Assembly (NCBI GenBank): GCA_026934365.1
Contig: JADHZE010000004.1
Location: 1-47,315, forward strand
DNA from: Isoptericola sp. QY 916
GTDB lineage: Bacteria > Actinomycetota > Actinomycetes > Actinomycetales > Cellulomonadaceae
Length of the DNA: 47,315 nucleotides
Direction of reading: 5' to 3'
Shown: positions 1 through 47,315 of the stretch, one piece after another
Position numbering within the stretch: the stretch's first letter is position 1
Layout of the letters: each line of letters starts with the position of its first letter
Program-made: the position numbers and the translations under genes
Notes under the pieces: generated by a model
Told to the model about the DNA's origin: nothing
The model's database searches: none
The model's input: only the letters and a program-made list of their open reading frames with translations

Positions 1-214
1 CGACGACGGCACGCGCCGCCCGCGGCACGGTGAGCCGCGGGTCGCGCGGGGACCGGCCGTGCCCGGGCAGGTCGGGCGCGAGGACCCGCCAGCCGGCCTC
101 CGCGAGCGCGGGTCCGACCCGCCACCAGGAGTCCGCGGACCCCATGAAGCCGTGCAGCAGCACCGCGGTGCGGTCCCCCTCGCCCCAATCACGCACGCGC
201 AGGAGGTCGGTCAT
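1..214 (-). CDS. Alpha/beta-fold hydrolase, N-terminal fragment
   Basis: The minus strand reads MTDLLRVRDWGEGD from an ATG at 214-212 and stays open to the window edge, so only about 71 residues are visible. The segment TAVLLHGFMGSADSWWRV is the typical first strand, oxyanion-hole HGF turn and helix of an alpha/beta hydrolase, and APDLPGHGRS is the usual second loop of the family. The nucleophile elbow and the catalytic Asp/His lie outside the window, so the substrate cannot be judged. The start ATG overlaps the TGA of the acetyltransferase gene upstream on this strand (ATGA), which suggests translational coupling. Confidence 0.8.
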   Translation of the reverse strand, partial: MTDLLRVRDWGEGDRTAVLLHGFMGSADSWWRVGPALAEAGWRVLAPDLPGHGRSPRDPRLTVPRAARAVV

Positions 215-714
215 CCGGCCGCGGCGATCCAGTAGCGCCGCTTCGTCTGGTCACCGCGCGTGCGCACGTCCTCCAGCACGCCGCCGCACGCCTCGATGAC
301 GGCGGCGGAGCCGACGTTGTCGACGTCGCAGGTGACGAGCACCCGCTCGACACCGCCCTCGGCGAGGAGCTCGACGGACTGCCGCAGCATCGCCGTCGCG
401 TACCCCAGGCGGCGGTGCTCCGGCGCGACCGCGTACCCGACGTGCCCGCCGATCTCGCGCAGGTAGTCGGTGAGCTCGTGCCGCACTGACACCCGGCCCA
501 CGGGGACGCCGTCGACCTCGGCGACGAGGAAGTCGCACCGCACCCGCCCCGGGGCGAGGTCCTCCCCGAGCGACTCGCGACGCACGGCCGCGATCACCTG
601 CTCCCACGTCCCGCCGTGCTGGAGGAACGTGAACCCGTCCGGCGCGAGCTGGTCGTGCATGCGCCGCAGCGCGGCCTCGTCGTCGAGCCGTGGAGGGCGG
701 AGCGTCAGCGTCAT
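211..714 (-). CDS. GNAT-family N-acetyltransferase
   Basis: A 167-residue protein starting MTLTLRPPRLDDEAAL. Family features are the N-terminal strand-helix (RPPRLDDEAALRRMHDQL), a central strand VGRVSVRHEL, the acetyl-CoA loop region VAPEHRRLGYATAMLRQ (an R/Q-x-x-G-x-G/A type P-loop, here RRLGYA) and a following CDVDNVGSAAVIEACGG segment where many GNATs have the N-x-x-S/A motif. It probably transfers an acetyl group to a small molecule or protein amine in the cytoplasm; the acceptor is unknown. I chose the ATG at 714-712 because the conserved fold begins there; an in-frame extension of 20 residues upstream has no family resemblance. It overlaps the downstream hydrolase by 4 bases. Confidence 0.85.
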   Translation of the reverse strand: MTLTLRPPRLDDEAALRRMHDQLAPDGFTFLQHGGTWEQVIAAVRRESLGEDLAPGRVRCDFLVAEVDGVPVGRVSVRHELTDYLREIGGHVGYAVAPEHRRLGYATAMLRQSVELLAEGGVERVLVTCDVDNVGSAAVIEACGGVLEDVRTRGDQTKRRYWIAAAG

Positions 715-736
715 GCGGACGATGATCGCCCACGCG

Positions 737-1333
737 TCACCCCGGCAGCACCTCGTCGTCGCGGTGCGCACCATAGAGCTCCGACTGGCGGCGCATCAGC
801 TCGCGCATCGGCACGTCGCGCCCCACGCCGTAGACCGTGCCGGGGAAGTCGAGCTCGCGCTGCACGGCCCAGATGTCGTCGTGCCGGTCGGGCGGCAGGA
901 TCTGCGCGGGGTCGCCCACCGCGACCCAGCCGATCGGGACGAGCGCCCCGGGCGGGAGCACGGTGTTGACCTGCACCACCCCGTGGATGCGCACCTCGGC
1001 CCCGGTGCCGATCCGGCTGCCGGGGAACAGCGCGGCCCCGGTCGCGACGAACACCTCGTCCTCGACCGCGCTGCCGTTGACGTGGGCGTGCGGGCCCACC
1101 AGGACGGCGGCACCGATCCGCGCGTCGTGGCCGGCCCGCCCGCGGACGAGAGCGTGCTCCATGACCACGCTGTCCTCGCCCACGACGACGGCGCCGTCCT
1201 CGGCGCTCAGGACGGCGCCGTGCAGCACGCGGGCCCCGGCCGCGACGGTCACGTCCCCGACGAGCACGGCGGTCGGGGCGACCCACGCGGTCGGGTGGAC
1301 GGACGGGGCGACCCCCCGGTGGCGGACGAGCAC
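737..1333 (-). CDS. Gamma-carbonic-anhydrase-like hexapeptide-repeat protein
   Basis: A 198-residue left-handed beta-helix protein. Hexapeptide rungs run from VHPTAWVAPTAVLVGDV (residue ~10) through VLHGAVL, VVVGEDSVVMEHALV, RIGAAVLVGPHAHVNGS to RIGTGAEVRIHGVV, followed by a helical tail (~residues 150-198). His residues in MEHAL and PHAHVNG sit where gamma-type carbonic anhydrases bind their metal, so a zinc/iron lyase or thioesterase-like (PaaY-type) role is plausible; neither is proven. The GTG start at 1333 was chosen because GAGGGGAG lies a few bases upstream, 44 bp after the hydroxylase stop. It is probably cotranscribed with the flavin hydroxylase, hinting at a role in aromatic acid metabolism. 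Confidence 0.72.
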   Translation of the reverse strand: MLVRHRGVAPSVHPTAWVAPTAVLVGDVTVAAGARVLHGAVLSAEDGAVVVGEDSVVMEHALVRGRAGHDARIGAAVLVGPHAHVNGSAVEDEVFVATGAALFPGSRIGTGAEVRIHGVVQVNTVLPPGALVPIGWVAVGDPAQILPPDRHDDIWAVQRELDFPGTVYGVGRDVPMRELMRRQSELYGAHRDDEVLPG

Positions 1334-1377
1334 GGCCTGCTCCCCTCGATCGCGGTCAGCGTCCTGGGGACGATAGC

Positions 1378-3270
1378 TCAGCGGCCGACGAACACCCCGG
1401 CGAAGAACTCGGCGAGCTCGTCGGTGGCGTCGAGCGGCAGCACGTGCGCCACGTACTGGTCGGGGCGCACGACGACGACCACGCCGTCGCGGGACAGCTC
1501 GCGCTCCGCGAAGATGTCGCCCGAGGTCCACACGGTGGGCCCGGCGGCGTACACCTTCTCCCAGTCGGTGAGCCCCAGCGGGCCGGTCCGGGGGCGGAAC
1601 ACGTCGGGCACGGCCGCGAGGTCGACGTCCTGGAAGGCCTGCTGGTAGACGACCTTCACGTCGAGGACGGCGTCGACGTCGGACCCCTCGGGGGTGAACC
1701 GTGCCAGGGGCGACCCGGGCGAGGCGAGCCAGGCCGCCCAGGCGTCCAGGGCGGAGCCCTCGCCCGGCGCGGCGGCGTCGGCGAACGCGTACACCCGCCA
1801 CCGGCCGTCGGCCTTGGCGTGGTGCCCCAGGTGCACGGCGTTGCCGTCGCAGACGCGCGTCACCTCGGCGGACTTGAACCGCTTGCCGAGCGGGAACCCC
1901 GCGGCCAGCTCCTGCCGGGCGGAGCCTCCCACGATCGCCGACGGCTCGTACCGCGTCATGAACCCGGACGGGAACTCGGACGTCGCGAGGTAGTAGTGGG
2001 CCAGCTCCTGCGGGTCGGAGATCTCCTCGGGCTTGCGGGCCATGAGGCTGGACCACTCGCGGTCGAAGTCGATGAGCTGCTGCGCCACGGGCTGCCGCTC
2101 GGCGGAGTACGTGGCCAGGAGCGACTCGGGGCTGAGGCCCGTGAGCACGGACCCGAGCTTCCAGCCCAGGTTGAACCCGTCCTGCATGGACACGTTCATC
2201 CCCTGCCCGGCCTTGGCGCTGTGCGTGTGGCAGGCGTCGCCGGTGAGGAAGACGCGCGGGGTGCGGTGCTCCTCGCCGTCGGGCACGTCGTCGAACTTGT
2301 CGGTGACGCGGTGGCCGACCTCGTACACGCTGTGCCAGGCCACCTCCTTCACGTCGAGGGCGTAGGGCGTGAGGATCTCGTTGGCCCGCCCCACGATCTC
2401 CTCGATCGGCGTGCTGCGCACCCGGTGGTGGTCGTCCGCGGCGACCTCGCCGAGGTCCACGTAGACACGGCAGAGATACCCGCCCTCGCGGGGGATGAGC
2501 AGGATGTTCCCGGCCTCGGAGTTGATCGCGCACTTGGTGCGCCAGTCGGGGAAGTCGGTGTTGACGAGCACGTCCATCACGCCCCAGGCGTGCGCCGCGA
2601 GCTCGCCGACGTGCTTGCGCCCGATCGCCTCGCGCACCGCGCTGCGGGCGCCGTCGCACCCGGCGACGTACCTGGCCCGGACGGTCCGCTCCTCCCCCGC
2701 GCGAACGCCGCCCACGTACCGGACGCGCACCTCGACGGGGTGCTCGTCCCCCTCGTGCACGGTGAGGCCGAGGAACTCCACGCCGTAGTCGGGCACGATG
2801 CGGGCGGGGCCCAGCGCGGCGGCCTCGGCGAAGTAGTCGAGCACGCGGGCCTGGTTGACGATGAGGTGCGGGTACTCGCTGATCTTGAGGCCGTAGTCCT
2901 CGGTGCGCGAGGTGCGCACGATGTGCTTCGGGTTCTCGGGGTCGGGGCCCCAGAAGTTCATCCAGCCGATGTTGTAGGCCTCGGCGATGATCCGCTCCGC
3001 GAAGCCGAAGGCGTCGAAGGTCTCGACGCTGCGCGGCTGGATGCCGTCGGCCTGGCCGAGCACCAGCCGGCCCTCGCGCCTCTCGATGAGGCGGGTCGTG
3101 ACGCCGGGGTACCGCGACATCTGCGCGGCGAGCAGCATGCCCGCCGGGCCCGAGCCGACGACGAGCACGTCGACCTCGTCGGGCAGCCCGTCGGGCCGGT
3201 CCACGCCGGTGCCTGCGGGCGGCAGCACCCGCGGGTCGCCGGAGACGTAACCGTGGTGGTGGAACTGCAC
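1378..3270 (-). CDS. FAD-dependent aromatic hydroxylase (3-hydroxybenzoate 4-monooxygenase / phenol hydroxylase type)
   Basis: A 630-residue class A flavoprotein monooxygenase. Visible motifs are the FAD dinucleotide fingerprint VLVVGSGPAG (residues ~36-44), the DG motif AGCDGARSAVREAIG (~205-218) and the second FAD motif VFLTGDACHTHSAKAGQG (~340-357). A ~200-residue C-terminal extension of the thioredoxin-like phenol-hydroxylase dimerisation type follows, giving the family's usual ~630 residues. It would hydroxylate a phenolic acid next to an existing OH using NAD(P)H and O2. Start: GTG at 3270, with AGGAG just upstream. It is divergent from an IclR regulator and close to a homoprotocatechuate operon, so a hydroxyphenylacetate-like substrate giving homoprotocatechuate is my inference; 3-hydroxybenzoate to protocatechuate is the family alternative. 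Confidence 0.85.
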   Translation of the reverse strand: MQFHHHGYVSGDPRVLPPAGTGVDRPDGLPDEVDVLVVGSGPAGMLLAAQMSRYPGVTTRLIERREGRLVLGQADGIQPRSVETFDAFGFAERIIAEAYNIGWMNFWGPDPENPKHIVRTSRTEDYGLKISEYPHLIVNQARVLDYFAEAAALGPARIVPDYGVEFLGLTVHEGDEHPVEVRVRYVGGVRAGEERTVRARYVAGCDGARSAVREAIGRKHVGELAAHAWGVMDVLVNTDFPDWRTKCAINSEAGNILLIPREGGYLCRVYVDLGEVAADDHHRVRSTPIEEIVGRANEILTPYALDVKEVAWHSVYEVGHRVTDKFDDVPDGEEHRTPRVFLTGDACHTHSAKAGQGMNVSMQDGFNLGWKLGSVLTGLSPESLLATYSAERQPVAQQLIDFDREWSSLMARKPEEISDPQELAHYYLATSEFPSGFMTRYEPSAIVGGSARQELAAGFPLGKRFKSAEVTRVCDGNAVHLGHHAKADGRWRVYAFADAAAPGEGSALDAWAAWLASPGSPLARFTPEGSDVDAVLDVKVVYQQAFQDVDLAAVPDVFRPRTGPLGLTDWEKVYAAGPTVWTSGDIFAERELSRDGVVVVVRPDQYVAHVLPLDATDELAEFFAGVFVGR

Positions 3271-3337
3271 GAGCTCTCCTCATCGTCGTCGATGCGCGAC
3301 CCGACCTCCGTGTCGGGCGTGGCGTTCGCTGCGATCG

Positions 3338-3373
3338 CGTTCTATATTCGAACACGACGTTCTACTATTGAAT
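3338..3373. promoter_or_regulatory. Candidate IclR operator: two palindromic half-site boxes 20 bp apart
   Basis: The divergent region holds CGTTCTATATTCGAAC (3338-3353) and CGTTCTACTATTGAAT (3358-3373). The two are direct repeats with an exact 20-bp period, and the first has inverted ends (GTTC...GAAC). They are AT-rich islands in very GC-rich DNA and lie 28 bp before the IclR gene ATG and 65 bp from the hydroxylase GTG. The position fits an autoregulatory site controlling both genes; binding by the adjacent IclR protein is inference. Confidence 0.6.
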
Positions 3374-3400
3374 CCAGCGTAACCCACCGGAAGGACGACG

Positions 3401-4105
3401 ATGCCCGACGCCGGCCCACCCCCGTCGCAGACCCTCAGCCGCGGCATCCGCATCCTGGAGGTCCTCGCCGACGCCCGCGCGCCCCTGACCATCGACGACG
3501 TCGCCGGGCTGCTCGGGGTGCACCGCTCCATCGCCTACCGGCTGCTGCGCACGCTGGAGCACCACGGGCTCGTGGTGCGCGACGCGAACGGCGGCGTCGC
3601 GCTCGGCGCCCGCATGGCGGCGCTCGCCGCGGGCGTGGCCCACGACCTGCAGGCCGAGGCGCTCCCCGAGCTCACCGCCGTCGCGAACGAGCTGGGGATG
3701 ACCTGCTTCCTCGCCGTCCTCGACCACGACGAGTGCGTGACCCTCGTCAGCGTCGAGCCGCGGCACGCCGTCGCGCCCGTGGCGCAGCGGCCCGGCACCC
3801 GGCACCCGGTCACGGTCGGCGCGCCCGGCAAGGCGATCCTCACGCTGCTCCCCCGTGCGCAGTGGCCGGCGGACGCGCCCGAGGGGCTGATCGCCACCGT
3901 CGCCCAGGCCGCGGAGCGCGGCTTCGCCACCAGCCACGACGAGGTCATCCCCAGCCTCGAGTCGGTCGCGGTGCCGCTCGCGCTGCGCGGGCGCGGGCCG
4001 GCGGCCGTCGCGGTGGTGCACGTCGCCAGCCCGATCGACCACGAGCAGATCGCCGCGCGCCTCACCGCGTCGGCGAGCGCCGTGCGGGAGGCCCTCGGCG
4101 GCTGA
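3401..4105 (+). CDS. IclR-family transcriptional regulator
   Basis: A 234-residue protein with the two-domain IclR layout. The N-terminal winged helix runs over residues ~8-70 (SRGIRILEVLADARAP, LTIDDVAGLLGVHRSIAYR, LLRTLEHHGLVVRD), and the GAF-like effector domain over ~75-230 (LGMTCFLAVLD, TVGAPGKAIL, GFATSHDEVIPSLESVAVPL). These are the family's ligand-pocket segments, and the length is slightly short of the usual ~250. It probably responds to an aromatic acid and controls the divergent flavin hydroxylase; both genes flank a pair of palindromic boxes. The ATG at 3401 is preceded by a purine-rich GGAAGGACGACG. Confidence 0.9.
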   Translation: MPDAGPPPSQTLSRGIRILEVLADARAPLTIDDVAGLLGVHRSIAYRLLRTLEHHGLVVRDANGGVALGARMAALAAGVAHDLQAEALPELTAVANELGMTCFLAVLDHDECVTLVSVEPRHAVAPVAQRPGTRHPVTVGAPGKAILTLLPRAQWPADAPEGLIATVAQAAERGFATSHDEVIPSLESVAVPLALRGRGPAAVAVVHVASPIDHEQIAARLTASASAVREALGG

Positions 4106-4144
4106 GGGCCGGACACCGTCGCCTGGCAGAACCGACGCCGGCCA

Positions 4145-4171
4145 TGCATGGTGGCTCAGGGCGACCATGCA
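4145..4171. promoter_or_regulatory. Inverted repeat TGCATGGT...ACCATGCA between IclR gene and peptidase gene
   Basis: Two perfect 8-bp arms, TGCATGGT (4145-4152) and ACCATGCA (4164-4171), are separated by 11 bases, 40 bp downstream of the IclR stop and 39 bp upstream of the peptidase ATG. The moderate GC content and spacing look more like an operator for the peptidase gene than an intrinsic terminator, and no T-tract follows. Function is unknown. Confidence 0.4.
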
Positions 4172-4209
4172 CCGCGGAGCCCGCCGTCCCACCGAGGAGC
4201 GAGGTGTCC

Positions 4210-5061
4210 ATGAGTGCTCGTCCCCCCGTCCCCGCCCAGCCCCGCCGGATCCTCGCGGCCGCCGGAGTCTGCGCCGTCCTGCTCGCCCCGGTCGGCGCGG
4301 CGCCCGTGGTCGCCGCTCCGCAGGCGCCCGAGCGCTCGGAAGCGGCCGCACGGCCCGTCGAGGGACCGCTGTCCCTGGGCATCGGCCGCCAGAAGAGCTC
4401 GTCCACGACGCTCCGGCACTACCTGAGCTGGGCACGGGCCTACGGGTTCCGGGTCTCCGAGCACCCGTTGTACGGCGGCGTGACGCGCGGGGCGCACTCG
4501 AAGAGCTCCTGGCACTACGACGGCCTGGCGGCGGACCTCAACTACGGCCCCGCCGGGGCGCCCTCCTCGGAGCGCTCCCGGGCGCGGACCGCGATCAAGG
4601 TGGCGGACTCGATGGGCCTGGGCGTGATCTACGCGCGGGACGGGACGGTCGGGTCGGCCGCCAGCCACCGCAACCACGTGCACGTCGACGTCGGCACGAC
4701 GTCGAACTACGGCCGCGGCACGGTGCTCGCGCCGGCCGGCTCGCGCACCACGCAGCGGCTGCAGGAGGTGGCCCACTTCCCCCTGGCCCAGCGCGACAAC
4801 CTGTGGGGCGCGAACACCGACCAGCGCCTGCAGGCGATCCGCGCCGCCTCCCGCATGCACGGCACGAAGTTCCCCTACGGCGTGAAGACGGCGCAGCGCG
4901 CCGTGGGTGTCACCGCGGACGGCAAGTGGGGCCCGAAGTCCCGTGCCGCGCACGACAAGGCCGTCGCCGCGCTGCAGCGGGTGCTGTCCGTGTCCGCGAC
5001 CGGGACGTGGGGCCCGGCCACCGAGAGCAAGTACCTGAGCGTGCGCAAGAACCTGCGGTGA
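4210..5061 (+). CDS. Secreted M15-like peptidase with peptidoglycan-binding-like C-terminus
   Basis: A 283-residue exported protein. Residues ~1-38 form a signal peptide (MSARPPVPAQPRR, then a long Ala/Val/Leu core ending near VVAAPQAP). The middle domain shows a zinc-peptidase pattern of the D-Ala-D-Ala carboxypeptidase/hedgehog (M15) type: HSKSSWHYDGLAADLNYG (S-x-H-x-x-G-x-A-x-D-like) and, ~55 residues later, HRNHVHVDVG. The C-terminal ~100 residues contain two copies of a peptidoglycan-binding-like pattern (VTADGKWGPKSRAAHDK and VSATGTWGPATESKYL). It should act on cell-wall peptides outside the cell. Start chosen at the ATG following GAGGAGCGAGGTGTCC. It is unrelated to the catabolic genes around it, and no operon partner is evident. 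Confidence 0.8.
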   Translation: MSARPPVPAQPRRILAAAGVCAVLLAPVGAAPVVAAPQAPERSEAAARPVEGPLSLGIGRQKSSSTTLRHYLSWARAYGFRVSEHPLYGGVTRGAHSKSSWHYDGLAADLNYGPAGAPSSERSRARTAIKVADSMGLGVIYARDGTVGSAASHRNHVHVDVGTTSNYGRGTVLAPAGSRTTQRLQEVAHFPLAQRDNLWGANTDQRLQAIRAASRMHGTKFPYGVKTAQRAVGVTADGKWGPKSRAAHDKAVAALQRVLSVSATGTWGPATESKYLSVRKNLR

Positions 5062-5086
5062 CCGGGCCGGTCCGGCGGCGCCGGCG

Positions 5087-6469
5087 TCAGGCCCTCGAGA
5101 TTCCGTAGACCGGGCTGGCGGCCTGCTCGTCCTCGTGCTCCGGGCCGAGGGGGATGCCGGTGCGGTCGCGCAGCAGCAGCGTGGCGGCGAACGCCACCAC
5201 CATGACGCCGGCGACGTAGAAGGCGACGGACGTCGCGGTGCCCGTCGTCTGCACGAGCCAGGCCGCGATGGTGGGCGCGAAGGCGCCGCCCAGGATGGCG
5301 CCGATCGCGTACGTGATGGACACGCCGGAGTAGCGGATCGATGCGGGGAAGAGCTCCGCGAAGTATGCGGCCTGCTGGCCGTAGGTGAACCCGTTGCCGA
5401 CGGCGAACAGCGACACACCGAGGAACAGCAGCCAGGGGTTGCCGGTGTCGACCAGCGGGAACAGCAGGAACACGGTGGCGAGGAACGCCAGCCAGCCGAT
5501 GATGTACGTGTTCCGGCGCCCGATCCGGTCGGAGACCGCGCCGGCGGCGAAGGTGCACGCGAGCCACACGACGGACGCGCCCGCGACGGCGAGGAGCACC
5601 GGCGTGCGGTCCATGCCGACCAGGCCGCCCTCGGCGAGCGGCGTCGTCGCGTAGTTCTGCAGGTAGCCGCCGGTGGTCATGTAGCCGGCGGCGTTGTTGC
5701 CGGCGAACGTCAGCGCGGCGAGCAGCACGAGCAGCCAGTGCTTGCGGAACAGGGTGAGGATCGGCGTCTTGGCGGCGGCCTTCTTCTCGGCGATCTCGAG
5801 GAAGACGGGGCTCTCCTCGACGGACCGCCGCACGACGATCCCGACGACGATGAGCACCACGCTCAGCAGGAACGGGATGCGCCAGCCCCACTCGACGAAC
5901 GCGTCCCCCGGGGAGATCACGCCGGTCATGAGGGCGAGCATGCCGGAGGCCAGCAGCAGGCCGATGGGCACGCCGATCTGCGGGAACGCGCCCATGCGGC
6001 CCCGCCGGCCGTCGGGGGCGTGCTCGACGGCCATGAGGACCGCGCCGCCCCACTCGCCGCCGGTCGACAGCCCCTGCACGATGCGCAGGAGCACGAGCAT
6101 CGCGGGCGCCGCGATGCCGATGGACTCGTACGTGGGCAGGACGCCGATGAGCGTCGTCGCGCCGCCCATGAGCATGAGCGTGACGACGAGCATCGCCTTG
6201 CGACCGATCTTGTCGCCGAAGTGGCCCGCGAGGAACGCGCCGAGGGGTCGGAACAGGAAGCTGATCCCCACGGTCGCGAACGACAGCAGGGTGGCCGCGC
6301 CGGGACCGGCGGGCTCGAAGAACAGCGTGCCGAACACGAGGCCGGCGGCGCTGGCGTAGAGGAAGAAGTCGTACCACTCGATGGTGGTGCCGATGACGGT
6401 CGCGAAGGCGACGCGTCGGAGCTCGCGACGTGCGGTGTCGCTGGGGACGGCTGCGGTGCCGGTGGTCAT
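5087..6469 (-). CDS. MFS transporter, metabolite:H+ symporter (MHS) family
   Basis: A 460-residue, 12-helix major facilitator. The N-terminus carries the MHS signature TVIGTTIEWYDFFLYASAAG and GHFGDKIGRKAML (the loop 2-3 D-R-x-G-R motif, here GDKIGRK). RIVQGLSTGGEWGGAVLMA in helix 4-5 is also characteristic, and GAVSDRIGRRNTY is the second-half counterpart. Family members (ShiA, PcaK-neighbour permeases, KgtP-like) import organic or aromatic acids with protons. It is divergent from the homoprotocatechuate operon across a palindromic GntR-type site, so uptake of a hydroxyphenylacetate-type acid is likely. The gene converges on the peptidase gene with only 25 bp between them. Confidence 0.88.
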   Translation of the reverse strand: MTTGTAAVPSDTARRELRRVAFATVIGTTIEWYDFFLYASAAGLVFGTLFFEPAGPGAATLLSFATVGISFLFRPLGAFLAGHFGDKIGRKAMLVVTLMLMGGATTLIGVLPTYESIGIAAPAMLVLLRIVQGLSTGGEWGGAVLMAVEHAPDGRRGRMGAFPQIGVPIGLLLASGMLALMTGVISPGDAFVEWGWRIPFLLSVVLIVVGIVVRRSVEESPVFLEIAEKKAAAKTPILTLFRKHWLLVLLAALTFAGNNAAGYMTTGGYLQNYATTPLAEGGLVGMDRTPVLLAVAGASVVWLACTFAAGAVSDRIGRRNTYIIGWLAFLATVFLLFPLVDTGNPWLLFLGVSLFAVGNGFTYGQQAAYFAELFPASIRYSGVSITYAIGAILGGAFAPTIAAWLVQTTGTATSVAFYVAGVMVVAFAATLLLRDRTGIPLGPEHEDEQAASPVYGISRA

Positions 6470-6519
6470 GTCCGGAAGACCTCTCTGTCAGTCCGCGGGG
6501 GGTGGTGCAGTTCGCGAGA

Positions 6520-6541
6520 TCGTATATCATCCGATATACGA
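6520..6541. promoter_or_regulatory. Perfect GntR-type palindrome abutting the operon start codon
   Basis: Arms TCGTATATC (6520-6528) and GATATACGA (6533-6541) are exact inverted repeats around a 4-bp spacer ATCC. The ATG of the FAH-RraA gene begins at 6543, one base later, and there is no Shine-Dalgarno sequence in front of it. The AT-rich right arm (GATATA, 6533-6538) lies where a -10 box for a leaderless transcript would be. A repressor here would block RNA polymerase directly and also sits in the divergent transporter promoter region. The GntR gene second in this operon is the obvious candidate binder. Confidence 0.75.
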
Positions 6542-6542
6542 C

Positions 6543-8027
6543 ATGACAGCCTCGACCGACAGTGGGGTGCCCGTGGTCACCGACGACCAGCCCAGACCCG
6601 GCAAGATCATCGCCGTCCACCTGAACTACCCGTCCCGCGCAGCGCAGCGGGGCCGGACGCCGAGCCAGCCGTCCTACTTCCTCAAGCCCGGCTCGTCGCT
6701 CGCCGCGACGGGGGACACGATCGAACGGCCGCTCGGCACGGAGCTCCTCGCCTTCGAGGGCGAGGTCGCGATCCGCATCGGCACCGCCGCGCGCTGGGTC
6801 TCCCCCGCCGACGGCTGGTCCCACGTCGACGCCGTCACCGCGGCCAACGACTTCGGCCTCTACGACCTGCGCGCCGCCGACAAGGGCTCCAACCTGCGCA
6901 ACAAGGGCGGCGACGGCTACACGCCGCTCGGCCCTCGCTGGATCCCCGCGTCCGACGTCGACCCCGCAGGCCTGCGCGTGCGCACCTGGGTGGACGGCGA
7001 GCTCGTCCAGGACGACTCCACCGGCACGCTGCTGTTCGACCTCGGCCGCCTCGTCGCGGACCTGTCCCAGCACCTCACCCTGGAGCCCGGCGACGTGATC
7101 CTCACCGGCACGCCGGCGGGGTCGTCGGTCGTCGGGCCGGGGCAGGTCGTCGAGGTCGAGGTGGACGCCCCGGAGGCGCCCGGCGCCCCGACCAGCGGCC
7201 GCCTCGTCACGACGGTCACCGCCGGCACGCGCGCGTTCGGCGACTTCGGGTCGAAGCCGGCGGTGGACGACACGCAGCGGGCCGAAGCCTGGGGCACGCC
7301 GGCCCCCGCGCCCGAGCCGGCCTTCACGCTCACGGACGCGATGCGCGAGCGGTTCGCCGGCGTCGCCGTGGCCACCCTGTCGGCGGCGCTGCGCAAGCGC
7401 GGCTACACCGACGTCTTCGTCGAGGGCGTCTTCGGCAACCACCCCGGCGACCGGTTCGTCGGCACGGCCCGCACGCTGCGGCTGATCCCGTTCCGCCCCG
7501 ACCTGTTCGCCTCCCACGGCGGCGGCTTCAACGCCCAGAAGCGCGCGTTCGACGCCGTCGGGCCCGGCGAGGTCATCGTCGTCGAGGCCCGCGGCGAGCG
7601 CGGCACCGGCACCGTGGGCGACGTGCTCGCGCTGCGAGCCCACGTCCGCGGTGCGGCCGCGATCGTCACCGACGGCGGCGTGCGCGACGCCGACGCCGTG
7701 GCCGAGATCGGCATCCCCGTCTTCTCCCAGGGCCCGCACCCGTCCGTCCTCGGCCGCAGGCACGTGCCGTGGGAGACCGACGTGACCGTCGCGTGCGGCG
7801 GCGCCGCGGTGCAGCCGGGCGACGTCGTCGTGGGCGACGGCGACGGCGTCCTCGTCATCCCGCCGGCACTCGTCGAGGAGGTGCTCGCCGAGGCCGAGGC
7901 CCAGGAGGCCGCCGACGCCTGGGTCGCACAGCAGGTCGCCGCCGGCGCGCCCGTCGACGGGCTGTTCCCGATGAACGCCGAGTGGCGCGCCCGCTACGAG
8001 CGCGAGACGGCCGGGGGTGCCGGATGA
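6543..8027 (+). CDS. Bifunctional FAH-domain isomerase fused to RraA-like domain (homoprotocatechuate pathway)
   Basis: A 494-residue two-domain protein. Residues ~20-235 are a fumarylacetoacetate-hydrolase fold: FEGEVAIRIG (metal ligands E72 and E74), TAANDFGLYDLR (D103), DGYTPLGPRWIP and GDVILTGTPAG. Residues ~265-475 are an RraA/HMG-aldolase-like domain with the intact GTVGDVLAL loop and catalytic VTDGGVRDAD (R381, D382). In the E. coli HPA pathway, HpaG carries two FAH domains that isomerise carboxymethyl-hydroxymuconate and decarboxylate the product. Here the second FAH half is replaced by RraA, whose family includes metal-dependent oxaloacetate decarboxylases and aldolases. I infer that the fusion performs both steps. 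The ATG at 6543 may be leaderless; a GTG inside PVVTDD is a possible internal start. It overlaps gntR by ATGA. Confidence 0.85.
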   Translation: MTASTDSGVPVVTDDQPRPGKIIAVHLNYPSRAAQRGRTPSQPSYFLKPGSSLAATGDTIERPLGTELLAFEGEVAIRIGTAARWVSPADGWSHVDAVTAANDFGLYDLRAADKGSNLRNKGGDGYTPLGPRWIPASDVDPAGLRVRTWVDGELVQDDSTGTLLFDLGRLVADLSQHLTLEPGDVILTGTPAGSSVVGPGQVVEVEVDAPEAPGAPTSGRLVTTVTAGTRAFGDFGSKPAVDDTQRAEAWGTPAPAPEPAFTLTDAMRERFAGVAVATLSAALRKRGYTDVFVEGVFGNHPGDRFVGTARTLRLIPFRPDLFASHGGGFNAQKRAFDAVGPGEVIVVEARGERGTGTVGDVLALRAHVRGAAAIVTDGGVRDADAVAEIGIPVFSQGPHPSVLGRRHVPWETDVTVACGGAAVQPGDVVVGDGDGVLVIPPALVEEVLAEAEAQEAADAWVAQQVAAGAPVDGLFPMNAEWRARYERETAGGAG

Positions 8028-8722
8028 GCACCCCGGCCACGGTCTCCGTGAGCAAGTCCCAGCGGGCGTACGCCTACCTGCGCGAGCGGATCGAGGACGG
8101 GCGCTTCGTGCCCGGCTACCGGCTGGTGCTGGCGCAGCTCGCGGGCGAGCTCGACATGTCCGTCGTCCCGGTGCGCGAGGCGATCCGCCGCCTCGAGGCG
8201 GAGGGCCTGGTGACGTTCGAGCGCAACGTCGGCGCGCAGGTCGCCCTCCTCCAGGAGACCGAGTACCAGCACACGATGGAGACGCTCGCGCTGGTCGAGG
8301 GCTTCGCCACCGCGCTGTCCGCGCCGCACCTGTCCGCCGCGCAGCTCGACGCCGCGCGCGCGGTCAACGAGCGGATGCGCCGCTGCCTCGCCGACTTCGA
8401 CCCGCACCGGTTCACCGAGCTCAACCTCGAGTTCCACGCGGTGCTGTTCGAGCCCTGCCCCAACCCGCACGTCCTCGACCTCGTGCACCGAGGCTGGCGG
8501 CGCATGACCGTGCTGCGCGACTCGTCGTTCTCGTTCGTGCCCGGCCGCGCGCGCGAGTCGGTCGCCGAGCACGACGGGATCCTCGACCTGATCGGCGGGC
8601 TCCGCGAGGGCCGCACGACCGCGCTCGACGTCGAGCTCGCCGCCCGCCACCACCGCACCAACACCCTCGACGCCGTGCTCGCCCGCCAGGCGTCCCACCG
8701 GCACGACCCTTCGGAGAAGTGA
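8024..8722 (+). CDS. GntR-family regulator (FadR/FCD subfamily)
   Basis: A 232-residue protein. Residues ~10-75 are a GntR winged helix (QRAYAYLRERIEDGRFVPG, LAGELDMSVVPVREAIRRLE, GLVTFERN). Residues ~85-220 are an all-helical FCD effector domain with candidate metal-ligand His residues in LNLEFHAVLFE and VAEHDGILDLI and a late H-H pair in AARHHRTN. It lies second in the operon, overlapping the fusion gene by 4 bp and hpaE by 1 bp (TGATG), so it is made with the catabolic enzymes. The perfect palindrome at 6520-6541 is the likely autoregulatory operator, with a pathway intermediate or substrate as probable inducer. Confidence 0.9.
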   Translation: MSTPATVSVSKSQRAYAYLRERIEDGRFVPGYRLVLAQLAGELDMSVVPVREAIRRLEAEGLVTFERNVGAQVALLQETEYQHTMETLALVEGFATALSAPHLSAAQLDAARAVNERMRRCLADFDPHRFTELNLEFHAVLFEPCPNPHVLDLVHRGWRRMTVLRDSSFSFVPGRARESVAEHDGILDLIGGLREGRTTALDVELAARHHRTNTLDAVLARQASHRHDPSEK

Positions 8723-10233
8723 TGACCGAGCAGACCACGCAGCAGACGCACCGTCCCGCAGACCTGCCCACCGCGATCCGGCACTACATCGACGGCCGCT
8801 TCGTCGACTCCCTCGACGGCGCCACGTTCGACGTCCTGGACCCGGTCTCGAACGAGACGTACCTCCAGGCCGCCGCGGGCAAGAAGGCCGACGTCGACGC
8901 CGCCGTCGTCGCCGCCCGACGCGCGTTCACCGAGGGCCCGTGGCCGAAGATGCTCCCCCGGGAGCGCTCGCGGGTGCTGCACCGGATCGCCGACCTCGTG
9001 GAGTCGCGCGACGCCCGCCTCGCCGAGCTGGAGTCCTTCGACTCCGGCCTGCCGATCACGCAGGCGCTCGGACAGGCACGACGGGCCGCCGAGAACTTCC
9101 GCTTCTTCGCGGACCTGATCGTGGCGCAGGCCGACGACACCTACAAGGTGCCCGGCCGCCAGATCAACTACGTCAACCGCAAGCCGATCGGCGTCGCCGG
9201 GCTCATCACGCCGTGGAACACGCCGTTCATGCTCGAGTCGTGGAAGCTCGCGCCCGCGCTCGCCACCGGCAACACCGTGGTGCTGAAGCCCGCGGAGTTC
9301 ACGCCGCTGTCGGCGTCCCTGTGGGCGGGGATCTTCGAGGAGGCCGGGCTGCCCCAGGGCGTGTTCAACCTGGTCAACGGCCTGGGCGAGGAGGCCGGCG
9401 ACGCGCTGGTCAAGCACCCCGACGTGCCGCTCATCTCCTTCACCGGCGAGAGCAGCACGGGCCGGCTGATCTTCGGCAACGCCGCCCCGTACCTCAAGGG
9501 CCTGTCGATGGAGCTCGGCGGCAAGTCCCCCGCCGTCGTCTTCGCCGACGCCGACCTCGACGCTGCGATCGACGCGACGATCTTCGGCGTCTTCTCCCTC
9601 AACGGCGAGCGCTGCACGGCCGGCTCGCGCATCCTCGTGGAGCGCGCCGTCTACGACGAGTTCGTCGAGCGGTACGCCGCCCAGGCGAAGCGCGTGCGCG
9701 TCGGGTACCCGCACGAGAAGGACACCGAGGTGGGCGCCCTCGTGCACCCGGAGCACTTCGACAAGGTCATGAGCTACGTCGAGCTCGGCAAGACCGAGGG
9801 CCGGCTCGTCGCGGGCGGCGGCCGCCCAGACGGCTTCGAGACGGGCAACTTCGTGGCCCCCACGGTCTTCGCGGACGTGAAGCCCGACGCCCGGATCTTC
9901 CAGGAGGAGATCTTCGGCCCGGTCGTCGCCATCACGCCGTTCGACACGGACGCCGAGGCGCTCGAGCTGGCCAACGACACGAAGTACGGCCTGGCCGCCT
10001 ACGTCTGGACCGACGACCTCAAGCGGGCCCACAACTTCTCCCAGGCCGTCGAGGCCGGGATGGTCTGGCTGAACTCGAACAACGTGCGCGACCTGCGCAC
10101 CCCGTTCGGCGGCGTCAAGGCGTCCGGCCTGGGCCACGAGGGCGGCTACCGCTCCATCGACTTCTACACCGACCAGCAGGCCGTGCACATCACGCTCGGC
10201 AAGGTCCACAACCCGACCTTCGGCAAGCACTGA
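8722..10233 (+). CDS. hpaE: 5-carboxymethyl-2-hydroxymuconate semialdehyde dehydrogenase
   Basis: A 503-residue NAD-dependent aldehyde dehydrogenase. Diagnostic segments are the N-terminal HYIDGRFVDSLDGATFDVLD, the cofactor/Asn motif LITPWNTPFMLESWK (~residues 162-176), the Rossmann turn FTGESSTGR, the catalytic general base in MELGGKSP (E264), the nucleophile in NGERCTAGSR (C298) and QEEIFGPVV. It oxidises the ring-cleavage semialdehyde to 5-carboxymethyl-2-hydroxymuconate. HpaE assignment rests on position directly before the homoprotocatechuate dioxygenase gene and on the NTPFMLESWK and NGERCTAGSR forms, which match HpaE rather than generic ALDH. Start ATG is in a TGATG overlap with gntR. 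Confidence 0.9.
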   Translation: MTEQTTQQTHRPADLPTAIRHYIDGRFVDSLDGATFDVLDPVSNETYLQAAAGKKADVDAAVVAARRAFTEGPWPKMLPRERSRVLHRIADLVESRDARLAELESFDSGLPITQALGQARRAAENFRFFADLIVAQADDTYKVPGRQINYVNRKPIGVAGLITPWNTPFMLESWKLAPALATGNTVVLKPAEFTPLSASLWAGIFEEAGLPQGVFNLVNGLGEEAGDALVKHPDVPLISFTGESSTGRLIFGNAAPYLKGLSMELGGKSPAVVFADADLDAAIDATIFGVFSLNGERCTAGSRILVERAVYDEFVERYAAQAKRVRVGYPHEKDTEVGALVHPEHFDKVMSYVELGKTEGRLVAGGGRPDGFETGNFVAPTVFADVKPDARIFQEEIFGPVVAITPFDTDAEALELANDTKYGLAAYVWTDDLKRAHNFSQAVEAGMVWLNSNNVRDLRTPFGGVKASGLGHEGGYRSIDFYTDQQAVHITLGKVHNPTFGKH

Positions 10234-10274
10234 CCGCCCGAGACGACCAGCAAGAGACCAGCAAGGACGCTGCC

Positions 10275-11417
10275 ATGACGCACCTGAACGACCGCACCCT
10301 CACCTCCTCGGGCTTCTACGTGAGCCAGGAGGCGCCGATCACCTGCGACAACCCGACCCCGACGCCGGCGAGCCCCGCGCCCGACATCCTGCGCTGCGCG
10401 TACATGGAGCTCGTCGTCACCGACCTCGCCGCGTCGCGCGAGTTCTACGTCGACGTGCTGGGCCTGTACGTCACGGAGGAGGACGAGCAGAGCATCTACC
10501 TGCGCTCCACCGAGGAGTTCATCCACCACAACCTGGTGCTGCGCCAGGGCGAGGTCGCCGCCGTCGCCGCGTTCTCCTACCGCGTGCGCACGCCGGAGGA
10601 CCTCGACAAGGCCGTCGCCTTCTACGCCGAGCTCGGCTGCGAGGTGCGCCGCGAGCCGGGCGGCTTCACGAAGGGCATCGGGGAGTCGGTGCGCGTCCTC
10701 GACCCGCTCGGCTTCCCGTACGAGTTCTTCTTCCAGACCGAGCACGTCGAGCGGCTGTCGTGGCGCTACGACCTGCACACCCCCGGCGAGCTCGTGCGTC
10801 TGGACCACTTCAACCAGGTGACCCCGGACGTGCCGCGGGCCGTGAAGTTCATGCAGGACCTGGGCTTCCGCGTCACCGAGGACATCCAGGACGACGAGGG
10901 CACCGTCTACGCCGCGTGGATGCGCCGCAAGCCGACCGTGCACGACACCGCCATGACCGGCGGCGACGGCCCGCGCATGCACCACGTGGCGTTCGCGACG
11001 CACGAGAAGCACAACATCCTCGCCATCTGCGACAAGCTCGGGGCGCTGCGCCGCTCCGACGCCATCGAGCGCGGCCCGGGCCGGCACGGCGTCTCGAACG
11101 CCTTCTACCTGTACCTGCGCGACCCCGACGGGCACCGCGTCGAGATCTACACGCAGGACTACTACACCGGCGACCCGGACAACCCGGTCGTCACGTGGGA
11201 CGTGCACGACAACCAGCGCCGCGACTGGTGGGGCAACCCCGTCGTGCCGAGCTGGTACACCGAGGCGTCCCTCGTGCTGGACCTCGACGGCACCCCGCAG
11301 CCCGTCGTCGCGCGCACCGACGACTCCGAGATGGAGGTGACCGTCGGCGCCGACGGGTTCTCCTACACCCGCAAGGGGGACACGGAGCAGGGTTTCAAGC
11401 TGGGGGCCACGCTGTGA
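10275..11417 (+). CDS. hpaD: Homoprotocatechuate 2,3-dioxygenase (extradiol, vicinal oxygen chelate type)
   Basis: A 380-residue extradiol dioxygenase that opens 3,4-dihydroxyphenylacetate between C2 and C3. Two glyoxalase-like modules are visible: residues ~38-165 (CAYMELVVTDLAASREFY) and ~172-310. The second holds the metal triad H178 (VRLDHFNQV), H237 (MHHVAFAT) and E290 (GHRVEIYTQDYY). The spacings of 59 and 53 residues equal those I recall for the Brevibacterium/Arthrobacter enzymes (H155, H214, E267). A C-terminal tail WDVHDNQRRDWWGNPVVPSW is characteristic of this subfamily. The metal may be Fe(II) or Mn(II); both occur in close relatives. It is the key pathway assignment in the window. 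A 41-bp gap with weak AAGGA precedes the ATG. Confidence 0.95.
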   Translation: MTHLNDRTLTSSGFYVSQEAPITCDNPTPTPASPAPDILRCAYMELVVTDLAASREFYVDVLGLYVTEEDEQSIYLRSTEEFIHHNLVLRQGEVAAVAAFSYRVRTPEDLDKAVAFYAELGCEVRREPGGFTKGIGESVRVLDPLGFPYEFFFQTEHVERLSWRYDLHTPGELVRLDHFNQVTPDVPRAVKFMQDLGFRVTEDIQDDEGTVYAAWMRRKPTVHDTAMTGGDGPRMHHVAFATHEKHNILAICDKLGALRRSDAIERGPGRHGVSNAFYLYLRDPDGHRVEIYTQDYYTGDPDNPVVTWDVHDNQRRDWWGNPVVPSWYTEASLVLDLDGTPQPVVARTDDSEMEVTVGADGFSYTRKGDTEQGFKLGATL

Positions 11418-12235
11418 CGGGGGCTGTGACGGGGGGCGACGGCGAGCGCACCCTCGACGACGACGCCGTCGTCGCCGTCGCCGACGAGCTCGCGGAGGCG
11501 GACCGCACCCGCACCCCCGTGCCGCTGCTCACCGCGCGGCACGAGGGCATGACGGTGGCCGACGCGTACGCCGTGCAGCGCACCTGGCGCGAGCGCGGCG
11601 AGGCGCGCGGCCGCCGCGTCGTCGGGCACAAGATCGGCCTGACGTCGAAGGCCATGCAGGCCGCGACCGGCATCACCGAGCCGGACTACGGCGTCATCTT
11701 CGACGACATGGTGCTGGAGTCCGGCAGCGTCGTGGAGCACGCCCGGTACTCGAACGTGCGCGTCGAGGTGGAGCTCGCGTTCGTGCTCGCGTCGCCGCTC
11801 GAGGGCCCCGGGATCACCGTGACCGACGTGCTGCGCGCCACCGACCGCGTCGTGCCCGCGCTGGAGATCCTCGACGCCCGCGTCGAGATGCCGGGCCGGA
11901 CCATCGTCGACACCATCAGCGACAACGCCGCGATGGGTGCCATGGTGGTGGGCGGGCGGCCCGTGCGGGTCGACGACGTCGACCTGCGCTGGGTGTCCGC
12001 CCTGCTGTACCGCAACGAGACCATCGAGGAGACGGGCGTCGCCGCGGGCGTGCTGGGGCACCCGGCCGCCGGCGTCGCCTGGCTCGCGAACAAGCTGGCG
12101 GCGCACGGCGACTCGCTCGCCGCCGGCGAGACCGTCCTGGCCGGGTCGTTCACCCGCCCCACGTGGGTGCACCCCGGCGACACCGTGCACGCCGACTACG
12201 GAACCCTGGGGGCCGTGACATGCCGCTTCGTCTGA
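11414..12235 (+). CDS. hpaH: 2-oxohept-4-ene-1,7-dioate hydratase
   Basis: A 273-residue hydratase of the HpaH/MhpD/4-oxalocrotonate decarboxylase family. Characteristic segments are DAYAVQRTW (~residues 48-56), [16 protein letters not shown] (~66-81), [16 protein letters not shown], the acidic metal-binding [12 protein letters not shown] (E-x-E), [26 protein letters not shown] and [17 protein letters not shown]. It adds water to the enol/oxo product of the decarboxylation step to give 4-hydroxy-2-oxoheptanedioate. The GTG at 11414 overlaps the hpaD TGA (GTGA); a second in-frame GTG 12 bases later is an alternative. Its 3' end overlaps hpaI by 16 bp. Confidence 0.92.
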
Positions 12236-13047
12236 CCACCGACCGCTCGCTCGCCGCGATGCTCGCCGAGGCCGGGGACGAGGGGCGTCCCCTCGTCGGT
12301 GCCTGGTCGTCGATGGGCAGCCCCGTGGCGGCGGAGCTCCTCGCCGGCAGCGGGCTGGACGTCGTGCTGGTCGACGGCGAGCACGGGCCGAACGACCTCA
12401 CGACCGTGCTCGCGCAGCTCCAGGCCACCGCCGCGTACCCGGTCGCGACGCTCGTGCGCGTGCCGTCCGGCGACCCGGTGGGCCTCAAGCGGGTGCTCGA
12501 CCTCGGCGCCACGAACGTCCTGGTGCCCATGGTCGACTCCGCCGCCGAGGCGGAGGCCGCGGTGCGCGCCGTCCGGTACCCGCCGGCCGGGGTGCGCGGC
12601 GTCGGCAGCGCGCTCGCCCGCTCGTCGCGGTGGGCCCGCGTGCCCGGCTACCTCGGCGGGGCGGACGACGGCATCACGCTCGTCGTCCAGCTCGAGACCC
12701 GCGCCGCGATCGACGACGCCGCGGCCATCGCCGGCACGGACGGCGTCGGCGCCGTCCTGATCGGCCCCGCGGACCTCGCCGCGTCGCTCGGCCACCTCGG
12801 GCAGCAGGACCACCCCGAGGTCGTGGACGCCGTGCTCCGCGCGATCGCCGCGTGCCGCGTGGCGGGCACGCCCGTCGGCGTCAACGCCTTCGACCCGGCT
12901 ATGGCCGACCGCTACCTCGACGCCGGGGCGGCCTACGTCGTCGTCGGCGCCGACGTCACCCTGATCGCGCGCGGCTCCGAGCAGCTCGCCGCGCGCGTCG
13001 CCTCCCGCACCACGACCGCGCACACCAAGGACGGTGGAACCCGATGA
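12220..13047 (+). CDS. hpaI: 4-hydroxy-2-oxoheptanedioate aldolase
   Basis: A 275-residue class II pyruvate aldolase of the HpaI/citrate-lyase-beta-like TIM-barrel family. Active-site segments are VDGEHGPNDL (His base, ~residues 47-56), TLVRVPSGD (Arg), VQLETR (metal Glu, ~153) and IGPADLAASLGH (metal Asp, ~178). PMVDSAAEAEAAVRAVRYPPAG and VRGVGSALARSSRW are also characteristic. It splits 4-hydroxy-2-oxoheptanedioate to pyruvate and succinic semialdehyde. The gene starts inside hpaH (16-bp overlap) and ends in an ATGA overlap with the next dehydrogenase, so the enzyme and the consumer of its aldehyde product are probably translated together. Confidence 0.93.
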   Translation: MPLRLTTDRSLAAMLAEAGDEGRPLVGAWSSMGSPVAAELLAGSGLDVVLVDGEHGPNDLTTVLAQLQATAAYPVATLVRVPSGDPVGLKRVLDLGATNVLVPMVDSAAEAEAAVRAVRYPPAGVRGVGSALARSSRWARVPGYLGGADDGITLVVQLETRAAIDDAAAIAGTDGVGAVLIGPADLAASLGHLGQQDHPEVVDAVLRAIAACRVAGTPVGVNAFDPAMADRYLDAGAAYVVVGADVTLIARGSEQLAARVASRTTTAHTKDGGTR

Positions 13048-14525
13048 CGACGACCAGCCCGATGACGACGATCCCGGCCGGCTCGACCAGCGTGGAGGCC
13101 CCGACCGGCCTCCTGATCGGCGGGGCGTGGCGCGACGCGTCCGACGGCGGGTCGTTCGCCGTCGAGAACCCGGCCACGGGCGAGACGCTGACGCACGTCG
13201 CGTCCGCGACGAGCGACGACGCCCGCGCCGCCCTGGACGCCGCCGCGGGCGCGCAGGCCTCGTGGGGCGCGACCCCCGCCCGCGTGCGGGCCGAGATCCT
13301 GCGGCGCGGGTTCGCCCTCGTGCAGGAGCGCCGCGAGGACCTGGCGCTGCTCATGACGCTCGAGATGGGCAAGCCGCTCGCGGAGGCGCGCGGCGAGGTG
13401 ACGTACGGCGGCGAGTTCCTGCGCTGGTTCGCCGAGCAGGCCACGCACGACGACAGCCGGTACGCGCACACCCCGGAGAACACGCTGCGGATGCTGGTGC
13501 AGCGCCGCCCCGTGGGCCCGTGCCTGCTCATCACGCCCTGGAACTTCCCGCTCGCGATGGCCACCCGCAAGGTGGCACCCGCCGTCGCCGCCGGCTGCAC
13601 CATGGTGCTCAAGCCGGCCCGCCTGACGCCGCTGACGTCGCTGCTGTTCGCGCAGCTCATGGTCGAGGCCGGTCTGCCGGACGGCGTGCTCAACGTGGTG
13701 CCGTCGGCGTCCGCGTCGTCGGTCAGCGAGCCGCTGATGGCGGACCCGCGGCTGCGCAAGGTGTCGTTCACCGGCTCCACGCCGGTCGGTCAGAACCTGC
13801 TGCGCGCCGCCGCCGGCACCGTGCTGCGGACGTCGATGGAGCTGGGCGGCAACGCCCCGCTCGTCGTCTTCGAGGACGCCGACCTGGACGCAGCCGTCGA
13901 CGGCGCGATGGCCGCCAAGCTGCGCAACGGCGGCGAGGCCTGCACCGCCGCCAACCGGTTCTACGTGCACGAGTCCGTCGCCGACGAGTTCGTCTCCCGG
14001 CTCGCCGAGCGCTTCCGCGCCGTCGTCGTCGGGAACGGCCTGGACGACGGCACCACGCTGGGCCCGCTCGTCGAGGCCAAGGCCGTGGACTCGGTCGCGG
14101 CCCTCGTGGGCGACGCCGTCGCGCGCGGCGCGCAGGTCGTCGTCGGCGGCTCCCGCGTCGACGGGCCGGGCCACTTCTTCCAGCCCACCCTGCTGCGCGA
14201 CGTCCCCGCCGACGCCCGCTGCATGACGGAGGAGATCTTCGGCCCCGTGGCCCCGGTCGCGACGTTCCGCACCGAGGACGAGGCCGCGGAGCTCGCGAAC
14301 TCCACCGAGTACGGGCTGGCGTCGTACGTGTTCACGTCCGACGTGCGCCGCGGGCTCGCGTTCGCCGAGCGCCTCGAGTTCGGGCTGCTGGGCCTCAACG
14401 CCGGCGTCATCTCCAACGCGGCCGCGCCGTTCGGCGGGATGAAGCAGTCCGGCACCGGCCGCGAGGGCGGGTTCGAGGGCATCGCCGAGTACCAGGAGAC
14501 GCAGTACGTCGGCATGCCGCTCTGA
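13044..14525 (+). CDS. gabD: Succinate-semialdehyde dehydrogenase (NAD(P)+)
   Basis: A 493-residue aldehyde dehydrogenase of the GabD type. Marks are LLIGGAWRDASDGGSF, MTLEMGKPLAEARGEV, LLITPWNFPLAMATRKVAPA, the glycine turn FTGSTPVGQ, the general base in MELGGNAPLV (E266), the nucleophile in NGGEACTAANR (C300) and EEIFGPVAPV. The EMGKPLAEA and GEACTAANR forms separate SSADH from HpaE-like enzymes. It oxidises the succinic semialdehyde released by the adjacent aldolase to succinate, connecting the pathway to the TCA cycle. It is the last gene of the operon: the TGA at 14523-14525 is followed after 3 bases by a remarkable repeat array, then the convergent E2 gene. Confidence 0.9.
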   Translation: MTTTSPMTTIPAGSTSVEAPTGLLIGGAWRDASDGGSFAVENPATGETLTHVASATSDDARAALDAAAGAQASWGATPARVRAEILRRGFALVQERREDLALLMTLEMGKPLAEARGEVTYGGEFLRWFAEQATHDDSRYAHTPENTLRMLVQRRPVGPCLLITPWNFPLAMATRKVAPAVAAGCTMVLKPARLTPLTSLLFAQLMVEAGLPDGVLNVVPSASASSVSEPLMADPRLRKVSFTGSTPVGQNLLRAAAGTVLRTSMELGGNAPLVVFEDADLDAAVDGAMAAKLRNGGEACTAANRFYVHESVADEFVSRLAERFRAVVVGNGLDDGTTLGPLVEAKAVDSVAALVGDAVARGAQVVVGGSRVDGPGHFFQPTLLRDVPADARCMTEEIFGPVAPVATFRTEDEAAELANSTEYGLASYVFTSDVRRGLAFAERLEFGLLGLNAGVISNAAAPFGGMKQSGTGREGGFEGIAEYQETQYVGMPL

Positions 14526-14528
14526 GCG

Positions 14529-14606
14529 CGAGGTAGTACGGGAATCCGCGAGGTAGTACTACCTCGCGGATTCCCGTACTACCTCGGCATTCTGCGTACT
14601 ACCTTG
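14529..14606. repeat. 20-bp-period array of CGAGGTAGTAC containing a perfect 58-bp palindrome
   Basis: Five copies of the 11-mer. Two are in forward orientation at 14529 and 14549 (20 bp apart). Three are inverted (GTACTACCTCG) at 14556, 14576 and 14596 (20 bp apart), the last with one mismatch. The last forward and first inverted copies share the central GTAC, giving a 7-bp offset. The 9-base spacers GGGAATCCG and CGGATTCCC are also complementary, so 14529-14586 is a perfect 58-bp palindrome. It fills the gap between two convergent operons. It could fold as a long hairpin terminator, or be a multi-site protein target; the identical period in the second array at 46494 argues for the latter. 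Confidence 0.9.
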
Positions 14607-14612
14607 CGGTGC

Positions 14613-16064
14613 TCAGCCCCAGACGAGCCCCCGCGCCGGGTCCTCCAGCACCTTCGCGACGTCGGCCAGGTAGCGGGCGGCGAGCTCGCCATCGACCAGG
14701 CGGTGGTCGACGGACAGCGCGAGCTGCGTGACCCAGCGTGCCTTGATCTTGCCCCTGTGCACCCACGGCTGCTTGCGGATGGCGCCGAACGCGAGGATGC
14801 CCGCCTCACCGGGGTTGAGGATCGGCGTGCCCGTGTCGGTGCCGAAGATGCCGACGTTGGTGATGGTGATCGAGCCGTCCGCCATGTCCGCGGGCTGCGT
14901 GCGGCCCGCGCGCGCCGTGGACGTGAGGGTCGCGATCGCCTTCGCCAGGCCGAGCAGGTCGAGGGTGTGCGCGTCCTTGATGTTCGGCACGACGAGGCCG
15001 CGCGGCGTCGCCGCCGCGATCCCCAGGTTCACGTAGTGCTTGTAGACGATCTCCTGCGCGCCCTCGTCCCAGCTCGCGTTGATCTGCGGGTGCCGGTTGA
15101 CCGCCAGCAGCATCGCCTTGGCGGCGACGAGCAGCGGCGTGACGCGCACGTCCGCGAAGTCGCGGTCCTCCTTCAGGCGCGCGACGAGCTTCATCGTCTT
15201 CGTGACGTCGATCGTCTGGAAGACCGTGACGTGCGGCGCCGTGAACGCGCTGGCCACCATCGCCTCGGCCGTGCGCTTGCGCACCGACTTCACCGGCACG
15301 CGCGTCTGGCGGCCGTCCTGGCTGACCGTGCCGGAGGCGAGCCACGGCCTGTCGTCGTCGGGGTAGGTGGCGAGGGACTTCGGGGCGGCACCCTCGTGGT
15401 GCGCGACGACGTCCTCCCGCGTGACGATCCCGCCCGGTCCCGTGGGGTGCACCGACGCGAGGTCGACGCCGAGGTCCTTCGCCAGCTTGCGCACCGGCGG
15501 CTTGGCGAGCACGCGGGTGCTCTGCGCGCCAGGCGCCGCCGGCACGCTCGCCATCGGCTTCTCGATCGCTGGGGCGGCCGGGGCGGGGGCCGGTGCGTCG
15601 ACGTCGAGGGGAGCGCCCGAGGTCGACGTCCCGGACATCGACGTCGGGCGCTTCGCCTCGACCTCGGCGGCCGGGGCGGCAGCGCGCCGCCGTCGTCGGC
15701 CACCGCCCGCGCCGTCGCCGGTGCCGTACCCGACCAGCACGGAGCCCGAGCCCTCGCCCGACGTCTCCTCGGCGGCCGCGGCGGGCGCGTCCGACGACCC
15801 GCCCGACGGCGCTCCGGCGGGGGCGTCGGTGGTGATCTCGATGATCGCCGTGCCGACGTCGACGGTCGTGCCCTCCTCGGCGAGCAGCGCCGTGACGGTG
15901 CCCGCCCACGGCGACGGCAGCTCGACGAGCGACTTGGCGCTCTCGATCTCCACGAACACCTGGTTGACGGCGACGGTGTCGCCGACGGCGACCTTCCACT
16001 CGACGATCTCGGCCTCGGTGAGGCCCTCGCCCACGTCCGGCAGCGGGAAGCGCTGGGTCGTCAT
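14613..16064 (-). CDS. bkdC: Dihydrolipoamide acyltransferase (E2) of a branched-chain 2-oxo acid dehydrogenase complex
   Basis: A 483-residue E2. The lipoyl domain spans ~residues 3-80 with the lipoylated Lys in VEIESAKSLVEL (~45). A long Ala/Pro/Gly-rich linker (~80-190) carries an RRRRR run. The peripheral subunit-binding domain covers ~195-235 (PPVRKLAKDLGVDLASV, GPGGIVTREDV). The catalytic acyltransferase domain covers ~255-483 and ends with the SVDHRLVDGELAARYL active-site His. It passes acyl groups from E1 to CoA. The start ATG is preceded by TGAGGAGAACG. Gene order on this strand is E1-alpha, E1-beta, E2, with 20 bp between E1-beta and E2. No E3 gene lies in the window, so the complex must use a dihydrolipoamide dehydrogenase encoded elsewhere. 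Confidence 0.92.
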   Translation of the reverse strand: MTTQRFPLPDVGEGLTEAEIVEWKVAVGDTVAVNQVFVEIESAKSLVELPSPWAGTVTALLAEEGTTVDVGTAIIEITTDAPAGAPSGGSSDAPAAAAEETSGEGSGSVLVGYGTGDGAGGGRRRRRAAAPAAEVEAKRPTSMSGTSTSGAPLDVDAPAPAPAAPAIEKPMASVPAAPGAQSTRVLAKPPVRKLAKDLGVDLASVHPTGPGGIVTREDVVAHHEGAAPKSLATYPDDDRPWLASGTVSQDGRQTRVPVKSVRKRTAEAMVASAFTAPHVTVFQTIDVTKTMKLVARLKEDRDFADVRVTPLLVAAKAMLLAVNRHPQINASWDEGAQEIVYKHYVNLGIAAATPRGLVVPNIKDAHTLDLLGLAKAIATLTSTARAGRTQPADMADGSITITNVGIFGTDTGTPILNPGEAGILAFGAIRKQPWVHRGKIKARWVTQLALSVDHRLVDGELAARYLADVAKVLEDPARGLVWG

Positions 16065-16084
16065 CGTTCTCCTCAGGTCCGCTC

Positions 16085-17098
16085 TCAGTGGGCCAGCACG
16101 CGGTCGACGGCGTCCACGACGCGGTCGACGCTCGGCAGGTACTCGTGCTCCAGCTTCGCGACGGGGTACGGCGCGTGGAAGCCGCCCACCCGCAGGACGG
16201 GGGCCTCGAGGGAGTAGAAGCACTCCTCGCTGACGCGGGCCGCGACCTCGGCGCCGGAGCCGAGGAACGTCGGCGCCTCGTGCACGACGACGCAGCGCCC
16301 GGTCCGCTTCACCGACTCCGCGACGGCGGTCACGTCGAGCGGCGAGATGGCGCGCAGGTCGACTACCTCGGCGCTGGTGCCCTCGGCGGCCAGCGTGTCG
16401 GCCGCCTTGAGCGCCGTCGCGACCGTCGGCCCGTAGGCGACGAGCGTGACGTCGGTGCCCTGGCGGGCGACGCGCGCCCGGTTGAGCACGTCGGCCCCGC
16501 CGGCGGCGGCCACCGTCGGGTAGGGGCTGGTCGTGACCTCGCCCTTGGACCAGTAGCGGCCCTTCGGCTCGAAGAACAGCACCGGGTCCGGCGACGCCAC
16601 GGCGGCGCGGATCATGTCGTACGCGTCCTGCGGGGTGGACGGCGAGACGACGCGCAGGCCCGGCGTGTGCGCGAACAGCGCCTCCGGGCTCTCCGAGTGG
16701 TGCTCCACCGCGCCGATGCCGCCGCCGTAGGGGATGCGGATGACGACGGGCACCTGCAGGCGGCCGCGCGAGCGGTAGTGCATCTTCGCGAGCTGCGTCG
16801 TGATCTGGTCGTAGGCCGGGAACACGAAGCCGTCGAACTGGATCTCGCACACCGGCCGGTAGCCGCGCAGCGCCATGCCGATCGCGGTGCCGACGATGCC
16901 GGACTCCGCGAGCGGGGTGTCGACCACGCGGTCCTCGCCGAAGTCCTTCTGCAGCCCGTCGGTGACACGGAAGACGCCGCCGTTGCGGCCGACGTCCTCG
17001 CCCATGACGAGCACCTTGCCGTCCGACTCGAGCGCCGAGCGGAGGCCCTCGGTGATCGCCCGGGCGAACGTCAGGGTCTGCGGGGTTGCTGAGGTCAT
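16085..17098 (-). CDS. bkdB: Branched-chain 2-oxo acid dehydrogenase E1 component, beta subunit
   Basis: A 337-residue transketolase-like beta subunit. The pyrimidine-binding domain shows TFARAITEGLRSALESD, VLVMGEDVGRNGGVFRVT (the E that activates ThDP), DTPLAESGIVGTAIGMAL, EIQFDGFVFPAYDQI and RIPYGGGIGAVEHHSES. The C-terminal domain has DVTLVAYGPTVATAL and VVDLRAISPLD. It pairs with E1-alpha to decarboxylate branched-chain 2-oxo acids, presumably feeding branched fatty-acid primers and valine/leucine/isoleucine breakdown. I used the ATG at 17098, which overlaps the E1-alpha stop by ATGA; an upstream in-frame extension has no homology. Confidence 0.92.
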   Translation of the reverse strand: MTSATPQTLTFARAITEGLRSALESDGKVLVMGEDVGRNGGVFRVTDGLQKDFGEDRVVDTPLAESGIVGTAIGMALRGYRPVCEIQFDGFVFPAYDQITTQLAKMHYRSRGRLQVPVVIRIPYGGGIGAVEHHSESPEALFAHTPGLRVVSPSTPQDAYDMIRAAVASPDPVLFFEPKGRYWSKGEVTTSPYPTVAAAGGADVLNRARVARQGTDVTLVAYGPTVATALKAADTLAAEGTSAEVVDLRAISPLDVTAVAESVKRTGRCVVVHEAPTFLGSGAEVAARVSEECFYSLEAPVLRVGGFHAPYPVAKLEHEYLPSVDRVVDAVDRVLAH

Positions 17099-18285
17099 CG
17101 GGCCGCCCCCGTCGTCTCGTTCGTCTCGTTCTCGTACTGCTCGAACCACGCCCGCTCGGCCTGCACCTGCGCGTGCTCGGTGGCGTACACGTGCTCGAAC
17201 ATCGCCGTCGCGGGCGGGGCGCCCAGCTCTCGCACCTCGGTGCGCAGCCGCTCACCGAGGGCGTCGGCCTCGCGCTCGATGCCGGCCGCCCAGCCGTCGT
17301 CCCAGGCACCCTCGGCGCGCAGCAGCGCGGCGAGACGGTCGATCGGGTCGCGGCGGGCCCAGTGGTCCTCCTCGGCGCGGGCCCGGTAGCGGCTCGGGTC
17401 GTCGGAGGTGGTGTGGGCGCCCATGCGGTACGTGTACGCCTCGACGAAGGTGGGGCCGCCGCCGGAGCGGGCGCGCTCCAGCGCCTCCGCGGTCACGGCG
17501 TAGCAGGCGAGGACGTCGTTGCCGTCCACCCGCACGCTGGGGATGCCGAACCCCTCGCCGCGCTGGTAGAGCGGGGCGCGCGACTGGCGCGACGTCGGCT
17601 CCGAGATGGCCCACTGGTTGTTCTGCAGGAAGAACACGACGGGCGCGTTGTTCACGGCCGCGAAGACGAGCGCCTCGCTGACGTCGCCCTGGCTCGTGGC
17701 GCCGTCGCCGAAGTACGTGACGACGGCGGCGTCGCGCGCCGCGTCGCCGGTGCCGACCGCGCCGTCGCGCTGCACGCCCATCGCGTAACCGGTCGCGTGC
17801 AGCACGTGGGAGCCGATGACGAGCGTGTACAGGTGCACGTTGTGCTCGTTCGGGTCCCAGCCGCCGTGGTCCTCGCCGCGGTACAGGCGGAGGCGGTCGA
17901 CCGGGTCGACGCCGCGCGCCTGGAGCACGCCGTGCTCACGGTAGGAGGGGAACACGTAGTCCTGCGGCGACAGGGCGTACGCCGACCCGACCTGGGCGGC
18001 CTCCTGGCCACGGCCCTGCGCGTACAGCGCGAGCTCGCCCTGCCGCTGCAGGGCCGTGGCCTCGTCGTCGAACCGTCGCGTCAGCACCATGTCGCGGTAC
18101 AGGGCGCGCAGGTCCTCGGAGGTGAGGTGGTCGACACGCGAGCGGTAGGTCGCGTTGTCGGGTTCGACGACACGCTCGCCGGTGGGCGAGACGAGCTGGA
18201 CCAGGGGGTCGACGTCAGCAGGCGCGACGTCGGCGGGCACGTCGACAGGCATCTTGTCGGGCTCGCCGGTGGTGTGCTGCGGCAC
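17095..18285 (-). CDS. bkdA: Branched-chain 2-oxo acid dehydrogenase E1 component, alpha subunit
   Basis: A 396-residue ThDP-binding alpha subunit. ALYRDMVLTRRFDDEATALQ (~residues 62-81) and YAQGRGQEAAQVGSAYAL are the E1-alpha opening. The ThDP/Mg motif is GDGATSQGDVSEAL with NNAPVVFFLQNNQWAIS about 25 residues on. TYRMGAHTTSDDPSRYR is the phosphorylation-loop region of BCKDH-type E1. I moved the start to the GTG at 18285 because AAGGAG lies 7 bases upstream; a longer in-frame form back to 18336 has no ribosome-binding site. It heads the E1-alpha/E1-beta/E2 operon. The 223-bp upstream region holds several strong palindromes but no adjacent regulator gene. Confidence 0.92.
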   Translation of the reverse strand: MPQHTTGEPDKMPVDVPADVAPADVDPLVQLVSPTGERVVEPDNATYRSRVDHLTSEDLRALYRDMVLTRRFDDEATALQRQGELALYAQGRGQEAAQVGSAYALSPQDYVFPSYREHGVLQARGVDPVDRLRLYRGEDHGGWDPNEHNVHLYTLVIGSHVLHATGYAMGVQRDGAVGTGDAARDAAVVTYFGDGATSQGDVSEALVFAAVNNAPVVFFLQNNQWAISEPTSRQSRAPLYQRGEGFGIPSVRVDGNDVLACYAVTAEALERARSGGGPTFVEAYTYRMGAHTTSDDPSRYRARAEEDHWARRDPIDRLAALLRAEGAWDDGWAAGIEREADALGERLRTEVRELGAPPATAMFEHVYATEHAQVQAERAWFEQYENETNETTGAAR

Positions 18286-18342
18286 GCGGTCTCCTTCGCT
18301 GACGGCCCCTGAACGGGGGCTGGGCTGCTCCGGCACGGAGGA

Positions 18343-18404
18343 GGTTCCGGCGCACCGATCGGCGCCACCGGAACCTACGCCTTCGTAGCCTACGCCAGCG
18401 TAGG
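18343..18404. promoter_or_regulatory. Palindrome cluster upstream of the 2-oxo acid dehydrogenase operon
   Basis: Two elements abut. 18343-18375 is an imperfect 33-bp palindrome with ends GGTTCCGG/CCGGAACC and a palindromic core CCGATCGG. Next, CTACG-CCTT-CGTAG (18375-18388) and CTACG-CCAG-CGTAG (18390-18403) are two tandem palindromes with a 15-bp period, framed by CCTACG...CGTAGG. They lie 58-119 bp before the E1-alpha start. The tandem boxes look like sites for a dimeric (TetR-like) regulator; the larger palindrome could be a second operator or a leader hairpin. No cognate regulator is adjacent. Confidence 0.6.
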
Positions 18405-18459
18405 TTGCCGTCCAGGGGGCAGACCCCCCGACGGCGGTGCCAATGTCCCCCCGATCGTT

Positions 18460-18476
18460 TTGGAGGATTCCTCCAA
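18460..18476. promoter_or_regulatory. TTGGAGGA/TCCTCCAA palindrome (Lrp/AsnC-like operator candidate)
   Basis: A 17-bp palindrome with 8-bp arms TTGGAGGA and TCCTCCAA around one base lies in an otherwise bare stretch between the small membrane-protein gene and the E1-alpha operon. Sequences of this form resemble Lrp/AsnC-family sites, a family that often regulates branched-chain dehydrogenase operons. That resemblance is from memory and the link is inference; no Lrp gene is in the window. Confidence 0.45.
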
Positions 18477-18508
18477 GCGTGCCGGGCGGTCGACCGCGCC
18501 CGCGCAGG

Positions 18509-18775
18509 TCAGCGCGGGTACCCCTGCCCCGCCCGCAGCGCGTCCCGCTCGCGCAGCACCGGCCACCGCGAGAAGGCGAACACGAGGAACATCACCACGT
18601 TGAGGATCGGCACGATCCCGACCAGGACCCACCAGCCCGAGTAGCCGGCCTTCTGGATGATCCGGATGTACGCGATCAGGAAGATGACGGCCACCGCCAG
18701 GTAGACGATGATCGCGGCCGTGCCGAACAACCATCCGTAGTCGTCGGCGAGCTGGTCGTAGTCCACGTTCTCCAT
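18509..18775 (-). CDS. Small membrane protein, two predicted helices
   Basis: An 88-residue protein from the ATG at 18775. It has an acidic N-terminus (MENVDYDQLADDYGW), a hydrophobic helix at ~18-37 (FGTAAIIVYLAVAVIFLIAY), a short basic loop RIIQKAGYSGWW, and a second helix at ~48-68 (WVLVGIVPILNVVMFLVFAF) with a charged tail. The motif KAGYSGWWVLVGIVPILNVV is typical of small DUF5684-like/DUF805-like membrane proteins of unknown function. It lies upstream of the E1-alpha operon on the same strand, but 223 bp of palindrome-rich DNA separates them. No function is assigned. Confidence 0.75.
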   Translation of the reverse strand: MENVDYDQLADDYGWLFGTAAIIVYLAVAVIFLIAYIRIIQKAGYSGWWVLVGIVPILNVVMFLVFAFSRWPVLRERDALRAGQGYPR

Positions 18776-18871
18776 GGCGGGGAGTCTTCCGCCGCTGGGC
18801 GGCACCGCAACCGGAGCCGTGTCGGTGGTGCGCGCGATGCTCAGGACACACCTCGACGAAGGGACCCGCCC

Positions 18872-19270
18872 ATGAACGCGCAGTCGACGCCGACGCCGGT
18901 CAACCCGCCTTCGCTGCACCAGAACCCCGCGTTCGCGTGGGGCATGATCCTGCCCGCCGGCCGCACGCTCTACGTGGGCGGGCAGAACGGCACCGGCCCC
19001 GACGGCGCCCTCGTCGAGGGCGGCCTGGGACCGCAGACCGAGGCTGCCCTGCGCAACGTGATCGCGGTGCTGACCGAGGCCGGCACCGACGTGGAGCACG
19101 TCGCGAAGCTGACGATCTACCTCGACCCCGCCGTCGACCCGAACGAGGCCTACGCCGCCTCCGGACGCGTCTGGCGCGCGCGCACCGCCGTCACCGTCCT
19201 CGCCGTCGCGCCCGCCCGCCCCGGCGCGCTCGTCGAGGTCGAGGCCGTCGCGACCGTCCCCGAGGGCTGA
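18872..19270 (+). CDS. RidA/YjgF-family protein
   Basis: A 132-residue member of the RidA family, slightly longer than the usual ~125-130. Family segments are NPAFAWGMILPAGRTLYVGGQNGTGPDG (split here by function: strand, then QNG loop), GLGPQTEAALRNVIAVLTEAG, VAKLTIYLDP and LVEVEAVATVP. The QNG form and the absence of the canonical deaminase Arg in the TVLAVAPARPGALVEVEA segment suggest a subfamily distinct from true RidA enamine/imine deaminases, perhaps with a different enol or imine substrate. A GAAGGGA ribosome-binding site precedes the ATG. It stands alone between a divergent membrane-protein gene and the alpha-galactosidase gene. Confidence 0.85.
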   Translation: MNAQSTPTPVNPPSLHQNPAFAWGMILPAGRTLYVGGQNGTGPDGALVEGGLGPQTEAALRNVIAVLTEAGTDVEHVAKLTIYLDPAVDPNEAYAASGRVWRARTAVTVLAVAPARPGALVEVEAVATVPEG

Positions 19271-19299
19271 CGAGCACGAGCCGCCGCCCGGCCGCCTGA

Positions 19300-19361
19300 G
19301 ATCGGTCACCCGCGACGGGATCGGTCCGATGGATGACCGATCGTGCGCCGGATGACCGATC
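19300..19361. repeat. Four-copy GATCGGTC(A/C) element with exact mirror symmetry
   Basis: Forward copies lie at 19300-19308 (GATCGGTCA) and 19319-19327 (GATCGGTCC), and inverted copies (TGACCGATC) at 19334-19342 and 19353-19361. Both pairs have a 19-bp period. All four copies are placed symmetrically around the centre at 19330.5, although the intervening 10-base spacers are not complementary. The layout matches the CGAGGTAGTAC arrays but uses a different motif. It covers the region just upstream of, and possibly overlapping, the annotated alternative starts of the alpha-galactosidase gene. Confidence 0.85.
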
Positions 19362-19390
19362 TCGTGGCCGGCGGATGGCAGGCTCAGGGC

Positions 19391-21610
19391 GTGACTGCCA
19401 CCACCGGCCGCGCCGACGCCGCCGACACCGCCGCCCACGGCTCCGCCGTCGACACCCTCGTCCATCTGCGCGCGGACGGCGTCAGCGTGCTGGTCGACGC
19501 CCGCGGCGGCGAGCTGCCCGCCGTCGTGCACTGGGGCGACGACCTCGGCCCGCTGACCGCCGACGATGCGGCCGCCGTCGTCGAGGCCGCGGCCGCCCCG
19601 CTCGTGAGCAGCGGCCCCGACGAGCCGACCCGGCTCGCGCTCGTGCCGGAGCCGCGCACGGGCTGGCTCGGGCGCCCGGGCATCGTGGGCGAGCGCGACG
19701 GCGGCGCCTGGTCGCCGCGCTTCACGACCACCGTGGCGACGCTGTGCGGCGGCACCCTGGCCGCCGGCCTCACCGAGGGCGGCGCCGGGGCGCTGCGCGT
19801 CGAGGCGACGGACCCGGTCGCGGAGCTCACGCTCATCCTCGACGTCGAGCTCACCGTCGACGGCGTGCTGCGGACGCGAGCCGCCCTCCGCAACGACGGC
19901 CGCCCGTACCGGCTGCACGAGCTCGCCGTCGTCCTGCCCGTGCCGCCTCGGGCGCGGGAGGTCCTCGACCTCACGGGCCGGTGGGGCAAGGAGCGGGTGC
20001 CGCAGCGGCACGACCTCACGGTGGGGACGCACCTGCGCGAGGGCCGCCGCGGCCGCACGGGCTTCGACGCCGCCACCGTGCTGACCGCGGGCGTCCCGGG
20101 CTTCGGCTTCGGCCACGGCGAGGTGTGGGGCCTGCACGTGGGCTGGTCGGGCAACCACCGGCACTGGGCGGAACGGCTGCCCACGGGCGACCAGGTGCTG
20201 GGCGGCAGCGAGCTGCTGCTGGCCGGCGAGGTGACCCTCGGCGCGGGCGAGGAGTACGAGACGCCGTGGATCTACGGCGTGCACGGCCACGGCCTCGACG
20301 CGCAGGCCGCGCGGCTGCACCGGATGCTCCGCCGCCGCACGGCGCACCCGCGCAGCCCGCGCCCGGTGACCCTCAACGTGTGGGAGGCGGTCTACTTCGA
20401 CCACGACCTCGCGAGGCTCACCGCGCTGGCCGACGCCGCGGCGGAGCTGGGCGTCGAGCGGTACGTGCTCGACGACGGCTGGTTCCGCGGCCGCCGGGAC
20501 GACACCCGCGGCCTGGGCGACTGGTACGTCGACGAGGAGGTGTGGCCCGACGGCCTGGACCCGATCGCGGACCACGTGCACGGTCTCGGCATGCAGTTCG
20601 GGCTGTGGTTCGAGCCCGAGATGGTCAACCTCGACTCCGACCTGGCGCGCGCCCACCCCGACTGGGTGCTGACCGCCGGCGGCCGGGTGCCGGTGCCGTC
20701 GCGGCACCAGCACGTGCTCGACCTGTCGAACCCCGACGCCGCCGCCTTCGTGCTGGAGCGGATGAGCGCGATCATCGGCGCCCACGGCGTGGACTACGTG
20801 AAGTGGGACCACAACCGCGACCTCGTCGACCCGGGCTCCGGCCAGGACGGACGGCCCGTCGTGCACGCCCAGACACTCGCCGCCTACGCGCTCATGGCCG
20901 AGCTGCGGCGGCGGCACCCGGGCCTGGAGATCGAGTCGTGCTCGTCGGGCGGCGGCCGGGTGGACCTCGGCGTCACCGAGCACACCCAGCGCGTCTGGGT
21001 GTCCGACGTGACCGACCCCTTGGAGCGGCAGCAGATGCAGCCGTGGACGGCACAGCTGCTGCCGCTGGAGTACCTGGGCGCGCACGTCGCGGCGGACGTC
21101 AGCCACCAGACCCGCCGCGCGCACTCCCTCGCCTTCCGCGCGGCGACCGCCCTGTTCGGCCACTTCGGCATCGAGTGGGACCTCACCCGCTCGACGCCCG
21201 AGCAGCTCGCCCACCTGGCCGGCTGGATCGAGCTGTACAAGGCGGAGCGCGGCCTGCTGCACACGGGCACGCTGGTGCGCCAGGACCTCCCCGCGGACGA
21301 CGGCCGGCAGGTGTGGGGCGTCCTCGCGACCGACCGCTCCCGCGCCCTGTTCCAGGTCGCGACCCTGACCCGACCCGCCACCGCGCCGCCCGGCCGCCTG
21401 ACCCTGCGCGGCCTGGACCCCGCGCGCCGCTACCGCGTCACCCCGCTGCCGCTGAGCGGCGAGGCCTACGACGGCTGGTCGGTCCCGCCGTGGCTCAGGC
21501 GCCCGGAGGGCACCGTCCTGACCGGCCGTGCGCTCGCCGTCGCCGGGCTCCAGACGCCGGAGTCGGCGCCCGAGACGACGCTCGTGCTGCGGGTGGAGGC
21601 CGTCGGCTGA
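19391..21610 (+). CDS. Alpha-galactosidase, GH36
   Basis: A 739-residue enzyme with the GH36 plan: a beta-sandwich N-terminal domain (~1-300), a TIM barrel (~310-620) and a small C-terminal beta domain. Active-site landmarks are NVWEAVYFDHD, YVLDDGWFRGRRDD, LGDWYVD, FGLWFEPEMV, the nucleophile in VDYVKWDHNRD (D473) and the acid/base in SCSSGGGRVDLG (D525). It removes terminal alpha-1,6-galactose from raffinose-type sugars or galacto-polysaccharides. No signal peptide is present, so it acts in the cytoplasm on imported sugars. I preferred the GTG at 19391 because earlier in-frame starts (19343, 19352) fall inside the four-copy repeat element; they remain possible. Confidence 0.93.
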   Translation: MTATTGRADAADTAAHGSAVDTLVHLRADGVSVLVDARGGELPAVVHWGDDLGPLTADDAAAVVEAAAAPLVSSGPDEPTRLALVPEPRTGWLGRPGIVGERDGGAWSPRFTTTVATLCGGTLAAGLTEGGAGALRVEATDPVAELTLILDVELTVDGVLRTRAALRNDGRPYRLHELAVVLPVPPRAREVLDLTGRWGKERVPQRHDLTVGTHLREGRRGRTGFDAATVLTAGVPGFGFGHGEVWGLHVGWSGNHRHWAERLPTGDQVLGGSELLLAGEVTLGAGEEYETPWIYGVHGHGLDAQAARLHRMLRRRTAHPRSPRPVTLNVWEAVYFDHDLARLTALADAAAELGVERYVLDDGWFRGRRDDTRGLGDWYVDEEVWPDGLDPIADHVHGLGMQFGLWFEPEMVNLDSDLARAHPDWVLTAGGRVPVPSRHQHVLDLSNPDAAAFVLERMSAIIGAHGVDYVKWDHNRDLVDPGSGQDGRPVVHAQTLAAYALMAELRRRHPGLEIESCSSGGGRVDLGVTEHTQRVWVSDVTDPLERQQMQPWTAQLLPLEYLGAHVAADVSHQTRRAHSLAFRAATALFGHFGIEWDLTRSTPEQLAHLAGWIELYKAERGLLHTGTLVRQDLPADDGRQVWGVLATDRSRALFQVATLTRPATAPPGRLTLRGLDPARRYRVTPLPLSGEAYDGWSVPPWLRRPEGTVLTGRALAVAGLQTPESAPETTLVLRVEAVG

Positions 21611-21636
21611 CCGCGCTCCCCCGCTAAGGTCAGACC

Positions 21637-22635
21637 ATGCCGACGCCGCCTGCCGCCCCGCCCACGACGATCCTCACCGCCGTCGGCGAGGAGTGGGCGG
21701 GCTCCGTCCTGCCCGCCGCCGTGCGCGACCGGCTCGCCGCCCACGGCCCGATCGTCGACCTCCGCGCCGCCGACGACGAAGCGCTCGCGTCGGCGCGCGT
21801 GCTCGTCACCGGCTGGGGCGCGCCGGTGCTGGACGCCGCGATGCTCGACCGCCTGCCGCGCCTGGAGCTCGTGGCGCACGCGGCCGGCTCGGTGCGGGGC
21901 CTGGTGACCCCCGAGGTGTGGGCGCGCGGGGTGCGCGTCACGTCGGCGGCGCACGCCAACGCGCGCGCCGTCGCGGACTTCACCGTGTCGATGGTGCACC
22001 TGGCCGTGAAGAACGCGCTGCGGCTGGGCCTGACGGCCGCGCGGCAGCGCGCGATGCCGGGGCGCGACGGCATCCGCGGCCTCGACGGCGCCGTGGTCGG
22101 GCTGGTCGGCTTCGGGCTCATCGCGCGCCTCGCCGCCGAGGCACTGCGCCCGCTGGACGTGCGCGTGCTGGTGCACGACCCGTACTACGACGCCGACGAC
22201 GCGCGCCGGGCGGGCGTCGAGCTCGTCAGCCTGCCCGAGCTGCTCGCCGCGAGCGACGTCGTGTCGGTGCACGCGCCGCTCACCGACGGCACGCGCGGCA
22301 TGCTCGGCGCCGCCGAGCTCGGCCTGCTCGCGCCGTCGGCCACGCTGATCAACACCGCGCGCGGCGGGCTGGTGGACCACGACGCGCTCGCGCGCCTGCT
22401 GGCCGACCGCGAGGACCTGTTCGCCGTGCTCGACGTCACCGACCCCGAGCCCCTGCCGGCGGGACACCCGCTGCTCGGCCTGGGCAACGTCTTCCTCACG
22501 CCGCACGTCGCGGGGTCGCTGGGCACCGAGGAGGCGCGGCTGGGCCACGCCGCCGCCGACGAGTTCGAACGGTGGGTCGTCGGCGAGCCGCTGCGGCACG
22601 AGATGCGCCCCGAGCAGCTGCCCTTCACCGCCTGA
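21637..22635 (+). CDS. D-isomer-specific 2-hydroxyacid dehydrogenase
   Basis: A 332-residue protein. The substrate-binding lobe (~1-115 and ~305-332) surrounds an NAD domain. The cofactor turn reads VVGLVGFGLIARLAAEAL (~residues 149-166), so the third glycine of the usual G-x-G-x-x-G is replaced by Ala, a tolerated but uncommon form. Catalytic residues follow the family: Arg in LINTARGGLVD (~246), Glu in VLDVTDPEPLP (~275) and His in VFLTPHVAGSLG (~293). It interconverts a 2-oxo acid and a D-2-hydroxy acid with NAD(P)H. Its position between the galactosidase and a sugar ABC transporter suggests a sugar-acid substrate. A strong hairpin follows the stop. Confidence 0.88.
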   Translation: MPTPPAAPPTTILTAVGEEWAGSVLPAAVRDRLAAHGPIVDLRAADDEALASARVLVTGWGAPVLDAAMLDRLPRLELVAHAAGSVRGLVTPEVWARGVRVTSAAHANARAVADFTVSMVHLAVKNALRLGLTAARQRAMPGRDGIRGLDGAVVGLVGFGLIARLAAEALRPLDVRVLVHDPYYDADDARRAGVELVSLPELLAASDVVSVHAPLTDGTRGMLGAAELGLLAPSATLINTARGGLVDHDALARLLADREDLFAVLDVTDPEPLPAGHPLLGLGNVFLTPHVAGSLGTEEARLGHAAADEFERWVVGEPLRHEMRPEQLPFTA

Positions 22636-22655
22636 CGGCCGCATCCGCCCGCCCC

Positions 22656-22694
22656 GAGGCCGCCGGGTCCGACGAAGGTCGGTCCGGCGGCCTC
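22656..22694 (+). terminator. GC-rich hairpin after the hydroxyacid dehydrogenase gene
   Basis: GAGGCCGCCGG pairs with CCGGCGGCCTC, and the inner CCGAC with GTCGG across a GAAG-type loop, 20 bp downstream of the stop codon. There is no T-tract, as is common for terminators in high-GC actinobacteria. It separates this gene from the ABC-transporter operon. Confidence 0.75.
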
Positions 22695-22724
22695 TCGCAT
22701 GTTCACTGTCGTGTGATGTTGTGT

Positions 22725-22803
22725 TTGAAAATGTTTCCTGGCGCGACAAGTTGTTACCGCACCGAGACCGCAGGGGTTTGACCAGATCGGCCAAGATCGG
22801 CCA
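22725..22803 (+). promoter_or_regulatory. ABC-transporter operon control region
   Basis: The 231-bp gap before the permease gene is the most AT-rich stretch of this half of the window. It contains GAAA-ATG-TTTC (22727-22737), an inverted repeat of the general LacI-operator type, and a perfect tandem decamer AGATCGGCCA x2 (22784-22803). I see no convincing -35/-10 pair. The sites probably control the downstream carbohydrate operon. Confidence 0.5.
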
Positions 22804-22866
22804 GAGTGTGTCGCGGACACCAGCTCATCACCCTCGTTGCCGAGGTTGACCCACAGGGACGTGGAC

Positions 22867-23793
22867 ATGACGAGTTCACAAACTCACACTCTTGAACACA
22901 GAAAGTCACAGACGGCACCACGCCGGCTCAGCGACGGACAGTTCGCCGTCCTGCTGCTTCTGCCGGGCGTCGCGCTGCTCGCCGGCGTCGTGCTCTACCC
23001 GCTCGTCGCGGCACTGGTCACGGCGTTCTTCGAGCAGAGCCTCGTGCTGCCCGGACGCACGTTCGTCGGGCTGCAGAACATCGTGGACGTGCTGCAGGGC
23101 GACTTCCTGCGCCTGCTGCGCCAGACGCTCGTCTTCACGCTCGGCACCACGATCCTGCCGTTCGTGATCGGCTTCGCCCTCGCGCTGGCGCTGAACACGA
23201 GGATCCGCGGCGCCAAGGTGCTGCGCGGCCTCATGCTCATCCCCTGGCTCGTGCCCGGCGTCGTCGTGTCGTTCCTGTGGATGTGGATCTTCAACGCCAA
23301 CTACGGCGTGATGAACGCACTGCTCCAGGGTCTCGGCCTCGTCGACGACCCGCAGGCCTGGCTCGCGCAGCCGGGCACCGCGATGGGCGCCGTGATCCTG
23401 GCGAAGACCTGGCAGTCGTTCCCCTGGATGATGGTCATGCTCCTGGCCGGCCTGCAGACCGTGCCGATCGAGCTGCACGAGGCGGCCGAGATGGACGGCG
23501 CGGGCACGGTCCGCCGCTTCTTCGCCATCACGCTGCCGCACCTCAAGGGCATCGTGGGCCTGGTGCTGCTGCTGGAGTTCATCTGGAACTTCCAGCACTT
23601 CGACATCATCTACGTCCTCACCGGCGGCGGCCCCGCAGGCGCCACCCAGACGTTCGCCACCGCCGTGTACGAGACGGCCTTCCAGGGCTACGACCTCGGC
23701 AAGGCCGGCGCGCTCGGCCTGCTGTGGATGGTCCTGCTCATGGCGCTCGTCGTCGTGTACGTCCGCTTCTCGGAGAAGGGAGAGGAGCGATGA
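22867..23793 (+). CDS. Sugar ABC transporter permease (MalF/UgpA type)
   Basis: A 308-residue permease with six predicted membrane helices. The first (FAVLLLLPGVALLAGVVLYP, ~28-47) follows a short basic N-terminus. The cytoplasmic EAA loop reads HEAAEMDGAGTVRRFFAITLPHL (~210-232, quoted in part), which docks to the ATPase. LTGGGPAGATQTFATAVYETAF is typical of CUT1-family permeases for oligosaccharides. It is the first gene of the permease/permease/binding-protein operon and overlaps the next by ATGA. No ATPase gene is nearby, so a shared multi-sugar ATPase (MsmK/MsiK type) is expected, as in other actinobacteria. Confidence 0.93.
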   Translation: MTSSQTHTLEHRKSQTAPRRLSDGQFAVLLLLPGVALLAGVVLYPLVAALVTAFFEQSLVLPGRTFVGLQNIVDVLQGDFLRLLRQTLVFTLGTTILPFVIGFALALALNTRIRGAKVLRGLMLIPWLVPGVVVSFLWMWIFNANYGVMNALLQGLGLVDDPQAWLAQPGTAMGAVILAKTWQSFPWMMVMLLAGLQTVPIELHEAAEMDGAGTVRRFFAITLPHLKGIVGLVLLLEFIWNFQHFDIIYVLTGGGPAGATQTFATAVYETAFQGYDLGKAGALGLLWMVLLMALVVVYVRFSEKGEER

Positions 23794-24725
23794 GCGCGAC
23801 GACGCAGCTCCCCGCCGCGCCCACCCCGCCCTCGGCGTCGTCCCCGGCCGACGACGCGCCCCGGCCGCCCCAGCGCCTCCGCCGCGGCGCCCTGCGCTCC
23901 GAGCGCCCCGGCGTCCGGTTCGCCGCCTGGGCCACGGTGGTCGTGTGCGGCGGCTTCGGCCTGCTGCCGGTGTACTGGCTGCTCGCCACGTCCCTCACGC
24001 CGCGCGACCAGGTGTTCAGCTACCCGCCGAAGTTCTTCCCGTCGGCGCCCACGCTGGACGCGTTCGCCGCGCTCGCCTCGAACGACCAGCTGTTCGGATA
24101 CCTGCGCAACAGCGTCATCGTCTCGGTGATCACCGCGGTGCTGTCGGTGCTGGTCTCGGCGTACATGGGGTACTCGTTCTCCAAGTTCCGCTACCGCGGC
24201 CGCCGCTCGCTGATGTACCTGGTGCTGGCGTCGCAGATGTTCCCGCAGGCCCTGCTGCTCGTGACGCTGTACAGCGTGTTCAGCGCGTACGGGCTGCTCA
24301 ACACCTACACCGCGCTGGTGCTGAGCTTCACCACGTTCACGCTGCCGCTGTGCGTGTGGATGCTCAAGGGCTTCTTCGACACCATCCCGGACGAGCTGAT
24401 CGAGGCGGCGCGGGTCGACGGCGCGTCCCGCCTGCGGATCATCCACTCGATCGTGCTGCCGCTGGCGGCGCCGGGCCTCATCGCCGCGGGGCTGTTCGCC
24501 TTCGTCCGCGGCTGGAACGACTTCGTCTTCGCGCTCACGCTCGCCGGACCGGAGAAGCAGACCCTGCCGCCCGGCCTGGTCAACACGTTCATCGGCGAGG
24601 CCTCGACGGCGTGGCCGGAGCTCATGGCGGCGTCGCTCGTCGTCTCGCTCCCGGTCGCGATCGCCTTCATCGCGCTGCAGAAGTACCTGGTCGGCGGCCT
24701 CACCGCCGGCGCCGTCAAGGGCTGA
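23790..24725 (+). CDS. Sugar ABC transporter permease (MalG/UgpE type)
   Basis: A 311-residue second permease. After a Pro/Ala-rich cytoplasmic N-terminus (~1-42), six helices begin with WATVVVCGGFGLLPVYWLLA. The EAA loop EAARVDGASRLRIIHSIVLP lies at ~208-227, and FVRGWNDFVFALTLAG and KYLVGGLTAGAVKG at the C-terminus are standard MalG-type endings. It forms the heterodimeric channel with the preceding permease, whose stop it overlaps (ATGA). Upstream GGAGAGGAG serves as ribosome-binding site. Confidence 0.93.
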   Translation: MSATTQLPAAPTPPSASSPADDAPRPPQRLRRGALRSERPGVRFAAWATVVVCGGFGLLPVYWLLATSLTPRDQVFSYPPKFFPSAPTLDAFAALASNDQLFGYLRNSVIVSVITAVLSVLVSAYMGYSFSKFRYRGRRSLMYLVLASQMFPQALLLVTLYSVFSAYGLLNTYTALVLSFTTFTLPLCVWMLKGFFDTIPDELIEAARVDGASRLRIIHSIVLPLAAPGLIAAGLFAFVRGWNDFVFALTLAGPEKQTLPPGLVNTFIGEASTAWPELMAASLVVSLPVAIAFIALQKYLVGGLTAGAVKG

Positions 24726-24793
24726 CCGAGCCCGCGACGCCCCTGTCACCACCCCTTCCCCACCCCGAACGACCCTCGATGCGGAGGATCCCC

Positions 24794-26113
24794 ATGTCTC
24801 TCACCCTTCCCCAGAGCGCCCTGTCGCGACGTCGCGTGCTCCAGCTGCTCGGCATCGGCGCCGGCACCGCCGCCCTCGCCGCCTGCGCGCCGTCCGCGCC
24901 GTCGTCCACGGGCGCCGCCGCCTCGGCCGCCGCGGCAGGCGGCGCGAAGACGGACTTCGCGTTCTCGTCGTGGTCGTTCACCGAGGAGGCCGCGGCCCCG
25001 GCCCTCGAGGCGATCGTCAAGGCCTACCAGGACCAGGCCGGCGTCACGGTGGACGACGTCTCGTTCCCCTACAACGAGTACATCAACCAGCTCACGCTGC
25101 AGGTGAAGGGCGGCCAGTTCACCGGCGCGGCGCACGTGGACGTCGCGTGGCTCGGCTCCCTCGCCGCGATGGGCAAGCTGCAGGACCTGTCGGCGCTGAC
25201 CGAGGGGCGCGGGTACACCGACGCGGCGCTGACGGCCGCCCAGTTCGACGGCGTGCAGTACGGCCTGCCGTGGACCATCGGCGCGATCGGGCTCGTCGCG
25301 AACTCCGAGATCCTGCAGAAGGCGGACATCGACCCCGACGCGTTCCCGACGACGGTCGACGCGTTCGAGAAGGCGCTCAAGGACCTCAAGGGCCTCGGCG
25401 GCGGGCTCATCCCCTACGCCGCGTCCACCAAGGCCGCGCAGCTCAAGGACATCCTCATCTGGATGGAGACGTTCGGCAGCCCGCTGGTCGACGGCGACAC
25501 CGTCACCATCGGCGACGACGCGTCCGTCGAGGCCGTGACCTGGTACAAGTCGCTGTACGACCAGAAGCTCATCGCCGCCGACGTCGACCGCTTCGACGCC
25601 CGCTCCCTGTTCGCGCAGGGCCGCGCGGCGATCTACGACGACGCCCCCGTGGGCCGCAACGCCGTGCAGGAGGAGTCGCCCGACAAGGACCTCGGCAGCA
25701 AGCTCGTGCCGCTCTCGCGCCCCGTGCTCAAGGACGGCGAGACCCCGCGCGCGCTGGTCTGGGGCGGCGCGATCGCCGTCGTCGACGGCGAGGGCGCCGA
25801 GACCGCCGCCGACTTCGCCCAGTTCGCGACGTCCGACCTCGACACCGTGCTGGCCGACTACGAGGTGCGCGGCCTGCCGCCGGTGACGACCGAGGCCCAG
25901 CAGTCCGACGTCGTCGCCGCCGACACGTTCGGCTCCCTGTTCAACGACCGCATCACCGCCACGTCGACGAGCAACCCGTTCTGGAAGTTCACCGCGTACT
26001 CGCAGATCGAGACGGTCGTCGCCGAGCAGGTGCAGGCCGTGCTGGTCGGCAAGACGGACGCCAAGGCGGCCATGCAGAAGGCCGGCGAGGCCGCGCAGAA
26101 GCTGGTCGGCTGA
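24794..26113 (+). CDS. Extracellular sugar-binding lipoprotein of the ABC transporter
   Basis: A 439-residue substrate-binding protein. The signal combines a twin-arginine-like RRRVLQLLGIGAGTAALAAC with a lipobox LAAC, so it is exported and lipid-anchored. Mature features of cluster-B binding proteins follow: AFSSWSFTEEAAAPALEAIVKAYQ, VDVAWLGSLAAMGKLQDLS, YGLPWTIGAIGLVANSEIL, LWGGAIAVV-type Ser/Thr-free hinge (VWGGAIAVVDGEG) and a terminal AMQKAGEAAQKLVG helix. The ATG at 24794 follows GGAGGATCCCC. The cargo is not readable from sequence; neighbouring lyase, esterase and FAD oxidoreductase genes point to an oligosaccharide from a plant or algal polymer. Confidence 0.92.
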   Translation: MSLTLPQSALSRRRVLQLLGIGAGTAALAACAPSAPSSTGAAASAAAAGGAKTDFAFSSWSFTEEAAAPALEAIVKAYQDQAGVTVDDVSFPYNEYINQLTLQVKGGQFTGAAHVDVAWLGSLAAMGKLQDLSALTEGRGYTDAALTAAQFDGVQYGLPWTIGAIGLVANSEILQKADIDPDAFPTTVDAFEKALKDLKGLGGGLIPYAASTKAAQLKDILIWMETFGSPLVDGDTVTIGDDASVEAVTWYKSLYDQKLIAADVDRFDARSLFAQGRAAIYDDAPVGRNAVQEESPDKDLGSKLVPLSRPVLKDGETPRALVWGGAIAVVDGEGAETAADFAQFATSDLDTVLADYEVRGLPPVTTEAQQSDVVAADTFGSLFNDRITATSTSNPFWKFTAYSQIETVVAEQVQAVLVGKTDAKAAMQKAGEAAQKLVG

Positions 26114-26162
26114 CCCGACCGTGCCCACCCCCGGAGTCCTGACCACGGTTCGAGGAGGAACC

Positions 26163-28025
26163 ATGCGACGACGCCCCACCCCGACGCTGCGCACCGCCCT
26201 GACCGGCGCCGCGGCCGCCCTCGCGGCGGCCGCGGCGGTCGGGGCCGCCGCCCTGCCCGCGACGGCCTCGGCCCCCGCGGCGCACGCGAAGCACGCCCCG
26301 CAGGTCGAGGAGCTGCCGTTCACCGTCGACTCGTCCAACCAGGCGGGCTGGTGGAAGCCGATCGACGTCGTCGACGGCACCACCTACGTCGCGTACAACG
26401 CGCCGGGACCCACGGCCTCGACGCACCAGGTCCACGTGGCCGTGCGCAGCGCCGACGGCGCCTGGACGGACGGCTGCCTGCGGGCGACCGACGGGGAGTG
26501 CGCGACGTTCGTCGACGACAACGGCCACAACCAGCCGTCGATCGTCGTGGACGGCGACGGGAACGTGCACGCCTTCGTCTCGATGCACCACGAGCAGTGG
26601 AACTACTTCCGCACGACGACGCCCGGCGACGTCACCAGCCTCGTGGACGTGTCGGGCGAGATGCCCGACCAGGACCTGGCCGTCACCTACCCGGTGACCG
26701 CCCGCGGCGCCGACGGCGACGTGTACGTCATGGCCCGCGCCGGCGCGGACGAGCGCCAGGCCCGCACGGGCAACCTGTACCGCTTCGACACGGGCGCGGG
26801 CACGTGGTCGCGGGTCGCCGTCGTCGCGGACGCGAAGGGCCACTCGTTCTACCCGGACGACCTCGAGGTGGGCACGGACGGACGCGTGCACGTGCTGTGG
26901 GAGTGGGGCCCGTGGCCTGCCGACCCGTCGCGGCACCTCGGCTCGTACGCCGTGTACGACCCGGCGGACGGGTCGTTCCGCGACGTCGCCGGGAACGCCC
27001 TGGAGACGCCGGTCACGCCCACCACCCCGGGCGCGGTCGTGTACCAGCCGTACGTCGACGGCGAGGACATCGGCTCGTACTGGCCCGCCCTGCAGACGGC
27101 GAAGCTGTCCGTGCACGGCGACACGCTCGACGGGATCGCCTACCGGTTCCGGACCGAGGGCGTCACCGCGTTCGACGGCTACGACGTCCGGTTCGCGCGG
27201 TGGGACGGCGCCGCCTGGCAGCGCGAGACCGTGCTGGACCTCGGCGGCCTCGGCCCGGGCGTGGAGACCTCCGCGGCCATCGAGACGACGTCGGCCGGCC
27301 CGACCACGCGCGTGTACGCGGTGGTGGAGACCACCTCGTGCGTCACGGGCCAGCAGAGCGCCGTCGTCCGCGCCGACCAGGTGCGCGGCGAGGACACCTG
27401 GCGCTTCAGCACCGTCGGCGAGGCACGCACCGGCGCCCAGCGGCTCAGCGCCGTGACCACGGGCAGCGGGACGGACCAGCTGTACGTGACGGTGCCGAGC
27501 GCCGGCCAGCTCTTCCACGCGACGGTGCCCCGCACGGGCGGCACGCCCGAGGGCTCGACGGCCGCCGAGCTGGTGGCCGGTCTCCGGGGCGAGAGCACCG
27601 ACGTGAACGTCGCCCGCGGCGCGGACGTCACGGTGTCGTCCACGCTGCGCGCCGACACCGGCGGGGAGCTGGCGGTCGACGGGTCGTGCGTCGACGCGAG
27701 CCGCTGGATCTCCGCGGCCGACGACGCCCGGCCGGTCCTCACGGCCGACTGGGGCACCCCGCAGGCGGTGGACACCGTCCGCGTCCGCAGCGGCTACAGC
27801 AAGGCGACCGGCACGGCCGACGTCCTGCGCTCGTTCGCGGTCGAGCTGCACACCGCCGACGGCTGGGTGCCGGCCGGCCAGGTCACGAACAACACCTCGG
27901 GCACGGTCACCCTGCCCGTGCCCACCACCCAGGCGGACCAGGTCCGCCTGCTGATCACCGACCCGTCGAGCTCGGCGACCGACGTCGCGCGCGTCTACGA
28001 GGTCGAGGTGCTGGCCGCCGGCTGA
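26163..28025 (+). CDS. Secreted BNR_4-type (polysaccharide lyase-like) protein with C-terminal discoidin-like domain
   Basis: A 620-residue exported protein. The signal peptide is ~1-42 (RRRPTPTLRTALTGAAAALA, then cleavage near ASAPAAHA). Residues ~50-480 are a beta-propeller-like region with repeated D-G-x-x-x-V strands (GDGNVHAFVSMHHEQWNYFR, GADGDVYVMARAG, GTDGRVHVLWEWGPW); HNQPSIVVDGDGN and GHSFYPDDLEVG resemble BNR_4 proteins, which include ulvan and rhamnogalacturonan-type lyases. Residues ~485-620 form a F5/8-type (discoidin/CBM32-like) domain (NVARGADVTVSST, AVDGSCVDASRWIS, VDTVRVRSGYSKA, YEVEVLAAG). It probably cleaves or binds an acidic polysaccharide outside the cell and supplies the adjacent transporter. 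The exact activity cannot be read. Confidence 0.75.
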   Translation: MRRRPTPTLRTALTGAAAALAAAAAVGAAALPATASAPAAHAKHAPQVEELPFTVDSSNQAGWWKPIDVVDGTTYVAYNAPGPTASTHQVHVAVRSADGAWTDGCLRATDGECATFVDDNGHNQPSIVVDGDGNVHAFVSMHHEQWNYFRTTTPGDVTSLVDVSGEMPDQDLAVTYPVTARGADGDVYVMARAGADERQARTGNLYRFDTGAGTWSRVAVVADAKGHSFYPDDLEVGTDGRVHVLWEWGPWPADPSRHLGSYAVYDPADGSFRDVAGNALETPVTPTTPGAVVYQPYVDGEDIGSYWPALQTAKLSVHGDTLDGIAYRFRTEGVTAFDGYDVRFARWDGAAWQRETVLDLGGLGPGVETSAAIETTSAGPTTRVYAVVETTSCVTGQQSAVVRADQVRGEDTWRFSTVGEARTGAQRLSAVTTGSGTDQLYVTVPSAGQLFHATVPRTGGTPEGSTAAELVAGLRGESTDVNVARGADVTVSSTLRADTGGELAVDGSCVDASRWISAADDARPVLTADWGTPQAVDTVRVRSGYSKATGTADVLRSFAVELHTADGWVPAGQVTNNTSGTVTLPVPTTQADQVRLLITDPSSSATDVARVYEVEVLAAG

Positions 28026-28113
28026 CGCCCGCGACCTGCGCCGCACACCCGCCCGCACCACGAGAACCACCACGTTCGACCAGCACAACCACCGGATCGA
28101 GGACTGAGAGATC

Positions 28114-30420
28114 ATGCGCACGCAGACCGTCGAGGCGGACGTCGTCGTCGTCGGAGGAGGGCTCGCCGGCGTCAGCGCGGCGGTCGCCGCCGCACGGCTG
28201 GGCCGCCAGGTGGTGCTGGTGAACAACCGGCCCGTGCTGGGCGGCAACTCCTCCTCCGAGGTGCGGGTGTGGGTGTGCGGCGCCACCGCGCACGGCAACC
28301 AGCGCTGGGCCCGGGAGACCGGGATCGTCGGCGAGATGTACGTGGAGAACCAGTACCGCAACCCCGAGGGCAACCCGGTCTACTGGGACGACGTCGTGCT
28401 GGACACCGTCCGCCGCGAGAAGAACATCCGGCTGTTCCTCAACACGGACGTGCGCGAGGTCGTCGCGACCGGCCCCGACGACGCGCGCCGCATCGAGTCC
28501 GTCACCGGCTGGACGATGGGCTCGGAGATCCTCACGACGTTCGTCGCGCCGGTGTTCCTCGACTGCACGGGCGACGGACTGGTCGGCCACCTGGCCGGCG
28601 CGCGCTACCGGCTCGGCAAGGAGTCGCAGACCGAGTTCGGGGAGGAGTGGGCGCCGCCGGAGCCGGTGCGCGAGTTCCTCGGCTCCACGCTGCTCTTCTA
28701 CACCAAGGACCTCGGGCACCCGGTGAAGTACGTCGCGCCGGAGACCGCGATCGACATCACCACCACGCCGATCCCGATGAACCGCGTCATCCGCAGCGGC
28801 GACTCGGGCGCGCACTACTGGTGGATCGAGTGGGGCGGCGAGCTCGACATCGTCGACGACAACGAGCGCATCCGCGACGAGCTGCGCGGCGTCATCCTCG
28901 GCATCTGGGACTACATCAAGAACTCCGGGAAGTTCGACGCCGACAACCTCACGCTCGAGTGGATCGGCAACGTGCCCGGCAAGCGCGAGTACCGCCGCCT
29001 GATCGGCGACTACACGCTGCACCAGGGCGACGTCGTCGACCAGACGGTGTTCGACGACGGCGTCGCGTTCGGCGGCTGGTCCATCGACCTCCACCCGGCC
29101 CAGGGCATGTACGCGGAGGGCGCGGGCGCGCTGCAGCGCTTCTCCGACGGCGTCTTCGAGATCCCCTACCGCTCGCTGTACTCGGTGAACGTGGAGAACA
29201 TGCTGTTCGCCGGTCGCGACGTCTCGGCCACGCACATCGCGTTCGGCGCCGCGCGCGTCATGGCGACGTGCGGCGCGATGGGCCAGGCCGCGGGCACCGC
29301 GGCCGCGCTGTGCGTGGAGCACGGCACCACCCCGCGCGGCATCTACACCGACCACCTCGACGAGCTGCGCCAGACGCTGCTGCGCTGGGACGCGCCCGCC
29401 GTCGGCATCGCGAACGCCGACCCGCACGACGTCGCGCGCCGCGCCCGCGTCACCGCGTCCAGCACGACGACACGGATCGCCGCGCCCGTCGCGGAGCCGG
29501 CCGACCTCGATCCGGGCGACATCGGTCCCGACGGCTTCGACGTCTACGACCTCGACGTCGACCTCGGCATCGTGCTGCCCGTGGACCCGCGGCTCGAGAC
29601 GGTCGAGCTGCTCGTCTCCGCCCGCCGCGACACCACCCTGTCGGTCGAGGTGTTCTCCACCGGCAAGCCGCAGAACGTGGTGCCCGCGCACCTGGAGACC
29701 AAGACCGACGTCGTCGTGCCCGCCGGCGACGAGCGCTGGGTCACCGCGCACGTGCCGTTCGCCCCCGACACCCCGCAGAACGCCGTCGTCGTGCTGCGCG
29801 CCAACCCCGACGTGGCCGTCCGCCTCACCTCCCCGCTGCCGGCGGGCGTCCTCACGCTGGTGCACCGCGTCGACAACGACGACCAGAACGTGCAGATCAG
29901 CTCGGAGGAGCTGCTGGTGCAGTGGCCCACCAAGCCGCTGCGCGGGCGGTCCGTCGTGTTCCGCGCCGGCCCGGACACCCGAGCGCTGGCCCCCGAGCGC
30001 GCGACGGGCGGCTACCACCGCAACCACGGCGGCCCGCACCTGTGGGCGTCGTCGCCGATGGTCGCCGGCCGCGACGAGTGGCTGCGCCTCGACTGGGACG
30101 AGCCCGTCACCGGGCGCGAGGTGCGCCTGGTCTTCGACGACGACCTCGACGTCGAGCTCAACACGCTGCACCACCACCGCACGCCCGACGAGATCATGCC
30201 GACCCTGGTCAAGGACTACCGCGTCGAGGTGCTGCCGGCAGGCGCCCCCGAGTCCGGCGACGCCTGGGTGACCGTCGCCGACGAGACCGACAACCGGTGG
30301 CGCCTGCGCACGCACCCGCTGCCCGCCGACCTCGGCCCCCTGGCTGCCGCGCGCCTCGTCGTCGGCGCCACGAACGGCTCGGCGCAGGCCCGCGTGGTCG
30401 CGCTGCGCGTGCAGGAGTGA
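28114..30420 (+). CDS. Large FAD-dependent oxidoreductase (PF12831-like) with C-terminal beta domain
   Basis: A 768-residue protein. Residues 1-450 are an FAD oxidoreductase: dinucleotide motif VVVVGGGLAGVSAAVAAARLG (~11-30), RPVLGGNSSSEVRVWVCGA, DCTGDGLVGHLAGA, and a second flavin contact NMLFAGRDVSATHIAFGAARV with ATCGAMGQAAGTAAAL. This matches the FAD_oxidored family found in polysaccharide-utilisation loci, whose chemistry is mostly unknown. Residues ~470-768 are a beta-rich extension including a sugar-binding-like segment (LDPGDIGPDGFDVYDLD; LRLDWDEPVTGREVRLVFDDD). No signal peptide is present, so it acts inside the cell, presumably oxidising a sugar or sugar acid from the imported oligosaccharide. 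It lies between the lyase-like gene and a LacI-like gene. Confidence 0.85.
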   Translation: MRTQTVEADVVVVGGGLAGVSAAVAAARLGRQVVLVNNRPVLGGNSSSEVRVWVCGATAHGNQRWARETGIVGEMYVENQYRNPEGNPVYWDDVVLDTVRREKNIRLFLNTDVREVVATGPDDARRIESVTGWTMGSEILTTFVAPVFLDCTGDGLVGHLAGARYRLGKESQTEFGEEWAPPEPVREFLGSTLLFYTKDLGHPVKYVAPETAIDITTTPIPMNRVIRSGDSGAHYWWIEWGGELDIVDDNERIRDELRGVILGIWDYIKNSGKFDADNLTLEWIGNVPGKREYRRLIGDYTLHQGDVVDQTVFDDGVAFGGWSIDLHPAQGMYAEGAGALQRFSDGVFEIPYRSLYSVNVENMLFAGRDVSATHIAFGAARVMATCGAMGQAAGTAAALCVEHGTTPRGIYTDHLDELRQTLLRWDAPAVGIANADPHDVARRARVTASSTTTRIAAPVAEPADLDPGDIGPDGFDVYDLDVDLGIVLPVDPRLETVELLVSARRDTTLSVEVFSTGKPQNVVPAHLETKTDVVVPAGDERWVTAHVPFAPDTPQNAVVVLRANPDVAVRLTSPLPAGVLTLVHRVDNDDQNVQISSEELLVQWPTKPLRGRSVVFRAGPDTRALAPERATGGYHRNHGGPHLWASSPMVAGRDEWLRLDWDEPVTGREVRLVFDDDLDVELNTLHHHRTPDEIMPTLVKDYRVEVLPAGAPESGDAWVTVADETDNRWRLRTHPLPADLGPLAAARLVVGATNGSAQARVVALRVQE

Positions 30421-30422
30421 GC

Positions 30423-31358
30423 GTGCCGCACGCAGGACTCACCCGCGCCGCGCGCGGGATCGCGACGGTGTCCCGGACGGCGGACCGGGCTACGCTGACC
30501 GCCGTGCACAGGAAGGAGCGCACCGGCATCGTGGCGCTCGCCGTGCCGGACCTCGAGGAGCCGTACTTCGCCGAGCTCACGGCGCTGCTGGTGCGGCGCG
30601 CCGACGAGCGCGGGCTGTCGATCCTCATCCAGCAGACCGCGGGCGACCACGAGCGCGAGGTGGACGTCGCCAACGGCATCGGGCTGCCCCCGACCGACGG
30701 CCTCATCCACATCCCGCGCGCGCTGTCCGTGGCCGACCTGACGCGGCGCACCTCCCCCGGGCCCCTGGTGCTGCTCGGCGAGCACATCCTCGTCAGCCCG
30801 TTCACGCACGTGACGATCGACAACCGGGCCGCGTCGTACGCGGCCACCGCGCACCTGGCGTCCGTCGGGTGCCGACGGGTCGCGTTCGTCGGGCCGCGGG
30901 ACGCGCGCCCCTCGGACGCCGCCGACCGCCGGTACGCCGGCTATCGCGAGGCCGTGGCCGCGCTCGGCATCGCGGACGACCCCGACCTGGTGGCCCAGGT
31001 CGAGTCGTTCACACCCGCCGAGGGGCGGCGCGCCGTCCGCGACCTGCTGGCCCGCGGCGTCGAGCTCGACGGCATCGTCTGCTCCAACGACTCCGTCGCG
31101 TTCGGGGCGCTGCCCGCCCTGCACGAGGCAGGGCGGCGCGTCCCCCAGGACGTCGCGGTCGTGGGGATCGACGACGTGCGGGGCGCGCAGTTCACGACGC
31201 CGTCGCTCACGTCGGTCTCCCCGGACAAGGAGGCCCTCGTCGAGCGCGCGCTGAGCGAGCTGGAGCGGCAGATCGCCACCCCGCCGGGCGGCAACCTGCC
31301 GGTGCAGCACGTGGTCGTGGACGCGCGCGTCGTGCCGCGCGCGAGCACCGCCCGCTGA
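30423..31358 (+). CDS. LacI-type sensor protein lacking a recognisable DNA-binding domain
   Basis: A 311-residue protein (or 284 from GTG 30504) almost entirely made of the periplasmic-binding-like effector domain of LacI regulators: RTGIVALAVPDLEEPYFAEL, GLIHIPRALS, HLASVGCRRVAFVGPRD, RYAGYREAVAALGI, DGIVCSNDSVAFGAL and DVAVVGIDDVRGAQFTTPSLTSV. The usual 50-60-residue helix-turn-helix is absent: only ~35 residues precede, reading AARGIATVSRTADRATLTAV, which faintly resembles an eroded LacI HTH and hinge. AGGAG precedes the GTG at 30423, whereas TACGCT before GTG 30504 resembles a -10 for a leaderless transcript. It may sense the imported sugar and act on another regulator. Confidence 0.75.
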   Translation: MPHAGLTRAARGIATVSRTADRATLTAVHRKERTGIVALAVPDLEEPYFAELTALLVRRADERGLSILIQQTAGDHEREVDVANGIGLPPTDGLIHIPRALSVADLTRRTSPGPLVLLGEHILVSPFTHVTIDNRAASYAATAHLASVGCRRVAFVGPRDARPSDAADRRYAGYREAVAALGIADDPDLVAQVESFTPAEGRRAVRDLLARGVELDGIVCSNDSVAFGALPALHEAGRRVPQDVAVVGIDDVRGAQFTTPSLTSVSPDKEALVERALSELERQIATPPGGNLPVQHVVVDARVVPRASTAR

Positions 31359-31360
31359 CG

Positions 31361-31375
31361 GGTGGCGCCGCCACC
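31361..31375. terminator. Short hairpin between convergent genes
   Basis: GGTGGC pairs with GCCACC around a 3-base loop in the 23-bp gap between the LacI-like gene and the convergent DeoR-type gene. It is short and has no T-tract; a bidirectional terminator is plausible but weakly supported. Confidence 0.4.
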
Positions 31376-31381
31376 GCGCGG

Positions 31382-32173
31382 TCAGTCGACCGGCACCACC
31401 CAGAGCTCGCCGACGTGCGCCTCGAGCAGCTCGCGCGCGTCGTCGTCCAAGCCGTCGTCCGTGACCAGGTGCTCCACCTCGTGCAGGTCGACGATCGTGG
31501 TCAGCCCGACGACGCCCCACTTGGTGTGGTCGGCCAGCACGACGGCGTCCTGGCCGGCGGCCAGCAGCGCGCGGTCGGTCTCCGCCTCGAGGAGGTTGGG
31601 CGTCGTGAGGCCCGCGTGCAGGTCCACGCCGTGCACGCCGAGGAACGCGACGTCGAGGTGCAGGTGCTCCAGCGAGCGCACCGCCACCGGGCCCACGAGC
31701 GCGTCGGACGGCGTGCGGACCCCGCCGGTGAGCACCACGGACTGCGTGTACGGCTCGTCGGCGCGGTCGGGGCGGCGGAACACCTCCGCCACCGGCAGCG
31801 AGTTCGTCACCACCGTGAGGTCGGGGACGGCGCGCAGCTCCTGGGCGAGCACCCACGCCGTCGTGCCGCCCGAGAGCCCCACGGCCATGCCGGGCTCCAC
31901 GAGCTGTGCGGCGCGGCGGGCGATGGCCCGCTTGGCCCCGACCTGCTGCTGCACCCGCGACGCGAACCCGTGCTCCTGCACCGCGCCGGCGTCCCCGCGC
32001 GTCGTCGCGCCGCCGCGCACCCGGTCGAGCTCGCCCGCGTCCGCGAGCGCCTCGATGTCCCGGCGCACCGTCATCGCGCTGACTCCCAGCTCCTGCGCCA
32101 GCTCGGTGACGCTCGCGGCGCCCCGGCGGCGCACCTCGGCCACGATCCGCGACCTGCGTTCTGCGACGAGCAC
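31382..32173 (-). CDS. DeoR-family transcriptional regulator
   Basis: A 263-residue regulator. The N-terminal DeoR helix-turn-helix reads AERRSRIVAEVRRRGAASVT, ELAQELGVSAMTVRRDIEAL and LDRVRGGATT (residues ~3-60). The C-terminal sugar-phosphate-sensing (ISOCOT/DeoRC) domain has VEPGMAVGLSGGTTAWVLAQ, DLTVVTNSLPVAEVF, VVLTGGVRTPSDALVGP, DVAFLGVHGVDLHAGLTTPN and VLADHTKWG. These segments bind phosphosugars in characterised members. The start is the GTG at 32173 preceded by AAAGGGGAG. It is divergent from the esterase gene and next to the carbohydrate locus, which it probably represses. Confidence 0.92.
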   Translation of the reverse strand: MLVAERRSRIVAEVRRRGAASVTELAQELGVSAMTVRRDIEALADAGELDRVRGGATTRGDAGAVQEHGFASRVQQQVGAKRAIARRAAQLVEPGMAVGLSGGTTAWVLAQELRAVPDLTVVTNSLPVAEVFRRPDRADEPYTQSVVLTGGVRTPSDALVGPVAVRSLEHLHLDVAFLGVHGVDLHAGLTTPNLLEAETDRALLAAGQDAVVLADHTKWGVVGLTTIVDLHEVEHLVTDDGLDDDARELLEAHVGELWVVPVD

Positions 32174-32254
32174 CCGCTCCCCTTTCGACCCGCGGCACAG
32201 TCTGTCACGCAGGCTGCCGCGGGTCGGCCCGGACCTCGAGAGCCTGGAGATCCC

Positions 32255-33286
32255 GTGACCCTGCCCGCCCCCTATGACGCCTGGTTCCCCGACAGCCCGA
32301 TCGACGGCACGTACGGCTACGACCGCGACGGCCTGCTGGCCGTGCCGCCCGCCGCCGAGCCGGACGGTTTCGCCGACCTGTGGCGGTCGTGGCACGACGC
32401 CGCGCGCGACGTGCAGGCCGACGTCGTGGCGGAGCCCGTGGGTCGGCAGGGCGCCCACGAGGTGTCGGTCGTGACGTTCACCGCCGACGGTGGCCTGCGT
32501 CTGCGCGCCTGGCTGGCGCTGCCCGTGGACGCGCCCGTCCGGGTCGGCATCGTGCACGGGCACGGGTACGGAGGCCGCGAGGCGCCGTCGTTCGAGCGGG
32601 TGCCTCGCGACGCGGCGGTGATCTTCCCCGTGGCGCGCGGCCTGGGTGCGCTCAACGCCGGGGTGGGCGCCCCGGACGTGAGCACCGCGCACGTGCTCGC
32701 CGGCATCGAGGACGTGGAGACGTACGTGCTGGGGCGCTGCGCCGTCGACCTGTGGCACGCGGCCACGGCGCTGCGGGAGGTGCTCGCCGGGGTCGCGGGC
32801 GTGCCCGCCGACCTGCCCCTGTACTACGTGGGCACGAGCTTCGGCGGCGGGGTGGGCGCGCTGGCCGTGCCGTGGGACGACCGGTTCGTGGGCGCCACGC
32901 TGGAGGTGCCGAGCTTCGGCCAGTACGACGAGCGCCTCGCCGTGCCGTGCACCGGTAGCGGCGAGGCGCAGCGCGCGTACGTGGCCGCGCACCCCGAGGC
33001 CCGCGCCGTCCTCGCCCTCACCGACGCGTCCGTGGCGGCGACGTACCTGCGGGTGCCCACCCGCGTCGAGTGCGCCCTCTGGGACGCGCACGTGCCACCG
33101 CCCGGCCAGTTCGGCGTCGCCTCCGGCGTCCGCGCCGCCGAGCGCGCCGGCACCGGGGCCGAGCTGGAGCTGGCGGTGCACTCCGCCGGGCACGCGGAGT
33201 ACCCCGGACAGGCGCGGGAGATGGCGGCGGCGTTCGCGGCCACGCGCGAGCACGTCGCGCACGCCGTCGCACTCACGGCGAGGTAG
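32255..33286 (+). CDS. Acetyl-xylan-esterase-like (AXE1/CE7-type) alpha/beta hydrolase
   Basis: A 343-residue hydrolase. The N-terminus DGFADLWRSWHDAARDVQAD matches CE7 acetyl esterases, as do FTADGGLRLRAWLALPVD, the oxyanion segment GIVHGHGYGGREAP and ATALREVLAGV. The nucleophile elbow is YYVGTSFGGGVG, with GTSFGG in place of the usual GGSQGG, and the catalytic His is in HSAGHAEYPGQ near residue 310. CE7 enzymes remove acetyl groups from xylo-oligosaccharides and cephalosporins in the cytoplasm; no signal peptide is seen here either. The GTG at 32255 follows TGGAGATCCC. Given its neighbours, deacetylation of an imported oligosaccharide is likely. Confidence 0.82.
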   Translation: MTLPAPYDAWFPDSPIDGTYGYDRDGLLAVPPAAEPDGFADLWRSWHDAARDVQADVVAEPVGRQGAHEVSVVTFTADGGLRLRAWLALPVDAPVRVGIVHGHGYGGREAPSFERVPRDAAVIFPVARGLGALNAGVGAPDVSTAHVLAGIEDVETYVLGRCAVDLWHAATALREVLAGVAGVPADLPLYYVGTSFGGGVGALAVPWDDRFVGATLEVPSFGQYDERLAVPCTGSGEAQRAYVAAHPEARAVLALTDASVAATYLRVPTRVECALWDAHVPPPGQFGVASGVRAAERAGTGAELELAVHSAGHAEYPGQAREMAAAFAATREHVAHAVALTAR

Positions 33287-33296
33287 GGGAGCGTCG

Positions 33297-33740
33297 TCAG
33301 TTCCAGTTGTCGATCTTCACGTCCCGGGGCGACGGCGCGGCGTCGGCGCCCTCGACGAGGGCCTTGAGGCTCTGCAGGAACGTGGCCCACTTGGTGCTGC
33401 AGTGGTGCATGAACTCCACGGGCTCGCGCCAGCCGCGGTGCGCGAACAGCAGGACGGTCCAGTCGCCGTCCTGACGCAGGTCCCACTCGACGGTCGTGCC
33501 GACCCACTCCTCGGGGCCGTCGACGACGCGCCACACGACGCGCTCGCTCGGCCGCAGCTCCTCGACCTCCATCACGAAGCCGCCCTCGGGGAAGCGGAAC
33601 TCGACCTTCCCGCCGAGTCCGGCGTCGCCCGTCGTCTCCTGGGTCCACCAGCCGGCGAGGCCGTCCACGGTCGTCAGGGCGTCGTACATCGCCTGGGGCG
33701 TCGCGGTCGTCGTCGCGATCCTGTGCAGGATGTCCACCAT
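33297..33740 (-). CDS. SRPBCC/AHSA1-family protein
   Basis: A 147-residue START-like (SRPBCC) domain protein: MVDILHRIATTTATPQAMYD, LTTVDGLAGWWTQETTGD, KVEFRFPEGGFVMEVEEL and WREPVEFMHHCSTKWATFL, ending in a C-terminal helix LQSLKALVEGADA. Single-domain members of the AHSA1-like group bind hydrophobic ligands; many sit in operons with ArsR regulators, as here. The start ATG has GAAGGAGCTGATCACG upstream. It is the third gene of the SRPBCC/ArsR/SRPBCC operon on this strand, 5 bp after the ArsR stop. Confidence 0.88.
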   Translation of the reverse strand: MVDILHRIATTTATPQAMYDALTTVDGLAGWWTQETTGDAGLGGKVEFRFPEGGFVMEVEELRPSERVVWRVVDGPEEWVGTTVEWDLRQDGDWTVLLFAHRGWREPVEFMHHCSTKWATFLQSLKALVEGADAAPSPRDVKIDNWN

Positions 33741-33745
33741 CGTGA

Positions 33746-34093
33746 TCAGCTCCTTCTCGTGGTCTCGATCGCCTCGGCGATCGCCTTGATGCGCTGCAGG
33801 CGCCGGTCCCAGGTGCGGCCGACGGCGGCCAGCTGGTCGGCGGCACGCTCGAGCTGGGCGGCGTCGACCTCGCACCGCTTCTCCCGTCCCGCCGTCGTCG
33901 ACCGGACGAGGCCGGCGCGGTCGAGCACGTCGAGGTGCTTGGCCACGGCCTGCCGGGTGACCGGCAGCTGCCGGCTCAGCGACGACGCGGTGCCGCCGCC
34001 GTCGGCCAGCAGCAGGTCGAGGATGCGGCGTCGCGTGGGGTCGCCGATCGCGGACCAGAGCCCGTCGTCCACGGACGACGACGTCCCGGTCAT
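33746..34093 (-). CDS. ArsR-family transcriptional regulator
   Basis: A 115-residue winged-helix protein. DGLWSAIGDPTRRRILDLLL (helix 1-2), TASSLSRQLPVTRQAVAKHL (recognition helix, ~37-56) and DVLDRAGLVRSTTAGREKRC (wing) follow the ArsR/SmtB pattern, and no Cys-x-Cys metal site is present in the recognition helix. This subgroup is typically coupled to SRPBCC proteins. It lies between two SRPBCC genes with an ATGA overlap to the first, and probably binds the paired TGCAAC/GTTGCA palindromes upstream of the operon. Confidence 0.9.
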   Translation of the reverse strand: MTGTSSSVDDGLWSAIGDPTRRRILDLLLADGGGTASSLSRQLPVTRQAVAKHLDVLDRAGLVRSTTAGREKRCEVDAAQLERAADQLAAVGRTWDRRLQRIKAIAEAIETTRRS

Positions 34094-34560
34094 GGCCGGA
34101 CCTCCAGCGACCCCGCGTAGGCCACCAGCCGCGGCAGGTAGTAGGCCCAGCCGTCGACGTGCTCGCGGTAGCACTGCTCGAGGACCGCGACCTCCCAGCC
34201 CTGCTCACGGAAGCCGGTCTCGGTCATGCGCAGCAGCGTCCCGTCGCCGGACGGCACGAGCTCGAAGGTGACGAGCAGCGAGTTGCCCGCCGTCGCCTCC
34301 TGCCGGGCCGGGTGCGTCCAGCGGAACGAGAACGTCCGCGGCGGCAGCGACTCGACCACCGTGAACGACTCGACCGTCCGGTCCGGGCCCTCGCCGAACG
34401 TGATCGACCCCGCCGCGCCGGGCTCCGGGTCGAAGTCCGCGTCGTCGGGCCACCACTGCCGGACGTGCTCCGGGCTGCTCACCACCTCGAAGACGACCTC
34501 CGGCGCCGCCTCGACGTAGATCTCCCGCTCGATGCTTCCCAGCTCGCTCGTCGAACCCAT
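34090..34560 (-). CDS. SRPBCC/AHSA1-family protein, first gene of ArsR operon
   Basis: A 156-residue START-like domain protein: IEREIYVEAAPEVVFEVVS, PEHVRQWWPDDADFDPEPG, SITFGEGPDRTVESFTVVE and FSFRWTHPARQEATAGNSLL with C-terminal helix LEQCYREHVDGWAYYLPRLV. It differs clearly from the other SRPBCC protein of the operon. The ATG at 34560 follows GCAGGAGGGGTC and was preferred over an upstream start inside the operator. Ligand unknown. Confidence 0.88.
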   Translation of the reverse strand: MGSTSELGSIEREIYVEAAPEVVFEVVSSPEHVRQWWPDDADFDPEPGAAGSITFGEGPDRTVESFTVVESLPPRTFSFRWTHPARQEATAGNSLLVTFELVPSGDGTLLRMTETGFREQGWEVAVLEQCYREHVDGWAYYLPRLVAYAGSLEVRP

Positions 34561-34569
34561 GACCCCTCC

Positions 34570-34631
34570 TGCAACTAGTGGTTGCACATCACGCTAGCCC
34601 GCGGGCGAGGGATGTGCAACCACTAGTTGCA
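34570..34631. promoter_or_regulatory. Paired 17-bp operators upstream of the SRPBCC/ArsR operon
   Basis: TGCAAC-TAGTG-GTTGCA (34570-34586) and its exact reverse complement TGCAAC-CACTA-GTTGCA (34615-34631) are each palindromic and are also mirror images of each other, with the extra matching bases CATC/GATG inside. They lie 9-71 bp upstream of the first SRPBCC start and directly after the aminotransferase stop. An ArsR dimer on each half is the natural reading; as RNA the 21-bp stem could also terminate the aminotransferase transcript. Confidence 0.8.
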
Positions 34632-34647
34632 GAAGGGGTGGGGCGGG

Positions 34648-35877
34648 CTACCGCCGGCGCGTGGCCAGGAACTCCCCGATGCGGCCGATGGCCTCGGTGA
34701 GGACCTCCTCGTCCGGCAGCGTCACCAGGCGGAAGTGGTCGGGCTCGAACCAGTTGAAGCCCGTGCCGTGCGTGACGAGGATCTTCTTGGCCCGCAGCAG
34801 GTCGATGACGAACGCCTCGTCGTCCTCGATCGGGTACATCTCCGGGTCGAGGCGCGGGAAGCAGTACAGCGCGCCCTTCGGCCGCACGGAGGTGACGCCG
34901 GGGATCTCGTTGAGCAGCTTGTCGGCCAGCATCGCCTGGTCGTAGAACCGGCCGCCGGGCACGATCAGCTCGTCGATCGACTGGTACCCGCCCAGGGCGG
35001 TCTGGATGGCGTGCTGCGCGGGCACGTTGGCGCACATGCGCATGTTCGCCAGCAGGGTGAGGCCCTCGAGGAACTCGGTGGCGTTCTCCTTCGGGCCGGA
35101 CACCATGACCCACCCGGCCCGGTAGCCGCACACGCGGTACGCCTTGGACAGTCCGCTGAACGTCAGGCACAGCACGTCGTCGCCCGCGGCGGCCGCGGCG
35201 TGGTGGTGCGTGGCGCCGTCGAACAGGATCTTCTCGTAGATCTCGTCGGTGAGGACGACCAGGTCGTGACGGCGGGCGATGTCGACCATCGCCTCCACCA
35301 TCTCCTTGCTGTACACGGCGCCGGTGGGGTTGTTCGGGTTGATGATCACCATGGCGTGCGTGTTCTCGGTGATCTTCGACTCGAGGTCCTCGAGGTCCGG
35401 CATCCAGCCGTTCTCCTCGTCGCACCGGTAGTGCACGGCGGTGCCCCCGCACAGCGTGACGGCACCCGTCCACAGCGGGTAGTCCGGCGCGGGGACGAGG
35501 ATCTCGTTCCCCTCGTCGACGAACGCCTGCAGCACCATCGAGATGAGCTCCGAGACACCGTTGCCGATGAACACGTCGTCCACGCTCGTGTCGCGCAGCC
35601 CGCGCGACTGGTAGTACTGCGCCACCGCGGTGCGCGCCTCGTAGATGCCGCGCGAGTCGCTGTACCCCTGCGCCTCCGGCAGGTGGTGCACGACGTCGGC
35701 CTGGATGGCGGCCGGTGCCTCGAAGCCGAACGGCGCCGTGTTGCCGATGTTCAGCTTGAGGATGCGGTGGCCCTCGGCCTCGAGGCGCTGGGCCTCGACG
35801 AGGATGGGACCGCGGACGTCGTAGCGGACGCCGCGGAGCTTGCGGCTCTGTCGGATGGTGCGCACGGGGACCATCAT
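34648..35877 (-). CDS. Pyridoxal-phosphate aminotransferase, alanine-synthesising (AlaA/AlaT-like)
   Basis: A 409-residue fold-type I class I/II aminotransferase. Segments are KLRGVRYDVRGPILVEAQ, LKLNIGNTAPFGFEAP, GYSDSRGIYEARTAVAQYY, NGVSELISMVLQA, INPNNPTGAVYS, TDEIYEKILFDGA, the Schiff-base Lys in FSGLSKAYRVCGYRAGW, and the C-terminal Arg in HFRLVTLPDEEVL that grips the substrate carboxylate. GNTAPFGFEAP and HGTGFNWFEPDHFR are typical of glutamate-pyruvate aminotransferases. It makes alanine from pyruvate and glutamate. The first ATG overlaps the regulator stop (ATGA); the next codon is also ATG and equally possible. Confidence 0.9.
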   Translation of the reverse strand: MMVPVRTIRQSRKLRGVRYDVRGPILVEAQRLEAEGHRILKLNIGNTAPFGFEAPAAIQADVVHHLPEAQGYSDSRGIYEARTAVAQYYQSRGLRDTSVDDVFIGNGVSELISMVLQAFVDEGNEILVPAPDYPLWTGAVTLCGGTAVHYRCDEENGWMPDLEDLESKITENTHAMVIINPNNPTGAVYSKEMVEAMVDIARRHDLVVLTDEIYEKILFDGATHHHAAAAAGDDVLCLTFSGLSKAYRVCGYRAGWVMVSGPKENATEFLEGLTLLANMRMCANVPAQHAIQTALGGYQSIDELIVPGGRFYDQAMLADKLLNEIPGVTSVRPKGALYCFPRLDPEMYPIEDDEAFVIDLLRAKKILVTHGTGFNWFEPDHFRLVTLPDEEVLTEAIGRIGEFLATRRR

Positions 35878-36791
35878 CCCCCTGCGGGGCCGGTGACCGA
35901 CACGGCCAATCCGCGACCGGCGGCCCCGTCGTCCCGCGACGTCACGGCGGGCGCCGCCCCCACCAGCGCGTCCAGCCGCTCCAGCCGCTGCGCCGTCGCG
36001 TCGTCGGCCGGCGTCATGACGATGATCCGGTCGCCACGGGCCCGGTCCAGCCACAGGCTCTGGAAGTGCACGTCGAGGCGACCCGCGCGGGCCGAGCGGT
36101 AGTGCCGCAGCTGGGTGCCGTCCCCGGCGACGTCGTACGACTCCCAGTGCCGCACGAAGTCCGCCGACGACGCCCGCAGCCGCGCCAGCAGCGCGGACCA
36201 GCGGGGGTCGTCGCGGTGCTCCGGCTCCCGGGCCCGCAGACGAGCGGCGATGTTGTGCAGGACGACGTCCTCGGCGTCGCCGAGCGCCCCGCGCCAGCGC
36301 GGTTCGGTGAACATCAGCCAGGCGCAGTTGCGGTCCTCGGGTGGGCGGGCGTCGAGGTCGTCGAACAGGTACCGGTACGCCCGGTTGGCCGCGAGCAGGT
36401 CGTAGGCGTCGGTCTGCACCGCCGCCGGGTACGGGAGCAGCCCGGCCAGCACGGCGAGCTGCTCCGGCCGCACGCCTGGCGGCGGTCCGGGCGCGACGGC
36501 GGTCTCGCGGCCCGCGAGCACCATGAGGTGGCGGCGCTCGGCGGCGTCGAGCCGCAGCACCCGGGCGACGGCGTCGAGCACCTGGTCCGAGACGTTCCTC
36601 GCCCGCCCCTGCTCCAGCCACGTGTACCAGGTGACCCCCACCCCGGCGAGCTGCGCCACCTCCTCGCGGCGCAGGCCGGGCGTGCGTCGCCGCCCGCCGA
36701 CGGGCAGCCCGACGTCGCCCGGCGTCACGCGCCCGCGGCGCTCGCGCAAGAAGGCGCCGAGGGCGGCACGGTCGGGGGTCGTCGACGTCAT
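35874..36791 (-). CDS. XRE-family regulator with MmyB-like ligand-binding domain
   Basis: A 305-residue regulator. Residues ~8-85 are a helix-turn-helix of the actinobacterial XRE type (LGAFLRERRGRVTPGDVG, GLRREEVAQLAGVGVTWYTW, LEQGRARNVSDQVLDAVARV). Residues ~105-270 are a PAS-like MmyB domain (YDLLAANRAYRYLFDD, NCAWLMFTEPRWR, YRSARAGRLDVHFQSLWLD). This family usually represses a neighbouring oxidoreductase or transporter. It is divergent from an MFS efflux gene with two TGGTACCA palindromes between them, and overlaps the aminotransferase start. Confidence 0.92.
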   Translation of the reverse strand: MTSTTPDRAALGAFLRERRGRVTPGDVGLPVGGRRRTPGLRREEVAQLAGVGVTWYTWLEQGRARNVSDQVLDAVARVLRLDAAERRHLMVLAGRETAVAPGPPPGVRPEQLAVLAGLLPYPAAVQTDAYDLLAANRAYRYLFDDLDARPPEDRNCAWLMFTEPRWRGALGDAEDVVLHNIAARLRAREPEHRDDPRWSALLARLRASSADFVRHWESYDVAGDGTQLRHYRSARAGRLDVHFQSLWLDRARGDRIIVMTPADDATAQRLERLDALVGAAPAVTSRDDGAAGRGLAVSVTGPAGG

Positions 36792-36833
36792 CGCCCCAGT
36801 GTCACCCTCGCCCGGGCGCGCAACCAGGTGGTG

Positions 36834-36867
36834 GTGGTACCACGATCGACAGGCTCCTGGTACCAGG
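36834..36867. promoter_or_regulatory. Two TGGTACCA palindromes in the XRE/MFS divergent region
   Basis: GTGGTACCAC (36834-36843) and CCTGGTACCAGG (36856-36867) are perfect palindromes with the same 8-bp core, centres 23 bp apart, in the 102-bp gap between divergent starts. The most likely binder is the XRE/MmyB regulator encoded next door, controlling itself and the transporter. Confidence 0.7.
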
Positions 36868-36893
36868 ATGGACGCGGGCGCACCGTCGTCGTC

Positions 36894-38360
36894 ATGACCA
36901 CGACCACCACCCCGCCCGCCGGCCGAGCGGCCGCGCCTGCCGCGACGGCGCCCGCCGCTTCGCTGTCGCACCGGGCGCTCACCGGCCTCGGGCTCGCCGT
37001 CCTGCTCGTCGCGTACCTGCCCGTCAACATGACGTTCGGCTCGGTCAACCTGCTCGCGCCGGCGATCACGGCCGATCTCGGCGTCGCGGTGTCGGGCGGC
37101 CAGCTCGTCCTGTCCGCGTACACGACGACGTTCGCCGCGACGCTCGTCGTGGCCGGGCGGCTCGGCGACCGCTTCGGACGACGTCGGCTGCTCGCCGCAG
37201 GCCTCGCGGCGTTCGCCGCGCTGTCCGTCCTGGCGGCGTCCGCCCCGACCCTGCCCGTGCTCGTGGCGCTGCGCGCGGGGCTCGGCGTCGCCGCGGGGCT
37301 GTTCACCCCGCAGGTGCTGTCCACGATCCAGGCCACCGCCCCCGACCGCCTGCGGGCCCTCGGGGTCACCCTGTTCACCGCCGTCAGCGGCGTCGCGACG
37401 ATCGCCGGGCAGGTGCTCGCGGGCGCGGTGGCCGGCGTCGCGGGGGACCACGTGGGCTGGCGGGCCGTGCAGGCCGCCACCGGCGCGATCGCCGTGGCCG
37501 CCCTGCTCGCGCTGCGCACCGTCCCGGAGTCACGCTCGACGGCGCCGCTCGCGCTCGACCTGCGCGGCGCCGCCCTGCTGGCCGCCGGCCTGCTGCTGCT
37601 CGTGGTGCCGCTGACGCTCGGCGCGTCCGCCGGCTGGCCGCCCGCGCTGCTCGGGATGCTCGCCGCTTCGGGCGTCGTCCTCACGCTGTTCGCCCGCTCA
37701 CAGCGCGCGGCCGAGCGGCGCGGCGAGCTGCCGATCGTGCCGCCCAGCGTGCTGCGCACCCGTGTCGTGCGCGACGGGCTGGTCATGACGCTGCTGTTCT
37801 TCACCGGCTACGGGGCGTTCCTGTACGAGTTCTCGGCGCTCGCGCAGGGCGCGTTGGGCGCCGACGCCTGGGGCACGGTCGTGCTGCTCCTCGGCTTCGG
37901 CGGCGCGTTCGTCGCGACGGCCCTCGCCACACCCGCGATCGAGCGCCGCACCGGGCGATGGACGATGACCGGGTCCGCCGTCGCGCAGGCCGCCGTGCTG
38001 GGCGGGCTCGCCCTCGTCGTCGGCAGCGGGCACGGCGGGACGACGGCGGCCCTGCAGCCGCTGCTCATGGCCCTCGGCGCCGCGCAGGCGCTCATGTACG
38101 GGCCGGTGCTGCGCACCGTCCTGTCGCGCACGCCCACCTGGGCGGCCGGCGTCGCCGGTGGGCTGTTCACCACGCTGCAGCAGCTCGGCCTCGGCCTCGG
38201 CGTCGCGGTGCTCGGCGGGCTGTTCCAGGCCGTCGCAGCGCGCGCCGGGGTGCCCGCGGCCCCCGGCCTGCCGCGCGGGTTCGTCGTGGCCGTCGGCGTG
38301 CAGGCCGTGCTCGCGCTCGTCTTCGCCGCGTTGGCCGCCCGGGTCGCGCGAGCCCGCTGA
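36894..38360 (+). CDS. MFS drug/metabolite efflux transporter (DHA2-like)
   Basis: A 488-residue transporter with about 14 hydrophobic segments. LLVAYLPVNMTFGSVNLLAPAI starts the first helix (after ~28 cytoplasmic residues), and VVAGRLGDRFGRRRLLAAGL is the loop 2-3 signature. RAGLGVAAGLFTPQVLSTIQ matches helix 4, and FTAVSGVATIAGQVLAGAVAG is motif C (antiporter). Motif C marks proton-coupled exporters, so export of a toxic or signalling compound is likely. It is divergent from the XRE/MmyB regulator gene. The start ATG at 36894 has no clear Shine-Dalgarno. Confidence 0.88.
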   Translation: MTTTTTPPAGRAAAPAATAPAASLSHRALTGLGLAVLLVAYLPVNMTFGSVNLLAPAITADLGVAVSGGQLVLSAYTTTFAATLVVAGRLGDRFGRRRLLAAGLAAFAALSVLAASAPTLPVLVALRAGLGVAAGLFTPQVLSTIQATAPDRLRALGVTLFTAVSGVATIAGQVLAGAVAGVAGDHVGWRAVQAATGAIAVAALLALRTVPESRSTAPLALDLRGAALLAAGLLLLVVPLTLGASAGWPPALLGMLAASGVVLTLFARSQRAAERRGELPIVPPSVLRTRVVRDGLVMTLLFFTGYGAFLYEFSALAQGALGADAWGTVVLLLGFGGAFVATALATPAIERRTGRWTMTGSAVAQAAVLGGLALVVGSGHGGTTAALQPLLMALGAAQALMYGPVLRTVLSRTPTWAAGVAGGLFTTLQQLGLGLGVAVLGGLFQAVAARAGVPAAPGLPRGFVVAVGVQAVLALVFAALAARVARAR

Positions 38361-38446
38361 CCGCGGGTGCGCCCGGCCCACGGTGGCGGCCCGCCCGCTG
38401 ATGCTTACGGTGGGAGTCCGGTTCATCGCCCCGCTCGGAGGTCGTC

Positions 38447-39127
38447 ATGAAGGTCGTCGTCGTCGGCGCGCTCGGCAAGGTCGCGCGCCAGCTCATCCCG
38501 CTGCTCGCCGACGGCGGCACGGGGCCGGTGGTCGACGTCGTCGGGGTGGTGCGCAAGCCCGAGCAGGTGGACCGCGTGGCCGACCTCGGTGCGGAGCCCG
38601 CGCTGCTGGACGTCGAGCACGCGAGCACCGAGGAGATCGCCGCCGCGCTGGCCGGCGCGGACGCCGTCGTCTGGTCCGCCGGGGCCGGCGGCGGCGACCC
38701 GGAGCGCACGTACGCCGTCGACCGTGACGCCGCGATCCGCTCCATGGACGCCGCGGCGAGCGCCGGTGCGCGCCGGTACGTCATGGTGTCGTGGGTGGGC
38801 TCGACGCCCGAGCACGGCGTTCCCGAGAGCGCGGGCTTCTTCGCCTACGCGGACGCGAAGCTCGCCGCCGACGACCACCTGCGCACCACCGACCTGGACT
38901 GGACGATCCTCGGCCCCGGCACGCTGACGGACGAGCCGCCCACCGGGCGCATCGCCGTCCTGCCCGAGACCGGCGCCGTCCCCGCCGGGACGGACACCAG
39001 CGTGCCGCGCGCCGACGTCGCGCAGGTCGTGGCCGCGACGCTGCGCGAGCCCACGACCGTCGGCCGCTTCGTCCGCTTCTCCGCCGGGGACACACCGATC
39101 CCGACGGCGCTGCGCAACCTGGACTAG
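38447..39127 (+). CDS. NAD(P)-binding atypical SDR (YwnB/NmrA-like)
   Basis: A 226-residue Rossmann protein. MKVVVVGALGKVARQLIPLL is the cofactor turn (G-x-x-G-x-x-A/R), followed by GVVRKPEQVDRVADLGAEPAL, LAGADAVVWSAGAGG, VDRDAAIRSMDAAASAGARR, the YVMVSWVG segment and FFAYADAKLAADDHLRTTDLDWTILGPG (split: Y-x-x-x-K-like AYADAK). It resembles small NADP-dependent epimerase/flavin-reductase-like proteins of unknown substrate. CGGAGG precedes the ATG. It is transcribed in the direction of fic, 37 bp ahead of it. Confidence 0.86.
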   Translation: MKVVVVGALGKVARQLIPLLADGGTGPVVDVVGVVRKPEQVDRVADLGAEPALLDVEHASTEEIAAALAGADAVVWSAGAGGGDPERTYAVDRDAAIRSMDAAASAGARRYVMVSWVGSTPEHGVPESAGFFAYADAKLAADDHLRTTDLDWTILGPGTLTDEPPTGRIAVLPETGAVPAGTDTSVPRADVAQVVAATLREPTTVGRFVRFSAGDTPIPTALRNLD

Positions 39128-39141
39128 CGAGCGCGCCTTAG

Positions 39142-39164
39142 TCAAGGTTTCGCCGAAACCTTGA
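39142..39164. promoter_or_regulatory. Hairpin/operator TCAAGGTTTC-GCC-GAAACCTTGA at the fic start
   Basis: Perfect 10-bp arms around GCC; the last base of the right arm is the A of the candidate fic ATG. The arms are AT-richer than the GC-rich terminators seen elsewhere in the window, and no T-tract follows, so an operator or translation-control hairpin is more likely than a terminator for the preceding gene. Autorepression by the Fic protein's own C-terminal winged helix is possible. Confidence 0.6.
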
Positions 39165-40384
39165 TGAAGATGACCCTCATGGTCAAGGTCCCCGCCTTCG
39201 GGTACGTCGACGAGTACTGGGTTGCCGACTCCGACGGGATGACGAGCCGGTCCGCGCGCGCTGCAGCGTCCGGGCCCTACCGTTCGACCGTCCCGCCGGC
39301 GATCGGCGGCTGGGTATGGAGCGTCCCCGCGGACCTGTCCGCGAACGTCGAGGAGGCCACCGCTGCCCTCAGCCGCTTCGACGAGTACGCGGCCAAGGTC
39401 CTCGGGACGACGAGCCCGACGCTCGGCCCGATGAGCTCGATCCTCCTGCGCACAGAGTCCGCGTCGTCGTCCCAGATCGAAGACCTCACCGTCGGGCCCC
39501 GACAGCTGGCCCTCGCCGAGATCGAGCAGTCGACCTCGGCGAACGCCCGTACCGTCGTCGCGAACGTCCGCGCCATGGAGGCGGCACTCGCGCTGGCGGA
39601 CCGACTCGACACCGACGCGATCCTGGAGATGGACCGTGCGCTCCTGTCGGGACAGCGCGGCTGGGAGGACCACGCGGGGCGCTGGCGCGACCAGCTCGTG
39701 TGGATCGGGACCAGCGCGATCAGTCCTCGGGGAGCTTCGCACGTCGCACCCCAGGCGCCGCTCGTCCCAGACGCGATGGAGGACCTGGTCGCCTTCCTCC
39801 GTCGCGACGACCTGCCCGTCCTGTTCCAGGCGGCCGTGGCGCACGCACACTTCGAGACCGTCCACCCGTTCGTCGACGGCAACGGGCGCACGGGCCGCGC
39901 CATGGTGCATTCCGTCCTGCGGGCGAAAGGGATCCTGACCGCGACGACCGCACCGGTGTCCGCGGGGCTGCTCACGCAGATCGAGCAGTACTTCGCGGCG
40001 CTGACCGCCTACCGCGACGGTGACGCACGACCGATCGTGGAGCGCTTCGCCGACGCCGCCCGCTTCGCGGCCTCGTCGGGCTCCCGGCTCGTCGACGACC
40101 TCGCCGCGCAGATCGACGTCGCCCGCGAACACCTCCGTGGGCTCCGGCGACAGGCCGTGGCATGGCGGGTGGTGCCGCATCTGGTGTCCCACCCCGTCGT
40201 GAACGCTCGCTTCCTCTCCGACCACCTGGGCATGAAGGGACAGACCGCGCAGAACGCTCTCGCCCAGCTCGCCGACGCCGGCGTCCTGGTCGAGCGGACC
40301 GGGCTGCGCCGCAACCGCGTGTGGGAGCACCCGGGCGTCCTGACCGTCCTCGATCAGTACGCCCGGAGCCTGCTCCGCCGGTGA
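39164..40384 (+). CDS. Fic-domain AMP-transferase with Fic_N and C-terminal winged helix
   Basis: A 406-residue Fic protein. The catalytic motif HPFVDGNGRTGR begins at residue 234 and matches HxFx(D/N)GNGRxxR fully, so AMPylation is expected. An N-terminal helix carries S-x-x-x-E-D (S102 to D107 in SSSQIEDL), the class II autoinhibitory motif with Asp instead of the usual Gly/Asn. RDQLVWIGTSAISPRGASHV and TVPPAIGGWVW are the Fic_N flanks. The C-terminus (~310-390) is a winged helix (NARFLSDHLGMKGQTAQNAL, LADAGVLVERTGLRR), typical of chromosomal Fic proteins. Start is uncertain: ATGs at 39164, 39170, 39179 and 39239 are in frame. Confidence 0.88.
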   Translation: MKMTLMVKVPAFGYVDEYWVADSDGMTSRSARAAASGPYRSTVPPAIGGWVWSVPADLSANVEEATAALSRFDEYAAKVLGTTSPTLGPMSSILLRTESASSSQIEDLTVGPRQLALAEIEQSTSANARTVVANVRAMEAALALADRLDTDAILEMDRALLSGQRGWEDHAGRWRDQLVWIGTSAISPRGASHVAPQAPLVPDAMEDLVAFLRRDDLPVLFQAAVAHAHFETVHPFVDGNGRTGRAMVHSVLRAKGILTATTAPVSAGLLTQIEQYFAALTAYRDGDARPIVERFADAARFAASSGSRLVDDLAAQIDVAREHLRGLRRQAVAWRVVPHLVSHPVVNARFLSDHLGMKGQTAQNALAQLADAGVLVERTGLRRNRVWEHPGVLTVLDQYARSLLRR

Positions 40385-40420
40385 ACCGTCGGTAGGGTCG
40401 GGGCGGCGAAGGAGACGCCG

Positions 40421-40777
40421 ATGACTCGTCGAGGCTGGCTCGCGCTGCTGCTGGGGGCCATCGTGCCACTGGGCCTGTGCCTCGTGCTCCAGGTGACGGG
40501 AAGCCCGTGGGCATCGGTGCCGGCATGGGCCTTCTGGGGCGCGGTGGTCGTCGCGCTGGTCGTACGGGTGGTGCGGTCGCGAAGCCTGCGCCGCGGGCTG
40601 CGCCCGGCGGCGCAGGGCATCGACGAGGTGCAGGACCTCTACCTCGGCCGGATCCGCCCGCCCGTGGAGTACGGCGGCGCCGCGGGGCCGGTCGCCACGC
40701 TGGTGGAGCCGCTGCCCGACGACCCGCTCGCGGGCGGCACCGTCACGCTGGACCCGCCGCCCGACGCCGCGCGCTGA
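40421..40777 (+). CDS. Small two-helix membrane protein
   Basis: A 118-residue protein. Helix 1 is ~7-25 (LALLLGAIVPLGLCLVLQV), helix 2 ~31-49 (VPAWAFWGAVVVALVVRVV), then a basic stretch RSRSLRRGLR and a Pro/Asp-rich cytoplasmic tail of ~60 residues. GAAGGAGACGCCG before the ATG is a good ribosome-binding site. I recognise no family. Its last 35 bases overlap the convergent methyltransferase gene. Confidence 0.65.
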   Translation: MTRRGWLALLLGAIVPLGLCLVLQVTGSPWASVPAWAFWGAVVVALVVRVVRSRSLRRGLRPAAQGIDEVQDLYLGRIRPPVEYGGAAGPVATLVEPLPDDPLAGGTVTLDPPPDAAR

Positions 40778-41378
40778 TCGCGCCGTGCGGGCGGACGCCG
40801 GGGTCCGTGCGCTCGGCGGTCTCCACGACGTCGAACCCCGCCCGCTCGACGCGCGCCGCCAGCTCGTCGACGGGCCAGAACCAGGCGGTCGTCACGGCGT
40901 GGTCGAACGGCTCGACGCGCGGGCCGCGGCAGAACCCGAGGAGCAGCCCGCCGCCCGGCGCGACGGCGCGGGCGAGCTCCGCCAGCACGGCGTCGACCCC
41001 CGTGCCGTCCACAGCCTCGGGCGGGCTGTGGATGAGCGAGTACCAGGCCAGCACGCCGCCGAGGCTGCCGTCCGGCACGCCGAGGTCGGCGAGCGAGGCG
41101 CGGCGGAAAGGCACTGCGGGGTACTCGGCCCGGGCGCGCTCGAGGAACGGCTCCGCGAGGTCGACGCCCTCCGCGTCCAGGCCGCGACGGGCGAGGAAGT
41201 CCGTCCAGTGCCCCGGCCCGCACCCGGCGTCGACGACGCGCCCGGTCAGCCCGGCGGCCCACCGCTCGACGAGCGCCCGGTCGTCGTCGTGCACCGCGTC
41301 CATCGAGCCGAACAGGTCCCTGTACTCCTGCGCCCGGGCCGCGTAGGCCGCGCTCGCGGCGCGAGCAGACGGTGACAC
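40743..41378 (-). CDS. SAM-dependent class I methyltransferase
   Basis: A 211-residue methyltransferase (218 if GTG 41399 is used). VVDAGCGPGHWTDFLARRG is motif I for SAM, VDLAEPFLERARAEYP motif Post-I, LGGVLAWYSLIHSPPEAVDG motif II and APGGGLLLGF motif III. The N-terminal AYAARAQEYRDLFGSMD is seen in small-molecule methyltransferases. The acceptor is unknown. I used the GTG at 41378, five bases after the cupin stop; no convincing ribosome-binding site favours either start. Confidence 0.82.
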   Translation of the reverse strand: MSPSARAASAAYAARAQEYRDLFGSMDAVHDDDRALVERWAAGLTGRVVDAGCGPGHWTDFLARRGLDAEGVDLAEPFLERARAEYPAVPFRRASLADLGVPDGSLGGVLAWYSLIHSPPEAVDGTGVDAVLAELARAVAPGGGLLLGFCRGPRVEPFDHAVTTAWFWPVDELAARVERAGFDVVETAERTDPGVRPHGAISARRRAAGPA

Positions 41379-41383
41379 GGAGC

Positions 41384-41749
41384 TCAGCCGAGCTCGCACA
41401 GCGGCGCGGTCCGCTCGCCGCCGGCGTCCCCCGTGTTGACCGTGGCGGTCGGTTCGACGAGCAGCGCGTGCACCTCGCCGTCCGCCCGGGGGCAGTGCTC
41501 GACGCCGCGCGGCACGACGAACACGTCCTGCGGCCCGAGGACGACGTCACGGTCCCGGAGCTGGATCGTGAGCTGCCCGCTGAGCACGAGGAACAGCTCG
41601 TCGGTGTCGTCGTGCGTGTGCCACACGAACTCCCCGTCGAGCTTGACCACCTTCACCGCGTAGTCGTTGACGCTCGCCAGCAGGTGCGGCTGCCACGGCT
41701 CGGGGATGCTCTCGAGGGCGGTCCGGATGTTCCTCACGTCGCTGCTCAT
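41384..41749 (-). CDS. Cupin-domain protein
   Basis: A 121-residue single cupin. Motif 1 reads GEFVWHTHDDTDELFLVLSG (H-x-H-x(3,4)-E-like), motif 2 VPRGVEHCPRA-type with the metal His (PRGVEHCP). The residues needed for a bound metal are present. Small cupins of this kind are isomerases, dioxygenases or sugar-binding accessory proteins; the sequence does not decide. It is followed at once by the methyltransferase gene, likely cotranscribed, and lies 29 bp after the transketolase subunit stop on the same strand. Confidence 0.85.
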   Translation of the reverse strand: MSSDVRNIRTALESIPEPWQPHLLASVNDYAVKVVKLDGEFVWHTHDDTDELFLVLSGQLTIQLRDRDVVLGPQDVFVVPRGVEHCPRADGEVHALLVEPTATVNTGDAGGERTAPLCELG

Positions 41750-41778
41750 CTCGTCAGCGTAGGCACCCGGACCGACGG

Positions 41779-42720
41779 TCAGACGAGGAACGCCGCCACC
41801 CGCCGTCGGACACCCGCCGCGTCGAGGCCGTGCGCGGCGGCGTGCTCGCGCGGCGTCCCGTACCTGCGCAGCTCCGACTCGCCGGGCACGCCGACGTGCA
41901 GCACACGGCTGGGCCGGTCGACCAGCGCCGCCGCGACGGCGGCGGCGCTCGTGCCCTCCAGGTACGGCTCCACGACGGCGAGCACCGGCGCCGGGCCGGC
42001 CAGCACGCGGAGCCCGTCGGCGTCGAGCGGGTGCGGCGTGGCCGTCCACGCGACACGGACGGGCAGGTCGGCGACGGCGTCCAGCACGGTGTCGAGCATC
42101 GGGCCGACGGCGACGACCAGCGGCGCCGAGCCGGACGACGGCGGCGTCTCCCCGCCGTCGCGCACCAGGTGCAGCCGCCCGTCCACCGGCCCCGGCCGGG
42201 CGTTGCGCTGCCCGGAGAGCCGGATGTACGTGCGGCCCGTGCCGGCGGCCTCGCGCTGCAGCAGCTCGGCGACCTCGTCGGCGTGGCCTGGCACGTGCAC
42301 CGTCCAGCCCGGCAGCGCGGAGATCAGCGCGACGTCCGCGGGCGACTGGTGGGTGCGGCCGCCGGCCGACACGTCGTACGAGGCGCCGGCGCTGACCAGC
42401 ACGGCGCCGACGTCCTGGTGCCCGAGGTCGAGCTTCACCTGCTCGTAGGGCCGCTCCACGAGGAACGACGCGAACGTGTGCACGATCGGCCGTCGCCCGG
42501 CCAGGGCCAGGCCGCCGGCCACGCCGATGAGCGCCTGCTCGCGGATGCCGACGTCGATGACGCGGCCGGGGTGGCGCGCGATCGCGCGGCCCATGTAGCC
42601 GGAGCCGATCACGGCCAGGACGACGTCGACGTCCGGGTGCGCGTCGAGCAGCGGGTCGAGCTCGGCGTAGAAGCGGGTGCGCAGGTCGAGCGCCTGCGGG
42701 GCAGGGGCGAGGGCGGTCAT
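41779..42720 (-). CDS. Transketolase, C-terminal (pyrimidine-binding) subunit
   Basis: A 313-residue split transketolase subunit. RVIDVGIREQALIGVAGGLA contains the catalytic Glu that activates ThDP; PIVHTFASFLVERPYEQVKL and GASYDVSAGGRTHQSPADVA are the substrate-channel segments; YIRLSGQRN and APVLAVVEPYLEGTSAAAV the C-terminal domain. It needs the N-terminal subunit encoded immediately upstream (ATGA overlap). Together they total ~550 residues, shorter than the ~660 of housekeeping transketolase, as is usual for the two-gene type found in dedicated sugar pathways. The donor/acceptor sugars are not evident. Confidence 0.9.
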   Translation of the reverse strand: MTALAPAPQALDLRTRFYAELDPLLDAHPDVDVVLAVIGSGYMGRAIARHPGRVIDVGIREQALIGVAGGLALAGRRPIVHTFASFLVERPYEQVKLDLGHQDVGAVLVSAGASYDVSAGGRTHQSPADVALISALPGWTVHVPGHADEVAELLQREAAGTGRTYIRLSGQRNARPGPVDGRLHLVRDGGETPPSSGSAPLVVAVGPMLDTVLDAVADLPVRVAWTATPHPLDADGLRVLAGPAPVLAVVEPYLEGTSAAAVAAALVDRPSRVLHVGVPGESELRRYGTPREHAAAHGLDAAGVRRRVAAFLV

Positions 42721-43427
42721 GCGGCGTCCTTCGAGGTGGTGTCGACGACCACGACCGTGGGCCGGTCGGGCTCGGTGTGCCGCAGCGCGGCGGTCAGGCG
42801 GGGCTGGTCGTGGGTGCGCACCTCGGCGGCCGTCCAGCCCTCGAGGGCGAACCGGGGCGCGATGCCGCCGGGCCAGCCCAGGTTGTCGCTGTGGTTGTCG
42901 ACGACGACGCAGGTGAGGTTGCCGAGCCCGTACCGGCCGGCGACCTGGATCGCCTCCGCGTTGCTGCCCTCGTCGAGCTCGGCGTCGCCCACGAGGACGA
43001 CGACGCGCGCGGTCGACCGGCCGCGCAGCCCGAGCGCGAGGCCGACGGCGAGCGGCAGCCCGTGCCCGAGCGAGCCGCTGCCGATCTCGATGCCTGGCAC
43101 CAGCGTGCGGTCGGGGTGGTGGCCCAGCGGCGAGTCGAACGACCCGACGTCGTCCAGCCACGACGCCGGGAAGAAGCCCTTCGCCGCCAGCACGGCGTAC
43201 GTCGAGGCCGGGCCGTGGCCCTTGGAGAGCAGGAACCGGTCGCGGTCGGGGGCGTCCGGGCGGGCCGCGTCGACGCGGAGCACCTGGTCGTACAGCGTCC
43301 ACACGACGTCGAGGGTCGAGTGCGCGCTCGGGTCGTGCTTCTCGTCGCCCGTGACCCGGGCAACCAGGTCGCGGACGTGCTGCGGGACGCTCGTGGGGAC
43401 GGCCTGCACCGGCGTGATCGTCGTCAT
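42717..43427 (-). CDS. Transketolase, N-terminal (ThDP pyrophosphate-binding) subunit
   Basis: A 236-residue subunit with HSTLDVVWTLYDQVLRVD, DRFLLSKGHGPASTYAVLA, the DSPLGHHPDRTLVPGIEIGS and GSLGHGLPLAVGLALGLRG segments, and the ThDP/Mg motif GDAELDEGSNAEA with VVVDNHSDN about 28 residues later. Helix and loop order match split transketolases. No Shine-Dalgarno is visible, and the -10-like GACGAT ends six bases before the ATG, so the message is probably leaderless. A MerR-type palindrome with a 19-bp promoter spacer overlaps this promoter. Confidence 0.9.
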   Translation of the reverse strand: MTTITPVQAVPTSVPQHVRDLVARVTGDEKHDPSAHSTLDVVWTLYDQVLRVDAARPDAPDRDRFLLSKGHGPASTYAVLAAKGFFPASWLDDVGSFDSPLGHHPDRTLVPGIEIGSGSLGHGLPLAVGLALGLRGRSTARVVVLVGDAELDEGSNAEAIQVAGRYGLGNLTCVVVDNHSDNLGWPGGIAPRFALEGWTAAEVRTHDQPRLTAALRHTEPDRPTVVVVDTTSKDAA

Positions 43428-43433
43428 GCCCCG

Positions 43434-43464
43434 ATCGTCCGACCTGAACCATGGTTGAGGTCAA
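43434..43464 (-). promoter_or_regulatory. MerR-type promoter with 19-bp spacer upstream of split transketolase
   Basis: On the minus strand TTGACC (43464-43459) and GACGAT (43439-43434) are separated by exactly 19 bp. The spacer region carries the near-perfect palindrome at 43441-43462 (arms GACCT-AACC / GGTT-AGGTC around AT, one mismatched pair). Over-long 19-bp spacers with a dyad are the hallmark of promoters activated by MerR/SoxR regulators. No MerR gene is in the window. Confidence 0.65.
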
Positions 43465-43575
43465 CCCCCGCCGGAGAGGTGCGCGTGCGCCACCTCACGT
43501 CCCGACGTCCTGCGGAAACACGGCACCGGAGGCAGGATCGAGACGGACCAGCCGCCGTCATCAGGAGGTCTCGCC

Positions 43576-45315
43576 ATGGCCCGCACCGTCGCCGAACACC
43601 TCGTCGACCAGCTCGTCGCCGCCGGCGTGAAGCGCATCTACGGGATCGTCGGGGACTCCCTGAACCCCGTCGTCGATGCCGTCCGCCGCACCGACGGCAT
43701 CGACTGGGTGCACGTGCGTCACGAGGAGGCGGCGGCGTTCGCGGCCGCCGCCGACGCCGAGGTGACCGGCGAGCTCGCCGTCTGCGCCGGGTCGTGCGGG
43801 CCGGGCAACCTGCACCTCATCAACGGCCTCTACGACGCGAACCGCTCCAGGCTGCCGGTGCTCGCCATCGCGTCGCACATCCCCAGCGCGCAGATCGGCA
43901 CGCAGTTCTTCCAGGAGACCCACCCGGACCGCATCTTCAACGAGGCGTCCGTGTTCTCGGAGCTGATCTCGTCCCCGGCCCAGCTGCCGCGCGTCACGCG
44001 GTCGGCCATCCAGCACGCGCTCGCCGCGCCGGGCGTCGCGGTGCTGACCCTGCCGGGCGACGTCGCCGACGAGCGCGTGCCCGACGACGACGCCCCGATC
44101 CTCGTGCCCGGCGCCTGCCCGGCGCGCGTCGTGCCGAACACCGCCGACGTCGAGGCCCTCGCCGACGCGATCAACCAGGCCAAGAAGGTCACGCTGTTCG
44201 TCGGCGCGGGCGCGCGCGGCGCCCGCGACGTCGTCCTCGAGCTCGCCGACCTGGCCGCCGCGCCGGTCGGGCACTCGCTGCGCGGCAAGGAGATCATCCA
44301 GTACGAGAACCCCCACGACGTCGGCATGTCCGGCCTGCTCGGCTACGGCTCCTGCCACGAGGCGATGCACTCGGCGGACCTGCTGGTGATGGTCGGCACC
44401 GACTTCCCGTACGACTCGTTCCTGCCCGCCGACGTCCGCACCGCGCAGATCGACGTCGACGCCTCCCACCTGGGCCGTCGCACCCGCCTCGACCTGCCGG
44501 TGCACGGCGACGTCGGCGAGACCCTGAAGCTGCTCAACCCGCTGGTCAAGCGCAAGAAGGACCGCAAGTTCCTGCGCTCGATGGTCGACAAGCACGCCGG
44601 GCTCATGACCAAGGTCGTGGGTGCGTACACCCGCAACGTGGAGAAGCACACGCCCATCCACCCCGAGTACGCGGCCGTGCAGCTCGACGAGACGGCGGCC
44701 GACGACGCCGTGTTCACCGTCGACACCGGCATGAACAACGTGTGGGCGGCCCGCTACCTCACGCCCAACGGGAAGCGGCGCGTCATCGGGTCGTTCATCC
44801 ACGGGTCGATGGCGAACGCCCTGCCGCACGCCATCGGCGCCGCGTTCGCGGAGCCCGGGCGGCAGGTCGTGGCGCTCGCCGGCGACGGCGGCCTGTCCAT
44901 GCTGCTGGGCGAGCTCATCACCGTGCGCACCTACGACCTGCCGGTGAAGGTCGTCGTCTTCAACAACGCGACGCTCGGCATGGTGAAGCTGGAGATGCTC
45001 GTCGAGGGGCTGCCGTCGTACGGCACCGACTCCCCGCCCGTGGACTACCGGAACATCGGCCTCGCCGTCGGCATCCCGTCGGTCCGGGTCGAGCGGCCGA
45101 AGGACCTGCGCCGCGCCCTCCGGGACGGGCTGGACCGCAAGGGCCCGGCGCTCATCGAGGTCGTCACCGACCCGAACGCGCTGTCCATCCCGCCGTCCAT
45201 CACGTCGGGGCAGATCCGCGGGTTCGCCACCGCGATGACGAAGCAGATCTTCGGCGGCGGCATGGGCGAGGTCATGTCCATGGCGCGCTCCAACCTGCGG
45301 AACCTCCCCCGCTGA
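43576..45315 (+). CDS. poxB: Thiamine-pyrophosphate-dependent pyruvate dehydrogenase (quinone) / pyruvate oxidase
   Basis: A 579-residue PoxB-type enzyme. Three domains are visible: the pyrimidine domain (~1-180: EHLVDQLVAAGVKRIYGIVG, catalytic Glu in RHEEAAAFAA, GSCGPGNLHLINGLYDA), the FAD-binding middle domain (~190-340: KVTLFVGAGARGARDVVLEL, GSCHEAMHSADLLVMVGTDF-type strand) and the pyrophosphate domain (~360-550) with GDGGLSMLLGEL and FNNATLGMVKLE. It oxidatively decarboxylates pyruvate to acetate and CO2, passing electrons to quinone at the membrane. AGGAGG precedes the ATG. It stands alone, divergent from the transketolase genes, and is closed by a perfect 21-bp hairpin. Confidence 0.92.
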   Translation: MARTVAEHLVDQLVAAGVKRIYGIVGDSLNPVVDAVRRTDGIDWVHVRHEEAAAFAAAADAEVTGELAVCAGSCGPGNLHLINGLYDANRSRLPVLAIASHIPSAQIGTQFFQETHPDRIFNEASVFSELISSPAQLPRVTRSAIQHALAAPGVAVLTLPGDVADERVPDDDAPILVPGACPARVVPNTADVEALADAINQAKKVTLFVGAGARGARDVVLELADLAAAPVGHSLRGKEIIQYENPHDVGMSGLLGYGSCHEAMHSADLLVMVGTDFPYDSFLPADVRTAQIDVDASHLGRRTRLDLPVHGDVGETLKLLNPLVKRKKDRKFLRSMVDKHAGLMTKVVGAYTRNVEKHTPIHPEYAAVQLDETAADDAVFTVDTGMNNVWAARYLTPNGKRRVIGSFIHGSMANALPHAIGAAFAEPGRQVVALAGDGGLSMLLGELITVRTYDLPVKVVVFNNATLGMVKLEMLVEGLPSYGTDSPPVDYRNIGLAVGIPSVRVERPKDLRRALRDGLDRKGPALIEVVTDPNALSIPPSITSGQIRGFATAMTKQIFGGGMGEVMSMARSNLRNLPR

Positions 45316-45361
45316 CCTGACCCTGCCCCGCCACCCACCCGGGTGGCGGGGCAGGGTCAGG
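45316..45361. terminator. Bidirectional terminator hairpin, 21-bp perfect stem
   Basis: Arms 45316-45336 (begins CCTGACCCTGCCCC) and 45341-45361 (ends GGGGCAGGGTCAGG) are fully complementary around a 4-base ACCC loop. The hairpin starts directly after the poxB TGA, and its right arm contains the stop codon of the convergent aminotransferase gene. No T-tract is needed on either side for a stem this stable. This is a shared terminator for convergent genes. Confidence 0.9.
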
Positions 45362-46460
45362 GGCGCCAGGTGGCGGCGACGGCGAGGAAGGCGTCGTTCG
45401 CCTCGACCTCGCCGATGCTGACGCGCAGGCCGTCGCCGGCGAAGGGGCGCACGAGGACGCCGGCGGCGGTCGCCTCGGCGGCGCGCGCCACGGTCTCCTC
45501 GCCGAGAGGGAACCACACGAAGTTGGCGTGCGTCTCCGGCAGGTCCCAGCCCTGCTCGCGCAGGGCGGCGACGACGCGCTCGCGCTCGGCGACCAGCGCG
45601 TCGACCCGCTGGCGCAGCTCGTCCTGCGCGACCGGCTCGAGCGAGGCCAGCGCCGCGCGCTGGGCGATGTGGTTCACGCCGAACGGCGTCGACACCGCGC
45701 GGATGCCGGCGGCGAGGCGCGGCTCCGCGACGGCGTACCCGACGCGCAGGCCCGCCAGCCCGTACGCCTTCGACAGCGTGCGCAGCAGGACGACGTGGGG
45801 GTGCCGGCGCAGCAGATCGACGCCCTCGGGCGCCTGCGGGTCGCGCACGAACTCGAGGTACGCCTCGTCGACGATCACCAGCACGTCGCGCGGAACCGCG
45901 GCGAGGAACTCCTCCAGCTCGTCCGCGTGCACCACGGGGCCGGTGGGGTTGTTGGGCGTGCAGACCATGACGACGCGCGTGCGGGGCGTGACGGCGGCGG
46001 CCATGGCGGACAGGTCGAGCCGGCCGTCCGCGGCGACCGGCACCGTGACGGCGACGCCGCCCGCGACGGCGACCACGATCGGGTAGGCCTCGAACGACCG
46101 CCACGGGAACACGACCTCGTCGCCGTGCTCGACGACGGCCTGCAGCACGTGCCCGAGCACGGCCACCGAGCCGTTGCCCACCACGACCTGCTCGGCCGGG
46201 ACGCCCACGTGCGCCGCGAGCGCCTCGACGAGCTCCGTCGCGTACATGTCGGGGTAGCGGTTGGTCTCCTCCGCCGCACGCGTGATGGCCTCGAGGACGG
46301 ACGGCAGCGGCGGGTACGGGTTCTCGTTCGACGACAGCTTCCACAGCTTCGCGCCCTCGACGGGCCGCGCGCCCGGCACGTACGCGGGCAGCGCGGCGAC
46401 GGCGGCGCGCAGGGGGACGGCAGAGTTCTGGACGGCCGGCGAGTCAGCGGGGGTGGTCAC
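45357..46460 (-). CDS. hisC: Histidinol-phosphate / aromatic aminotransferase (HisC-Pat type)
   Basis: A 367-residue class I/II aminotransferase. KLSSNENPYPPLPSVLEAI, VVVGNGSVAVLGHVLQAV, FPWRSFEAYPIVVAVAG, CTPNNPTGPVVHADELEEFL, VIVDEAYLEFVRDPQ, the Schiff-base Lys in LRTLSKAYGLAGLRVGYA and LVRPFAGDGLRVSIGE fit HisC and its actinobacterial paralogue Pat (aromatic aminotransferase). No other histidine genes are near, and its neighbours are a lone poxB and an ATP-grasp gene, so the paralogue role is at least as likely as biosynthetic HisC. I used GTG 46460, where CATCCT lies at leaderless -10 distance; GTG 46478 is an alternative. Confidence 0.8.
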   Translation of the reverse strand: MTTPADSPAVQNSAVPLRAAVAALPAYVPGARPVEGAKLWKLSSNENPYPPLPSVLEAITRAAEETNRYPDMYATELVEALAAHVGVPAEQVVVGNGSVAVLGHVLQAVVEHGDEVVFPWRSFEAYPIVVAVAGGVAVTVPVAADGRLDLSAMAAAVTPRTRVVMVCTPNNPTGPVVHADELEEFLAAVPRDVLVIVDEAYLEFVRDPQAPEGVDLLRRHPHVVLLRTLSKAYGLAGLRVGYAVAEPRLAAGIRAVSTPFGVNHIAQRAALASLEPVAQDELRQRVDALVAERERVVAALREQGWDLPETHANFVWFPLGEETVARAAEATAAGVLVRPFAGDGLRVSIGEVEANDAFLAVAATWRP

Positions 46461-46493
46461 AACGATCAAGGATGCCACCCGCGCGGTGGTGGG

Positions 46494-46631
46494 CGAGGTC
46501 GTCCCTCCCTCCGCGAGGCAGTACCAGCTCGCGAGGGCTCGTACTACCTCGGCTCGGTCCGTACTACCTCGCGAGGGCTCGTACTACCTCGGCACGGTGG
46601 GTACTACCTCGCGGAGGCGGGTACTCCCCCG
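46494..46631. repeat. Second 20-bp-period CGAGGTAGTAC array, eight positions
   Basis: Forward copies are at 46494 (9/11 match) and 46514 (10/11). Inverted copies (GTACTACCTCG) are at 46521 (8/11), 46541, 46561, 46581 and 46601 (all exact) and 46621 (8/11). Every step is exactly 20 bp, and the forward-to-inverted offset is 7 bp, identical to the first array. The 9-base spacers alternate: CGAGGGCTC at 46532 and 46572, GCTCGGTCC and GCACGGTGG at 46552 and 46592, which gives a 40-bp super-period. The array fills the gap between the ATP-grasp and aminotransferase genes, and the copy at 46601 supplies the TAG stop of the ATP-grasp gene. Confidence 0.9.
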
Positions 46632-47315
46632 GCGAGCTCCCGCACCAGGCCGGCGAAGAACCGGGCGATCGCGTCGGCGGCGGGTACCTCGACGGACTCC
46701 TCGACGTCCGGGCTGTAGTTGGTGTTCGTGTTGATGTCGTACGGCACGGTGCGGCCGTCGACCGTCTCGAAGAACTCGACCCCGGCGATCTCGATCCCCT
46801 GCTCGGCGAGCAGCCGCTCGAGCCGCACGACGACCGGGTGCTCGGCCGTGACCTCGGGCCGCAGGGCGAACAGCGGCGGCGGGGCGACGCCGTCGGCCCC
46901 CGGCAGCGCGCACGCCTCGGCCGGGCACAGCTCGAACCCGGTGGACGTGTCCACGCGGACCGCGTAGTGGAACCGGCCGCCGACGAACTCCGCACGGGTC
47001 ACGAACGGCTCGGGCGCGACGAGCAGCTCCTGCAGCAGCCACACGCCGTCGACGGGCTCGTCGAGCAGGCCCGCGTCCAGGGCGGCGGCGAACGTCTCGA
47101 CGTCGTCGAACCGCTGCACCCCCAGCCCCTTGCCGCCGCGGTTGTGCTTGGTGATGAACGGGGCGCCGAACCGTGCGGCCGCCGCCCGCAGCGCCGCGCG
47201 GTCCGTGACGGCGGTCGTGCGCGGCACGTCGAGCCCGGCGGCGCGCAGCAGGGCGTACTGCCGCACCTTGCTCACCTCGAGCGCCGCGGCGCGCGTGCCG
47301 TTGACGACTCGGCGG
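46604..47315 (-). CDS. ATP-grasp ligase (RimK-like), 5'-truncated by the window
   Basis: The reading frame runs off the window; about 236 residues are visible, beginning RRVVNGTRAAALEVSKVRQY. GTRAAALEVSKVRQYALLRA and the central FITKHNRGGKGLGVQRF (ATP lysine and glycine-rich loop), VWLLQELLVAPEPFVTRAEF, VEFFETVDGRTVPYDINTNT and NYSPDVEESV (Mg-binding Glu/Asn near the C-terminus) form an ATP-grasp fold like those of RimK/LysX-type peptide or amino-acid ligases. It would join an amine to a carboxylate with ATP; the substrates are unknown. Its TAG stop is formed by a copy of the CGAGGTAGTAC repeat, so the C-terminus GGVPASAR may have been shaped by the repeat. Confidence 0.85.
   Translation of the reverse strand, partial: RRVVNGTRAAALEVSKVRQYALLRAAGLDVPRTTAVTDRAALRAAAARFGAPFITKHNRGGKGLGVQRFDDVETFAAALDAGLLDEPVDGVWLLQELLVAPEPFVTRAEFVGGRFHYAVRVDTSTGFELCPAEACALPGADGVAPPPLFALRPEVTAEHPVVVRLERLLAEQGIEIAGVEFFETVDGRTVPYDINTNTNYSPDVEESVEVPAADAIARFFAGLVRELAGGVPASAR

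Follow-up and report, generated by a model that had tools for sequence, protein, structure and literature searches.

Why does one 11-letter word, GTACTACCTCG, recur in a strict 20-bp register at two separate gene ends within 47,315 nucleotides of an Isoptericola genome (this whole stretch is called the window hereafter)? The arrangement at the second site, array 2 (46494-46631), is real. Its eight positions comprise two inverted and six forward copies, of which the forward six keep exact 20-bp phase, and the inverted pair is spaced by 20 bp; its offset to the forward copies is 7 bp, the same as in array 1 (14549 on the minus strand, 14556 on the plus strand; Table 1). The four perfect copies of the original prediction are also present, but its outer copies are better preserved than the "8-9 of 11" letters given there, with actual values of 9-10 of 11. 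The spacers of array 2 do alternate with a 40-bp period (a 40-bp unit at 46521-46613, 90% matches), and the TAG of the ATP-grasp gene (46604-46606, minus strand) does come from the copy at 46601. The 7-bp switch of orientation, in contrast, is not borne out as a rule: the offset between the arms of one intergenic array ranges from 4 to ~80 bp.

Table 1. Array copies and adjoining genes in the window.
Feature	Position	Strand	Remarks
Degenerate inverted copy of the 11-mer	46494..46504	-	9/11 letters
Inverted copy of the 11-mer	46514..46524	-	10/11 letters
Degenerate forward copy, 7 bp past the inverted copy	46521..46531	+	9/11 letters
Perfect copy	46541..46551	+	11/11
Perfect copy	46561..46571	+	11/11
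Perfect copy	46581..46591	+	11/11
Perfect copy; its complement gives the ATP-grasp gene (minus strand) its TAG stop, 46604-46606	46601..46611	+	11/11
Degenerate copy within the coding end of the ATP-grasp gene	46621..46631	+	9/11
ATP-grasp gene, 3' part (gene cut by the contig end)	46604..47314	-	Weak PF02222 match, 22.6 bits vs cut-off 27
Class I/II aminotransferase gene (hisC in the original prediction), downstream of the ATP-grasp gene on the same strand	45357..46460	-	PF00155
Array 1, same family: inverted copies at 14529 and 14549; forward copies at 14556, 14576 and 14596 (1 mismatch)	14529..14606		
Aldehyde dehydrogenase gene; stop 3 bp before array 1	13044..14525	+	
2-oxoacid dehydrogenase E2 acyltransferase gene, convergent; stop 6 bp from array 1	14613..16064	-	

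At up to one mismatch, the window holds 11 matches to the 11-mer against 0.29 expected, and none of 100 shuffles reached 11. Array 1 is a perfect palindrome across 14529-14586. The two arrays have the 11-mer in common but no spacer, so neither arose by recent segmental copying of the other, a possibility that had been raised for array 2.

The family of 20-bp-phased sites at gene ends is far larger than these two arrays. In the window's own genome (G000, 4.43 Mb), GTACTACCTCG occurs exactly 187 times, compared to 2 occurrences of the same letters backwards, and pairs of 11-mers 20 bp apart with at most one mismatch number 151, compared to 0 for this control. A census of 45 stretches of the genome, including the window, yielded 263 copies in 67 arms, which are head-to-tail rows of 2-8 copies. 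Among successive same-strand neighbours less than 40 bp apart, 164 of 165 stand at 20 bp and one at 21, and further same-strand neighbours lie at 40 bp (6) or 60 bp (1). From one unit to the next, letters change at 30-53% of spacer positions and at 0-10% of 11-mer positions (26% at the second base): the 9-bp spacers are free to vary while the step stays fixed. Indels would be expected to accumulate in such diverged spacers under tandem duplication by itself; that there are almost none points to a constraint on the step. Inverted pairing is present too, as 96 of 153 arms belong to two-armed arrays (degenerate partners counted). Genome counts, step and distribution across genomes thus strongly support the dispersed, maintained family that had been proposed. 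Growth and erosion in 20- or 40-bp steps, likewise part of that proposal, are borne out by the identical spacers in some arrays, such as array C380, and by copy numbers that vary between orthologous gene ends. Identical spacers and the 40-bp superperiod are also typical of slippage, and the arrays could in principle be its functionless debris, i.e., old tandem duplications of a chance motif. We consider this very improbable, because core and step stayed fixed through many spacer changes and because the same core, with its placement at stops, recurs at many unlinked loci and is present in six genera.

What the species studied have in common is the 8-mer CGAGGTAG, which is followed by a species-preferred triplet. 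Exact pairs of this 8-mer were found in 30 of 198 family genomes of at least 90% completeness, representing 6 of 25 genera, with all controls at zero. Within the window's genus, nine of 16 genomes contain 14-286 such pairs and seven contain none, so that any function is dispensable at the genus level; a two-protein tree (midpoint-rooted, with some weak nodes) shows genomes with and without pairs intermixed. Of the seven genomes lacking exact pairs, a looser 9-mer search recovered pairs in four (8 in G012, 2 in G003, 1 in G005, 1 in G013), whereas G002, G008 and G009 again gave none. In a class-wide sample that included three members of the window's genus and no other genus of the family, the triple core (up to one mismatch) matched 2 of 393 genomes, both from the window's genus. 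Genus g8 has matches in 14 of 15 genomes, and a compact form of four cores, its arms offset by a constant 41 bp, recurs, as judged by eye, among the matches listed. Carriage by phages was considered and rejected: the two viral contigs matching the triple core are both 10-bp microsatellites with a GC content of 0.54-0.55. The relatives of the window's genome have a GC content of ~0.73.

The core also emerged from a motif-free search of contiguous 400-kb stretches, where counts at lag 20 reached 86 in G016, 35 in G004 and 276 in G001, all led by CGAGGTAG, and 9 in G010. Lag 40 was raised as well, as expected. Neighbouring lags other than multiples of three mostly had counts of 12 or below; higher counts occurred at lag 22 in G004 (28), lag 53 in G016 (20) and six lags in G001 (16-44). 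The top intergenic word of the G010 stretch (L171-L190) was TCACGTGAAA, probably the ParB site parS, a sanity check for the k-mer method. The G004 stretch (L211-L230) contains further families of long perfect hairpins between genes, for example of the ATCGAGCGTGCTGA and GGTTGAGCCTGTCGAAACC types.

The triplet behind the core differs between species like a dialect. It is TAC in 144 of 192 G000 copies, a share inflated by the use of the TAC form of the motif to find the loci, and TTC or TCC in 83 of 102 G004 copies, whose loci were found by ACTACCTCG pairs with the first dialect base fixed and the other two free. TGC is the commonest triplet in G007 (69 of 169), with TAC, TGG and TAG also common; the G004 and G007 loci examined (22 and 25, respectively) are part of those present. 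CGC follows all 30 G001 copies and GCA 13 of 22 G016 copies, values that come from the 400-kb stretches and are independent of the dialect. The GTAG columns of the core are 96-100% conserved in G000, G004 and G007 and 98-100% in G001, with the copies collected at up to two core mismatches (one for G001), which favours conservation. Half of the examined G004 array loci (11 of 22) are orthologous to array loci of G000, and at these shared gene ends G000 uses TAC in 37 of 54 copies, whereas G004 never uses TAC and has TTC or TCC in 46 of 57 copies. One such comparison, L020 with L105, retains an identical host gene end over the last 24 bases, including TAG. By the sharing of two or more genes, 5 of the 25 G007 loci examined also correspond to G000 loci. 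The contrast between G000 and G004 looks as if the sites had followed a changed reader: either the preference of one reader changed and the sites followed, or arrays are being renewed all the time from a single stock in the genome. A related motif, CGAGATAGAGAAC, forms inverted repeats spaced by ~21-22 bp in L031 (4711-4785, G000) and L152 (2998-3049, G010); the L031 motif stands at a gene end whose G004 orthologue (L097) has CGAGGTAG.

Arms, when read as CGAGGTAGTAC, usually start at or just behind a same-strand stop codon. Across nine species, 101 of 153 arms contain such a stop or have one no more than 20 bp away, compared to 28 of 153 from the opposite side. The reach into coding sequence seen at the ATP-grasp gene is recurrent, since a copy supplies the TAG stop, at its sixth base, in 20 of 67 G000 arms; TAG also ends seven of the nine stop-adjacent G001 arms. 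The stop codons of the window's genes are TGA in 39 and TAG in four cases. When a 71-bp arm was placed at random in intergenic gaps of 60 bp or more, the corresponding fraction was 0.17-0.20 over all gaps and 0.40-0.53 for convergent gaps alone; convergence therefore accounts for part of the stop enrichment. The 150 arms with two neighbours (nine species) are placed between convergent genes in 81 cases, between tandem genes in 37 and 25 (two arrangements) and between divergent genes in seven, and an opposite-strand gene lies upstream of 14 of 56 G000 arms; genes were called with a codon-usage script rather than a published gene finder. Sense-only placement prevails over antisense-only strongly in two-armed arrays (63 vs 1) and weakly in one-armed arrays (19 vs 8, p = 0.05), and polarity towards the gene is thus not proven apart from the inverted two-arm layout. 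We found no function common to the host genes: scans of 36 of the 37 host genes and of the ATP-grasp gene gave 53 families, none in more than two proteins. In three species (L057, L094 and L061), livF-like and periplasmic binding protein genes on opposite strands have kept arrays behind both, with a DUF559/MTES_1575-like gene between them in G000 and G007. A GC-rich terminator-like hairpin comes after the array in L057 and its orthologues, where the array is therefore no substitute for a terminator.

The loci of the window itself have changed among the relatives. Behind the orthologous E2 gene, where G000 has array 1, inspection by eye revealed perfect inverted repeats in G004 and G016 and near-perfect ones in G010 and G017, which use other motifs (CGAGAYAGAG and CGAGATCGAC types), other long hairpins in G007 and G013, and no array in the remaining relatives. 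Of the 17 genomes read (G015, whose match was cut, was left out), G000 and G004 alone showed an ATP-grasp neighbour within 260 bp upstream of the aminotransferase gene. The G004 interval, the sole orthologous one seen, has no array; array 2 was thus either gained in G000 or lost in G004. The end of the ATP-grasp gene in G000 is itself array sequence.

This absence, together with patchy presence in the genus tree, would fit REP-like selfish repeats that are spread by a putative mobilising enzyme and tolerated at gene ends as harmless insertions. The core would then be the recognition site of the enzyme, the triplet its species-specific dialect, and slippage the source of tandem growth. Placement points the same way: like the GTAG REPs in the available text of PMC3733652, the arrays stand behind stops of convergent or tandem genes, supply TAG, and have GTAG outermost in inverted pairs. 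However, the REP-associated tyrosine transposase (RAYT; Y1_Tnp, PF01797) that the original prediction had suggested was matched in none of 18 genus genomes, while the same search was positive in five of 14 control genomes. The unit also has hardly any stem, with a mean longest stem of 2.79-3.58 bp compared to 2.59-3.32 bp after spacer permutation (five species; slightly above the control in four), and exact 20-bp steps with diverged spacers need a constraint beyond copying. The placement is REP-like, but the arrays do not qualify as classical REPs, and we regard selfish repeats of this kind as possible but rather doubtful. As neither the stem test nor the RAYT search came out positive and head-to-tail tandems dominate, we do not file the arrays as a REP family, even if they may behave like one. 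The idea that arms flanking a gene are transposon ends was rejected as well: no transposase was found among the flanked genes scanned, which encode one aminotransferase, one NUDIX protein, one oxidoreductase and two DUF559/MTES_1575-like proteins, with no Pfam match for L059 (330 aa).

The position of the arms behind genes could also mean that the arrays act as RNA in 3' untranslated regions, either as bidirectional terminator hairpins or as sites of RNA-binding proteins that set mRNA ends or stability. The palindrome of array 1 and the E2-gene inverted repeats with other motifs in G004, G010, G016 and G017 are in line with this explanation, as are central inverted repeats at a shuffle p <= 0.01 in two-armed arrays (4 of 16 in G000, 1 of 9 in G004, 0 of 2 in G007 and 0 of 1 in G011). 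The innermost mirror spacers are near-identical, so that the arms form a hairpin, in 11 of 32 two-armed arrays (G000 7/16, G004 0/9, G007 1/3, G011 1/1, G012 2/2, G178 0/1). Folding against spacer permutation gave mean z values of 0.17 to -0.67, near zero in G000 and slightly negative elsewhere, by at least two standard errors on the sense strands of G004, G007 and G016 and on the antisense strand of G007; there may thus be weak unit-level structure in G004, G007 and G016. Against column-shuffled controls, however, arms showed no excess of internal RNA structure in G000, G004 and G007 (mean z -0.26 to 0.03). Nor are the arms kept complementary: identity of mirror spacers across arms (0.545 in G000, 0.486 in G004) compares with 0.591 and 0.463, respectively, for same-arm neighbours and with 0.416 and 0.425 between loci. 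Rfam gave no match at gathering scores in the window, and all seven hits listed for five array loci, from two of them, were below these scores. RNA binding is not known to require a fixed 20-nt step. A reading by hairpins only is weakened by the mirror-spacer, column-shuffle and spacer-permutation results, and we consider action as RNA unlikely. A separate palindromic dispersed element of ~100 bp with arms like CGACCGTGCACGG..CCCGACACCCGGC occurs in L042, L044, L062, L077 and L114 (G007, G011); in the four loci examined (L114 left out), it lies between the two arms of an array.

Protein binding, the other nature offered by the original prediction, is the best reading of these data, and it is one that we infer. 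The two-turn step, the free spacers and the lack of excess structure within arms favour, on balance, a reader of double-stranded DNA. Each array would be a row of sites for one putative sequence-specific protein, which would recognise CGAGGTAG and the following triplet and bind head to tail, with one site per two helix turns (20 bp). Standing just behind stop codons, chiefly between convergent genes, such rows would most likely serve as barriers or insulators where transcription is stopped or held back, a role suggested by their placement. We put this forward tentatively, as slightly more apt to be wrong than right. Core, fixed step, free spacers, 3'-end placement, species-preferred triplets and arrays at orthologous gene ends are established at the level of sequence; a protein rather than RNA as the reader, its cooperative binding and its role as a barrier to transcription are what we infer. 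Several observations count against the binding platform: the weak polarity of one-armed arrays, the opposite-strand upstream genes (14/56), the divergent arms (7/150), the genus genomes without an exact core pair (7/16), the terminator-like hairpin of L057, the hairpin-forming arrays (11/32) and the negative spacer-permuted folding in G004, G007 and G016.

In its boldest form, the proposal would be a previously undescribed system of chromosomal punctuation, in which a putative protein polymerises on 20-bp-phased sites behind stops and marks or insulates gene ends, using a three-base code that species change and that dozens of unlinked arrays follow. We see this as a speculative possibility that is rather unlikely to hold in full. 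If a protein does read the sites, the genus offers a natural experiment, with orthologous gene ends that have the same array architecture and different three-base dialects, and with relatives lacking exact core pairs as controls. Coevolution of reader and sites, and protein-based gene ends in bacteria, would then be directly testable. If the arrays are instead a repeat without RAYT, REP-like placement and the capture of stop codons can arise in another way.

Iterons and operator arrays bound by cooperative proteins are, like these arrays, direct repeats of ~20 bp in helical phase; they serve one replicon origin or one operator, whereas the arrays stand at dozens of gene ends. A literature search by motif letters (titles and abstracts) and keywords did not find the GTACTACCTCG family, and the nearest precedents were GTAG REPs and TAACTGA repeats. 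With GTAG REPs, as presented in the accessible parts of Di Nocera et al. 2013 (PMC3733652), the arrays share a conserved GTAG in a dispersed intergenic repeat, a position no more than ~20 bp from the 3' ends of convergent or tandem genes, a TAG that often ends the neighbouring gene, inverted pairs whose outermost part is GTAG, and species-specific variants. GTAG REPs are, however, defined by a stem-loop (stems mostly 6-9 bp, at least 5 bp) and associated with RAYTs, and head-to-tail pairs are absent or rare according to the description, not the definition, in that text (PMC3733652). The arrays differ in having hardly any unit stem and no RAYT match in the genus, in the dominance of exact 20-bp head-to-tail tandems, and in the CGAG before GTAG and the dialect triplet after it. 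REPINs with their RAYT transposases, as far as the available text describes them (PMC3116915), resemble the arrays in inverted pairing and many copies, and in this respect also the compact four-core form among the matches listed for g8; unlike REPINs, the arrays have no RAYT, and in genus g1 their arm length is variable and the arms are often not complementary. The TAACTGA repeats of Beggiatoaceae, with 169 sets in the intergenic regions of one genome, are heptamers that mostly stand a short way before start codons, and species dialects do not figure in the abstract (PMC4679880). With them the arrays share the character of short, conserved intergenic direct repeats of patchy taxonomic spread that have a putative binder (PMC4679880).
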